The translations under genes and the position numbers were made by a program. Under the pieces are notes generated by a model that saw only the letters and a program-made list of their open reading frames with translations, did not search any database and had not been told where the DNA came from. Shown here piece after piece: positions 1 through 38,320 of a stretch of 38,320 nt of DNA. Every line of letters begins with the position of its first letter. Positions within the stretch are counted from its first letter, which is position 1. Origin of the DNA: a virus; IMG/VR virus record IMGVR_UViG_3300032304_000709, positions 1-38,320 of that record; one strand, 5' to 3'.

Positions 1-123
1 ACCAGCGCTAGCATTAGTAATAGCGCAAGAGAAACTTGCAGCAATCGTGCTAGCATCCTTGCTGGCACGAATCTGGGCACGGTAAGTGCGACCCACAATA
101 TTCACGGGTGTACTAGCAGAATC
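1..123. repeat. Left copy of terminal direct repeat
   Basis: Bases 1-123 are identical to 38198-38320. The repeat lies inside a minus-strand tail gene whose reading frame continues correctly across the joined ends, so the sequence is circular or circularly permuted. A 123-base overlap within a gene is most simply an assembly overlap of a circular or permuted genome. A true short terminal repeat is possible but less likely. Confidence 0.95.
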
Positions 124-195
124 CTTCATAGTGATAGCAACAACTTCGGTATCACCACGAGTGATAGTTAAGTTTTGGGTACTAGGTACAGCCAT
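1..195 (-). CDS. Small tail-region protein, N-terminal part (gene split by contig ends)
   Basis: The ATG is at 195 and is preceded on the minus strand by an AAGGAAG ribosome site. The frame stays open to base 1 (65 codons) and continues at 38197 down to the stop at 38054, giving a 112-residue protein across the junction. It begins MAVPSTQNLTITRGDTE and reads as a compact beta-rich domain, with phrases such as [15 protein letters not shown] in the middle. Small phage proteins of this type, found beside fibre genes, may be structural or baseplate-like, but I recognise no family with certainty. It lies between TerS and the collagen-like fibre gene and is probably co-transcribed with them. Only the break is artificial. 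Confidence 0.8.
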   Translation of the reverse strand, partial: MAVPSTQNLTITRGDTEVVAITMKDSASTPVNIVGRTYRAQIRASKDASTIAASFSCAITNASAG

Positions 196-204
196 TATAC
201 TTCC

Positions 205-627
205 TTATAGTGCTTTGAGATGTTGGCGGAACTGTTGTTCCGCCTGTGCGCTAGTTGCAATCAATTCTGTAAGTTCGGAATCGCTCAACTCTGCAGCACT
301 AGACTTATGTTCAACTTGAAACTGTACAGGAGCCAACCTGCCAGTAGCCTGAAGATACAATTTAGCAGAATTATTATCACCGTCAAGAGCACGGGCAAAC
401 AAATTGTCCAGCAACTGCTGAGTGCGTTCAGGAGAACCTTGTAGTTCTTCTATGCGACGCTTCCATTCCTGTTTGAACACGGGCTTGTTTTTCCATCGGC
501 GTAGCGTTGTTTCATCTACTCCGATTTCTTTAGCATAGGCTGATTGGCTGGTTGGTGTACGCCCTGATGCGGGTGTGCACAACCAGTTTAAGAACTGTTC
601 CTGACGGGTGTCTAGTATTTCTGCCAT
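205..627 (-). CDS. Terminase small subunit (TerS-like)
   Basis: This 140-residue protein opens with a helix-turn-helix stretch (about residues 5-50, SAYAKEIGVDETTLRRWKNK) of the kind that binds packaging sites. An oligomerisation-type helical segment follows, containing NLFARALDGDNNSAKLYLQA, and ends in TGRL. Both features are typical of phage small terminases, which recognise phage DNA and feed it to TerL. It is the first gene of the leftward late block. Its TerL partner is about 6.6 kb away around the circle, behind the tail-fibre and lysis genes, an uncommon separation. The ATG at 627 has AAGGAC upstream and an AGGGAACA element before that. A DNA-binding regulator is the main alternative. 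Confidence 0.75.
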   Translation of the reverse strand: MAEILDTRQEQFLNWLCTPASGRTPTSQSAYAKEIGVDETTLRRWKNKPVFKQEWKRRIEELQGSPERTQQLLDNLFARALDGDNNSAKLYLQATGRLAPVQFQVEHKSSAAELSDSELTELIATSAQAEQQFRQHLKAL

Positions 628-643
628 CTACTATTGTCCTTGC

Positions 644-651
644 TGTTCCCT
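644..651 (-). repeat. AGGGAACA element upstream of TerS
   Basis: On the minus strand AGGGAACA lies 16 bases before the TerS start codon, and a separate AAGGAC ribosome site sits between them. The same octamer, or a heptamer version, precedes four other minus-strand genes at similar distance. A second copy at 673-680 is on the plus strand and forms an inverted repeat with this one. Function unknown. Confidence 0.5.
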
Positions 652-773
652 CAACTTGTATTGTACTTGTCTAGGGAACAGGGAACTTATAGTAGGGGGG
701 GACTACAGGGGGGGTAAGGATAACTGTGCCTTGGAGCCTTAGCGACAAGGCGACTAGTAGATAACAAAGGATA

Positions 774-798
774 CAACCATCACCGCTGGTGATGGTTG
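774..798. promoter_or_regulatory. Perfect palindrome (11-bp arms, GCT spacer)
   Basis: CAACCATCACC at 774-784 is followed by GCT and then its exact reverse complement at 788-798. It ends 23 bases before the first rightward start codon (822). It could be an operator for a dimeric regulator controlling the divergent promoters, or an RNA hairpin in the leader. No T-tract follows, so it is not an intrinsic terminator. Confidence 0.5.
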
Positions 799-821
799 AC
801 AGTAACTGATACAATTACAGC

Positions 822-983
822 ATGGACAGTATGGTTGAAACAATGTTAACAATTCTAGGTTCCGCAATAGGAACTATCCTAGGGGTCATTTTTTTTCTCA
901 GGGTTCTATTTAGGCAGTTTGAGAAATTTGAGTACGATGTTGATTATGACGAACTAGAAGGGCGTTACCACCAAGATGTATAA
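822..983 (+). CDS. Small single-pass membrane protein
   Basis: This 53-residue protein starts at the ATG at 822, just after the palindrome at 774-798. A hydrophobic segment (about residues 8-26, containing ILGSAIGTILGVIFFL) is followed by a basic then acidic tail (FRQFEKFEYDVDYDELEG), indicating one membrane span with a cytoplasmic C-terminus. It is the first gene of the rightward block and its end overlaps the next start by 8 bases. I recognise no family; early membrane peptides may act in host takeover or superinfection exclusion, but nothing here shows that. Confidence 0.6.
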   Translation: MDSMVETMLTILGSAIGTILGVIFFLRVLFRQFEKFEYDVDYDELEGRYHQDV

Positions 984-1254
984 AGAATCAGAAGAGAAGT
1001 ACGAACCATCAGGTGATGCTGAGGTTCAGCAGGGTGCAAGGATGTATCTTCAGAAGGAACACATCACCCCAAAGATGAGACAATTGTCACGGCAGTATCG
1101 TACTCCGAAAGAGTACGCTAGTGCAATGATTGATGCTATTAGTGAATCTGATATTCAAGAATATTTTGCTGCTGGAGATTGGCAACCTGTTGCCGAGAAG
1201 ATGCTTGCTAATATTTGGAAACAACAAAACAAAATGAAAGTAGTGAGAAAATAA
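976..1254 (+). CDS. Hypothetical 92-residue early protein
   Basis: A charged, probably helical protein with no recognised family. Residues 1-35 are hydrophilic; the centre contains PKMRQLSRQYRTPKEYASAM and an acidic helix (DAISESDIQEYF), and the tail is basic (KQQNKMKVVRK). The start overlaps the end of the membrane-protein gene by 8 bases and the stop overlaps the next ATG (TAATG), so the genes are translationally coupled. No cysteines or membrane spans. Confidence 0.65.
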   Translation: MYKESEEKYEPSGDAEVQQGARMYLQKEHITPKMRQLSRQYRTPKEYASAMIDAISESDIQEYFAAGDWQPVAEKMLANIWKQQNKMKVVRK

Positions 1255-1361
1255 TGCCAAAAGTAGGTGGAAAAGAATACCCGTACACTCCAGCAGGTAT
1301 GGCAGCAGCCAAGAAGGCTGCCGCCAAGATGAAGCCAAAGGCTAAGAAAAAGAAAAAGTAA
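1254..1361 (+). CDS. 35-residue lysine-rich basic peptide
   Basis: The sequence begins MPKVGGKEYPYTPAGMAAA and ends in a run of lysines. Short peptides with the opening MPKVGGK.(Y/F)PYTP.G and a Lys/Ala tail recur in aquatic phage genomes from memory, but their function is not known to me. The composition resembles DNA-binding tails or small virion peptides. It is coupled at both ends (TAATG upstream, and its stop shares an A with the next ATG), in a run of three basic proteins that were probably kept together. Confidence 0.7.
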   Translation: MPKVGGKEYPYTPAGMAAAKKAAAKMKPKAKKKKK

Positions 1362-1516
1362 TGGCTAGCAAAAAATCTAAAGTGCAGAAAGTGATGCACG
1401 AATACAAAACAGGTACACTACATAGTGGCAAGGGTGGTAAGGTTGTTAAGTCCCGCAAGCAGGCTATTGCTATCGCAATGTCTGAAGCAAAGATGGTTAA
1501 GAAGCGTGGCAAGTAA
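1361..1516 (+). CDS. DUF6496-like small basic protein
   Basis: 51 residues. The core KVMHEYKTGTLHSGKGGKVV, followed by SRKQAIAIAMSEAK, matches the conserved pattern of the DUF6496 family (VMHEfk.G.LhSG...V..rkQAiAIALSEA), which is frequent in phages. No biochemical role is established to my knowledge. The protein is strongly basic. The ATG shares its A with the stop of the previous gene, and its 3' end overlaps the next gene by 11 bases. Confidence 0.8.
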   Translation: MASKKSKVQKVMHEYKTGTLHSGKGGKVVKSRKQAIAIAMSEAKMVKKRGK

Positions 1517-1775
1517 AAAAACAGCAGCATGGACAAGGAAAGAAGGCAAGAACCCTGAAGGCGGACTAAACGCCAAAGGACGAGCCTCCTACAAAGCACA
1601 GACAGGTGGCACACTAAAGCCACCAGTGTCCGCTAAAGCAGCAAAGAAATCACCAGCAAAAGCAAAGCGTCGCAAATCATTCTGTGCACGAATGGGTGGC
1701 ATGCCAGGACCTATGAAAGACTCAAAAGGACGACCAACACGCAAAGCATTGGCTTTGCGCAAATGGGACTGCTAG
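1506..1775 (+). CDS. DUF6321-like basic protein
   Basis: 89 residues from a GTG at 1506; an upstream in-frame start at 1425 would overlap the previous gene almost completely and lose the conserved N-terminus. Residues 5-30 (AAWTRKEGKNPEGGLNAKGR) and the C-terminal half (KRRKSFCARMGGMPGPMKD, then GRPTRKALALRKWDC) match a conserved phage family I associate with DUF6321. Two conserved Cys (in KSFCARM and at the C-terminus) and many Lys/Arg suggest nucleic-acid or metal binding, unproven. It is the last gene before the 494-bp control region. Confidence 0.75.
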   Translation: MASKKTAAWTRKEGKNPEGGLNAKGRASYKAQTGGTLKPPVSAKAAKKSPAKAKRRKSFCARMGGMPGPMKDSKGRPTRKALALRKWDC

Positions 1776-1882
1776 TTTATATAAAACTCTATATGGGATA
1801 AGGTTCCCCACAGTTTTACCCCCACCCCCGTTTTCAAAATAGTACTCTCGCTAAGTACCGTATATATAAAAGATTTCGCAGA

Positions 1883-1911
1883 CCCCGTAGCCCCCCCCTG
1901 CCCCCCTCCCC
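1883..1911 (-). other. G-quadruplex motif (minus strand)
   Basis: The plus strand has C-runs of 4, 8, 6 and 4 separated by GTAG, TG and T. The minus strand therefore carries four G-tracts of at least four with loops of 1, 2 and 4 bases, a textbook quadruplex-forming sequence. It lies in the gene-free region just upstream of Z-prone alternating DNA. Confidence 0.7.
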
Positions 1912-2059
1912 AATCGTGTGCGTGCGTGCCCGTTAATGTGTGTGCGTGTGTGCATGAATGGCATTTTGCCCCATATTTTTTCAGGGTTCACGCACTCACG
2001 CCCCCCCGCATACCCACGCACGGGAACGACCCCCAACAGGGCTTCTCACATGCGTACGC

Positions 2060-2084
2060 GTACGGCGGTGTCAAAAAAGATTGC
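2060..2084 (+). repeat. GTACGGC..GTGTCAA element, copy 1
   Basis: This 25-base element (GTACGGCGGTGTCAAA, then AAAGATTGC) differs at one base from the copy at 2165-2189. The CGTAC on its left forms CGTACGCGTACG, a perfect palindrome, and GCTTCTC(A/G)CAT precedes both copies. It is found only in intergenic DNA here. It may be a phage-specific promoter, a protein-binding site or the 5' end of leader RNAs. Confidence 0.6.
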
Positions 2085-2164
2085 CGAGAAGTTGAAGCAA
2101 GCGATAGTGGCAACGCTGAGCGAGTGGCGCTTCTCGCATACACATAACATACACAGTCGTACTT

Positions 2165-2189
2165 GTACGGCAGTGTCAAAAAAGATTGC
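2165..2189 (+). repeat. GTACGGC..GTGTCAA element, copy 2
   Basis: Nearly identical to copy 1, 105 bases downstream, with the flanking inverted repeat CGTAC-TT-GTACG. A TAACAT box lies about 20 bases upstream and could be a -10 box, but no -35 partner is clear. It is the last copy before the gene at 2270, so it may mark the start of that transcript. Confidence 0.6.
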
Positions 2190-2250
2190 AACGGTGGTTC
2201 TGGTGAGTTGCTGGGACATTAGGTGTTCGTGAACGAACAGCCGTTATAAC

Positions 2251-2268
2251 ATAGGCTGGGAGGCTTAT
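2251..2268 (+). promoter_or_regulatory. Shine-Dalgarno hairpin A (before 2270)
   Basis: ATAGGC (2251-2256), loop TGGGAG (2257-2262), GCTTAT (2263-2268): six pairs including one G-U, with the ribosome-binding core in the loop. The ATG follows at 2270. It is one of six hairpins with the same loop and closing C-G pair but different stem sequence. A preceding inverted repeat TGTTCGT/ACGAACA at 2224-2239 could form the upstream hairpin of this leader. Confidence 0.75.
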
Positions 2269-2269
2269 T

Positions 2270-2515
2270 ATGGCAAGCAAGAAGAAACTTAATGAAGTTG
2301 TTGGTGGTCGTTTCACTCAAGTGGACGGTGAATGGTTGGTGGCTATGCCAATGTCGGAGAAGCCATTGGAGGCTGGTACGGTAATTATGGTTACTGTGAA
2401 GTCGGGTAAGCAAGTGCCGTTCATGGTTGCTAGTGAGGGTGCTGATAGCACAATTTTCGCCATTCTTGCACAGACTCGTGAGTTTGTGTACAATGGTGCT
2501 CGTACCGACCGCTGA
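2270..2515 (+). CDS. Hypothetical 81-residue early protein
   Basis: This small soluble protein begins MASKKKLNEVVGGRFTQVDG and is predicted mostly beta (GRFTQVDGEWLVAMPM, TVIMVTVKSGKQVPFMV). It shows no motif I recognise. It is preceded by a Shine-Dalgarno hairpin and two copies of the GTACGGC element, and followed directly by a hammerhead ribozyme whose cleavage would give its mRNA a defined 3' end 47 bases after the stop. That placement suggests the gene is expressed strongly and separately from what follows. Confidence 0.65.
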   Translation: MASKKKLNEVVGGRFTQVDGEWLVAMPMSEKPLEAGTVIMVTVKSGKQVPFMVASEGADSTIFAILAQTREFVYNGARTDR

Positions 2516-2525
2516 TTAGGTTGCA

Positions 2526-2591
2526 GGACGAAACAATAGGTGGTTTCCCCCCACCTATTGTCCACGGATAGTTGTCCGTGCTGATGAGTCC
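2526..2591 (+). ncRNA. Type II hammerhead ribozyme
   Basis: All conserved elements are present in permuted (open stem II) order. Stem II 5' strand GGAC 2526-2529; GAAA 2530-2533; stem III CAATAGGTGG 2534-2543, loop 2544-2550, CCACCTATTG 2551-2560, extended by the A15.1-U16.1 pair (2533/2561). Cleavage triplet GTC 2560-2562. Stem I CACGGA 2563-2568, loop TAGTTG, TCCGTG 2575-2580; CTGATGA 2581-2587; stem II 3' strand GTCC 2588-2591. The predicted cut is between 2562 and 2563. The upstream product would end in the stem III hairpin and the downstream product would begin with the stem I hairpin, both of which could slow exonucleases. It sits between the genes at 2270 and 2618. Self-cleavage is inferred from the perfect core. 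Confidence 0.9.
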
Positions 2592-2600
2592 AGTTTGACT

Positions 2601-2616
2601 ATTGCTGGGAGGCAAT
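2601..2616 (+). promoter_or_regulatory. Shine-Dalgarno hairpin B (before 2618)
   Basis: ATTGC (2601-2605), loop TGGGAG, GCAAT (2612-2616): a perfect 5-bp stem with the ribosome-binding core in the loop. The ATG is at 2618. It lies 10 bases after the hammerhead, so the cleaved downstream mRNA would have a leader made of the stem I hairpin plus this hairpin. Confidence 0.75.
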
Positions 2617-2617
2617 T

Positions 2618-2764
2618 ATGAGTAGTAATGCGAAGTTGGCTGTAAAGTTACAGCCTAAGGGTATCTATTGTTGCGATAAGTGCAACAAGCAGGTTCAGTT
2701 GTTTATTAGGGTTGCTGAGGTTGTTTGTAATCAGCATGGACAAATGCGAAAGGCAGGCAAGTAA
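2618..2764 (+). CDS. 48-residue Cys-containing protein (possible zinc ribbon)
   Basis: The sequence contains IYCCDKCNKQVQLF and VVCNQHGQMRKAGK. The CxxC knuckle at residues 21-24 (with an extra Cys at 20) and the later CxxH pair are spaced like a minimal zinc-binding finger. No larger family is recognised. It starts from a TGGGAG-loop hairpin immediately downstream of the hammerhead, and its stop overlaps the next ATG (TAATG). It may be a small nucleic-acid-binding protein. Confidence 0.65.
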   Translation: MSSNAKLAVKLQPKGIYCCDKCNKQVQLFIRVAEVVCNQHGQMRKAGK

Positions 2765-2943
2765 TGAGTAAGTCATTGACAGTTGAGGAGATTTGCGAGG
2801 AGATTAATAAGGCTCAGCGCATGATTGAGGCTCATCAGTCCACTAAGGATTATTGGATTGCTGAGTTGAATAGGCAGATTGTCCTCGCTAATGAGGCTAT
2901 TAATGGTAAGACGGAAGTCCTATGGGGCTGGGAGGAAAAATGA
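2764..2943 (+). CDS. 59-residue helical protein
   Basis: Predicted almost wholly alpha-helical and charged (MSKSLTVEEICEEINKAQRM, then STKDYWIAELNRQIVLANEA), like a short coiled coil or an HTH-partner peptide. There is no recognised family. It is coupled to the genes on both sides: TAATG at its start, and its last codons (GGGCTGGGAGGAAAAATGA) contain the ribosome site and start of the next gene. Confidence 0.65.
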   Translation: MSKSLTVEEICEEINKAQRMIEAHQSTKDYWIAELNRQIVLANEAINGKTEVLWGWEEK

Positions 2944-3131
2944 GCGATAGACCGAAGTTCGGTTATGGTGACATTGTGTATATCAAGGGTCGTAAGGGTC
3001 ATTGGTTTGTTCGTGACGCTGATGAACGGTTTGATAACGCTATGATGTTGGTTCATGAGGAAAAAGCCAGTGGTTTTGTGCTATTGGCTGTACGAGGTGC
3101 GGATTGCTATATGGTTAAGGAGAACTTGTGA
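2940..3131 (+). CDS. Hypothetical 63-residue protein with SH3-like beta pattern
   Basis: The start at ATG 2940 is chosen because GGGAGG lies 6 bases upstream; an in-frame start at 2922 would lack it. The N-terminus PKFGYGDIVYIKGRKGHWFV looks like a small SH3/KOW-type beta-barrel (GD.VY.k....w.V), and the rest is DADERFDNAMMLVHEEKAS. A nucleic-acid or protein interaction role is possible but unproven. It overlaps the preceding gene by 4 bases and the next by GTGA. Confidence 0.6.
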   Translation: MSDRPKFGYGDIVYIKGRKGHWFVRDADERFDNAMMLVHEEKASGFVLLAVRGADCYMVKENL

Positions 3132-3226
3132 AATTTGTTATTGACGAGTATGATGTTGCTGGTGTATTGTTTATAATTATAGTTTTTGGTCTATTGCGTC
3201 TGATGAGTTGGGCTAGTAAAGATTAA
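3128..3226 (+). CDS. 32-residue membrane peptide
   Basis: A GTG at 3128 overlaps the previous stop (GTGA). The peptide has a short charged start (MKFVIDEYDV), then a hydrophobic span (AGVLFIIIVFGLLRLM) and a short tail (SWASKD). One membrane span is the only visible property. It is too short for family assignment. The tight coupling and clean length argue that it is real. Confidence 0.5.
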   Translation: MKFVIDEYDVAGVLFIIIVFGLLRLMSWASKD

Positions 3227-3245
3227 CGCAGGACTAATTAGGTGT

Positions 3246-3269
3246 CCAACTGGCAATTCCGCCAGTTGG
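3246..3269 (+). promoter_or_regulatory. Leader hairpin (P1) before 3296
   Basis: CCAACTGGC (3246-3254), loop AATTCC, GCCAGTTGG (3261-3269): a perfect 9-bp stem. It is followed by CTAGATA and then the Shine-Dalgarno hairpin. The bases before it (GCAGGAC at 3228-3234 and GTC at 3244-3246) resemble pieces of the hammerhead leader at 2523-2562, but no ribozyme core remains. Confidence 0.65.
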
Positions 3270-3277
3270 CTAGATAG

Positions 3278-3293
3278 TGAACTGGGAGGTTCA
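3278..3293 (+). promoter_or_regulatory. Shine-Dalgarno hairpin C (before 3296)
   Basis: TGAAC (3278-3282), loop TGGGAG, GTTCA (3289-3293): a perfect 5-bp stem, with a possible sixth G-U pair. The ribosome-binding core is in the loop and the ATG is at 3296. Confidence 0.75.
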
Positions 3294-3295
3294 TA

Positions 3296-3715
3296 ATGAG
3301 TAAGTCAGTCAGTGTTCGTGTTTCACGAACGAAACTAATAGCGTCATTGAGTTCGGTTATTGCCAAACTCAATGCCGAAAAGGATAATAAGGCACAAGAT
3401 AAGAAGTTGCGTGAAAAATGGGAGACTCGTTATAAGCGTATTCCGTTGGCAACTTTTCAGCGGTTGTCTTATAAGTCAGAGTTAGCCATTAGCGATAATC
3501 CGTGGCGTAATGATGACGCTATTGAGGTTACTTTCACCTACTATATCAAGAAAAATGTAGCGGTGGACAGATTATCTTATGTTGCACCAGTTGAGGAAAA
3601 CTGGCGTGATGATAATAAGATTGAGGAAATCGCTCAGGCTATTCGTTTGTTGGAATTGTCTGATGATGATACAGTGAATACCGCTACTTATCGTAGCGTT
3701 GCTCAATACCTATAA
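3296..3715 (+). CDS. Hypothetical 139-residue protein
   Basis: The N-terminal third is helical and basic (VSRTKLIASLSSVIAKLNAE, then DKKLREKWETRYKRI). The middle has a beta segment (DAIEVTFTYYIKKNVAV) and the tail an acidic helix (KIEEIAQAIRLLELSDDDT). No family recognised. It has its own two-hairpin leader upstream and an 11-bp hairpin just after the stop, so it may form its own transcription unit in the early block. Confidence 0.7.
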   Translation: MSKSVSVRVSRTKLIASLSSVIAKLNAEKDNKAQDKKLREKWETRYKRIPLATFQRLSYKSELAISDNPWRNDDAIEVTFTYYIKKNVAVDRLSYVAPVEENWRDDNKIEEIAQAIRLLELSDDDTVNTATYRSVAQYL

Positions 3716-3730
3716 ACGGTGATTGGGTCG

Positions 3731-3759
3731 CCATGTTGGGGTTCGTAGCCTCAACATGG
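3731..3759 (+). terminator. Stem-loop after the gene at 3296
   Basis: CCATGTTGGGG (3731-3741), 7-base loop TTCGTAG, CCTCAACATGG (3749-3759): 11 pairs with one G-U, starting 16 bases after the stop. No T-run follows, so an intrinsic terminator is not proven; it may instead protect the mRNA 3' end. A TAATACTAT sequence immediately downstream (3770-3778) could be a -10 box for the next unit. Confidence 0.45.
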
Positions 3760-3786
3760 TACTATGTTAATACTATGCGTGTAGGT

Positions 3787-3801
3787 GTACGGCAGTGTCA
3801 A
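3787..3801 (+). repeat. GTACGGC..TGTCAA element, copy 3
   Basis: GTACGGCAGTGTCAA, preceded by CGTGTAGGT. It lies 10 bases upstream of a leader hairpin and downstream of a possible -10 sequence (TACTAT at 3773-3778). The position matches copies 2 and 4, which also precede structured leaders. Confidence 0.55.
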
Positions 3802-3811
3802 CTAAAGATGT

Positions 3812-3835
3812 CGGTTCAGCAATTCCGCTGTTCCG
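3812..3835 (+). promoter_or_regulatory. Leader hairpin (P1) before 3864
   Basis: CGGTTCAGC (3812-3820), loop AATTCC (3821-3826), GCTGTTCCG (3827-3835). Outer (CGG/CCG) and inner (CAGC/GCTG) pairs are separated by a symmetric TT/TT mismatch. The loop is identical to that of the hairpin at 3246-3269 although the stem differs. CTAGAAA follows. Confidence 0.55.
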
Positions 3836-3843
3836 CTAGAAAC

Positions 3844-3861
3844 AATGGCTGGGAGGTCATT
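3844..3861 (+). promoter_or_regulatory. Shine-Dalgarno hairpin D (before 3864)
   Basis: AATGGC (3844-3849), loop TGGGAG, GTCATT (3856-3861): six pairs including one G-U. The ribosome-binding core is in the loop and the ATG is at 3864. Confidence 0.75.
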
Positions 3862-3863
3862 AT

Positions 3864-5159
3864 ATGGGTAATAAAGCACAGAATGTCACGGCGATTGACC
3901 GTGCCAATAAGAAAGCAACAATCATGTACGGCAACGGGGCGACTTATGAACGCCAATTCGTTTCGCTGGACAGAAACACTATGCTCAAGGTTGTTAAAAT
4001 GTTGGGCTATCGTTTCAACACTGGTCGTGCACCATTGTCTTATACACAATGGGAATTGGTCAAGATTGCAGATAAACTTTGCAATGGTGAAACTATTCCA
4101 ACCCCTGAACGACCTGTGATTAGTGTCACAGAGCCAGTCAAGGCTACGGAGGCTATTGCTGGTCGTGTTGAGAAAGCAGTGGCTGATGTTATTGCTGATG
4201 CTCTTAAGGGTATTGCACCAACACAACCCACTATTGACCCTGAGGCTATTCGCTCTATGGTCGCTGATACTGTCAATGCCGAAATCGTTAAACTTAATGA
4301 CAAGGTTGCGTTAATGGAACGATTGGTTCGTGAGAACAAGCCAACCGTGACAAATGTCACTATTGGCAACGGCGAAACCAAGCCCATTACTGGTCGTACT
4401 CATGAGAAGTTCACTGATGTACTACGAGTGGTATCCGCTGGACTGTTCCCATGGCTTACTGGTGGTGCTGGTGTTGGTAAAACCACTATTGCACAACAAG
4501 TAGCCGAAGTGTTGGACTTGCCTTTTGACGCTGAAGGTTTCTGCGCTCAATCGTCCAAGTCGGAACTCAAGGGCTACAAGGACGGCAACGGGCTATACAA
4601 TAGCACGAAGTTCCGTGAACGATTTGAGCAGGGCGGTGTTTATCTGCTTGATGAAATTGACGGTGCTAATCCGAACATTCTATTGGCACTCAATAGTGCT
4701 TTGTCCAATGGCTTTATGGCGTTCCCTGATGGTACAGTGAAGCGCCATAAGGACTTTATAGCGATTGCTTGTGCCAATACTTATGGTAATGGTGCAACAG
4801 CAGAATATGTGGGTCGTCAAGTGATTGACGGTGCATCTATTGACCGCTTCGTTAAGATGGACATTCCTATTGACACCAGCATGGAGGCTGGAGTTGTTAA
4901 TGACATCTCTATGGACGCTTTGGCTGGTCGTGAATGGCTCAATGTTATTGCTAGAGTTCGTGCCAATGTTGCCAACTATGGACTCAAGGTGATTGTGTCG
5001 CCTCGTAGTTCCATTAACGGTGCTAAGTTGCTTAATGCAGGGTTCACATATCAACAATGTGTGCCAATGACATTCGGCTCTGGTGTCAAGCCAGAAACGC
5101 TTAGCAAGATGATGGAAGGTGTCAATGTCCCCGCTGGAGGTGCTATAATTACTAAATAG
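3864..5159 (+). CDS. MoxR/CobS-type AAA+ ATPase
   Basis: 431 residues. The N-terminal 180 residues are a phage-specific region with a coiled segment (about 110-165). The AAA+ core shows Walker A GGAGVGKTT (about 200-208), Walker B GGVYLLDEID (about 257-266), a sensor-1 Asn in AIACANTYGNG (about 301) and an arginine-finger segment GASIDRFVKMDI (about 323). This is the MoxR/CobS/dynein-related (AAA_5) arrangement. Such ATPases remodel partner proteins, often with a metal-binding (VWA-like) partner encoded next door, which fits the following gene. It has a two-hairpin leader and a GTACGGC element. The substrate is unknown; phage roles may include replication complex or host protein remodelling. 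The assignment to AAA+ is secure. Confidence 0.9.
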   Translation: MGNKAQNVTAIDRANKKATIMYGNGATYERQFVSLDRNTMLKVVKMLGYRFNTGRAPLSYTQWELVKIADKLCNGETIPTPERPVISVTEPVKATEAIAGRVEKAVADVIADALKGIAPTQPTIDPEAIRSMVADTVNAEIVKLNDKVALMERLVRENKPTVTNVTIGNGETKPITGRTHEKFTDVLRVVSAGLFPWLTGGAGVGKTTIAQQVAEVLDLPFDAEGFCAQSSKSELKGYKDGNGLYNSTKFRERFEQGGVYLLDEIDGANPNILLALNSALSNGFMAFPDGTVKRHKDFIAIACANTYGNGATAEYVGRQVIDGASIDRFVKMDIPIDTSMEAGVVNDISMDALAGREWLNVIARVRANVANYGLKVIVSPRSSINGAKLLNAGFTYQQCVPMTFGSGVKPETLSKMMEGVNVPAGGAIITK

Positions 5160-5202
5160 GTGTCGGTGCTTTGCACCTATACTTATTCCCAGCCGTGTGG
5201 GT

Positions 5203-5217
5203 GTACGGCGCTGTCAA
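5203..5217 (+). repeat. GTACGGC..TGTCAA element, copy 4
   Basis: GTACGGCGCTGTCAA, preceded by CGTGTGGGT, lies 10 bases before a leader hairpin in the space between the ATPase gene and its partner. A TATACT sequence about 25 bases upstream is a possible -10 box. A small GGTGC-TTT-GCACC hairpin (5165-5177) directly follows the ATPase stop. Confidence 0.55.
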
Positions 5218-5227
5218 AATAGAGGTT

Positions 5228-5253
5228 GCCGACTGGTGATTTTGCCAGTCGGC
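5228..5253 (+). promoter_or_regulatory. Leader hairpin (P1) before 5276
   Basis: GCCGACTGG (5228-5236), 8-base loop TGATTTTG, CCAGTCGGC (5245-5253): a perfect 9-bp stem, followed by TGAATA and the Shine-Dalgarno hairpin. The arrangement is the same as at 3246 and 3812 with different stem bases. Confidence 0.65.
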
Positions 5254-5258
5254 TGAAT

Positions 5259-5274
5259 AACACTGGGAGGTGTT
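5259..5274 (+). promoter_or_regulatory. Shine-Dalgarno hairpin E (before 5276)
   Basis: AACAC (5259-5263), loop TGGGAG, GTGTT (5270-5274): a perfect 5-bp stem ending two bases before the ATG at 5276. It also settles the start: an in-frame GTG at 5270 lies inside the stem and is rejected. Confidence 0.75.
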
Positions 5275-5275
5275 C

Positions 5276-6115
5276 ATGCAAGGAAATATGATTAAAGAAC
5301 GCAATATATGGCTTGACGAGTTTGAGTCACTTAACGAGGCTTTGCAATATGCTAAAGCAAATACCGATAGGCGTTCCTCTGACAAGGAACGAGACAGCAA
5401 GTGGGCTGGGTCTGCTTCGCTTGATGAGGCAGTACAACTAGGTATTGACGGCTGGCATGAAATTCGCCCTGATGTTGATGCCATGTTTGGCAAAATGGAA
5501 GAACAAATAAATATGGCTTTGGGTGATGTATTTGAGACACGCTTTGACTATGGTGGTGATAGCGTGGACATTGACCGATTTATGATGGGTGACCCCGAAT
5601 GTATGATTGACTATGTGACTACTCCTGCTGGTCGTATGGGTCGTGTTGTTCGTGTACTTGTCAATGGTTCAGCGTCAGCCTCGGTCAGCCCCGAACAAAT
5701 TATGCAACGAGGTGTATTAGCAACAGCGCTTGTTGATGTATTAGCGAAACTTGGTGTTGGTGTAGAAGTGTGGCTAGAGTCCGCTACTGACGACCATGGC
5801 AAGTCTAAGCACTCACAACTTATTAAACTACATTCCAGCGAGGAACGATTGGACATTGACAACCTTATGTTTGCTATGGCTCACCCTAGTATGCTACGCC
5901 GTGTCGGTTTCTCTATATTGGAACGCACTGGTTGGGAAAACGCTAAGCGTATTGCTAGAGAAGGTGCGGGTTATGGTCAGCCTCACGATTGCCTAATGAA
6001 AGATTACATTCAGGCAGATGTTGTGATTGACAAATTGCAAAACGCAACAGGTGACCCTGTTGCTGATGGTGTTGCTTACATTATGTCCACCGTTAAAGGA
6101 TTGGATTTACTGTAA
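5276..6115 (+). CDS. Likely partner of the MoxR ATPase (DUF7192 / VWA-like)
   Basis: 279 residues from ATG 5276. The N-terminal part contains the pattern SLDEAVQLGIDGWHEIRPDV. The central stretch RVVRVLVNGSASASVSPEQI, followed by GVLATALVDVLAKLGVGVEV, has a beta-strand, Ser-rich loop and helix order reminiscent of a VWA-type fold. I associate this architecture with the phage DUF7192 family, which often follows MoxR-type ATPases. A pairing like CobS with CobT, where the ATPase and a metal-binding partner act together, is the working idea. A clear MIDAS DxSxS is not visible (NGSASAS is the nearest). It has its own structured leader, so its level is set separately from the ATPase. Confidence 0.55.
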   Translation: MQGNMIKERNIWLDEFESLNEALQYAKANTDRRSSDKERDSKWAGSASLDEAVQLGIDGWHEIRPDVDAMFGKMEEQINMALGDVFETRFDYGGDSVDIDRFMMGDPECMIDYVTTPAGRMGRVVRVLVNGSASASVSPEQIMQRGVLATALVDVLAKLGVGVEVWLESATDDHGKSKHSQLIKLHSSEERLDIDNLMFAMAHPSMLRRVGFSILERTGWENAKRIAREGAGYGQPHDCLMKDYIQADVVIDKLQNATGDPVADGVAYIMSTVKGLDLL

Positions 6116-6148
6116 GCACAAGCGGTGCCTACGCCGTCATAAAGTGGG

Positions 6149-6181
6149 GCGGGGGCTGGACAATAAAACTCCAGCCTCCGC
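6149..6181 (+). terminator. Strong stem-loop after the gene at 5276
   Basis: GCGGGGGCTGGA (6149-6160), 9-base loop, TCCAGCCTCCGC (6170-6181): 12 pairs with one G-U. It starts 33 bases after the stop and about 20 bases after a weak version of the GTACGGC element (CTACGCCGTCATAAAG, 6129-6144). No T-run follows. It may protect an mRNA end or act as the first hairpin of the next leader, as at 3246, 3812 and 5228. Confidence 0.45.
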
Positions 6182-6203
6182 TAATGATAACAACAACAAA
6201 AAT

Positions 6204-6219
6204 AACGCTGGGAGGCGTT
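6204..6219 (+). promoter_or_regulatory. Shine-Dalgarno hairpin F (before 6224)
   Basis: AACGC (6204-6208), loop TGGGAG, GCGTT (6215-6219): a perfect 5-bp stem. The ATG is at 6224. This is the last of the six; starts from 6400 onward use ordinary unstructured ribosome sites. Confidence 0.75.
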
Positions 6220-6223
6220 CATT

Positions 6224-6400
6224 ATGGAATATGAATTCAGAGCAGTAGTAATGTTGTCGGAGGAAACCTCATTGGGTGACTACGACAATTTGGATATGCT
6301 AGTGTCGGCTTTGCGTGACGCTGGTATCATAGTAGAATACGCCTGTCTAGGTTTAGCAGGTGAAATGTCAGCAGAAATCTTTAACACGGAGGTATTGTAA
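6224..6400 (+). CDS. Hypothetical 58-residue acidic protein
   Basis: It begins MEYEFRAVVMLSEETSLGDY and continues with an alternating helix-strand pattern (NLDMLVSALRDAGIIVEYAC). It is acidic with no recognised motif. The stop overlaps the next ATG (TAATG), and GGAGG near the end of this gene serves the next. It may be a small partner of the DUF3846 protein encoded next, by position only. Confidence 0.6.
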   Translation: MEYEFRAVVMLSEETSLGDYDNLDMLVSALRDAGIIVEYACLGLAGEMSAEIFNTEVL

Positions 6401-7011
6401 TGTCAGCAGTAATCGGTTGTGTATTGCCAGCAGGTGTTGGCGGTCAAATTAAGCGTGTAATCATTGAGGATTTGAACGATTTGCAGAAACTGGTTGGAGG
6501 ATATATTGAACCAGTTACGGCACAATTCGCTGAGGATTTCTTTGTGACAATGCTTGTTAATGAAGAAGGTATTCAGCAAGATTTGGAAATGAACTGGATT
6601 GCTAGCGCACTCTTTATGAGAGAGATTGTTGGTGATGTTGTGTTGGTTCGTGCACAAGATGATAACGGTGTACTGGCTGATGATTTCTTAGATTTGCCAA
6701 CAGAGTTCATTGGGTGGTTGGAGGAACGGCATATGCCGAAAGTCGCTAACGCTTATAATCAAACCTTAATGGTCAGCGCCATGTTCCGTCTAGCGGTACA
6801 AGAAAACCTAATCCGTGAGGACGAAGTTGAACAGTTCTTTATTGACACTATGGTTTACCTTGAGGGTGGCGACATTGAACCTGAACTACAAAAGAAAACA
6901 ACAGAGTTTATTGACAAGGTTATTGCTCTTGTGGAGGAAAAAGTAACAGCCAACTTGGGTGATAAACTTGCTGATGAAATCTATGAGTTCCTAGACAAAG
7001 GAGGTGAATAA
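6400..7011 (+). CDS. DUF3846-containing protein
   Basis: 203 residues. The N-terminal 90 residues carry the DUF3846 pattern: IKRVIIEDLNDLQKLVGGYI near residues 17-36, then MLVNEEG, a conserved N..A segment (NWIASALF) and IVGDVVLVRAQDD. DUF3846 is widespread in phages and plasmids of Gram-positive bacteria and has no firmly known function. The C-terminal half is an additional acidic helical region (EFIDKVIALVEEKVTANLGD) absent from minimal members. It is coupled to both neighbours (TAATG on each side). Confidence 0.75.
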   Translation: MSAVIGCVLPAGVGGQIKRVIIEDLNDLQKLVGGYIEPVTAQFAEDFFVTMLVNEEGIQQDLEMNWIASALFMREIVGDVVLVRAQDDNGVLADDFLDLPTEFIGWLEERHMPKVANAYNQTLMVSAMFRLAVQENLIREDEVEQFFIDTMVYLEGGDIEPELQKKTTEFIDKVIALVEEKVTANLGDKLADEIYEFLDKGGE

Positions 7012-7556
7012 TGCAAGCCCCATTAGTGGAAAACACTGATGCCGTATATGGTATGTGGCAAGGTGAACGCATTTGTGAAATACTAGGTTACATTGGTGGT
7101 CATGAATGGGATAAGCACAGTATTCTAAACTATTTGGAGACACTGGTTCATGTTCATGATAAGTGGGTGGAAAGTGGTGGTCATTTCGCTGCGGAGTTTG
7201 AGTTAATCCAACCATTAGATTTTGGTGGAGTAACAAGCCCGTTAATGAGATGGCAACTAATCCGAGATAGTGTAACAAAACTAGCCTTTCAGTTTCCTAA
7301 TGTAGAAGTAGCCGACATTATACTAAAACTAGGTCTAACTATTGAGGAATTCCAGACGGCAGTATCTGTAAACAAGAACAAAACTATAATGACCGAAACG
7401 GGGTTTCGTTCATTTAGTATTGCTTGTTTATCAGATAAGCCTAACTTTGCTGGTATCGGTAGAGAATATGGTACTGGTGTAAACACAATGAAGTTCTACA
7501 AAAAATTGTTTAGAGGTGTAAAAGAACAGCAAGGACAAATGATTGACTGTGAATGA
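7011..7556 (+). CDS. Hypothetical 181-residue protein with possible HTH near C-terminus
   Basis: The start codon overlaps the previous stop and is preceded by AAAGGAGG. The sequence has no family that I recognise. The C-terminal segment KPNFAGIGREYGTGVNTMKF has the helix-turn-helix rhythm of a small DNA-binding motif. The central part (about 60-120) is helical. A role in regulating or initiating replication is possible from its place ahead of nuclease, helicase and primase, but nothing proves it. Confidence 0.6.
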   Translation: MQAPLVENTDAVYGMWQGERICEILGYIGGHEWDKHSILNYLETLVHVHDKWVESGGHFAAEFELIQPLDFGGVTSPLMRWQLIRDSVTKLAFQFPNVEVADIILKLGLTIEEFQTAVSVNKNKTIMTETGFRSFSIACLSDKPNFAGIGREYGTGVNTMKFYKKLFRGVKEQQGQMIDCE

Positions 7557-7610
7557 TACACTGTTCTTAACAAGAACCAAGATAACTGTCCATGCTAAAC
7601 AAGGAGAGAA

Positions 7611-8408
7611 ATGAAACTAGACGAAGAGAATAAGATTATCTATGTGAGACAGTCTTGGCTTGGTGACATGGCAATCTGCCCTGAACGGGCAAGATTGGGT
7701 CAAGTTAAACCTGAGTTCCGTACTGGTAGTGATGCCACTATTATTGGTACAGCAGTTCACGCTGGTATTGAACAGGTATTGCGAGGCGAAGCCGTAGCCT
7801 TTGAGGATATGTTGCAGTTCGTTAATAACGAATACGAAACCTTGCAGGATACCAACTACACTGTAACCAATATTGAGCAGGACAAAATCCCTAATTACCT
7901 TGAGGCTATGTCGCTGGCTTTTTACAACGAAATCCTACCTAATGTTAAGTTGGGTGGTGAGGCGGAGTTCTTTTTCCGTGCACCACTTAATGTTAATGTT
8001 GAGGGCTATGACATTGTACTTGAGGGTACTATGGATTATATTGACCCTGACGGTAATATTTGGGACTGGAAAACAGCGAAGCGTGCATACAATCAGAAGG
8101 AAAAACAGAAGTCGGCTATTCAGCCAACTGTTTATACTACCGCTGTAAGAAACTTGGGTATGGCAGATAACCCCACATTTAATTATGGTGTTATGGTTCG
8201 CCAAGAAACCCCGAAGTCACAAATCCTAGAGGTTACTCGTAGTGCTGAACACACTAAATGGTTACAGCATTATGTTAAGGGTGCGGTGACAACGGCGTTG
8301 AAGTCGGGTTACCAAAACGAATGGTTGATGAACGACAGCAGTGCGTTGTGTTCGTCACAATGGTGTTCCTATTGGAGTGTCTGCAAAGGCGCTTTCAATT
8401 TGGAATGA
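7611..8408 (+). CDS. Cas4/RecB-family PD-(D/E)XK exonuclease with likely Fe-S cluster
   Basis: 265 residues. Nuclease motifs occur in order: GTAVHAGIE with the motif I His (about 46-54), LEGTMDYID with the catalytic Asp (about 137-145), IWDWKTAKR with D-x-K (about 150-158), and QPTVYTTA, the QxxxY motif (about 170). Cysteines near the N-terminus (ICPERA, about 22) and three near the C-terminus (CSSQWCSYWSVC) match the four-Cys Fe-S arrangement of Cas4/AddB-type nucleases. Phage members process DNA ends in recombination and replication. It has a short 54-bp leader with a GTTCTT/AAGAAC inverted repeat and a GGAGAG ribosome site. It is not a CRISPR component here. Confidence 0.88.
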   Translation: MKLDEENKIIYVRQSWLGDMAICPERARLGQVKPEFRTGSDATIIGTAVHAGIEQVLRGEAVAFEDMLQFVNNEYETLQDTNYTVTNIEQDKIPNYLEAMSLAFYNEILPNVKLGGEAEFFFRAPLNVNVEGYDIVLEGTMDYIDPDGNIWDWKTAKRAYNQKEKQKSAIQPTVYTTAVRNLGMADNPTFNYGVMVRQETPKSQILEVTRSAEHTKWLQHYVKGAVTTALKSGYQNEWLMNDSSALCSSQWCSYWSVCKGAFNLE

Positions 8409-8462
8409 TTGACACGGAAGTGTTAGTCTAGCAACAACAAACAACACAGTTAGGAGAAAGAT

Positions 8463-8909
8463 ATGAGTGCCGTATCCAAAGACCAAAGCATTATCTTGCA
8501 AGTAGCAGGTAAAATCGCAGCGGATTTGACCCCAAAAACAGAGGACATTAACACTAATGTTGCCAACTGGATTATGGCGTTTGACGCTGTATCAGAAGGC
8601 TTGTTCACTTCTATGGGAATGACAGGTGCAACTCCTGAAGAAACAACACAGAATGTTATTGAGGCTTTCGGTGCTACCGCTGTGGCAACACCAATGCCAA
8701 CACAAACATTTAGTCAGCCAACTGGTGGTACTGTGCGTATTAAGGGTAAGCAACACGGACCAATTCCTGATTGGCTCATTACAGAATGTGCTAAGGTTGG
8801 AGTTACCGAAGTGTGGGATAACCGTGATGGACTTGCGGCTAACCCTAAGCGTCCTTGGTTCAAGGCAACCGTAGGCGACAAAGCCTTTTGGGCACCACGA
8901 GGTAAGTAA
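8463..8909 (+). CDS. Candidate single-strand DNA-binding protein or replication accessory
   Basis: 148 residues. The N-terminal half is helical (about 1-65), then a Thr/Gln/Pro linker leads into a conserved-looking C-terminal domain beginning VRIKGKQHGPIPDWLITECA and ending NPKRPWFKATVGDKAFWAPR. The aromatic and basic C-terminal module between a RecB-like nuclease and a helicase suggests nucleic-acid binding. I do not recognise an OB-fold with certainty. Its stop overlaps the helicase start (TAATG), so the two proteins are probably made in step. No other SSB is visible in this genome. Confidence 0.5.
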   Translation: MSAVSKDQSIILQVAGKIAADLTPKTEDINTNVANWIMAFDAVSEGLFTSMGMTGATPEETTQNVIEAFGATAVATPMPTQTFSQPTGGTVRIKGKQHGPIPDWLITECAKVGVTEVWDNRDGLAANPKRPWFKATVGDKAFWAPRGK

Positions 8910-9991
8910 TGACACCTGCTCCTGATTACACGGAGCGTTGGGCAAAGATTGGGCGGGGAGAGAACATCTCCCCGCCTGATTTGTCTATGGCTCCAAAGTT
9001 TAATTACTATTCGCCTCTTGCTAAAGCGGCTGATGATTATGTGCATTGGGCACAAACCCCACACGAACGGATTTATCTTGGGTTCGCTGAGATTGACTCG
9101 CAGATGAAAGGTATCGCCCCATCGGAGTTGTGTCTTATTAACGGCTATTCACATAGCGGTAAGACATTGGCGTTGCTACAAATCCTTGTTGCCAATCGTG
9201 ATAAGCGTGTAGTTTATTTCTGTCCCGACGAACCACGCACACTAACTCTTATTAAGTTGGCTTGTGTTACACACGGTTTAGATGCCAACGAGTTTGAGCA
9301 ACAGATTGCTAGTGGCAACAGTGCCAGCATTAACTTGTTGCGTGAAACCGCTAACGAATACTTCCCTAATCTGGCTGTGTTTGACCAGACCGTATCGCTT
9401 ATAGATATGGAACGGGCTTTGGCTGAACTAGAAACAGTTATGGGTGACCCACAGTTAATCGTTGTGGACTACCTTGACTTAATTACAGGTGGCGGTGAAG
9501 ATGTACCGTCCAAGGCTAACAGCATTAAAGCATTTGGTAAACGCCATAATGTTCCGTTGCTTGTATTGCACCAAGCCTCACGCACTTCAGGTGCTGACGG
9601 TAAAAAGCAGACTATTAGTTCGGGTGCTTATGGTGGTGAACAACAGGCTACACATATCATTGGTGTACGCCGTAAGCGCTTTGAAATTGAGGGACACATT
9701 CGTGAACTACAAGAGAAACTTGATAGGGCTACGAATACTGAACGCATTATAGAAAAGATTGAGTCACTGCAATATGACCTGCGTATTCATATGGATACCG
9801 TTACATTGAACCTTGTTAAGTGCAAGCGTCCTGCTTCGCAGTTGCTTGACGACATGGACTTCAGTATTGAGTATGGTACTGGTCGTTTGCATAGGTTGGA
9901 AACGGGTGTGTTACCGTGGAAAGATGTCCAGCCTAGCGTGGACAAACCAACAGAACAACTAACAATAACAGACGCATTGGAGGACTGGTGA
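8909..9991 (+). CDS. RecA/DnaB-superfamily replicative helicase-like ATPase
   Basis: 360 residues. Walker A GYSHSGKT (about 78-85), Walker B LIVVDYLDLI (about 183-192), and a sensor-like HQASRTSG (about 219-226) follow the order of the DnaB C-terminal domain. The segment LGFAEIDSQMKGIAPSELCL just before Walker A is typical of DnaB-like phage helicases (GF..ID....G...GEL). A DnaB N-terminal primase-binding domain is not obvious. A charged coiled insert (about 255-290) is phage-specific. Its GTGA overlap with the primase gene argues that helicase and primase work together. Confidence 0.85.
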   Translation: MTPAPDYTERWAKIGRGENISPPDLSMAPKFNYYSPLAKAADDYVHWAQTPHERIYLGFAEIDSQMKGIAPSELCLINGYSHSGKTLALLQILVANRDKRVVYFCPDEPRTLTLIKLACVTHGLDANEFEQQIASGNSASINLLRETANEYFPNLAVFDQTVSLIDMERALAELETVMGDPQLIVVDYLDLITGGGEDVPSKANSIKAFGKRHNVPLLVLHQASRTSGADGKKQTISSGAYGGEQQATHIIGVRRKRFEIEGHIRELQEKLDRATNTERIIEKIESLQYDLRIHMDTVTLNLVKCKRPASQLLDDMDFSIEYGTGRLHRLETGVLPWKDVQPSVDKPTEQLTITDALEDW

Positions 9992-10911
9992 TAGAGGACT
10001 ACGCACTTGACCCATTCGTAAAACTATTCGCAGGTCGTGATGATGTGTACGGTTCCAACGAGGGTGGTTGTGTAAAGTCACGGCTAGACAGCACTGTGCT
10101 ACAAAACCATTTCAATGGCACAGCACCTATCGGCATCTACCCTGTCGTACCCCGTGACGGTTTATGTTATGTCGGTTGGGGTTGCGTGGACTTTGACACC
10201 ACCGAAGCACAAGACCATGCCACAAAACTTTATGATGCGTTAATGGAAGCAGGCGTACAGTCGTGGATAGAACGCTCACGGTCAAAAGGTTACCATGTTT
10301 GGGTATTCGCTGACCGTCCTGTCCTCGCTGTACTCATGCGACAAATGCTTATCGTTGCATGTCATGTTGCCGAGGTTCCAACAACCGAGGTCAATCCAAA
10401 GCAGACAACACTAGCCAAAGGTTCTTATGGCAACTATGTTCGCTTACCTTATGCTGGCATACTAGAGGACGCATACACAGACAAACAGCGTATCATTGAA
10501 CGCAACCATGTTAATCACCACATGCCACACCCACCCATGCCGTTCATGGATTTCGTTACAGAAGCAAACGCCACCCGTGTATCAGCAGACACAATAGCCC
10601 ACATCTCCAGCATGTATCAGCCACCAGTCAAGCAGACAGTCGCTGGCGTTGTAACATATGACGCTACACTTGACGAGGCTATGCAACTACTCAGCCCATT
10701 AGGTAAGGTTATATGGCGTGACGGTCCACTTGCAGGCAAAGACCGTTCATCAACGCTAGCCAAACTAGGTCACGAAACTGTACGCAGTGGACTTAATCCT
10801 AGTCAAACCAAAATTGTATTACGCACAGCAGACCAGCGGTGGGGCAAATATCATTTGCGCCACGACGGCGAATTAGAAATAGACAAACTTGTAGTAAGGG
10901 TACATTCGTGA
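9988..10911 (+). CDS. Archaeo-eukaryotic primase (AEP) superfamily protein
   Basis: 307 residues from a GTG at 9988 that overlaps the helicase stop (GTGA). GWGCVDFDTT (about 64-73) supplies the D-x-D metal ligands, and RSRSKGYHVWVFA (about 94-106) is the S-x-H nucleotide-binding motif seen in AEP primases of phages, plasmids and TOTE-type proteins. Further AEP-like elements are TTEVNPKQ and the GNYVRLPYAG segment. The C-terminal 90 residues form a separate helical domain (KVIWRDGPLAGKDRSSTLAK), like PriCT-type helicase-binding tails. It probably makes primers for the host polymerase, since no phage polymerase is present. Confidence 0.85.
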   Translation: MIEDYALDPFVKLFAGRDDVYGSNEGGCVKSRLDSTVLQNHFNGTAPIGIYPVVPRDGLCYVGWGCVDFDTTEAQDHATKLYDALMEAGVQSWIERSRSKGYHVWVFADRPVLAVLMRQMLIVACHVAEVPTTEVNPKQTTLAKGSYGNYVRLPYAGILEDAYTDKQRIIERNHVNHHMPHPPMPFMDFVTEANATRVSADTIAHISSMYQPPVKQTVAGVVTYDATLDEAMQLLSPLGKVIWRDGPLAGKDRSSTLAKLGHETVRSGLNPSQTKIVLRTADQRWGKYHLRHDGELEIDKLVVRVHS

Positions 10912-11492
10912 CAACTATTCTAGCAATCCAAGGTGACAATTACGCTGCCATATGTTCAGACTCCCAGTGGACAGATGATTATGGTCGTGTCGGCAAAATG
11001 GCGCAATCTAAGGTTGTGACAGTTGGCAGATACCTTATTGGTATCGCTGGCGACACGAGGGGTGCAAACATTATACAACATATGTTTGTGCCCCCAGCGT
11101 TACCTGTTAAACTTGGTGGTGCAAAACTAGCGAAGTTTATTGTAAGCCAGTTTATACCGTCATTACGAACTGTGTTGGAGGACAACGGGTTAGGTCGCCC
11201 ACAATATGATGACCGACCAGCCGAGTCCTCCAACGATATCTTAGTGCTGGCTAATGGAACTATATTCCAAATAGATACAGACTACGGAACCGAGATAGAT
11301 GCCAACGGCATTTATGCTATTGGTTCTGGTGCGCATTATGGACTAGGTGCATTGGAAGTATTAACAGCGAAAAAGAAAATCACTATCCCATACGCTAAGC
11401 AATCCTTGCTTAAGGCTGTTGCTGTTAGCGCAAAGTTTGATAGCGGTTCAGGCGCACCATTCCACACTTTTGTCCAAGCCAAGGCTAACTAA
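10908..11492 (+). CDS. HslV / proteasome beta-like Ntn-hydrolase
   Basis: 194 residues from a GTG at 10908 (GTGA overlap with the primase stop). A longer in-frame start at 10839 would hide the nucleophile and is rejected. Removing the initiator Met exposes Thr-Thr, as in HslV ([19 protein letters not shown]). Counting from the mature Thr1: Asp17 is exactly in place, a Lys lies at 34 (Lys33 in HslV), GSG falls at 138-140 ([16 protein letters not shown]), and a DSGSG (Asp177, Ser180) matches the proteasomal Asp166/Ser169 spacing. All active-site positions therefore seem intact. No HslU or other unfoldase partner beyond the MoxR-like ATPase is encoded. Related proteins appear in phages of Actinobacteria, from memory. 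The substrate is unknown. Confidence 0.85.
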
Positions 11493-11863
11493 TGGCTGTC
11501 AGGAAGAAGTCAAAAAAGCCTGTAAATACAGGTGTTTTTGTACCTAGTAAACCTGTACCCAAAGGTCGCCCAAGAATGACACGCCGTGGGCGTGTCTTCA
11601 CACCGCAAACAACATTAGACGCTGAAGCGATAATCAGAGAAGCGTGGACAGGCGAGTGTTATGATGGTCTAGTGGTGTTAACTTGTGAGTTCTCTCCTGA
11701 GGGCACACGCTTTACTGTTAATCCCGTATCAGATAAAACAACAAAGCCAAGCAAATTGCGTGGCGATTTGGACAACTATGTAAAACTACTAATGGACGGG
11801 TTGAACGGTGTGGCATGGCTAGACGACAAGCAAGTAGTGACGATAATAGCAGTAAAAAGATGA
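11492..11863 (+). CDS. rusA: RusA-family Holliday junction resolvase
   Basis: 123 residues. The N-terminal basic region has [16 protein letters not shown], and the core [16 protein letters not shown] (about 89-104), then AWLDDKQVV, is the RusA signature: three Asp around an N-x-x-K segment, followed by DD. RusA dimers cut four-way junctions formed during replication and recombination and may debranch DNA before packaging. The start shares an A with the stop of the peptidase gene, and its stop overlaps the next start (ATGA). Length is normal for the family. Confidence 0.9.
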
Positions 11864-12324
11864 ACCCGAATAACTCCGACTATGATATTCCCGAACGGAG
11901 ATTTGATTGGCAAACAGACTTAAAGTTTGGCAAGAAGGGTGAATCATTAGTAGAGGATTTTCTAAACACAATCAGCGAAGGTGCGTTTGAAGTTAAGACA
12001 GACCGATATCGCAACGGTCGCATGGTTGTGGAAATGGAACAAAACCCTAGATTAAAGAAAGATGAGAATGGCAAACCGTTTTGGAAACCCAGTGGATTAC
12101 AAGTTACAAAAGCAAAGTGGTGGGTATATGTTTATACGCTTGATGGTGCGTTCGTTATTGTTTCCGTTCCACGCCTTAAGAGGTATTTACAGGCGAATAG
12201 TGAGCGGTTTAATAGCAAGAAGTATAAACAATTCGCTGTCCGTTCAGGCAACCCGTCAGCAGGATTCCTCCTTGAACCCGAAGATGTAATGGACATGATG
12301 ATTAATAAGGCGTATGATGAATAA
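11860..12324 (+). CDS. PD-(D/E)XK nuclease-like protein
   Basis: 154 residues from ATG 11860, chosen because it overlaps the RusA stop as ATGA; a start at 11815 would lie deep inside the RusA gene. [15 protein letters not shown] (Glu28), [12 protein letters not shown] (Glu44-x-Lys46) and VVEMEQN (Glu58) give the E, (D/E)-x-K pattern of a PD-(D/E)XK core of VRR-NUC or resolvase type. It could act in DNA repair, junction processing or degradation of host DNA. The C-terminal part ([20 protein letters not shown]) is basic. Confidence 0.7.
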
Positions 12325-12694
12325 GTGGAACGCACCGAAATCGTTTAACGATTTCCCCGACCAACAATCACCAGCAAATTATATGCAGGTTGACGAGGAC
12401 ATAGAATGGTTAATGCAACCACTTGTGTACGAGAACCCTGAAAAGGAATCGTTAGAGTTGTCGGAACTGATGTCAGAAGTTTTGATGTCACTTGACGATG
12501 TTGACCGAGAGATGCTACAGTTAATCTACTATGAACGAAAAACCTTTCAAGAAGCCGCCCAAGAAATGGGTATCAAAGCGAAGTCACATGCTTGGCGTAA
12601 AACCAAATCCGCTTTGGACAAGTTTGCTGAAGCAATCCAGAGTAACCCACAGATTATGGAAATATTAAACAACAAATACGACTTGGAGGACTAA
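12314..12694 (+). CDS. Sigma-70 region 4-like HTH protein
   Basis: 126 residues; ATG 12314 overlaps the previous gene, and a second ATG at 12317 is an equal option. The segment SLDDVDREMLQLIYYERKTF, then QEAAQEMGIKAKSHAWRKTK (about 55-95), follows the sigma region 4 pattern that binds -35 DNA. Regions 2 and 3 are absent. Proteins of this form can act as phage transcription regulators that redirect host RNA polymerase, possibly to the structured-leader or late promoters. It could also be a general HTH regulator. It is near the end of the early block, a suitable place for a late-gene switch. Confidence 0.7.
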   Translation: MMNKWNAPKSFNDFPDQQSPANYMQVDEDIEWLMQPLVYENPEKESLELSELMSEVLMSLDDVDREMLQLIYYERKTFQEAAQEMGIKAKSHAWRKTKSALDKFAEAIQSNPQIMEILNNKYDLED

Positions 12695-13206
12695 TGAAAA
12701 ACAGTCACAAAAAAATTCAACGCTTTAAGAACTTTAATGAGGCAGCGGAATCTGCGTTATGCCACTTAGAGGAACTTGCGCAAAAGGTTGTATTAGAAAA
12801 GAAACCATTTGAATCAGTAGAGAAATATATCAGCAAGTGGATTAAGTTAATGTCAGAGAACAGTCGTCACCACCGTGACGACCTAGAACTAGCAACATCT
12901 GTAATCAAACACGCTGGCGCATGTGCAATCAAAATCCTAGAAGCAGACAACAAATACAACCATGAAGAAATCGTGGCACTAGTATGCAAGAAGCAACACG
13001 ACTACGGACATAACAACATTACAAATTTTGGTGTAGTTGGTGTAAGTATTCGTATCTGCGACAAGATTGCACGAATAGAGAACCTCAAGAAAACTGGTTC
13101 GCCAAGCAATGAATCATTACTGGACTCATACCTAGACATTATCGGCTACTCAATTATAGCACGGATGCTGGAAGAACAAACATTCAGACTCAAACTAGCA
13201 AGTTAA
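12694..13206 (+). CDS. DUF1599 / nucleotide modification-associated domain 1 (Nmad1) protein
   Basis: 170 residues. The C-terminal half, with KKQHDYGHNNITNFGVVGVS, then RICDKIARIENL and SLLDSYLDIIGYSIIARMLE, matches the DUF1599/Nmad1 pattern (kq.DYg..ni..fg..g...R..DK..Rl.nl........es..D...Dl.gYa.i). The family is linked by gene neighbourhood to modified-nucleotide metabolism in phages and resembles all-alpha NTP pyrophosphatases (MazG-like). A nucleotide clean-up role is inferred. The N-terminal 90 residues are an extra helical segment. No base-modifying enzyme was recognised in this genome. Confidence 0.75.
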   Translation: MKNSHKKIQRFKNFNEAAESALCHLEELAQKVVLEKKPFESVEKYISKWIKLMSENSRHHRDDLELATSVIKHAGACAIKILEADNKYNHEEIVALVCKKQHDYGHNNITNFGVVGVSIRICDKIARIENLKKTGSPSNESLLDSYLDIIGYSIIARMLEEQTFRLKLAS

Positions 13207-13207
13207 C

Positions 13208-13357
13208 ATGGAAAAAAAATTAGACATCAAAAAACTTAAACAACAATTAGAACTATTGGAAATAGAACTGGAATGTGCTGGCTCACCATTAACACACATA
13301 CGCCGAGTACACGACATAGAAACATCAATCAAATGGCTGGAGAAACATGTCCGATGA
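13208..13357 (+). CDS. 49-residue helical peptide
   Basis: It begins one base after the preceding stop and ends 11 bases inside the next gene. The N-terminal 25 residues (MEKKLDIKKLKQQLELLEIE) have a heptad-like pattern for a coiled coil, followed by CAGSPLTHIRRVHDIETSIK. No family recognised. It is likely real because of tight packing and clean codon phase. Confidence 0.5.
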   Translation: MEKKLDIKKLKQQLELLEIELECAGSPLTHIRRVHDIETSIKWLEKHVR

Positions 13358-13592
13358 AGGTTTTGACCCAGACGACATAGACGAACTAGAAGGTCTGTTC
13401 ACCGAAATAGTATCTGACAACGAAGATGGCTTCGTCATGGAGTTCATCATCTCTGTCCTTGCCGCCAAAGAACTTATAGACTTATGGGAACAAGCAGAAC
13501 TAGGTGACTATGATGCCCAACAGGCATCATGGCAAGAGTACACCAAGATTATTATGAAACTAGAAAACGCTGTTTACGGCGTGGACGAGTAA
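13347..13592 (+). CDS. Acidic 81-residue protein, last gene of the rightward block
   Basis: Very acidic throughout (MSDEGFDPDDIDELEGLFTE, VSDNEDGFVMEFI) and helical, with no recognised family. Small acidic phage proteins can mimic DNA or inhibit host enzymes, but this one has no specific mark of that. It overlaps the preceding gene by 11 bases, and its 3' end overlaps the convergent giant gene by 19 bases. Confidence 0.6.
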   Translation: MSDEGFDPDDIDELEGLFTEIVSDNEDGFVMEFIISVLAAKELIDLWEQAELGDYDAQQASWQEYTKIIMKLENAVYGVDE

Positions 13593-16500
13593 TCTTTCTC
13601 AATACGGATTTGTTTTTCAATTTCCTGTTTCAGTTTATTGACATTAAAGTTCCGTGAGATAAGTTCAGATTCCTCTTGCTGTAGTCCAACACCACGATAA
13701 GGGATACCAAACCAGTTCCATACGCTACTAGCCCAGCGTTCGTTCAGGCTTTCCTTACCGCCAGTTCTACCACCAGTTAACCTGTTAATTTGTTGCAATG
13801 GAACCGCTGCCTGCTCAATGGCATAACTTACGCCAGCGTGCATTAGATAGTCGCCAGTTTCCTCATCACGGTCAATCAGACCATACATTTTCATGTCACG
13901 CAACAACTGCCAAATGTATTTCTCGTAGCCACGAACATCAGCGGTTTTCTTAAAGTTACCAACATCCAAACCAAGTTGACGCTTAGAAACAAAAAGTTCA
14001 ACAGGCACACGGACTATTGGGTTAACCTGACCCATAAGTTTAAGTGGGTTAAACAAACCTTCAATCTGTTGCTTCATGCGCATATGAGGTAGGTCAGGTG
14101 TTAGGAATGAACCCTTACCAATCTGCAATGGACTATAAGCCTTAATCCACTTAGGGATAATAGCGCCCTCGTCCTCAGGGGTTGTCGGGTCGTCTTCGGT
14201 GGCAGGCAAAGCCCGTTGAATCCTGTTGTACTCATAGTAAGCCTTAGGGCGGCTCATCATCTGTGTAATCTGCAACGGCACATTTCGGCTCGTCCAAATC
14301 CAAAACGGAATTGCTTTCTTAGCCAACTCGTCAAACGCAGACAAGTCACTATAGTCAAAGTGCACACGGCTAATGCGGGCTACCGCTTCCTCAACGGTAT
14401 GTCCCTGCCGAACAGAGTCCAAAGCCATAGGGATACGCAAAGCCCGTTCAACAAAGTCATTCTTGCTAGTAAACAAATTCAAATAAGGGTTATCGCCAAG
14501 TCTCCACTTGGCGGTTTTCTCATTCTTATCCATCCACTTAGTTACTTTCCAGCGTTCAACAACAGGCATAGCGTTATCGGTATTAACGCCACGGCTAGTG
14601 GCGTAAACAATTTCCATAACCTTATTTGCTTCCGCTACAGCAGCAGGATTGTTTAAGTCAATGCCAGCCGCTTCCATCCATTTGCCCCACGAATTGCCAG
14701 CCTTACGCCAGTTCGCTTCATTACGCAAAATTGGTCCTTGTGCGCTAGCCCACTTAGTGCCTTCAATAATATGACTAGTGGTTACACCATCAGCATAATT
14801 CATAAAGGTTCCGCTATAACCGTTACGAACCAGGAAGCCCATAGTGTTAGTAACATATTTCTTCCAGTAACCTTGAACACGACCAATAGCCTTGCCGAAC
14901 TCTTTAAGTTCATCGTCGCTTTGCAACTTAGCAAGGTTTGGTTTCCAGCGTTCCAACACCTCTGACGGCATCTGAACGCCCAATGACTTAAGGGCTTCCC
15001 AACCCTTGTCAGCGGTTTCATATATATATCTACCGCCTTCCCAGCCCATAGACACAATGGCGGCTTCCATGTTCATGTCAACAAGTTCGGAATCAATCTT
15101 AGCCAACGCAACCTCGTCAGCCAACAGAATTTTAACAACCCTGTCATATGCGTCCCTGACCGCTGGGTCTTCAATTAAAGAACTATTAGCCAACAGTTTT
15201 TCTGTTTGACGAACCCAAGCCGCATTAGCGCCAGCGCTAAGCCCTTGGTCTGGAATGGTTTGCAAATGCAAAACCATGCCAGCAATCTCGTCAACAAGTT
15301 TCTGTTCAAACTCTGGAGTCCAATCAGCCAAAGCCTTAACATTATCAAAGGCAACAAGCATACGGCTAGTCACATCTAAAGAAGCCACATCCAATGCTTC
15401 AACGCCGAACTCCCGTTCTGTCGTTGCTAAAACCTCATCATCAATAGCCTTATATGCTGCTTCAATTTGGTCTTCAAGTTTAGCCATTTTGTTACGGGCA
15501 ATGAAAGCAGGATACTGCTTTCCATTAACCGTAACCATATCCTCGGTAATGTTCTTAGCCAATGTTTGTACTTCAATTGTTTTCTCAACACCAAACAACT
15601 GGTCTTCAAGTTCACGCCTAGCGGCTTGAATAACTTCAACATCAACACCGTCCTGTATAAGCATGTCAGCATTTTCAATTAACTGCAAGCGTGACATTTC
15701 TGTGGTGTTATCCAAAACGCTATTTGCCATAGTGTTATCTTTAACGAACTGTACTTCATCATAGAAGTTGGTTCCAACCTGTGGGGTTGGAGTAGAAGCA
15801 TGTTGCAACACAGCCCACTCGCTTGACGGTGTATCATCAAACACTGCTTTAGCAGGGACAAGAATACCGTCAAAGCCTTCTTGGTCAGCAACATCAATCA
15901 GCGATTGGAACCATTCGTTAATAACTGACCGTGATACCGCATCAGCGTTAGGTGCATCAAGTGACGCAATAACATTATAGTTAGCGTCCTTAATCATGTT
16001 AAAGAACTGCTCAACCTGCCTGTCGGTTAGGTCAACACCTTCCTCAATAGCGTCCTCAACAACCTGTCGGAACTGCAAAAACCCGTCAAGCAACATAGCC
16101 TTCTCAGGGTTTGTTTGCCACATCAAATCGTCAACAACACCACTTTCCATAGCATCATCAACAACGCTATTCCAAGTCATGTCTGGCACACCAATCCTGC
16201 CCCAAGAATAACCAAACTCGTAAATAGTGCTTGGGTCGTCCACGACAGCAAGCATATGGTCAGTTGTTCTGAAGTCAACTAACTGCTCTTCAGGTATAGC
16301 ATGACGCATTAAAGCGTCATCCATTTGCCTAAATGCACCAGCATCGTTATATGGTGCCATAGTAGTCCACATTTGGAACGGCATAGGTTCACCCTCAACA
16401 GGCGCAAAACCAAACAACACACCCTTATCAGAATATGATGCACCTTCACGGACAGAATCTAACTCGTCAAAACCATCAATCTGTGCACGCACAGTACTTA

Positions 16501-18907
16501 AGCGTTCATCAATCCAACGCAACTTCTGAATGTTCTCAGAAGTCTTGGGGGTGGTTTGCAACATCTCAACTAAGCGTGCCTCGGTCTGCCTAAGAGCAGG
16601 TATCTCATGGCTTGTTACAGTAGCGCCGCCGTTAATAGCACGGCTAATGCGTTCAGCAATCCATTCAACAGGCTTATCAACAAGTTCAGAACCATCAGAT
16701 TCAGGGAACTCCGCAAAGTACATTTGCTTCAAACGCTGACCAGCGGAGTATCGTTCAGCACCACCATTGATAATGGCTTCACGCAAGTTATGCGCCTCAG
16801 CCAAAATACCAGCATGTGCATCCGCCCACTGTCCACGCTGTTGAGCAGTCAAGTTCATAGCAAAAGTCCGTGACTCCTCCTGCCTACGAATAATCTCAGA
16901 CAGTTCATCAACAACACTAAGCAACTCTGCGTCAGCAACCTGCTTATTCATGAAGCCACCCTCAAGTGCTTTGGTCGTCAGACCAATAACTTCACGCAAC
17001 TCTTTAGCAACATCACCTTTAATCTTTGTTGTGCCAACACCAACACGAACACGCATGGCGATAATGTCACGAATACGACCAAGTTTAGTTATGTCGTCAC
17101 GCAAACTTGCAAGCAAGGTTGCGTCTGGAATAACATCTTTGATAAGCAATGGCTTAATAACATCTGGACCATAGTTGAACATGTTGTCAACAAAACGCAA
17201 GCGGGAGTGCGCACGAGCCACGCTATTAGCGTAACCTTCTGTAATGATACGCAAATCTTCTTCAAAGAAGTTTGCTCGTGGCAAACCTTCTGCTTCAAGG
17301 AAATCACCATAAATCTTGTTAATTTCCGATATGCTACCATGTTGAAGTTTTGTGCCTAGGAAGTCTTCACCAGCCGTATATTTACGGAACTGCAAAGGAC
17401 CAGAACCCTCAACAACATCGTTCTTTGTCAAGTCAAAGAACTTCTTTATTTTACCACCAGCACCAAAGATGTCTTCACGAGCAGCAGGAGTTAACTGGTG
17501 ATAAATGTAATCGTCCAGCATGGACAAATCGTTAATGTTAATGTCACGGGTTTTAGCAAGTCTTTGTACTGCGTCACCATATCGTGAGTAAATCATGTCC
17601 TGCCATGCAATATATTTTTCAACAATTTCTGAAGCAGTACCGCTTAAGGACGCACGAATAGTTGGTGATTCAACGGCATGAACAATACTTGGAATTGATG
17701 TGTCGCCAGCCTCTTCAGCCAATCCTAACAAATTCAAATGTTCTTCTGACTCGGAATCAATGACTCGGCGCATCCATTCCAAATGTCCACGAGCAACAGT
17801 GCCACTAGATTTTTCCGCTAATGGCACAAGCCATTTGCTATCAAACCTATTCATTGCACCAGCACGGAACAAACCTGCTTCCACAGCAGGTTTCATTGAT
17901 TTACTGGTAAGAACTCTTTCTACCTTAGCACCATATTTAGAGCCAAATACAACATCACCAATATTGGCACGGGCAGCACCACCAGTATAACGCCACGCCC
18001 TAGCCAAACCATCAGTATAAGGAAGTTCCTTACCAGCCCACTTAACACCAAGGAAAATGTTTTCAGCCTCACGAATGTGTTTAGGGATTTCAACTGGACC
18101 ATAACGAGCAATGTTGCCCAACAACGGTTTAAGTTCAGGATACTTAGTAATCAAAGGAATCATACGATTGGATAACGCCAATCGTCCAGCCTTAGATGAC
18201 ACGCTAGCACCCATTGTCATATAAGTTAATGGGTCAAAAACAACACCAGAAGCAAGTTCAACAACAAGGTTCTCGTCAGCCTTACCACCATTATACCAGT
18301 TGTCACGACCAATAGCCCACGACCTATCGGTAACCTTATCAGAGAACTCTTCAACACTAGCCTTAACAGGAACCCACTCACCGTTCTTATCACGACTCTT
18401 TAATACAATTTTTTGTCCGCCACCAGTTTGTGGCATAAATAACTGACCAATACCTTCGGTTGCTTCAACAGCCGCAGCCTGACCAGTACGAATAATGTCT
18501 TCACTAATTTGAAGTGCAGGTTTACCAATATACTTCTTAAACGGATTAACAACAGTTGATTGCAACGAATTCTGGATAAACCCAGTAATGTTCTCACCCT
18601 TCTGGGTTTTAAGAATATCAGCAGCCCACTTACGCTTATCAGCCTCGGACAAGTTAGGGTCATTCATAACCTTTTTAGTTAACTTATCACCACTAGTGCG
18701 CAACTGACGCATAGCCTTGTTGACTGCTATGTCCTCATCGCTTATACCAGAAGCAACTCCAACCTGTTTTGTTTTGTCGGCATACTCCGTTATAACCGTA
18801 ACACCAAAAGAGTCAGTCCAAGTTTTGTTGCCGTCCTTGTCTATGCCAGCACCAAACTCTTGCGAGTCTGTTCCAGTAATCTTGCTAAATGGTGATTTAC
18901 GAATCAT
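13574..18907 (-). CDS. Giant internal virion / ejection-type (polyvalent-like) protein, 1777 residues
   Basis: The largest gene, last in the leftward block. The N-terminus is hydrophilic. Residues about 200-250 contain a hydrophobic helix (ELASGVVFDPLTYMTMGASV), and most of the rest is helical. Near residues 1515-1540 the sequence RVHFDYSDLSAFDELAKKAI, then PFWIWTSRN, matches a conserved stretch I associate with very large phage virion proteins carried in podovirus particles. Residues about 825-1040 look like a separate globular domain ending GFDGILVPAK...EWAVLQ, reminiscent of ADP-ribosyltransferase-like domains in polyvalent proteins; this is tentative. Such proteins are probably injected with DNA. 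No lytic transglycosylase motif was found in it. The start has AGGGAC upstream. Confidence 0.7.
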   Translation of the reverse strand: MIRKSPFSKITGTDSQEFGAGIDKDGNKTWTDSFGVTVITEYADKTKQVGVASGISDEDIAVNKAMRQLRTSGDKLTKKVMNDPNLSEADKRKWAADILKTQKGENITGFIQNSLQSTVVNPFKKYIGKPALQISEDIIRTGQAAAVEATEGIGQLFMPQTGGGQKIVLKSRDKNGEWVPVKASVEEFSDKVTDRSWAIGRDNWYNGGKADENLVVELASGVVFDPLTYMTMGASVSSKAGRLALSNRMIPLITKYPELKPLLGNIARYGPVEIPKHIREAENIFLGVKWAGKELPYTDGLARAWRYTGGAARANIGDVVFGSKYGAKVERVLTSKSMKPAVEAGLFRAGAMNRFDSKWLVPLAEKSSGTVARGHLEWMRRVIDSESEEHLNLLGLAEEAGDTSIPSIVHAVESPTIRASLSGTASEIVEKYIAWQDMIYSRYGDAVQRLAKTRDININDLSMLDDYIYHQLTPAAREDIFGAGGKIKKFFDLTKNDVVEGSGPLQFRKYTAGEDFLGTKLQHGSISEINKIYGDFLEAEGLPRANFFEEDLRIITEGYANSVARAHSRLRFVDNMFNYGPDVIKPLLIKDVIPDATLLASLRDDITKLGRIRDIIAMRVRVGVGTTKIKGDVAKELREVIGLTTKALEGGFMNKQVADAELLSVVDELSEIIRRQEESRTFAMNLTAQQRGQWADAHAGILAEAHNLREAIINGGAERYSAGQRLKQMYFAEFPESDGSELVDKPVEWIAERISRAINGGATVTSHEIPALRQTEARLVEMLQTTPKTSENIQKLRWIDERLSTVRAQIDGFDELDSVREGASYSDKGVLFGFAPVEGEPMPFQMWTTMAPYNDAGAFRQMDDALMRHAIPEEQLVDFRTTDHMLAVVDDPSTIYEFGYSWGRIGVPDMTWNSVVDDAMESGVVDDLMWQTNPEKAMLLDGFLQFRQVVEDAIEEGVDLTDRQVEQFFNMIKDANYNVIASLDAPNADAVSRSVINEWFQSLIDVADQEGFDGILVPAKAVFDDTPSSEWAVLQHASTPTPQVGTNFYDEVQFVKDNTMANSVLDNTTEMSRLQLIENADMLIQDGVDVEVIQAARRELEDQLFGVEKTIEVQTLAKNITEDMVTVNGKQYPAFIARNKMAKLEDQIEAAYKAIDDEVLATTEREFGVEALDVASLDVTSRMLVAFDNVKALADWTPEFEQKLVDEIAGMVLHLQTIPDQGLSAGANAAWVRQTEKLLANSSLIEDPAVRDAYDRVVKILLADEVALAKIDSELVDMNMEAAIVSMGWEGGRYIYETADKGWEALKSLGVQMPSEVLERWKPNLAKLQSDDELKEFGKAIGRVQGYWKKYVTNTMGFLVRNGYSGTFMNYADGVTTSHIIEGTKWASAQGPILRNEANWRKAGNSWGKWMEAAGIDLNNPAAVAEANKVMEIVYATSRGVNTDNAMPVVERWKVTKWMDKNEKTAKWRLGDNPYLNLFTSKNDFVERALRIPMALDSVRQGHTVEEAVARISRVHFDYSDLSAFDELAKKAIPFWIWTSRNVPLQITQMMSRPKAYYEYNRIQRALPATEDDPTTPEDEGAIIPKWIKAYSPLQIGKGSFLTPDLPHMRMKQQIEGLFNPLKLMGQVNPIVRVPVELFVSKRQLGLDVGNFKKTADVRGYEKYIWQLLRDMKMYGLIDRDEETGDYLMHAGVSYAIEQAAVPLQQINRLTGGRTGGKESLNERWASSVWNWFGIPYRGVGLQQEESELISRNFNVNKLKQEIEKQIRIEKDYSSTP

Positions 18908-18920
18908 ATGTCCCTACTTA

Positions 18921-20069
18921 TTACTTAGTTGTTTTCTTCTTACCAAATGCCTTAGCCAGAGCAGGGAAAGCCTGCTCGGCGGTTTTACCAGACTTCTTGG
19001 CATCAAAGTTCGGATTCAAAGCCTTAACAGCCTCAGCGAAGTTTGCATACTGCGAAGGTGCTGTTGCAACAGACTGTGCACGGGCTTCTTTAGAACCAGC
19101 CTTAGGCATTGGACCAGTCTCCGCAATAGTCGTAGCACGAATTTTTGCAGCCTCATTAAGAAGTTTCTGAATCTCCGCATCACTAGTGCTTTGAGCAGAC
19201 GCTTGTTCTTGAGCAATTTTATCCAACTGCGACTGATAATCGGAACCCAAACCAGTACTAATCTGTGATTTCTTAGTAGCCAAATTCTGCAAAGCAGCCT
19301 GCAAGGCTTGCGCATTAATGTTCTGTGTAGCACCTTCAAAGTTTTGTTGACCCAGATTCAACTGACCCATAGCCCACTTCTGCAAATCGCTAGTAGCACC
19401 AGCAGTCTGTTGAGCCAAAGCAGTAGCAGCCTGAACCGCTTCTGTCCCCGCACCTTGTTGTTGCAAAGAAGCCAACAAAGGATTCTCAGCAACATTAAGT
19501 TGCGTTACAGGAGCAGTATAAGCGGTACTTGGCTTAAACGATTTAAGATATTCGGTAGTTGCATTCTTCACAGCCTTCTCAGCCAAAGCAGTATCATCAA
19601 CAACCTGTTGCAACATCAAATCCAAACGCTCCTTGGCGGTTGTTTGCATACCACCATACAAACCGCTGATACGCTTATCAGCGGCTTCCTTCTGCGTTTT
19701 AGCACTAGACTCTAGGAATGTTGCACTTGACTCACCAGCAGCCCGTGCCCGTGCAGTTTCCAAATCTTTCTTAGCCTTATCAGCAGCCTTTGCTGCTGCG
19801 CCATCAACCTTAGCCTGTTCACCCTCATACTTAGCCTTAATCTCAGCGTTAATACCCTTAGCAACCTCAATCTGATTAAGATAAGGTTCCATGAAGTTAG
19901 GGTTATAATCTGCTTTACCTTCGGCAACTGCTTTCTGATGGTCAACAAAAGCCTGATTACCAGTCTTAAGAATACCAGCAATATCAATATACGCAGGGTC
20001 CTTGGTATAGTCACCAGCCTCTCGTGGTGAATTCCATTGAAACTTGCCGTTAATCATTACCCAACTCAT
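18921..20069 (-). CDS. Ala/Gln-rich helical internal virion protein
   Basis: 382 residues with long Ala-, Gln- and Lys-rich helices (AKVDGAAAKAADKAKKDLET, ALAQQTAGATSDLQKWAMGQ) suited to coiled coils, after an N-terminus starting MSWVMINGKFQWNSPREAGD. The C-terminus is basic (FGKKKTTK). It lies between a smaller Arg/Gln-rich protein and the giant protein, the usual place of podovirus ejection proteins that form a conduit across the envelope. The name is by context and composition; no domain family is recognised. An AAGGAG ribosome site precedes ATG 20069. Confidence 0.6.
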   Translation of the reverse strand: MSWVMINGKFQWNSPREAGDYTKDPAYIDIAGILKTGNQAFVDHQKAVAEGKADYNPNFMEPYLNQIEVAKGINAEIKAKYEGEQAKVDGAAAKAADKAKKDLETARARAAGESSATFLESSAKTQKEAADKRISGLYGGMQTTAKERLDLMLQQVVDDTALAEKAVKNATTEYLKSFKPSTAYTAPVTQLNVAENPLLASLQQQGAGTEAVQAATALAQQTAGATSDLQKWAMGQLNLGQQNFEGATQNINAQALQAALQNLATKKSQISTGLGSDYQSQLDKIAQEQASAQSTSDAEIQKLLNEAAKIRATTIAETGPMPKAGSKEARAQSVATAPSQYANFAEAVKALNPNFDAKKSGKTAEQAFPALAKAFGKKKTTK

Positions 20070-20078
20070 AAATACTCC

Positions 20079-20516
20079 TTACGCACCATATTCTTTCAAC
20101 GCTACAGCCGCATTAAAAATGTTTTGTTGTTTAGCCAAACGCAACTGCTGCAAATAAGCATCCAAGTCTGCTGTCTGGTCAGCCTCAAGTTGGCTCAAAC
20201 GATTAAGTTCATCCTGCAACGCTTGCGTTGCGGCACCGACATCTGTTTGCATTTTAGCCGCATACTTTTCCAAACCTGCACGCTGAATACCAGACGCAAT
20301 ATTCGGACCAGCCAAACCACGCTTACCATACTCAGCCATCTTAGGTTGAAAACCCTCAGTATATTGTCTAGTTAAGTCAGCGATGCCACGCTCACCACGC
20401 ATCTGACCCAGCGTTGCAGCCTGCTGATTAGCAATAGATTGTTGAAATCTACGACGGCGTGCAGTAGCCTCAGCCAAACCGTAATCACCATAAAATGTAC
20501 TAGCCAAATCACTCAT
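20079..20516 (-). CDS. Small Arg/Gln-rich virion protein (putative)
   Basis: 145 residues: MSDLASTFYGDYGLAEATAR, then ARRRRFQQSIANQQAATLGQ, with further helical Ala/Gln segments (QLEADQTADLDAYLQQLRLA). It resembles small internal proteins encoded beside the tail nozzle in podoviruses of aquatic origin. Function is inferred from position only. Confidence 0.6.
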   Translation of the reverse strand: MSDLASTFYGDYGLAEATARRRRFQQSIANQQAATLGQMRGERGIADLTRQYTEGFQPKMAEYGKRGLAGPNIASGIQRAGLEKYAAKMQTDVGAATQALQDELNRLSQLEADQTADLDAYLQQLRLAKQQNIFNAAVALKEYGA

Positions 20517-20519
20517 ATG

Positions 20520-20657
20520 TTACTTCTTTGTCTTTTCTAGTTCTTCAATTCTTTTATTTAAACGCTCAATCTCTGCCTGTAATGAAACAAAAATATTTTG
20601 CAAAGTATCTTTGTCAACACTTTTTAATACCGCAACTTCAGTTAACCTAAAAGCCAT
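20520..20657 (-). CDS. 45-residue coiled-coil peptide
   Basis: The ATG at 20657 overlaps the region just after the nozzle gene stop (20659) with AGGGG upstream. The sequence runs MAFRLTEVAVLKSVDKDTLQ, then NIFVSLQAEIERLNKRIEEL and a basic end (EKTKK). The C-terminal half is a clear heptad coiled coil. It fills an otherwise empty 142-bp space in the operon, so it is probably a real gene. No family is known to me. Confidence 0.55.
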   Translation of the reverse strand: MAFRLTEVAVLKSVDKDTLQNIFVSLQAEIERLNKRIEELEKTKK

Positions 20658-20658
20658 A

Positions 20659-22272
20659 CTACCCCTTAGCACTTCTAGACTGGAACTTATAACCAATGCT
20701 ATTAATACCCCAACGCTGACCTAAAGGTCCACTGAACTCAATCTGTACTGTCCGTGCTAAACCTAGATTGTTTCCAGTAACAACAACAGAACTAACTGCG
20801 CCAGTTGACCAGTTCTCACCCCATTTACCTGTGCCCCAAATTAAACCACCAATCTCTGGTGCTTGATTTAAAGAAAAAAGTCTGCGTTCCTGATTGCTGC
20901 CTTCGGCAAAATCATGGAACACTTTAACAGAAATAGACGAAGCAATAGCGGATTCCTTTAACACAAAGTCAGGTCTGCGCCACATCTTCTTTTGAACATA
21001 GTTCCCACCATCCTGCCACTTGGTCCTGTAGTAACTAGTAAATGGTGTCAGAGTTCCACTAGTGGAATCTGACTCAGCCTCATACAAATCAACCTTAATA
21101 ACATAAGGGCTAGTGGGGTGCAACATCAACGCATAGTCATTGCCGCTACTATCGGTCCAGTCACAACCACCGATAAGTCCCTTACCGTCATGGTGTTGAA
21201 ACGCAGTGTAAACACCATCGTTAATATCTGGGTCAAGAATAAAGTTTATAGTAGCATCGGTTACAGCACCGCTAGTTTTTGAGTATGGCAAGGACAACCA
21301 GACACGCCTGTTAATCCAACTTAATGTAATGTCGTCGTTTCCATCGTTGTACACATAGTTGTTGTCAAAGATTGGTTTAAGGTTGTCAAACATATATTTA
21401 ATTGACGAACCATTATAGAAGTATATTCCATTGTTGCGTACATAAAAATATACGCCGTTTTCTGTCTGTGCTAATTGTTGTTTGCTATGGATTCCCAAGT
21501 CGCTCGATAATTCAACTATTTGAAATGTATCAGAATTATAACCAAACAACACATAAATTGCTCGTGGCTTAAATATAACTAGGTTACCATTAACAACGGA
21601 TAGCCCAGTAATACCGTTTCCACCACCGTTGACATCAATGTAGTCATCAGATGCCCAGTTCTCAGGGGCATTTTCCAAAGACCAACGCAATCTGTTGGGG
21701 TACAATACTCCAGCCTCAATAGTGTTAGCCGCAAACATTTTGTTTGCGTGCACATAAATATATTCTGCCGTAGGCATTTTACGGTAAGCATCATTAGGAT
21801 TTGTTTGCCAAGGATGAGGGTTGCTGCCAGATGCAGTTAATGCAGTAGCATAAGTGTCGGTAGTTTTCCACACATAACCACCGTTGCCGCTAGTCCCAAC
21901 AGCAATATACAGGCTGTCGCCCCATTGCGCCAAACTAGCACCATGACTATTAGAAGAAACAATAGGTGTTCCAGCACCAAAGTCCAATGTTGTAAAAACA
22001 TTGTTAGTGCACTTATAAACTCTTGTAGCAGTCTTCAGCATCAAGGTGTTGGTTGCACCATAAAATGGAAATAAGTTGCGTGGTGTCCAAGTACCAGAAA
22101 CCGCTGTAGTATTCAGGTTTTGTTGTGCACCTCGTGAAAAGACTCCACCTCGTGGGTCAATTTCAACATTAAGCATATCAGGCGATTCGTTGTTCTTTAA
22201 CTGGAATTGGTCTGCCCTAAAGTTCAAACCACCAGTAAAATCTGCAACCTGCCTAACCTTAACTTTAGCCAT
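20659..22272 (-). CDS. Tail nozzle / stabilisation protein (beta-propeller-like)
   Basis: 537 residues. The start MAKVKVRQVADFTGGLNFRA, followed by SPDMLNVEIDPRGGVFSRGA, is the typical opening of podovirus tail nozzle proteins (functional analogues of P22 gp10 and T7 gp12): a ...GGl....d......n.Esp...N.e.d..G.. pattern. The remainder is beta-rich with repeated short blades (GDSLYIAVGTSGNGGYVWK, NGNLVIFKPRAIYVLFGY). It would sit below the portal-adaptor ring and close the tail channel. The preceding gene is the adaptor and overlaps its start by 8 bases. Confidence 0.8.
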   Translation of the reverse strand: MAKVKVRQVADFTGGLNFRADQFQLKNNESPDMLNVEIDPRGGVFSRGAQQNLNTTAVSGTWTPRNLFPFYGATNTLMLKTATRVYKCTNNVFTTLDFGAGTPIVSSNSHGASLAQWGDSLYIAVGTSGNGGYVWKTTDTYATALTASGSNPHPWQTNPNDAYRKMPTAEYIYVHANKMFAANTIEAGVLYPNRLRWSLENAPENWASDDYIDVNGGGNGITGLSVVNGNLVIFKPRAIYVLFGYNSDTFQIVELSSDLGIHSKQQLAQTENGVYFYVRNNGIYFYNGSSIKYMFDNLKPIFDNNYVYNDGNDDITLSWINRRVWLSLPYSKTSGAVTDATINFILDPDINDGVYTAFQHHDGKGLIGGCDWTDSSGNDYALMLHPTSPYVIKVDLYEAESDSTSGTLTPFTSYYRTKWQDGGNYVQKKMWRRPDFVLKESAIASSISVKVFHDFAEGSNQERRLFSLNQAPEIGGLIWGTGKWGENWSTGAVSSVVVTGNNLGLARTVQIEFSGPLGQRWGINSIGYKFQSRSAKG

Positions 22273-22981
22273 TCTGGCTCAAGTTCTTTCCCATTGTTTG
22301 CATCCAACCATTAAAGGTTGGACGACCCTTTGTTTGTCCAGCGGACAAACGCATATGTGCATGACTGCTAGGTTTCTGAACATTTTTTGCAGCAAGGACA
22401 ACAGCCTCATCAAAAGATTTTTTGTATTCAGCCGCCATAACAGTATCTTCAAGGCGCTGGTAAATACGGCTGCAAGCATAATACACCAAAGCAAAATGCA
22501 GGTTTGGTGCAGCGTCAACAACATCGTCCTCGCCAACCCAATCAATAGGTTCACGATAACCACGAACTTTCAAAGTCCGAACATTGTTCGGCTTTGGAAA
22601 CAAATGAATCTGACCTTCCCAAATAGAATAAAACAACGGGTCACCGCTGGTGTCATATGACCCAACATAAGTTGTTTCAGCCATATCAAAAGGAACCATG
22701 TCCAAACTCAAACCAATACCAGATTCGTCAACAACAGAAATAATCTGGCTAATAGGGTCACTGGTGAAAGCAGCAATATTATATGCACGCTGTTCAGCGA
22801 TAGTGTTAAAAGTAAATGACTTCTCTAGAAAAACCCAACGCTTTTCCAAATCTAAAATACGGTAATAACCGTCACGGAGATACAAGTTCAATAGTGAATC
22901 TGGCAAGTCCTCAACATCAAGGTCGGTAATATCACGGACGGTATTGCGCAAATCTGCTGCCGTCATAGTTTGATAAGCCAT
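22265..22981 (-). CDS. Head-tail adaptor / connector protein
   Basis: 238 residues: MAYQTMTAADLRNTVRDITD, then DLPDSLLNLYLRDGYYRILD, a helical opening characteristic of phage adaptor proteins (like P22 gp4 or phage gp6-type connectors), followed by a beta-rich middle (IWEGQIHLFPKP, LKVRGYREP) and a helical part near residues 155-195 (LVYYACSRIYQRLED). It would attach under the portal ring and join the nozzle encoded next. The start shares its bases with the previous stop. Confidence 0.75.
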   Translation of the reverse strand: MAYQTMTAADLRNTVRDITDLDVEDLPDSLLNLYLRDGYYRILDLEKRWVFLEKSFTFNTIAEQRAYNIAAFTSDPISQIISVVDESGIGLSLDMVPFDMAETTYVGSYDTSGDPLFYSIWEGQIHLFPKPNNVRTLKVRGYREPIDWVGEDDVVDAAPNLHFALVYYACSRIYQRLEDTVMAAEYKKSFDEAVVLAAKNVQKPSSHAHMRLSAGQTKGRPTFNGWMQTMGKNLSQNG

Positions 22982-23232
22982 TAGATACCTTCTTCAATCC
23001 GTTCAGCAACCTGTTCTAAACTTTTTGATTGCTTCAAATGACCTGCGCACAGTTCTTGTCCACGCACCTTATTAGCGCCACAGGTGTCATCATTGCCACT
23101 GCATTTGTCGCCACGCCCCACATAAGGGGCGCTGGCAGTCGCTATACGGGCATCAGCCGTAGGAGCCAGTCTTTGGTCGTAAGCAGGACGACCATACAAG
23201 GAGTAAGCGGGAACAGAGTTATTTGCCATCAT
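22981..23232 (-). CDS. 83-residue protein with compact Cys/His zinc motif
   Basis: GRGDKCSGNDDTCGANKVRG, then QELCAGHLKQS contains three Cys and one His (C-x5-C-x8-C-x2-H), a likely small zinc knot. Similar short proteins occur in head-connector regions of aquatic phages from memory. Starts at 23232 or 23229 (two adjacent Met). An AGGGAACA element is 11-14 bases upstream rather than a standard ribosome site. The role may be capsid or connector assembly, by context. Confidence 0.6.
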   Translation of the reverse strand: MMANNSVPAYSLYGRPAYDQRLAPTADARIATASAPYVGRGDKCSGNDDTCGANKVRGQELCAGHLKQSKSLEQVAERIEEGI

Positions 23233-23243
23233 AATAGGCTATT

Positions 23244-23251
23244 TGTTCCCT
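23244..23251 (-). repeat. AGGGAACA element before the gene at 23232
   Basis: AGGGAACA on the minus strand, 11 bases before ATG 23232, overlapping the stop of the previous gene by one base. There is no closer strong ribosome site (only AATAGCCTATT intervenes). Confidence 0.5.
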
Positions 23252-23931
23252 TATGGGAGTAAATCAGCCATAGGGGTGTTAATAACATCCCAAACAGCAG
23301 AAGCAGGAGTACCAACATACTTCTGCAAAATCTTACGAGTTTTAGGGTCAATAGACCCAGCCCCATAAAGCCCAGCGCCTTGCAAAACCTTAGGAATAGT
23401 ACCCTTAGGCAAACCGCCCATCATTCCCAAAGCCTTCATACTACCCGTATAAGTTAAAGGCACATTAATAATATCCATAGCAGAACCCCTGCCACGCAAA
23501 AGCCTATCAATGCCACCAGCAGCCAGAAGTTCTCCAACATTTGTCCCCGCTATTTCTGATGCCTTTTTTCCTGCTCCAGAAATAGTATTCATAACAGGAG
23601 CCAATGACCTAGATAAAGGGTCAGAACCACCATAACTAGGTTTAGGTGCAGCACTTAATGCTGCACTCTTATCTGGACTACCAACAAGAATCTTTTCCAA
23701 AGCAGCACGCCTATCTACACCTTTAGACTTAACATTATCCAGTCCTTTAGAGTAATCAACGATAGTTCCAAAACCACCTTCAATATTACCCAAAACCTCT
23801 GGACTTAATACTTGGCGAACACTCCAAGGATTAACACCTTTAGGTGTTCCAGCGGAAGGTGAGGGAGGCGGGACCTCCCGCTGGAACGGAACAGTCTTTT
23901 TAGATGTTTCAGGCTTCTTAAATCTAGGCAT
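23251..23931 (-). CDS. Hypothetical head-region protein, 226 residues
   Basis: A Lys/Pro-rich N-terminus (MPRFKKPETSKKTVPFQREV, PPPSPSAGTPKG) is followed by a Gly/Ala-rich central part with helices (APVMNTISGAGKKASEIAG, NVGELLAAGGIDRLLRGRG) and a hydrophobic C-terminal region. It could be an internal or membrane-active virion protein; no family is recognised. It lies between two helical proteins and the connector genes, all overlapping or abutting, so it is probably part of the particle. Confidence 0.55.
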   Translation of the reverse strand: MPRFKKPETSKKTVPFQREVPPPSPSAGTPKGVNPWSVRQVLSPEVLGNIEGGFGTIVDYSKGLDNVKSKGVDRRAALEKILVGSPDKSAALSAAPKPSYGGSDPLSRSLAPVMNTISGAGKKASEIAGTNVGELLAAGGIDRLLRGRGSAMDIINVPLTYTGSMKALGMMGGLPKGTIPKVLQGAGLYGAGSIDPKTRKILQKYVGTPASAVWDVINTPMADLLP

Positions 23932-25331
23932 TACTTCTTAACAAGGACAAGTTTGCCGCTAGCATCACGAGTCCACTTACGACCCTTAAGTTGAGACTCT
24001 GGAACATCAGCAGAAACATACTGAGTAGAACCACCTTCACCAGCCTTGGTGGTAAAACCTTTACCATATTTCTTTTCCAACGCTGCTTGTTGTTGACCTT
24101 CAAGTTGTTGCTTGCTAATCCGACCAGCCTTAGAGTTATACTCCGCTGCTTCCATTTGAGCCTTAGTTACAGCCTCACCAGAAATTTTAGGAACATCCTT
24201 AAGGAGTTCCAAATAACGGTCCTTGGTAATAACTCCACGCTGGTAATCTTTAGTAATTTGTTTTAAAGCATCCTTAGCGGCTGGACTAGCGTTCTTGTTA
24301 GCAGCCTCCAAAGCACCACGAATAACACCTTCTTCTTGTTGCGCACGCAACTTAGCAGAACTATCCGTTACCTCATATTGTTTTGTAACAGCCTCATTAA
24401 GTTTTTCATCAGCAGTCTTAGCAGGTTTAGTTGTACCATCACCAGCCTCAGCAACATCTTTGGCTTGGAACTTCTTTTCCTGAGTAATACGCAAGTTTCG
24501 TTCTGCACGAGTTTCCCATTTAGGAACATTCATCTTCTTACCATCAACAATAATTTCCTCGGTAACCTGCTTGCCTTCATCATCTAAAATAGGCAACAAA
24601 TTCTCGTCCTTTGCCATACGAGTCAACTTCTCCAAGAACGACTCGGATTCGCCAAGGCGTTCAGCCTTGCCCTTTTGGGTAACCAAAGCAGTCTTGATAC
24701 CAGACATACGGGCTTCATCAGGAGTTAACTTACTAATGTTTTCAACACGAGTCTTAGTTGACTTAGCAGAAGTTTCAGCAGCCTTAGTCATCTGTTCCGT
24801 AATTTCAGTAGTCTTACTAGAAATTAAAGACTTGACTTGTTCACGACTCAAAGGAGTACCAGCATCCTGAGCCTCTTTAACCGCCTTAAGAACAGCATCC
24901 TCAACACGCTTAATAATAGCGTTTTCGCTAACATCAAAACCAGAACCATACATCTTGTTAATCTGCGATGCAAGACCAGCCTGACCAAACTTGGTCTTCA
25001 TGGTTTCGTTCATCGTCTTATTGATGATGTCTTCGGTTTCTGTTACATTCGCTAGTTTTTCTTCTGCTTTTTTCCTTGCGGCAGCATCCGCAGAAGCAAT
25101 CTTATTTTCAGCATTTTTAGAAGCATTATAAGCAGACCTTTCCTTGCTGGACATTTTGGCTAATTCAAAAGCCGATGGCTCTTTCTTTGCCGCAGTTTTT
25201 GCAGCATCGTCAGCCTTGGAAGCACCACCATCAACAGCCTTAGCAACCTTGGCAATAACTTCCTCAATCTCATCAGCAGCCTTACCAGCAGCCTTAAGGC
25301 TTGCCCTAAGGATATCGTCCCACGCTGCCAT
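23931..25331 (-). CDS. Long coiled-coil Lys/Ala-rich virion-region protein, 466 residues
   Basis: Nearly all helical and highly charged (AKMSSKERSAYNASKNAENK, KKAEEKLANVTETEDIINKT), with a basic C-terminus (RDASGKLVLVKK). The first 25 residues (MAAWDDILRASLKAAGKAAD) resemble the start of the neighbouring protein encoded at 25846. No enzyme motif is visible. Its place between the capsid gene and the connector suggests an internal capsid or scaffold-like component. The start codon overlaps the stop of the preceding gene. Confidence 0.55.
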   Translation of the reverse strand: MAAWDDILRASLKAAGKAADEIEEVIAKVAKAVDGGASKADDAAKTAAKKEPSAFELAKMSSKERSAYNASKNAENKIASADAAARKKAEEKLANVTETEDIINKTMNETMKTKFGQAGLASQINKMYGSGFDVSENAIIKRVEDAVLKAVKEAQDAGTPLSREQVKSLISSKTTEITEQMTKAAETSAKSTKTRVENISKLTPDEARMSGIKTALVTQKGKAERLGESESFLEKLTRMAKDENLLPILDDEGKQVTEEIIVDGKKMNVPKWETRAERNLRITQEKKFQAKDVAEAGDGTTKPAKTADEKLNEAVTKQYEVTDSSAKLRAQQEEGVIRGALEAANKNASPAAKDALKQITKDYQRGVITKDRYLELLKDVPKISGEAVTKAQMEAAEYNSKAGRISKQQLEGQQQAALEKKYGKGFTTKAGEGGSTQYVSADVPESQLKGRKWTRDASGKLVLVKK

Positions 25332-25846
25332 TACTTATCGCCTTTCTTAAGGTTATCAAAATATTCTTTACGCTTAGCAGCCGCTGCACGGCGTGCTTCA
25401 GGAGTACGGGTTTCCGCATGTGCAGCCTTATTAAGTGCTTTCTTTTCTGTCCGTGGTCTTGGCAACTGTGATGTATTGTAAGCATGGACAGTCTTGTTGC
25501 GGATACTGGTAAGTTCTTTGTCTTTCAAAGCATCATATTCTTCTTTGCTAAGAATATCAGAAAACTTTGTTGGCTCTCCAGCATGGATTTGTTCATCAAA
25601 TCCAATGCGAGGCGGTTTTGTTTTTTTCATTGCGGCAGTAATCTTTTCAGCCGCTGGCAAAGGTTTTCCCTCTTCAACCAACCTAGGTGTGACACTTGGA
25701 GTTTTAGGTGGTGCAACTTCATCTACGACTTTGGCGGCTTCGTCCGTGCTTTCGCTCGTCAATCGTGCAAGTGTTTTTGCGATGTCGTCAACAGATGTGC
25801 CTGCCTCAACCATTGCTTTAATAATATCATCAAAAGGTAACTTCAC
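25331..25846 (-). CDS. Charged helical protein sharing its N-terminus with the next gene product
   Basis: 171 residues from a GTG at 25846 with TGGAG upstream. The start MKLPFDDIIKAMVEAGTSVD, then DIAKTLARL parallels the opening of the 466-residue protein encoded next (FDDIIKAMVEAG against WDDILRASLKAA). A Pro/Lys-rich middle and an Arg/Ala/Lys-rich tail (RRAAAAKRKEYFDNLKKGDK) follow. Probable internal head protein; the shared N-terminal helix could direct both into the capsid. Family unknown. Confidence 0.55.
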   Translation of the reverse strand: MKLPFDDIIKAMVEAGTSVDDIAKTLARLTSESTDEAAKVVDEVAPPKTPSVTPRLVEEGKPLPAAEKITAAMKKTKPPRIGFDEQIHAGEPTKFSDILSKEEYDALKDKELTSIRNKTVHAYNTSQLPRPRTEKKALNKAAHAETRTPEARRAAAAKRKEYFDNLKKGDK

Positions 25847-25864
25847 CGTAACTCCATCTTAACT

Positions 25865-25911
25865 TAAAATAGAAATATGGCGGAGGGAATTTCTGTTCCC
25901 CCCGCCATATT
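25865..25911 (-). terminator. Intrinsic terminator-like hairpin after the capsid gene
   Basis: On the plus strand, 25874-25889 and 25896-25911 are reverse complements over 16 bases with one mismatch (arms AATATGGCGGAGGGAA and TTCCCCCCGCCATATT), with a 6-base loop. Read on the minus strand, the stem is followed by TTCTATTTTA. It lies between the capsid stop (25933) and the next start (25846), where partial termination would raise capsid mRNA over downstream genes. Confidence 0.7.
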
Positions 25912-25932
25912 GATTTACTGACCTAACTACAA

Positions 25933-26871
25933 TTATGCAGTCTTAGCGGTCAACTTGCCTTGCTTCTTGCGGTTGCGGCAGGTAAGGTTACCGTAGCACA
26001 TGATGAGTGCGTAACGAGCGTCCAAGTTTTCTGGACGAACGAACTCAGTCTGCTGGAACCACTTGCCTGAGTGACCTACGAGGCTGAGGTACTTACTGTT
26101 GATGAAGAACATCGTGCCAGCAGGAGCAGCAGTGTCGTACACAACTGGAGCAGCCTTGAACAACAGGTTCTGGAATCCAGCGTCTGCGGTCTTGCTGTCG
26201 GTGTAACGCAACTGTGGTTGCAGCAATGCTTCATACTTTTCAAACAATGCACGGGTTGTCAAAACCATGTCTGGGTGGTCATTACCAACCGACACGGTGT
26301 TGTAAGCAGTTGCCATTTGTGCGAGGGTCAAAGCACCTGCGGTGTTTTCCTCGTACGAACGCCAGTACTCGTTACCTGCGGTTGCCGAGTTAATTCCACC
26401 AACAGAGTTACCTGATTCAACGATGTTTCCAAGACCGTTCCAGTCTTTTCCACTGTTGCCAGTTCCGTCTGCGAAGAACATCGTGTTGAAACCTTCACGC
26501 ATTGACTCTTCAGCCTGCATGATTTTTGCTTCCAACAAGTTGATGATTTCTTGTTCACCGTTGTTCTTGGCTTCTTCAATACCGCTGATTGCGATAGATG
26601 CAGCGTACTGCTTCCATTCGTATTCAGCAGCCGTGATACCAGTTTGTGCTGTTAGCGCAATGGTGTCGTAGCCTGAGTACGATGCAACGGTTGAGTTCTG
26701 ACCGTAGATGAGTGGTTCAACAATTTTGGTACCGCCGTTAAGCATACGAATACGACCCTTTTGCATGAGGTGGTTCGTAAGTACACGGTCGGTGAACACA
26801 TTGTCCGTGAGTTGGTCACGATAGTTTGCGAGCGTTGTACTGAGCAACGCATCAAAGTTTGGGTTTGACAT
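25933..26871 (-). CDS. Major capsid protein
   Basis: 312 residues. It follows the scaffold gene and precedes a terminator, the usual situation of the capsid gene. The N-terminus MSNPNFDALLSTTLANYRDQ, then NRVLTNHLMQKGRIRMLNGG-like wording (exactly VLTNHLMQKGRIRMLNGG), a middle rich in surface loops (GTGNSGKDWNGLGNIVESG) and VLTTRALFEKYEALLQPQLR near residue 205 are typical of HK97-fold capsid proteins of phages with separate scaffolds. GTMFFINSKYLSLVGHSGKW near the C-terminus matches the conserved P-domain strand. A good AAAGGAAA ribosome site precedes ATG 26871. Confidence 0.88.
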   Translation of the reverse strand: MSNPNFDALLSTTLANYRDQLTDNVFTDRVLTNHLMQKGRIRMLNGGTKIVEPLIYGQNSTVASYSGYDTIALTAQTGITAAEYEWKQYAASIAISGIEEAKNNGEQEIINLLEAKIMQAEESMREGFNTMFFADGTGNSGKDWNGLGNIVESGNSVGGINSATAGNEYWRSYEENTAGALTLAQMATAYNTVSVGNDHPDMVLTTRALFEKYEALLQPQLRYTDSKTADAGFQNLLFKAAPVVYDTAAPAGTMFFINSKYLSLVGHSGKWFQQTEFVRPENLDARYALIMCYGNLTCRNRKKQGKLTAKTA

Positions 26872-26906
26872 TATTTTCCTTTTAGAAAACTAGGGGGTTT
26901 AGATTT

Positions 26907-27695
26907 TTAGTTTGCACCCATTTGACGCTTAGCGGCAGCCCAAGCCTCAGCAATTGAAGTAATTGGTTCAAACGAATCACTTGTCGTACTAGCGGTAGCA
27001 GAACTGCCACCATTAATAACACTGGCTAAACGCTTTGATTCCAACACAGATTCTTCAATCTGTTGTTGGCGTTCTCGTCCGAGTTTAGCCATTCTTGCTT
27101 CGTTCACCATTTTATCAAATGCCAACTGCTTATAGATGCCTTCTAAATCTGTTGTATTTCGCTGCAATGCGACTTGTACAACTTCCTTAACATCAAAGTC
27201 AGGATACATGTCTTGCAAACCAGCAATTTCTCTTTCAATCTGTTGCTGACTTTTCTCTTCTTCAAACTGTGCTATGCGCCTATCCAGTTCCCTGTACTTC
27301 TTTTCTACAGGGTCAAGATATTCTTCCTCTTCAGCCATCATTTCAGCAGCAGCCTTTTGGCTGATGCCATAATGTTGACTCAAAAGTTCCAGCGTTGATG
27401 CAGGGTCGGAATCCAAAGCCGCTTGAAGCGCAGTAGCAAATTGAACTTGTTCTCTCTGCTGACTGAGTTCTTGCGTCTTACGGGTATAATCTGCTTGACG
27501 CTGGTAACCAGCGATAGCCTCAGATAAAGGAACTTGCAATTCCTCACCATCCAGTTTGACTGGCACTCTATAACTAGAGTACTCGTCAATTGACAAGACG
27601 GGTGTATCGGGTGCTTCTGTATGACCGTTATCGTACTCGGTTGACCCAACTTCTACGGGTTCCATTCCATCAAACGATGTGAGTTCGTCACTCAT
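26907..27695 (-). CDS. Scaffolding protein
   Basis: 262 residues, acidic and helical, between portal and capsid genes. YRVPVKLDGEELQVPLSEAI, then AGYQRQADYTRKTQELSQQR (about residues 43-83) is the common pattern of phage scaffolding proteins, followed by an extended coiled coil (PVEKKYRELDRRIAQFEEEK) and a C-terminal helix (EAWAAAKRQMGAN) suited to capsid binding. No protease motif was seen. TAGGAG precedes the ATG. Confidence 0.85.
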   Translation of the reverse strand: MSDELTSFDGMEPVEVGSTEYDNGHTEAPDTPVLSIDEYSSYRVPVKLDGEELQVPLSEAIAGYQRQADYTRKTQELSQQREQVQFATALQAALDSDPASTLELLSQHYGISQKAAAEMMAEEEEYLDPVEKKYRELDRRIAQFEEEKSQQQIEREIAGLQDMYPDFDVKEVVQVALQRNTTDLEGIYKQLAFDKMVNEARMAKLGRERQQQIEESVLESKRLASVINGGSSATASTTSDSFEPITSIAEAWAAAKRQMGAN

Positions 27696-27754
27696 TATGT
27701 ATTTTTTCTCCTAGAGTCCTATAATGGTTGCTCTATATATAATATGGGCGTTCC

Positions 27755-29515
27755 CTACGCCATAGGAGGCGCTGCTTGTCCTTGCTGTAGCATTGCTTGG
27801 ATTTCTGGTGGAAGACCGCTTGTAGGGCTTCCAGACGGCGCTGGAGCGCCTTCTGGCGGCATACCCGCTGGCATTGTACCTTCAGGTCCAGCAGGGACAG
27901 GAGGGGGTGCTTGTTGAATAAACTCATCAGGGTTCTTTACCCCGAAACCGAACTGCAACACATAGGCTGCAAGTTTCTGCATGTTAACGATACCAGCACC
28001 AGCAAACGGTGCCATAGCGTCAACCATCTGCAACGCCATCTGTCGCTTAAACGATTCGTTATGCGGCTGAGTAGAACCAGCCGCTACTTCAAAGTCAAAG
28101 TCACCAGCCAAATAGTCACGGTCAAAAGTGACCCACATTGGTTCGCCATCTTTGCCAGTTACACGAGCAACCTGCTCACCAGTCATAAATTGTTGAGCGA
28201 GTTGCATCATACGGCGACCAACCTCAGCGATGGCTTGTTCAACAACAGCCAACTTGTCCGAAGTTCGTGCGTTGGCAGCATCCTGCAACAATGACGATTC
28301 TGTAGCCGTGCGGCGAATTTCTGATACCGCACCACGCTGGAATTCTGACACGCCAGAAATACGGTCAATGTCACCAATAATTAAACTTGATTGGTTGTAG
28401 AATTCTGGTGGGTTAATTACGGCAGGGAAAGCGGTAACTACACCACCCAATGCTTCATCAGAGACAACTGGAACCATAACATTGTCCTCGTCTGATTCCA
28501 ATGCTGAACGACCCAACTGGTCAAACGCTGATTCCTTGTACAAATATTTGCGGCTAAACTTTTTGCGATGATTCATCATCTGCGAACGAGTCTCATTTAG
28601 TTCTCGTTGCAATGGTTCAATTGATTCCAAATCACCAATAGGATAGAACATGTCTGGAATGTCATAGTTACGAATCATAACAAATGGTTGACCAAATGAG
28701 TACGGCATTTTCATTGGCTTAACCAAAAACTGGTCTGCTGTTTCACAAAAGATTGACATTGTTCCACCAACGATGTCGTAGAATTCCCAAATTTCTGCAT
28801 AACCCACATTTTTGTCATGCACCTTTTTTCGGCTTGGGTCATCAGAGTATTTGCTTACAGCCATAACCTGAACTTTGTCACGGGCTGCTTTAATATAACG
28901 CTTATCGTTTTTAATTTCGCTAATAGGACGACGGATTCGTTGCGCAATCCATTTGATGTCACTCATACTTGTTGCATCTGGGTCAACAAACACATCATGT
29001 GGGGATACCCGTTCTGCGAACGGGGCATCCTCACGAATAACCAGATTGCTTGTTTCTTTGCCACCTTCAATTGCGGCATCTGAAAACTCTTCGTCTTCCA
29101 TTGACATCGCTTCTTCTTCTACGAAACGATAACCAACCTTAACCCAGCCGTGACCGAATGTTAGCATGTCTTTTACTGCACGGCGGAACTGTGTGCGAAT
29201 GTCACGCTTCTTCCACCAATAGTTTACAACGGCTTCGGCAATGACAGCATTAGCAGCATTATCTGGGCTAACTGCATTAACCGTAATCTTAGGGTAGTTA
29301 ACCGAAATGCTAGGTGAAATAACATTCACAGTTGAGAAAGCAATGTTAACCAACATCTGGTCTTCATTCTTATAGTCGTCAAAATGACGACCACGATACA
29401 TGTCTTTTAGTCGTTGCCATGTAGCGTCATAACCATCATCTTTACGCCATTTGCGACTTGACTCAATCGCCATCTTTTGTTTCTTGAGATAATCTCCCAA
29501 ATTTCTGCGTGCCAC
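27755..29515 (-). CDS. Portal protein
   Basis: 586 residues from a GTG at 29515, which overlaps the previous stop (TAGTG) and has AAGGAC upstream. The order is portal-like: an N-terminal helical part (KWRKDDGYDATWQRLKDMYR), NIAFSTVNVISPSISVNYPK near residue 60, RAVKDMLTFGHGWVKVGYRF at about 110-130, then clip, wing and stem helices (DIERISGVSEFQRGA-like segment reads IDRISGVSEFQRGAVSEI). The C-terminal 70 residues are Pro/Gly/Ala-rich (PPPVPAGPEGTMPAGMPPEG) and probably flexible inside the crown. It would form the dodecameric vertex that binds TerL and the adaptor. Confidence 0.88.
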   Translation of the reverse strand: MARRNLGDYLKKQKMAIESSRKWRKDDGYDATWQRLKDMYRGRHFDDYKNEDQMLVNIAFSTVNVISPSISVNYPKITVNAVSPDNAANAVIAEAVVNYWWKKRDIRTQFRRAVKDMLTFGHGWVKVGYRFVEEEAMSMEDEEFSDAAIEGGKETSNLVIREDAPFAERVSPHDVFVDPDATSMSDIKWIAQRIRRPISEIKNDKRYIKAARDKVQVMAVSKYSDDPSRKKVHDKNVGYAEIWEFYDIVGGTMSIFCETADQFLVKPMKMPYSFGQPFVMIRNYDIPDMFYPIGDLESIEPLQRELNETRSQMMNHRKKFSRKYLYKESAFDQLGRSALESDEDNVMVPVVSDEALGGVVTAFPAVINPPEFYNQSSLIIGDIDRISGVSEFQRGAVSEIRRTATESSLLQDAANARTSDKLAVVEQAIAEVGRRMMQLAQQFMTGEQVARVTGKDGEPMWVTFDRDYLAGDFDFEVAAGSTQPHNESFKRQMALQMVDAMAPFAGAGIVNMQKLAAYVLQFGFGVKNPDEFIQQAPPPVPAGPEGTMPAGMPPEGAPAPSGSPTSGLPPEIQAMLQQGQAAPPMA

Positions 29516-29718
29516 TATTCTGCGTCCTTTTGTCCCTCATGCCAACCGATATGGTTGTCCAATTTGCTACCTATTTTGTCCACCTTATTGCCTATTGTGC
29601 GCAATAAAATTCTGCCCTCCGCATGTTGTTCGGTATTCTCTTTACGCAACTTCTGTAATACCACCACTACTGGACCTGTGATTACAGCAACGATTATGGG
29701 AACCCAAACTTGTGACAT
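29515..29718 (-). CDS. DUF2746-like single-span membrane protein
   Basis: 67 residues. The N-terminal span (VWVPIIVAVITGPVVVVL) is followed by a helical tail with LRKENTEQHAEGRILLRTIG, then KLDNHIGWHEG, matching small phage proteins with a QH......L..I...V..I...LD.H..WH pattern that I associate with DUF2746. The family is common in phages of Actinobacteria and is sometimes suggested to be holin-like, without proof. It is coupled to the portal gene through TAGTG. Confidence 0.65.
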   Translation of the reverse strand: MSQVWVPIIVAVITGPVVVVLQKLRKENTEQHAEGRILLRTIGNKVDKIGSKLDNHIGWHEGQKDAE

Positions 29719-29719
29719 A

Positions 29720-29944
29720 TTACATCCAGTTAGTTACAGGCTCAGCCTGCACTCCATTAATAGCGGCATCAGCAACGATTTTACGCTGTTTCTCGGCAAT
29801 AGTGTCACCGTGAAAATTGTCCTTGCCATACCTAAATCCGATATGAATCCCTTTAATATGGCACTTGAAGCAAATCTCACCACGGTGAGGTTTCTGCTCA
29901 GAATAGAACTGTGTTCCACAAGTTTGGCATATAAATTCCATCAT
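29720..29944 (-). CDS. 74-residue zinc-ribbon-like protein
   Basis: FICQTCGTQFYSEQKPHRGE, then ICFKCHIKGI has two CxxC knuckles (C-x2-C ... C-x2-C) as in zinc ribbons. The C-terminal part (FHGDTIAEKQRKIVADAAIN) resembles a conserved tail known from small aquatic phage proteins, function unknown. Starts at 29944 or 29941. The upstream AGGGAACA element is 12-15 bases away and no stronger ribosome site is seen. Its position between terminase and portal may reflect a packaging role. Confidence 0.65.
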   Translation of the reverse strand: MMEFICQTCGTQFYSEQKPHRGEICFKCHIKGIHIGFRYGKDNFHGDTIAEKQRKIVADAAINGVQAEPVTNWM

Positions 29945-29956
29945 AATAGATATATC

Positions 29957-29964
29957 TGTTCCCT
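29957..29964 (-). repeat. AGGGAACA element before the gene at 29944
   Basis: AGGGAACA on the minus strand, 12 bases before ATG 29944 (15 before the second ATG). It has the same octamer and similar spacing as the copies at 644, 23244 and 32725. Confidence 0.5.
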
Positions 29965-29969
29965 AAATG

Positions 29970-31568
29970 CTAGAAAGGAGTACGGCTGCGCACATTATGT
30001 GCGCCAATAAAGGTTTTTTGTGCAGGTCTATTGTCCATAATATGGTTTTCCCACCACAAAAGACTGTTAATTGGGGGTGCTGTATCTTGACGATACTCTG
30101 GCAGCCACACATATTTAAGCATTTGGTTGCAAATAGCCAACGAAATAACCCTGTCGTCATGTGGACTACCAGCCGTTTTGCCATTCTCCTTGCGGACAAA
30201 GGTCCGCAACTCGGCAATAGTTAGACGGTCATAAACCTCAATGGCGTTATCACGCAAAGCGGCAGATAACTCGTCAATCATCAACGGTTTAGTTGTTGCG
30301 CTAGTGCGCCAACCCAAAATATCTGTAGCCTCAGGACGAACATGCGCCAAACGGCGCTGCTTATAAATGTTCTTATAACCGTACTTCTGAATAGCCTTAA
30401 GAGTCGTCAAACCGTGGTTGTTATTTTCAACACCCAACAAAGCATTGTTATACCACCAGCCCAACTCGGACAATAGTTCACCAAATAGGTCTGGTTCAAT
30501 GCGCCCATGCCAAGTGGCAACAACTATCCCAGTATCAGCCTGAATAATATGTGCAGAACTATAGTCACCATAACTTAAACCTTCAGCGACATCCGCTCCA
30601 ATCACATAAACAGACTCATGTCTAGGGAAATCCCACACCATCATCTCACCATTATCGCTATGACGGAATTCACCAGCACCATCAGAATATAAATGATAGT
30701 ATCCTCGTGCTGGTTCAACAATAGTCATATCATCCAGCATCTGTGTGTCAAACACAGGGTTACCAGACTTAATAAACGCTTCCTCAGGGAATGTTGGATA
30801 CTCCTGATGCAATTGCCACGGACTCATGTTTGCGGCTTTAGCGTCATACCAATCTTGTCCACGCTCACCATCAGCCGACCAAGGGAAAAAAATACCCTTA
30901 AACTTGTTGGCTCCAGTTTGGGAGCCAACCCATAACTGATGATAAAAGTTACCTGAACCATTAGCAGTGGACAAACCAATAACTCGTCCGCCGACATCCG
31001 CTACAGGCTCAATAGAAGCCCACGCTTCCTCAGCGTTAGGCAAAAACGCCCACTCGTCCACAATAACCAAATACACAGACTCACCACGAGCAGGGTCATT
31101 ACTAGATGGCAAAGACTCAATAGCAGACTCGTTATCAAACACCATTTTCAACTGATGTTCTGTAACCTGTTTTGGTCCCCGTTCACGCATCCACAACGGC
31201 AAGAAACGATAACCATACTTAGCCTTAGCAAGCAACTTGACTGATTCACGCTCAGTTCGTGATAACATAACAATAAAACGGTCATTAGCAAAATATGCTA
31301 ACCAAAAACTATACGCTGCCGCCAAAGTGGAAAACCCAATCTGACGGGCTTTCAAAACAATACTATAGCGTTCAGACATCCAAACACGAATAGTTTCAGT
31401 TTGCGCAGGGCGCAAATCTAAGTTGATTCGCCCATGACTAGGATGTTTGATATACCAATACTTTTTACAAAAATATGAAAACGCTTCCAGTTGCTGTTCA
31501 ACTGTAGCATTTTCTGGTCCACGGCATTTACGCCACTCAGACTCGTTTAATAGTTCAGTTAATTCCAT
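29970..31568 (-). CDS. terL: Terminase large subunit
   Basis: 532 residues from ATG 31568; a longer start at 31619 would overlap the lysozyme-like gene by 65 bases. ATPase: VLKARQIGFST as Walker A (about 71-81), VYLVIVDEW as Walker B with the catalytic Glu (Asp171-Glu172), and GLSTANGSGNF as the coupling motif (about 197). Nuclease (RNase H-like): VIGADVAEGLSYGD (first Asp, about 326), GVENNNHG (about 395) and SPHDDRVISLA (about 470). All essential residues appear intact. It cuts and translocates DNA into the prohead through the portal encoded next but two. The TerS gene is distant. Confidence 0.95.
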   Translation of the reverse strand: MELTELLNESEWRKCRGPENATVEQQLEAFSYFCKKYWYIKHPSHGRINLDLRPAQTETIRVWMSERYSIVLKARQIGFSTLAAAYSFWLAYFANDRFIVMLSRTERESVKLLAKAKYGYRFLPLWMRERGPKQVTEHQLKMVFDNESAIESLPSSNDPARGESVYLVIVDEWAFLPNAEEAWASIEPVADVGGRVIGLSTANGSGNFYHQLWVGSQTGANKFKGIFFPWSADGERGQDWYDAKAANMSPWQLHQEYPTFPEEAFIKSGNPVFDTQMLDDMTIVEPARGYYHLYSDGAGEFRHSDNGEMMVWDFPRHESVYVIGADVAEGLSYGDYSSAHIIQADTGIVVATWHGRIEPDLFGELLSELGWWYNNALLGVENNNHGLTTLKAIQKYGYKNIYKQRRLAHVRPEATDILGWRTSATTKPLMIDELSAALRDNAIEVYDRLTIAELRTFVRKENGKTAGSPHDDRVISLAICNQMLKYVWLPEYRQDTAPPINSLLWWENHIMDNRPAQKTFIGAHNVRSRTPF

Positions 31569-31989
31569 CTGGTTTACCGCCCCAAGGTCCCCAACCATCA
31601 CCGTAACGATTATCTGCATAATCGTAAATAGCCATCATAGCCTTACCGCTAATAATGGGGTTATATAGTTCTTTACATTTTGTTAAGACACCAGCATCCT
31701 GAAGAAAACCCTGCTTGGTGTACTTGTTTGGTTTGCACCAAAACTTATTAATCTGAAATAATCCAATAGACCCACCCATGGGGTCATCACGGTTAATCAC
31801 AGATGCGTTGCATCGTGATTCCCGCCACATAATATAATCTACCTCGTACATCATGTCCCTGCCATCAGAAACCATCTCTATAATACCGTAGTGGTTCCAA
31901 CATTTTAAGGTTGGGTAATGTTTAGCGTGGACAACAACTGGTGAAGCCAAAAAATATATGGCAATAGCCATTAAAATTATTTTCTTCAT
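31555..31989 (-). CDS. Secreted lysozyme-like lytic transglycosylase
   Basis: 144 residues. MKKIILMAIAIYFLASPVVV, then HA-KH, is a clear Sec signal peptide (cleavage near residue 22). The mature part has IMWRESRCNASVIN with a catalytic-type Glu (about 57) and MGGSIGLFQIN (about 71-81), the transglycosylase/lysozyme-fold pair (ES...., GlfQi). Two or more Cys could form disulfides after export. It cleaves peptidoglycan glycan strands, probably at lysis. It overlaps TerL by 14 bases and is followed upstream by a second hydrolase and a holin. An AGGATGG ribosome site precedes it. Confidence 0.8.
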   Translation of the reverse strand: MKKIILMAIAIYFLASPVVVHAKHYPTLKCWNHYGIIEMVSDGRDMMYEVDYIMWRESRCNASVINRDDPMGGSIGLFQINKFWCKPNKYTKQGFLQDAGVLTKCKELYNPIISGKAMMAIYDYADNRYGDGWGPWGGKPDGIN

Positions 31990-32028
31990 ACTACCATCCT
32001 AGATGACCATAGTCATCCATCGGGGATA

Positions 32029-32484
32029 TTACTTAAACAAAGCCTTAAACGCCTCGTGGACCTTCTTCGGGTCATCTGCAAATTCTGGTGACAATTCTAG
32101 GTGGTACCAGTCACCGTTTGGGGAACCCGCTAGGGTCGCCTTAGTGTACTCACTCCAACCTTTACGGGTGCACTTATAGCCACGCCCGTAAGGTTTAGGG
32201 AAATAGTCCAATACTAATTCTACACCCAACGCATCAGCGTTGGCAACAATCATTTCAATAATCTTGTTGGCTTCTTGACGGGACTTTCCACGCCAACTTA
32301 AGTCCATCGCCCTACCCGTTGAGTGAACACTAAGGTATTGTGGCTTTCCTTTAATTGAGCGAACGCCCCAAGTCCCATTATTCCAAAGGTTGCCCTTGGA
32401 TAGTAGTGAGACATGTTTCACAAAGGCTTCTGTGCCTTTGCGTTTACCTTTGGCTATCCCATCGGATACGCCAGTATATTTCAA
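32029..32484 (-). CDS. M15-type peptidase endolysin
   Basis: 151 residues from a TTG at 32484 overlapping the holin stop (TTGA). LSVHSTGRAMDLSW (His54, Asp61) and GDWYHLELS (His128) fit the zinc-binding motifs of VanY/M15-type peptidases (S-x-H-x-x-G-x-A-x-D and E/D-x-x-H). Such enzymes cut peptide cross-links in peptidoglycan. There is no signal peptide, so release through the holin is expected. A TTG start is unusual but no ATG occurs in the first third; translational coupling to the holin gene is likely. Confidence 0.8.
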   Translation of the reverse strand: MKYTGVSDGIAKGKRKGTEAFVKHVSLLSKGNLWNNGTWGVRSIKGKPQYLSVHSTGRAMDLSWRGKSRQEANKIIEMIVANADALGVELVLDYFPKPYGRGYKCTRKGWSEYTKATLAGSPNGDWYHLELSPEFADDPKKVHEAFKALFK

Positions 32485-32711
32485 ACTAAGTCGTCCTCGT
32501 TAGGGATTTCGCTAAACAACGCTTCATCCGTTTTTTTGTTTTCTGCACGCTGGGCAAATTCACCCAGACCAATAGCAGATAGAACAAATGCGACAACGGA
32601 TTCCGTTGGAACGGAATCTGACAGCGCTGGGGCAAACAATGCTACAGCAGCAGAAACAAACGCTGCCACACGGACAGGGTTGTTGTGAACAAATCCTTTA
32701 ATCTTTTCCAT
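32481..32711 (-). CDS. Putative holin
   Basis: 76 residues from ATG 32711, with GGAG nine bases upstream; a longer TTG-initiated frame from 32744 is rejected. Two hydrophobic segments (VRVAAFVSAAVALFAPAL and ESVVAFVLSAIGLGEFA) are separated by a short polar turn, with a positively charged N-terminus (MEKIKGFVHNNP) and a charged C-terminus. This topology and its coupling to the M15 endolysin indicate a class II-type holin. An AGGGAACA element is 13 bases upstream. Confidence 0.7.
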   Translation of the reverse strand: MEKIKGFVHNNPVRVAAFVSAAVALFAPALSDSVPTESVVAFVLSAIGLGEFAQRAENKKTDEALFSEIPNEDDLV

Positions 32712-32724
32712 ACTATACTCCAGT

Positions 32725-32732
32725 TGTTCCCT
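32725..32732 (-). repeat. AGGGAACA element before the holin
   Basis: AGGGAACA on the minus strand, 13 bases upstream of the holin ATG and partly overlapping the end of the preceding gene. A standard TGGAG ribosome site lies between, so the octamer is not itself the ribosome site. Confidence 0.5.
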
Positions 32733-32955
32733 ACCACTTGCCAATAGGGCAAGTAGCAGCCTCCAATTTTACCTTAGCGTTCATAAAACAGCCACATTGT
32801 GTGCATTGTTTAGTTATTGTAAAATGCGCACAATCATTACAGATATCCATCCGCTTATCCGCCTGTTCCTCTGTGACTTTTGGCACATTAGGATTCAACA
32901 AGTCCCAAGGACGAGTATCACCTAAGCGTTCTTTATATTGTTTCCAAGCACTCAT
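32731..32955 (-). CDS. 74-residue Cys-rich protein (DUF6171-like)
   Basis: MSAWKQYKERLGDTRPWDLL is followed by ADKRMDICNDCAHFTITKQC, TQCGCFMNAKVKLEAATCPI and GKW. Two CxxC pairs plus two further Cys predict a zinc finger. The pattern R..iC..C..F...t..C..CGCfM..K.kl....CP.GkW is widespread in marine and freshwater phages; I associate it with DUF6171 but cannot verify this here. Function unknown. It overlaps the upstream gene by 4 bases. Confidence 0.7.
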   Translation of the reverse strand: MSAWKQYKERLGDTRPWDLLNPNVPKVTEEQADKRMDICNDCAHFTITKQCTQCGCFMNAKVKLEAATCPIGKW

Positions 32956-33176
32956 GCGGGAGGACTATAAACACCGTCTTGGTATGTCCAACCAATATAG
33001 TTTGGAACACCATCAGGAATCATCTGGTCAACCACTTCCTGTGGGCACTCAACCACAACAGGTTGACTACGCAAAGCAGCAATAGCCTGCTCAGCACGAT
33101 AATCATAACCATGCAACCAAGCAACCTCACCATCAACAACAAAAGCAAAAACCGTTGGCTTAGGTATATCTGACAT
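32952..33176 (-). CDS. Hypothetical tail-region protein, 74 residues
   Basis: MSDIPKPTVFAFVVDGEVAW, then a helical middle (DYRAEQAIAALRSQPVVVEC), and a C-terminal end GWTYQDGVYSPPA. The final Y-x-G-x-T-Y-x-x-G-x-Y-x-P wording recalls short domains (D.Y.pp) in phage fibre-associated proteins. Function unknown. ATG 33176 has TAGGAGATATA upstream. It separates the Cys-rich tail protein from the lysis genes. Confidence 0.6.
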   Translation of the reverse strand: MSDIPKPTVFAFVVDGEVAWLHGYDYRAEQAIAALRSQPVVVECPQEVVDQMIPDGVPNYIGWTYQDGVYSPPA

Positions 33177-33191
33177 TATATCTCCTATTTA

Positions 33192-33713
33192 TTATAAGCA
33201 GCAAGACGAACTTACTGTTGAATCAACACAGAAACTAGCGCAAGTGTTATAATATGTTATACCACAGTTGTCAACACACGACTGCTGGCTGTAAGTATAG
33301 CAGTCCAAAGCCCATCGTCTGTCACCAGTTGTACAGCCTGGGCATCCAGTACATATAACAGAACCAGCACAAGGCGTAGCGCTACTAAATGTTGCAGTAC
33401 CACACGGTGGTGTGCATCCAGCAGGAACACAAGGAGCAGCAGACGAAGTACCAGACTTCGCATCAACTGCCGACTCAAACCCAGCCCTAGAAACAGTAAC
33501 TGTCACAGTAGCAGAAGTAGAATAACCTAATCCAGCCTGAGTAACCGTGTTAGTTGACACCGATGCTGTCCCCGCCGTAGTTGCAACAGTATAAGTATTT
33601 AACGCATTATAGTTTGTTATAGTGAATGTAAAACCCGTTGATGTAGAAGTAGCAGCAGAAAAAATTGGTGCATCCAATCTTGTTGCAGTACCAACAACAG
33701 CAAAGATTTGCAT
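33192..33713 (-). CDS. Tail-fibre-region protein with 14-Cys C-terminal domain
   Basis: 173 residues from ATG 33713; an upstream TTG at 33746 is rejected because it overlaps the previous gene further and has no ribosome site. The first 90 residues form an Ig/fibronectin-like beta domain (GFTFTITNYNALNTYTVATT, YSTSATVTVTVSRAGFESA). The last 80 residues contain 14 Cys (PCVPAGCTPPC, CTGCPGC, SFCVDSTVSSSCCL), which is extreme for a phage structural protein. Disulfides or metal binding may stabilise a surface-exposed tip. No family recognised. It lies in the fibre gene group and is likely a receptor-contacting component. Confidence 0.6.
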   Translation of the reverse strand: MQIFAVVGTATRLDAPIFSAATSTSTGFTFTITNYNALNTYTVATTAGTASVSTNTVTQAGLGYSTSATVTVTVSRAGFESAVDAKSGTSSAAPCVPAGCTPPCGTATFSSATPCAGSVICTGCPGCTTGDRRWALDCYTYSQQSCVDNCGITYYNTCASFCVDSTVSSSCCL

Positions 33714-33715
33714 AA

Positions 33716-34243
33716 CTAAACTGCGGTATTTCCGATAAGAACCCAAGTATTGACATCATCAACTTTAATCAAAGTTGCTGCTGCCCATTTACCATTCAAC
33801 TTCTTTTTATTACCTTGAGCGTTTAATGTCACACCAACACCGTTGGTCACGGTAACTTGACCATCTCCAAGTTGCAACAAGTTAATCTGGTCACCCTTCT
33901 GGAAACCTGCTGACGATACTGGAGGCACCGTCAAAGTAATACTCGCAGCATTATCTAAAGTAACCAACTTTTGTGCGTCAGCAATGACAGGTGTGTAAGT
34001 TGTACCAACCTGAGTATTTAGGGTTATTTTGTCCAGTTCAGATGAACCTACTGCACGGTCAGCAAGTTTGACTTGCGTAACAGCGTTATCCGCTATTTTT
34101 GCTGAGGTGATTGCGCTAGCGTCAATCCCAGTACCAGTTTGCAATGCGTCAACAAAAGTTTTTACATCCGAAAAGTTGGTGTTAACTTCGTTGGCAACGG
34201 CTGGAAAGCCGTTGGTAAATGTGTGTTGAATAATTAGAGCCAT
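33716..34243 (-). CDS. Tail fibre protein
   Basis: 175 residues. After a short attachment region (HTFTNGFPAVANEVNTNFSD) come repeats SAKIADNAVTQVKLADRAVG that occur in phage fibre shafts, then a beta-rich C-terminal part (TPVIADAQKLVTLDNAASIT, VNTWVLIGNTAV). ATG 34243 has AGGATAT upstream and an AGGAACA element 14 bases before it. Probably a short virion fibre that attaches other adhesins. The repeat type is common in Caudoviricetes fibres. Confidence 0.7.
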   Translation of the reverse strand: MALIIQHTFTNGFPAVANEVNTNFSDVKTFVDALQTGTGIDASAITSAKIADNAVTQVKLADRAVGSSELDKITLNTQVGTTYTPVIADAQKLVTLDNAASITLTVPPVSSAGFQKGDQINLLQLGDGQVTVTNGVGVTLNAQGNKKKLNGKWAAATLIKVDDVNTWVLIGNTAV

Positions 34244-34257
34244 ATATATATCCTAGT

Positions 34258-34264
34258 TGTTCCT
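34258..34264 (-). repeat. AGGAACA element before the fibre gene at 34243
   Basis: AGGAACA on the minus strand (one G shorter than the AGGGAACA octamer), 14 bases upstream of ATG 34243, with an AGGATAT ribosome site in between. Its last base overlaps the stop region of the preceding adhesin gene. Confidence 0.45.
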
Positions 34265-35120
34265 AAAAGGTTATTGAGCCAGACCCAGTAAATGTGTAAA
34301 CATGAAATCCAGCCCTAGATACTGCACTGTATGTTGGGCTTCCTGTTGTTGTTGCTAATGCAAATGTGGATGGGTAGGCGATAATTACAACACCTGAGCC
34401 ACCACTACCACCTGCTTGTGCATACAAACCTCCAGCAGCACCTCCACCAGAACCAGTGTTTACTGCTCCAGAGCCTGGTGGGATACCTGTTCCCGAATCA
34501 TTACGACCTCCACCACCACCTCCTGAACCACCAGCACCAGCATTTCCACCTCCAGTACCATCAGCACCACCACCACCACCACCTGCACGAATTACTGCGG
34601 TACCAGTTATGGATGAAGACGCTCCTGCTCCACCATTAGGACCACTTCCTGCTGCACCTGCACCACCGCCACCACCAAGAACAAATGTTGATGCGCCACC
34701 ACCATTTCCACCATTATTACCTTCTGGTGGGGAATATCCACCTTGGTTTCCAGCCCTACCAGCGCTATTCACTCCGCCACCACCACCGCTACCACCAATT
34801 GCTCCGCCGTTTCCACCACCAGTTGAGGTAATTGTAGAAAATACAGAGTTATTCCCCTTAGTTGCAGAACCACCACCTGCTCCAACAGTTACTGTGTATT
34901 GGGTCCCATTATTTAATACAGCAAAAGAGTTTGAAGTTCTGTATCCACCTGCACCACCAGCAGGTGCTGCACCACCACCATATACAGCGTTAGCACCACC
35001 ACCTCCGCCAGCGATTACAAGATACTCAACAGATGTTGGACCGAATATTGGTGTAACGGATGTTGCGGTGACAACACCGCTAACATAACCAAAAAGATTA
35101 GTACGGTCAGAACGAGCCAC
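34263..35120 (-). CDS. Glycine-rich tail adhesin 1
   Basis: 285 residues from a GTG at 35120 with GGAG 5 bases upstream. After an N-terminal anchor (MARSDRTNLFGYVS) comes SVEYLVIAGGGGGANAVYGG and then about 180 residues of poly-Gly-rich loops, a pattern typical of Gly-rich receptor-binding proteins of phages (polyglycine II-like sandwich). The C-terminus returns to a beta domain (SGVVIIAYPSTFALATTTGS, AGFHVYTFTGSGSITF). It shares its anchor wording with adhesin 2 encoded at 36238. The antisense strand has long proline-rich frames that are only shadows. Confidence 0.75.
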   Translation of the reverse strand: MARSDRTNLFGYVSGVVTATSVTPIFGPTSVEYLVIAGGGGGANAVYGGGAAPAGGAGGYRTSNSFAVLNNGTQYTVTVGAGGGSATKGNNSVFSTITSTGGGNGGAIGGSGGGGGVNSAGRAGNQGGYSPPEGNNGGNGGGASTFVLGGGGGAGAAGSGPNGGAGASSSITGTAVIRAGGGGGGADGTGGGNAGAGGSGGGGGGRNDSGTGIPPGSGAVNTGSGGGAAGGLYAQAGGSGGSGVVIIAYPSTFALATTTGSPTYSAVSRAGFHVYTFTGSGSITF

Positions 35121-35122
35121 AA

Positions 35123-35368
35123 CTACTCCGTTGTAGCAGGGACAAACTTGTCCAAGTCAGCATCATATGTATAACCTATACCAGCATAAGTTCCACGGAA
35201 ATTATGATTATATGATGTTTGTTTCCATTCACCAGACAAACCAATTGATGCAATAAACGCTTGACCAACTGGTTCTGATTCTGGAAACTCTAGGTTGCCG
35301 CAATCAGCGTTGTTTACAACGATGACTTGCACTACCGTATTTCCTGCTAATTCTGCAAAATGTGCCAT
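35123..35368 (-). CDS. Widespread small phage protein of fibre region
   Basis: 81 residues: MAHFAELAGNTVVQVIVVNN, then FIASIGLSGEWKQTSYNHNF and RGTYAGIGYTYDADLDKFVP. The wording MAHFA....NtVvqVIVV........G..W.QTSYN.NfR..YAGiGYtYd..ldaFi is very common in marine and freshwater phages, usually near fibre genes, with no assigned function that I know. It is probably a compact beta-domain virion component. ATG 35368 has AGGAGA upstream. It lies between the two Gly-rich adhesins. Confidence 0.75.
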   Translation of the reverse strand: MAHFAELAGNTVVQVIVVNNADCGNLEFPESEPVGQAFIASIGLSGEWKQTSYNHNFRGTYAGIGYTYDADLDKFVPATTE

Positions 35369-35377
35369 AATATTCTC

Positions 35378-36238
35378 CTAGAGTTTGAATCTAACTAAAA
35401 CTAGTCCTGAACCACCTTGGGTGTAAGCACCGTTATCGGAACCTCCTCCACCACCACCTCCAGTGTTGGCTCCTCCGTTTGTTCCAGTGCTGTTGTAGTA
35501 CTGCGCACCGTTGCCACCACCACCAGAACCACCTACTGCTGTGATGTTTGAAGCGTATCCTCCACCGCCTCCACCACCGCCACCGTATCGTGTTGTTCCT
35601 GCTGCTTCTCCACGCCATGCAGACCAGTCAATTCCTGCGCCGCCGTTGCCACCGTTCACCATGTTATTATATCCTCTGTTGGTGTTGGCGTTGGCTCCAG
35701 CACCACCCATACCACCACCGCCACCACCACCATTAGCACCGTTGTTTGGTCCCACACCGATTCCACTTCCTCCAGAAAAACCAGCAACAAGTGGTCCGCT
35801 TGGATTCAAGTTTGCTGAACCTCCGTCACTTGGACCTTGTGGTTTTCCACTAGCGTATTTACCGACAAATGATGGTGTAACTGCAACTGGTGGGTAAACC
35901 AAACCACCTGCGCCAATAGCAACCGTATGTGTTCCTGCTTCAAAATATGCAAGTATTGAAGTTACAATTGCTCCTCCGCCACCACCGCCACCACCGTTAC
36001 CGTTGATTGAACTTTTTCCCGCTGCACCACCACCAATGATTGTGCAATCAAAAAATCCAGCAGTTGAAACAGTAAGCGTTCCAGAACCAGTAAAGGTCAA
36101 CATTCTATGTGGCAAACCATCAACAGTTATGTTTGACGATGTTCCACCTGTTGCAACACCATAAACAATTGGTGCTTGAACTATGCTAAATGTGTTAGTG
36201 GTTGCACTAACATAACCAAGTTGCCTACGGTCAGTCAT
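35378..36238 (-). CDS. Glycine-rich tail adhesin 2
   Basis: 286 residues. The start MTDRRQLGYVSATTNTFSIV matches the anchor of adhesin 1 (DRTNLFGYVS). A beta domain follows (MLTFTGSGTLTVSTAGFFDC, TIIGGGAAGKSS), then a long Gly-rich array (about residues 78-280) with few charged residues, ending SGLVLVRFKL. Gly-rich adhesins vary quickly to change host receptor specificity. The two paralogues here differ throughout the array, so the phage may carry two specificities. Confidence 0.75.
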   Translation of the reverse strand: MTDRRQLGYVSATTNTFSIVQAPIVYGVATGGTSSNITVDGLPHRMLTFTGSGTLTVSTAGFFDCTIIGGGAAGKSSINGNGGGGGGGGAIVTSILAYFEAGTHTVAIGAGGLVYPPVAVTPSFVGKYASGKPQGPSDGGSANLNPSGPLVAGFSGGSGIGVGPNNGANGGGGGGGMGGAGANANTNRGYNNMVNGGNGGAGIDWSAWRGEAAGTTRYGGGGGGGGGYASNITAVGGSGGGGNGAQYYNSTGTNGGANTGGGGGGGSDNGAYTQGGSGLVLVRFKL

Positions 36239-36241
36239 AAA

Positions 36242-36613
36242 CTAAACCGCTATTCTGTTAACAAAACCATGCAAAACAATAACACTGGCGGTAGCAGCAA
36301 AAGCACGGACAACACGGGCAGTAGCATTACCCTGTAGTATTAACCCAGGAATTACAGTAACTAAACCAGCCTCAGGCAAAATAGTTACCTCAATATGACC
36401 GTTAGGTGCAGTGACTTCACCCCACTCAATAGTCAACTTAACAGACGAAGTACTGGTGTTTACTGCATACAACCAAATCTCATCAATCGTTGATGCAGTT
36501 GTTGACGCAGTGTGAATTGCTGTACCAGCAGTTGCTGTTGCAGCAACAAGAACACCAAGACCTGTCCCTGTTGTTCCTGCTGGTTGTAATGCTAATTTAG
36601 TAAATGTTGCCAT
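36242..36613 (-). CDS. Small beta-rich tail-region protein
   Basis: 123 residues from ATG 36613 with AGGAAAA upstream; a longer frame from 36772 overlaps the fibre gene and was rejected. MATFTKLALQPAGTTGTGLG is followed by a jelly-roll-like alternation (TIDEIWLYAVNTSTSSVKLT, IEWGEVTAPNGHIEVTILPE) and ends VLHGFVNRIAV. Small proteins of this kind frequently accompany fibre genes in aquatic phages; the likely role is a fibre base or capsid surface decoration. Family name not certain. Confidence 0.65.
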   Translation of the reverse strand: MATFTKLALQPAGTTGTGLGVLVAATATAGTAIHTASTTASTIDEIWLYAVNTSTSSVKLTIEWGEVTAPNGHIEVTILPEAGLVTVIPGLILQGNATARVVRAFAATASVIVLHGFVNRIAV

Positions 36614-36620
36614 TGTTTTC

Positions 36621-38054
36621 CTAACTGAATATTTGAATTGCCAAAATTGGTTGGTCATCATCCGCTGGGCTACCAGCGGTTGATGGAATCCATTTTGCCT
36701 GTGCAGAACTATAAACCAAAGCCTGACCATTAGTTGGTGTAGTAAAGTTTGGCTGAATAACAGAGTTACCAATAACTAGAGCAGTACCATCCAAAGAGTA
36801 CTGCAATGTTCCACCACCGCTTGCACCATTAATACCAGAAGCAGAATAAGTACCATAGTTCCCTGCTGTGTTAAGTGTCAAGTTAGGGTCAGCAGTATTA
36901 GTCAAAGTTGCTGTAGTAGTACCAGTACCACCAAGAGTTAACGATGTACTGTTCGCTGTTGCGGTTGATGCACCAGTTGAAGTACTCCAAATAGAACTGT
37001 TCTGCGAGTGAGTAGCAGTAGTTGTCGTACCGTTACTAAGAACAACGCTGGTACCCTTGGTCCACTTACTAAGCGAATTTGACCAAACCAAAGGTTGGTT
37101 GTTAACAGTTGGTGTCGTAAACGACACATCCGACAAACCTTGCAAAGAACTAGTTAATGTTGTCCACTGCGTGTTAAAGTTTGTAGAATCAATCTTTGAT
37201 AATACCTGTCCCGCTGTACCACCAACTGGAACCCCAGCACCAGTTGCTCCTGTAGCACCAGTTGGACCTGTCGCTCCAGTATCACCAGTTAAACCAATTG
37301 GTCCCTGAGGACCAGTTGGTCCAGTTGCCCCAGTTGCACCTGTTGCTCCAGTTGGACCAGTTGGTCCAGTATCACCAATAGGACCTTGGATTCCTTGTGG
37401 ACCTGTTGGACCTGTAGAACCCGTAGCGCCAGTTGGTCCAGTTGGACCTGTCAGACCTATCGGTCCTTGTGGACCTTCAGCACCAACAGCACCAGACAAG
37501 TTAACTTCCCAAGATGAATATGTTCCAGAACCAGCAGAATCAACAATCTGTGAAACTATAACACCAGTACTTGGATTATAACTATCAATCTCTGCGTGCA
37601 TATGATTACTAATGTTATAAGAAACATTTATAACCTGATTAACACTATAAGACAATCCAGTTCCAACAGTTAAAGTTAAAGTTCCACTAGAAGCAATAGT
37701 CAAACTAGATGTTGATGTTGTCTGATATTTGTCTCCAGCCAAACCTTGGATTCCCTGAGGTCCCTGCGGTCCAGTAGGACCAGTAGCACCAGTAGCCCCT
37801 GTTGGACCCTGAGGTCCAGTTAAACCAATCGGACCTTGAGGTCCTGTTGCTCCTGTCGCACCCGTAGGACCAACAGCACCAGTAGCGCCCGTAGGACCAG
37901 TAGCACCAACAGGACCTTGGATACCTTGGATGCCTTGTGCGCCAGTTTGACCCGTAGGACCATAAGCCGCACTAGAAATAGTAGTAATAGTAGCAGTACG
38001 AATAACACCGTTACTCGTATCCTGACGGACTACATCAACACGCAGAACAGCCAT
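36621..38054 (-). CDS. Collagen-like tail fibre protein
   Basis: 477 residues. Two collagen-like Gly-X-Y arrays (about residues 32-108 and 188-276, such as [16 protein letters not shown] and [13 protein letters not shown]) flank a beta domain ([33 protein letters not shown]) found in many phage fibres. The C-terminal 180 residues are Ser/Thr-rich beta repeats ([20 protein letters not shown], then [13 protein letters not shown]). The protein should form a trimeric fibre. The repeats make the DNA prone to recombination and to assembly errors. Its start overlaps the stop of the gene split by the contig ends. Confidence 0.9.
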
Positions 38055-38320
38055 TATCGGGTTACATCCGCCAACACAGTAACTGTCCCCGCCAAAATCG
38101 TAGTCACAACACCACTATAGGTTTCTTCAAAATCCCAATAATATTTACCAGCAGCCAAATTAGCGGTAGTAGCAGCGGACAAAGTACAAGTAACCTCACC
38201 AGCGCTAGCATTAGTAATAGCGCAAGAGAAACTTGCAGCAATCGTGCTAGCATCCTTGCTGGCACGAATCTGGGCACGGTAAGTGCGACCCACAATATTC
38301 ACGGGTGTACTAGCAGAATC
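38054..38320 (-). CDS. Small tail-region protein, C-terminal part (gene split by contig ends)
   Basis: The continuation of the gene that starts at 195. Codons from 38320 down to 38198 repeat the left-end copy; 38197 to 38054 completes the protein (end [16 protein letters not shown]). An internal ATG at 38302 is not the true start. This portion has beta strands ([20 protein letters not shown]) typical of compact virion domains. It overlaps the collagen-like fibre start by one base (TAATG style on the minus strand). Confidence 0.8.
38198..38320. repeat. Right copy of terminal direct repeat
   Basis: Identical to bases 1-123. See the left copy: the split gene reads through correctly when the two copies are merged. 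Confidence 0.95.

Follow-up and report, generated by a model that had tools for sequence, protein, structure and literature searches.

What occupies the gap between two small genes of an uncultured water phage, and what would it do to the transcript that carries them? The gap lies in the window, by which we mean the whole stretch of DNA analysed here, an IMG/VR record (IMGVR_UViG_3300032304_000709) of 38,320 bases. The record carries an exact 123-base direct terminal repeat, overlooked in the preliminary description, and is therefore a complete genome. Its genes include those for a terminase, an SU10-type major capsid protein, a DnaB-like helicase, a TOTE-type primase, RusA and a PD-(D/E)XK nuclease, and the replication-type genes in the rightward block suggest that the operon concerned is an early one. 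A nucleotide search of the annotated phage collection returned no relative of this phage; the nearest named record by protein search was MW202803.1 ('Podoviridae sp.', Manatee Spring), with 43% identity in the helicase and 51% in the terminase. The gene upstream of the gap (2270-2515, plus strand) encodes 81 amino acids without a Pfam or PHROG match, and a protein scan with it gave no confirmed relative. Downstream lies a gene (2618-2764, plus strand) for a Cys/His-rich protein of 48 amino acids, the orthologue of which is also found downstream in relatives.

Judged by sequence, and with descriptor, fold and covariance model in agreement, positions 2525-2592 of the plus strand are a type II hammerhead ribozyme, whose cleavage is predicted. 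The letters of 2525-2592 run A GGAC GAAA CAATAGGTGG TTTCCCC CCACCTATTG TC CACGGA TAGTTG TCCGTG CTGATGA GTCC A, with the predicted cut between TC and CACGGA. The 5' strand of stem II (GGAC, 2526-2529) forms four pairs with its 3' strand (GUCC, 2588-2591), and it is this open stem that makes the permutation type II. It is followed by the core box GAAA (2530-2533; G12, A13, A14 and A15.1), which is kept in an alignment of 30 hammerheads, and by stem III (2533-2561), in which 2533-2543 pair with 2551-2561 (11 pairs) around the loop 2544-2550. Cleavage would fall after C17 of the UH site (U2561-C2562), between 2562 and 2563, as hammerhead anatomy predicts; position 17 is C in 249 of 251 type II hammerheads. 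Stem I (2563-2580) consists of six pairs (2563-2568 with 2575-2580) plus U2569.G2574 at the ends of the loop 2569-2574, and the second core box, CUGAUGA (2581-2587; C3 to A9), fits the CUGANGA consensus. The core is thus complete, and of the three helices around it stems I and III are closed while stem II is open. The preliminary description had reported a type II hammerhead here, and a re-reading of the sequence bears out the coordinates, the stem counts and the cut site that it gave; the class assignment is backed by the core, by covariation among relatives and by an independent covariance model. Absent from it were the conserved A on each side of stem II (A2525 and A2592) and the U...G form of loop I.

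A descriptor scan covering three permutations on both strands gave 2525-2592 as the sole strong match, with 22 pairs counting U.G, compared with a maximum of 18 pairs for any type and 17 for type II among 13,737 Markov-shuffled control windows. The minimum free energy fold of 2520-2600 (-30.2 kcal/mol, z = -4.4) holds all three hammerhead helices; in a longer fold (2480-2660), a competing minimum free energy structure disrupts stem II. We then trained a covariance model on 30 type II hammerheads, leaving the window out. In the underlying alignment 96.5% of cells are paired, covariation is 0.73 against 0.16 when shuffled, and 13 of 16 pairs show double changes. This model found 2525-2592 at 54.1 bits (E = 2.1e-13) and no other match in the window. 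A scan with the Rfam type II model, a check proposed in the preliminary description, gave no match in the window, either at the gathering score or at E <= 10. However, among 50 comparable type II hammerheads with a perfect core, from ten other phage loci, RF02276 reports two and misses 48, so that its silence on the window carries little weight; no more than a small fraction of the type II hammerheads of phages is detected by it, and a match to this model does not define the class. That silence is the sole point in favour of a chance match to the descriptor, a vanishingly unlikely explanation which is already refuted statistically, since none of the 13,737 shuffled windows reaches the score of the window and the covariance-model E-value stands at 2e-13.

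Similar elements are numerous in phages. One strict pattern matched more than 119 stretches in IMG/VR among the matches listed, compared with about one expected by chance, an estimate from the length of the pattern and an assumed collection size; the same pattern matched 20 stretches in bacterial and archaeal genomes totalling 257 Gb. Among pattern hits selected without regard to stems I and III, and thus unbiased with respect to them, 152 of 163 form both stems, as opposed to 0.7% of shuffles. Of these 163 hits, 153 have an A before stem II and 125 have one after it, and loop I mostly begins with U and ends with G; the conserved U..G of the loop and the flanking A residues may form a non-canonical contact. 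Watson-Crick pairing of loop I with the 3' tail, a pseudoknot described as common though not universal in type II hammerheads, is possible in the window (2569-2574 with 2596-2601, six pairs including two G.U), and as a general feature it finds no support over 251 elements (3.66 versus 3.72 with shuffled tails). The nearest named record, MW202803.1 (locus L278), also carries a type II hammerhead, at 1948-2005 (44 bits), after a coding sequence ending at 1926. The annotated start of a GenBank coding sequence in that record (1985-2233) lies inside the hammerhead, and the in-frame ATG at 2030 is a likelier start.

The placement of these elements is tight. In the fetched loci, which gave a set of 251 distinct type II hammerheads, the element starts at a median of 2 nt past the upstream stop codon (10 nt in the window), and the distance from the cut to the next start codon bearing a Shine-Dalgarno (SD) sequence has a median of 55 nt (interquartile range 49-60; 55 in the window). 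A strict stop-ribozyme-start arrangement was found for 125 of the 251; random places show it in 1.2% of cases, and the opposite strand in 4 of 251. In most of the 251 a stop codon overlaps or adjoins stem II, and it often provides the conserved A. Arrays of 7-11 type II hammerheads between consecutive genes were seen in four loci (L099, L085, L096 and L107), with up to 13 in a looser scan.

The same junction could be followed in related phages. In three loci (L044, L282 and L283) the element is flanked by the same two genes as in the window, the homologues of the 81-residue upstream gene being identified by position and tblastn. Core and stem I are identical to those of the window, whereas stem III has an entirely different sequence and another length, yet remains paired. 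Between L282 and L283 there is one change in the 58-nt element, as opposed to about 7-9% in the flanks. Hammerheads, one to four of them at several junctions, occur in the early region of 20 of the 59 distinct covered relatives; because only these 20 have any, the ribozyme appears to be dispensable or replaceable. Where the orthologous junction has no hammerhead it is still occupied, by a tRNA-like structure in one locus (L211) and by a second structured element, here called element X, in six. It therefore seems that selection maintains transcript processing at this junction, and that one device can stand in for another. Our searches of the literature found no report of such a swap of devices at orthologous junctions.

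The tRNA-like structure of L211 (segment 7172-7232) has a 7-bp acceptor, a 12-nt middle with UGGU and a T-arm with UUCGAUU. Altogether six such structures were found (L211:7178, L164:4219, L183:3298, L197:1320 and L151:2538 (+), and L062:1216 in minus-strand coordinates), each with a middle too short for an anticodon arm and each with UGGU, against a chance expectation in the same loci of 0.79 structures, or 0.06 with UGGU. In L164, L197 and L211, for which stop and start could both be called, the structure lies 13-27 nt past the stop codon and about 41-49 nt before the start codon, a geometry shared with the hammerheads. In L151 it lies 6 nt past the stop, with no start called, and in L183 it lies 48 nt before the start, with no stop called; the layout in L062 is similar as judged by eye. 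We regard these minimal tRNA-like structures as candidate substrates or baits for RNase P. Further mini-tRNA-like structures, with UCUGGUGACU and GGUUCRAUUCC, were noted in loci L324-L431, including three copies on the minus strand of L424, and some of them sit 3' of a glutamine-II riboswitch. A pattern scan gave 44 short examples, two of which are called by ARAGORN, and the tight junctions are not present in all; no Rfam family was reported over the examples in the loci checked. The scan thus points to a broader class of these RNAs among phages.

Element X lies at L141:3209-3318, L148:3364-3474, L202:4194-4302, L205:3387-3494, L206:369-477 and L210:8244-8352. It reads, in order, ACGGUUGGUUGAGG, a covarying helix of 13 pairs, YCUGAUU, a hairpin and GAUA, and the hairpin loop ACCGU would pair with the leading ACGGU to form a pseudoknot. 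In an alignment of the six sequences that includes this structure and the SD hairpin behind it, 100% of cells are paired and 11 pairs show double changes; the pseudoknot pairs are invariant in the six, and covariation therefore cannot speak to them. Element X is thus probably a conserved, pseudoknotted RNA. It gave no match to Rfam, and possibly represents a new self-cleaving ribozyme or a nuclease site. Additional pattern matches, considered as more distant copies, were rejected as chance.

Directly behind the ribozyme, the start of the downstream gene is preceded by a hairpin (2601-2616, plus strand; AUUGC-UGGGAG-GCAAU) that presents the SD sequence in its loop. It is one of six in the genome (2251-2268, 2601-2616, 3277-3294, 3844-3861, 5259-5274 and 6204-6219), each at a gene start with the SD in the loop of C-UGGGAG-G, and their stems of 5-6 bp differ in sequence yet pair. 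The probability of six such hairpins arising by chance, given 10 UGGGAG sites, is about 4e-10, and in relatives hairpins of this kind are several times as frequent as in shuffled sequences. As ideas for their role, they might bind a repressor, the loop being CsrA-like with GGA at positions 3-5, or might enhance translation; no CsrA gene was present among the proteins scanned. Strong simple hairpins lie just 5' of three other SD hairpins, at 3246-3269, 5229-5254 and 6148-6180, in the place that stem I of the hammerhead occupies before the gene at 2618. A degenerate hammerhead was sought before the gene at 6400, where relatives have one; it is absent, and a plain strong hairpin is found upstream instead. 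A 38-nt repeat with the core GTACGGCNSTGTCAA occurs in four copies (2047-2084, 2152-2189, 3774-3811 and 5190-5227), which sit upstream of the genes at 2270, 3864 and about 5276, with none within 2515-2618; these repeats are candidate phage promoters or operators.

Building on the anatomy, covariation, junction placement, orthologous conservation and replacement by other structured RNAs observed in these genomes, we consider it likely, with some confidence, that the hammerhead cuts a polycistronic phage transcript between 2562 and 2563 and so separates two genes. The transcript would cut itself co-transcriptionally, parting the gene at 2270-2515 from the gene at 2618-2764 and those after it. 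Hammerhead cleavage leaves a 2',3'-cyclic phosphate and a 5'-OH. On the upstream mRNA the new 3' end would accordingly be the stem III hairpin of 11 bp, carrying a 2',3'-cyclic phosphate. The downstream mRNA would open with a 5'-OH on the stem I hairpin, after which comes a 55-nt leader that displays the SD sequence in a hairpin loop. Since both new ends would be protected by hairpins, neither a host nuclease nor a second promoter would be needed to hold the two mRNAs at different levels. Cleavage, end chemistry, the separation of the transcripts and the effects on stability and expression are what we infer from the observed features. That the job of the gap is cutting is also pointed to by the other structured RNAs found in the same gap of relatives. 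Against this reading count the presence of hammerheads in only 20 of the 59 covered relatives, the lack of support for the loop I-tail pseudoknot and the competing structure of the longer fold.

Operon punctuation, as opposed to a relic of a mobile element, was already the reading of the preliminary description. It gains support from the single copy and its orientation on the gene strand, and from a tight stop/start geometry common to hundreds of other phage hammerheads. It is also supported by the three relatives that keep the element at the orthologous junction, and by those that have different structured elements there. A relic or passenger, or a ribozyme that has decayed and no longer has a role, could explain the patchy distribution among relatives (20 of 59), but the core is intact, the element is single with no repeat unit around it, the change in stem III at the orthologous site is compensatory, the placement between stop and start is precise, and no integrase or transposase was noted nearby in the open reading frames examined. 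We therefore regard this explanation as very improbable. A circular RNA excised between two ribozymes does not apply, with one copy in the window.

Two further readings accept an active ribozyme and differ on its purpose. The hammerhead might insulate or regulate translation of the downstream gene, as a natural counterpart of RiboJ, with upstream separation as a by-product. The constant spacing between cut and start codon (median 55, interquartile range 49-60) and the SD hairpin directly behind the ribozyme favour this; the upstream stop codon, however, is adjoined equally tightly (median 2 nt), and SD hairpins also precede five genes without a hammerhead, which makes insulation as the main role rather unlikely in our view. 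Alternatively, translation might gate cleavage. A terminating ribosome would cover stem II and GAAA, and the cut would thus signal that the upstream gene is no longer translated. Stop codons on or beside stem II in most of the 251 elements, often supplying the conserved A, fit such gating, but a compact phage genome would place the element there anyway and the gap in the window is 10 nt; we hold this reading to be improbable. A broader form of operon punctuation is quite possible, and we put it forward tentatively: this phage group may run an interchangeable 'cut and cap' system, in which one gene junction holds a hammerhead in some phages, a tRNA mimic serving as RNase P bait in another and element X in others, mostly followed by an SD hairpin.

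Cutting at gene junctions has precedents. In phage T7, RNase III processing sites lie between the early genes. There, too, a polycistronic phage transcript is cut at gene junctions and hairpin ends are left; in T7 a host protein cuts, whereas in the window the RNA would cut itself. Type II hammerheads flanking single genes or short blocks in phage-type regions were described by Perreault et al. (2011; PMC3088659), who proposed that they divide phage transcripts into mRNAs the length of an operon or a gene, and who found cleavage of three arrays in vitro and of one in E. coli. Both the kind of element and the punctuation idea were therefore already known. The window element shares permutation, core, cut site and context with that set (PMC3088659; RF02276), and differs from it in being a single copy in an uncultured phage, with an unsupported loop I-tail pseudoknot and no RF02276 match. 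RiboJ, a hammerhead with a 23-nt hairpin that normalises 5'-UTRs (PMC7536230), is alike in that a hammerhead trims the 5' leader and is followed by a hairpin and then the ribosome binding site. The likeness in the window is one of anatomy only (stem I, tail, SD hairpin at 2601-2616 and ATG at 2618); RiboJ is engineered and placed after promoters, whereas the window element stands between genes and its hairpin loop holds the SD. Theta ribozymes of gut phages (Caudoviricetes) are small, self-cleaving and process phage transcripts, but have an HDV-like fold, often lie beside tRNAs and belong to another ribozyme class (PMC10879173).

The role of hammerheads in phages has been a question since 2011. 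Their placement in 251 examples, together with the swap of devices at the same junction, turns operon punctuation into a testable rule, and inspecting what occupies the same junction in relatives offers a route to new processing elements.

Follow-up and report, generated by a model that had tools for sequence, protein, structure and literature searches.

The 38,320-bp viral record IMGVR_UViG_3300032304_000709, analysed over its whole length (hereafter the window), encodes a threonine peptidase of the proteasome/BPH/HslV type (Ntn hydrolase; positions 10908..11492, + strand; 194 aa, no propeptide), which very likely has the Ntn fold and an intact catalytic site. The protein is a new phage member of an already known family, represented by phrog_1040, and phage proteasome homologs are known as well (PMC8665760). 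The reading preferred here, to which we give about an even chance, is that of an active BPH-like compartmental threonine peptidase made early together with the replication genes and working without a dedicated phage unfoldase. The window phage is an aquatic phage, and its record looks like a complete genome, since identical 123-bp direct repeats occupy its termini (1-123 and 38198-38320); no RNA family and no tRNA were found in the window.

The peptidase ORF begins with a GTG codon at 10908, which overlaps the stop codon of the primase gene (primase end at 10911), and finishes with TAA at 11490-11492, overlapped at 11492 by the ATG of the gene for a RusA-like resolvase; the sequence-only reading had described this placement and both codon overlaps correctly. 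In 27 relatives of the peptidase, the start codon is ATG or GTG with Thr-Thr or Thr-Ser next to it, and in several of them in-frame stops lie within 10 codons upstream; the shared start point and these stops fix the start at 10908. A longer in-frame start at 10839 finds no support, as the relatives start at the same MTT/VTT point. Given the start fixed by comparison and the known specificity of methionine aminopeptidase, the Thr would become residue 1 after removal of Met, without a propeptide. Purifying selection on the gene is strong (dN/dS 0.04-0.11 for the estimable pairs in two clades, one further pair being saturated at synonymous sites).

In mature numbering, the catalytic residues are Thr1/Asp17/Lys34, with Gly47 (oxyanion), Ser139 and Asp177. 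An alignment of 39 diverse viral homologs (mean column identity 35%) retained Thr1, Asp17 and Lys in 39/39 sequences each, Gly47 in 37/39 and Ser or Thr at the Ser129-equivalent position in 38/39; its invariant positions, counted with Met, are M1, T2, D18, K35, P63, G117, G139 and G141. These results agree with the earlier proposal of a T1-family Ntn hydrolase with an intact active site, made from an N-terminal Thr-Thr, Asp17 and a Lys near position 33-34; all three are present as described, the Lys having number 34 in the mature protein, one higher than in the proteasome (Lys33), and the Thr (Thr2 with Met counted) is never lost among the relatives. The Asp-x-x-Ser near the C-terminus, also offered as a T1 mark, is constant among the close relatives, where the Ser is sometimes Thr, but among the diverse homologs only 29/39 retain the Asp166 equivalent and 10 have lost it, which makes this element less diagnostic.

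Profile searches revealed a match to phrog_1040 ("peptidase HslV family", E=1.1e-22) over peptidase residues 1-190 and to Pfam Proteasome (PF00227, T1) at 24.2 bits, the gathering cut-off being 22.4. A PDB search with the peptidase sequence found BPH (3e-5), and a PDB profile search with the 39-member alignment found BPH (2e-16), HslV (1e-14) and 20S beta (1e-9). The phrog_1040, Pfam and PDB profile matches, together with the dN/dS values, indicate that the family match is not due to chance. No encoded relative was found when the alignment of close relatives was used to search 84,980 species genomes.

AlphaFold2 modelling with the 39 diverse homologs as alignment gave a model with a pLDDT of 91.3, replacing an earlier model built from 18 close relatives (pLDDT 35). 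The comparison with HslV and proteasome beta that the sequence-only reading had suggested indicates the Ntn fold: a search of the PDB placed BPH first (TM 0.77-0.81; Z 21.8 over 174 residues), followed by 20S beta subunits and HslV (Z 19-20). The nearest viral model, UniProt A0A6J7XBU4 of an uncultured Caudovirales phage (TM 0.98, 70% identical, already named HslV), belongs with phrog_1040 to the same family and has the same fold; for both, the open-licence literature yielded no functional work and no mention of a primase/RusA context.

BPH of Thiobacillus and Cupriavidus (PDB 5ovs, 5ovt, 5ovu) is the best match in both sequence and structure. It shares with the window peptidase the equivalents of Thr1, Asp17, Lys and Ser139, the lack of a propeptide, a long pore loop and the apparent lack of a dedicated ATPase, whereas the window peptidase is only about 25% identical to BPH, is encoded by a virus and has a less acidic loop. 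This loop, which follows a helix (H2) predicted at residues 71-92, has roughly the length seen in BPH, exceeds that of HslV and carries a net charge of only about -1. HslV (ClpQ) has the same fold and triad, but its loop from H2 to the next strand is shorter and the window genome lacks an HslU partner. Membership of HslV proper was rejected, the scores lying far below the equivalog cut-offs (25.5 versus 157.75 bits for TIGR03692 and 26.4 versus 137 for NF003964).

In 2021, Fuchs, Alva and Lupas described 22 proteasome homologs, among them the phage-borne PPH and AAH; the homologs had no known function and were not accompanied by AAA+ proteins (PMC8665760). PPH and AAH, both group I homologs encoded by phages, resemble the window peptidase in that they have its triad and a partner is not known for either. 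PPH measures about 140 aa and has no helix H2 (PMC8665760); identity with PPH was ruled out by the 194-aa length and the predicted H2 of the window peptidase. In a tree built without reference AAH sequences, a branch separate from the window peptidase is formed by homologs from plasmids of Rhizobium and Streptomyces, which start with MTC/MTV and resemble AAH in their distribution. In this tree, the window clade was joined with the clade of phage DSL-LC01 with modest support (87/79), both apart from the plasmid homologs, and several long branches make the deep relations unsure. A Salmonella jumbo phage has been reported to carry HslV-type genes without HslU (PMC7823757), and a proteasome-like gene is known from an Alteromonas phage (PMC7289586). 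No known function of any phage proteasome homolog was found in the open-licence literature, searched without supplements. Connectase is a proteasome homolog that acts as a monomeric, specific ligase (PMC8665760). A narrow, non-degradative enzyme of this kind, such as a protein ligase or an amidohydrolase, was also considered; it is very improbable, as the compact HslV/BPH-like chain aligns to BPH over its whole length and lacks the helical insertion of connectase.

Under the preferred BPH-like reading, the phage gene would encode an active threonine peptidase of the HslV/BPH branch that forms its own compartment: removal of Met would expose Thr1, and the subunits would build a closed double ring enclosing the active sites. 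Ring assembly is probable. Action without an unfoldase is plausible by analogy with BPH, a tetradecameric double ring with no known partner ATPase (PMC5777263); like BPH, the peptidase might act on proteins that are short, unfolded or recognised specifically. Its expression would fall early in infection, together with that of the replication genes, and it would most likely remove or trim particular host or phage proteins; host defence or replication proteins, named in the sequence-only reading, may be among the targets. The invariance of Thr1, Asp17 and Lys, the BPH-like model and loop length and the dN/dS values favour this reading, as do the precedent of BPH, the existence of phages that carry the peptidase without the AAA ATPase or an AAA_2 unfoldase and the conserved position of the gene in related contigs. 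Against it stand the loop charge of about -1, compared with the strongly acidic loop of BPH, and the little activity of recombinant BPH itself, possibly for want of a cofactor (PMC5777263), as well as sister phages that dispense with the peptidase and the widely differing contexts of the homologs.

The sequence-only reading had considered a MoxR-type ATPase of the phage as a possible unfoldase. This CobS/MoxR-type AAA ATPase (3864..5159, +; phrog_249) is followed by its companion, a DUF7192 protein (5270..6115, +; phrog_1909), and the two genes lie upstream of the replication run wherever a peptidase-bearing contig reaches that far, so that ATPase and peptidase occur together in every related genome covering the region; DSL-LC01 and Pumpernickel also carry both. 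However, the ATPase and DUF7192 genes are neighbours in mycobacteriophages too, where no peptidase was detected, the sister phage L079 keeps the ATPase and lacks the peptidase, and the peptidase occurs without the ATPase in E7-type phages, Pitbull, D'Alembert and Geobacillus E3; in the window, about 5.7 kb with seven ORFs separate the two genes. Because of the DUF7192 pairing, the peptidase-less sister and the peptidase phages without the ATPase, the protein encoded at 3864 is unlikely to be a dedicated unfoldase, and a role as an unfoldase that the phage itself supplies to the peptidase is given hardly any probability. The DUF7192 motif VVRVLVNGSASAS resembles, in our reading, a degenerate VWA metal site, and the two proteins may be a MoxR-VWA pair. 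An AAA_2 search of the whole window record retrieved only the CobS-like AAA protein, below the family cut-off, and an AAA_2 unfoldase above the cut-off was found in none of the peptidase-bearing phage records searched; no phage-encoded partner of the HslU/ClpX type was detected in the window genome.

Without an HslU-type partner in the phage genome, a host one is possible, and the peptidase could team up with an AAA+ unfoldase of the host, of the HslU, ClpX/ClpC or Mpa type, and redirect host protein degradation. The relatives HslV and 20S use such ATPases, and some actinobacteria possess proteasomes. Planktophila phage E7, which carries a homolog of the peptidase, infects an actinobacterium (PMC10202952). 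We consider such a partnership unlikely, though not negligibly so: the peptidase loop has a BPH-like length, Fuchs et al. found no co-occurring AAA+ protein (PMC8665760), and the window phage lacks the host marker WhiB, as do all of the 14 further records of its group that were searched. A genome scan with a WhiB query, meant as an actinobacterial reference point, found none.

The peptidase gene is part of a run in which it is preceded by genes for a DnaB-like replicative helicase (8909..9991, +; family profile matches and synteny) and an archaeo-eukaryotic-type primase (AEP-TOTE; 9988..10911, +; PF22548, 4.7e-22) and followed by that for the RusA-like Holliday junction resolvase (11492..11863, +; PF05866, 3.5e-16; phrog_140, 3.6e-20). 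The order kept in peptidase-bearing contigs is exonuclease, g8463, DnaB, primase, peptidase, RusA, g11815 and a sigma-like gene, and the peptidase lies between primase and RusA in about 40 related contigs; an independent primase search found it in 8/8 readable loci with a primase identity of at least 60%. No earlier description of this position, or of the portal-adjacent position in the E7 group described below, was found in open-licence papers, searched without supplements. In three sister contigs (primase 50% identical), RusA follows the primase directly; the phrog_1040 gene was not found in these records, which are possibly fragments, although the slot itself was read. Other relatives contain unrelated genes in the gap. 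The primase-RusA gap is a cargo slot with the peptidase as its usual occupant, as the sisters without the peptidase and the relatives with extra genes indicate. Membership of a replication unit, proposed earlier, holds as far as the position in the run is concerned, but the link is positional: sisters lack the gene, relatives insert unrelated ones and the largest group of homologs is portal-adjacent. Still other homologs lie near WhiB, PhoH, ThyX or ligase genes, and since close homologs sit in such different contexts, the gene position need not reveal the function of the peptidase. A short NMN-transporter-like (PnuC-like) membrane protein is encoded between primase and peptidase in some relatives (L071, 4078-4284; L072, L073 and L076), its match of 18.7 bits being below the Pfam cut-off. 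A small protein with sigma-70 region 4 (12314-12694, +; 25.5 bits) is conserved in most relatives and may redirect late transcription.

A second clade was found using the homolog in OX376640 (LanE43-AprE7) as the query, which gave 144 related viral stretches, 80 loci being kept (L097-L176). LanE43-AprE7 is apparently the cultivated Planktophila phage E7; phage LanE43AprE7 (39.1 kb, 44.8% GC) was isolated by Kavagutti et al. in 2023 (PMC10202952). Conserved, strongly selected homologs, one of them in an apparently cultivated lake phage, make the viral use of a proteasome-like peptidase testable. Fuchs et al. found no AAH in an actinobacteria-specific phage (PMC8665760); the Planktophila phages with the peptidase bear on this 2021 statement as possible carriers of AAH. 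In phage E7, the homolog (L030, 7500-8036) comes directly after the portal gene, an arrangement seen in 75/76 E7-type loci with enough upstream sequence, and this is the usual position of a prohead protease; a scan of part of the E7 ORFs detected no further protease family. A 1764-aa ORF without a PHROG match lies downstream of the portal in E7 (L030, 8727-14021); an ORF of similar length is present in the window (below). The Pumpernickel homolog, used as a query, retrieved no viral relatives.

The portal-adjacent slot and the lack of another protease among the scanned E7 proteins would suit a virion-precursor processing enzyme, a proteasome-type equivalent of the prohead protease. For the window peptidase, this role is doubtful: its gene belongs to the replication run, at a great distance from the head genes (25933-29515), which lie on the other strand, and homologs also adjoin PhoH, ThyX or ligase genes. 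Many podoviruses, moreover, are not known to need a prohead protease. A combined scheme, in which a domesticated core gene of aquatic phages would serve as a portal-linked capsid-maturation protease in the E7 group and a replication-linked protease in the window group, is rather improbable too; if true, viruses would be using the proteasome fold to mature their virions, a parallel to ClpP-like prohead proteases. Elsewhere on the minus strand, the window contains an ORF of 1777 aa (13574-18907) and, near its right end, a gene for a collagen-repeat protein (36621-38054; PF01391, 9e-24), which is probably a tail or fibre component.
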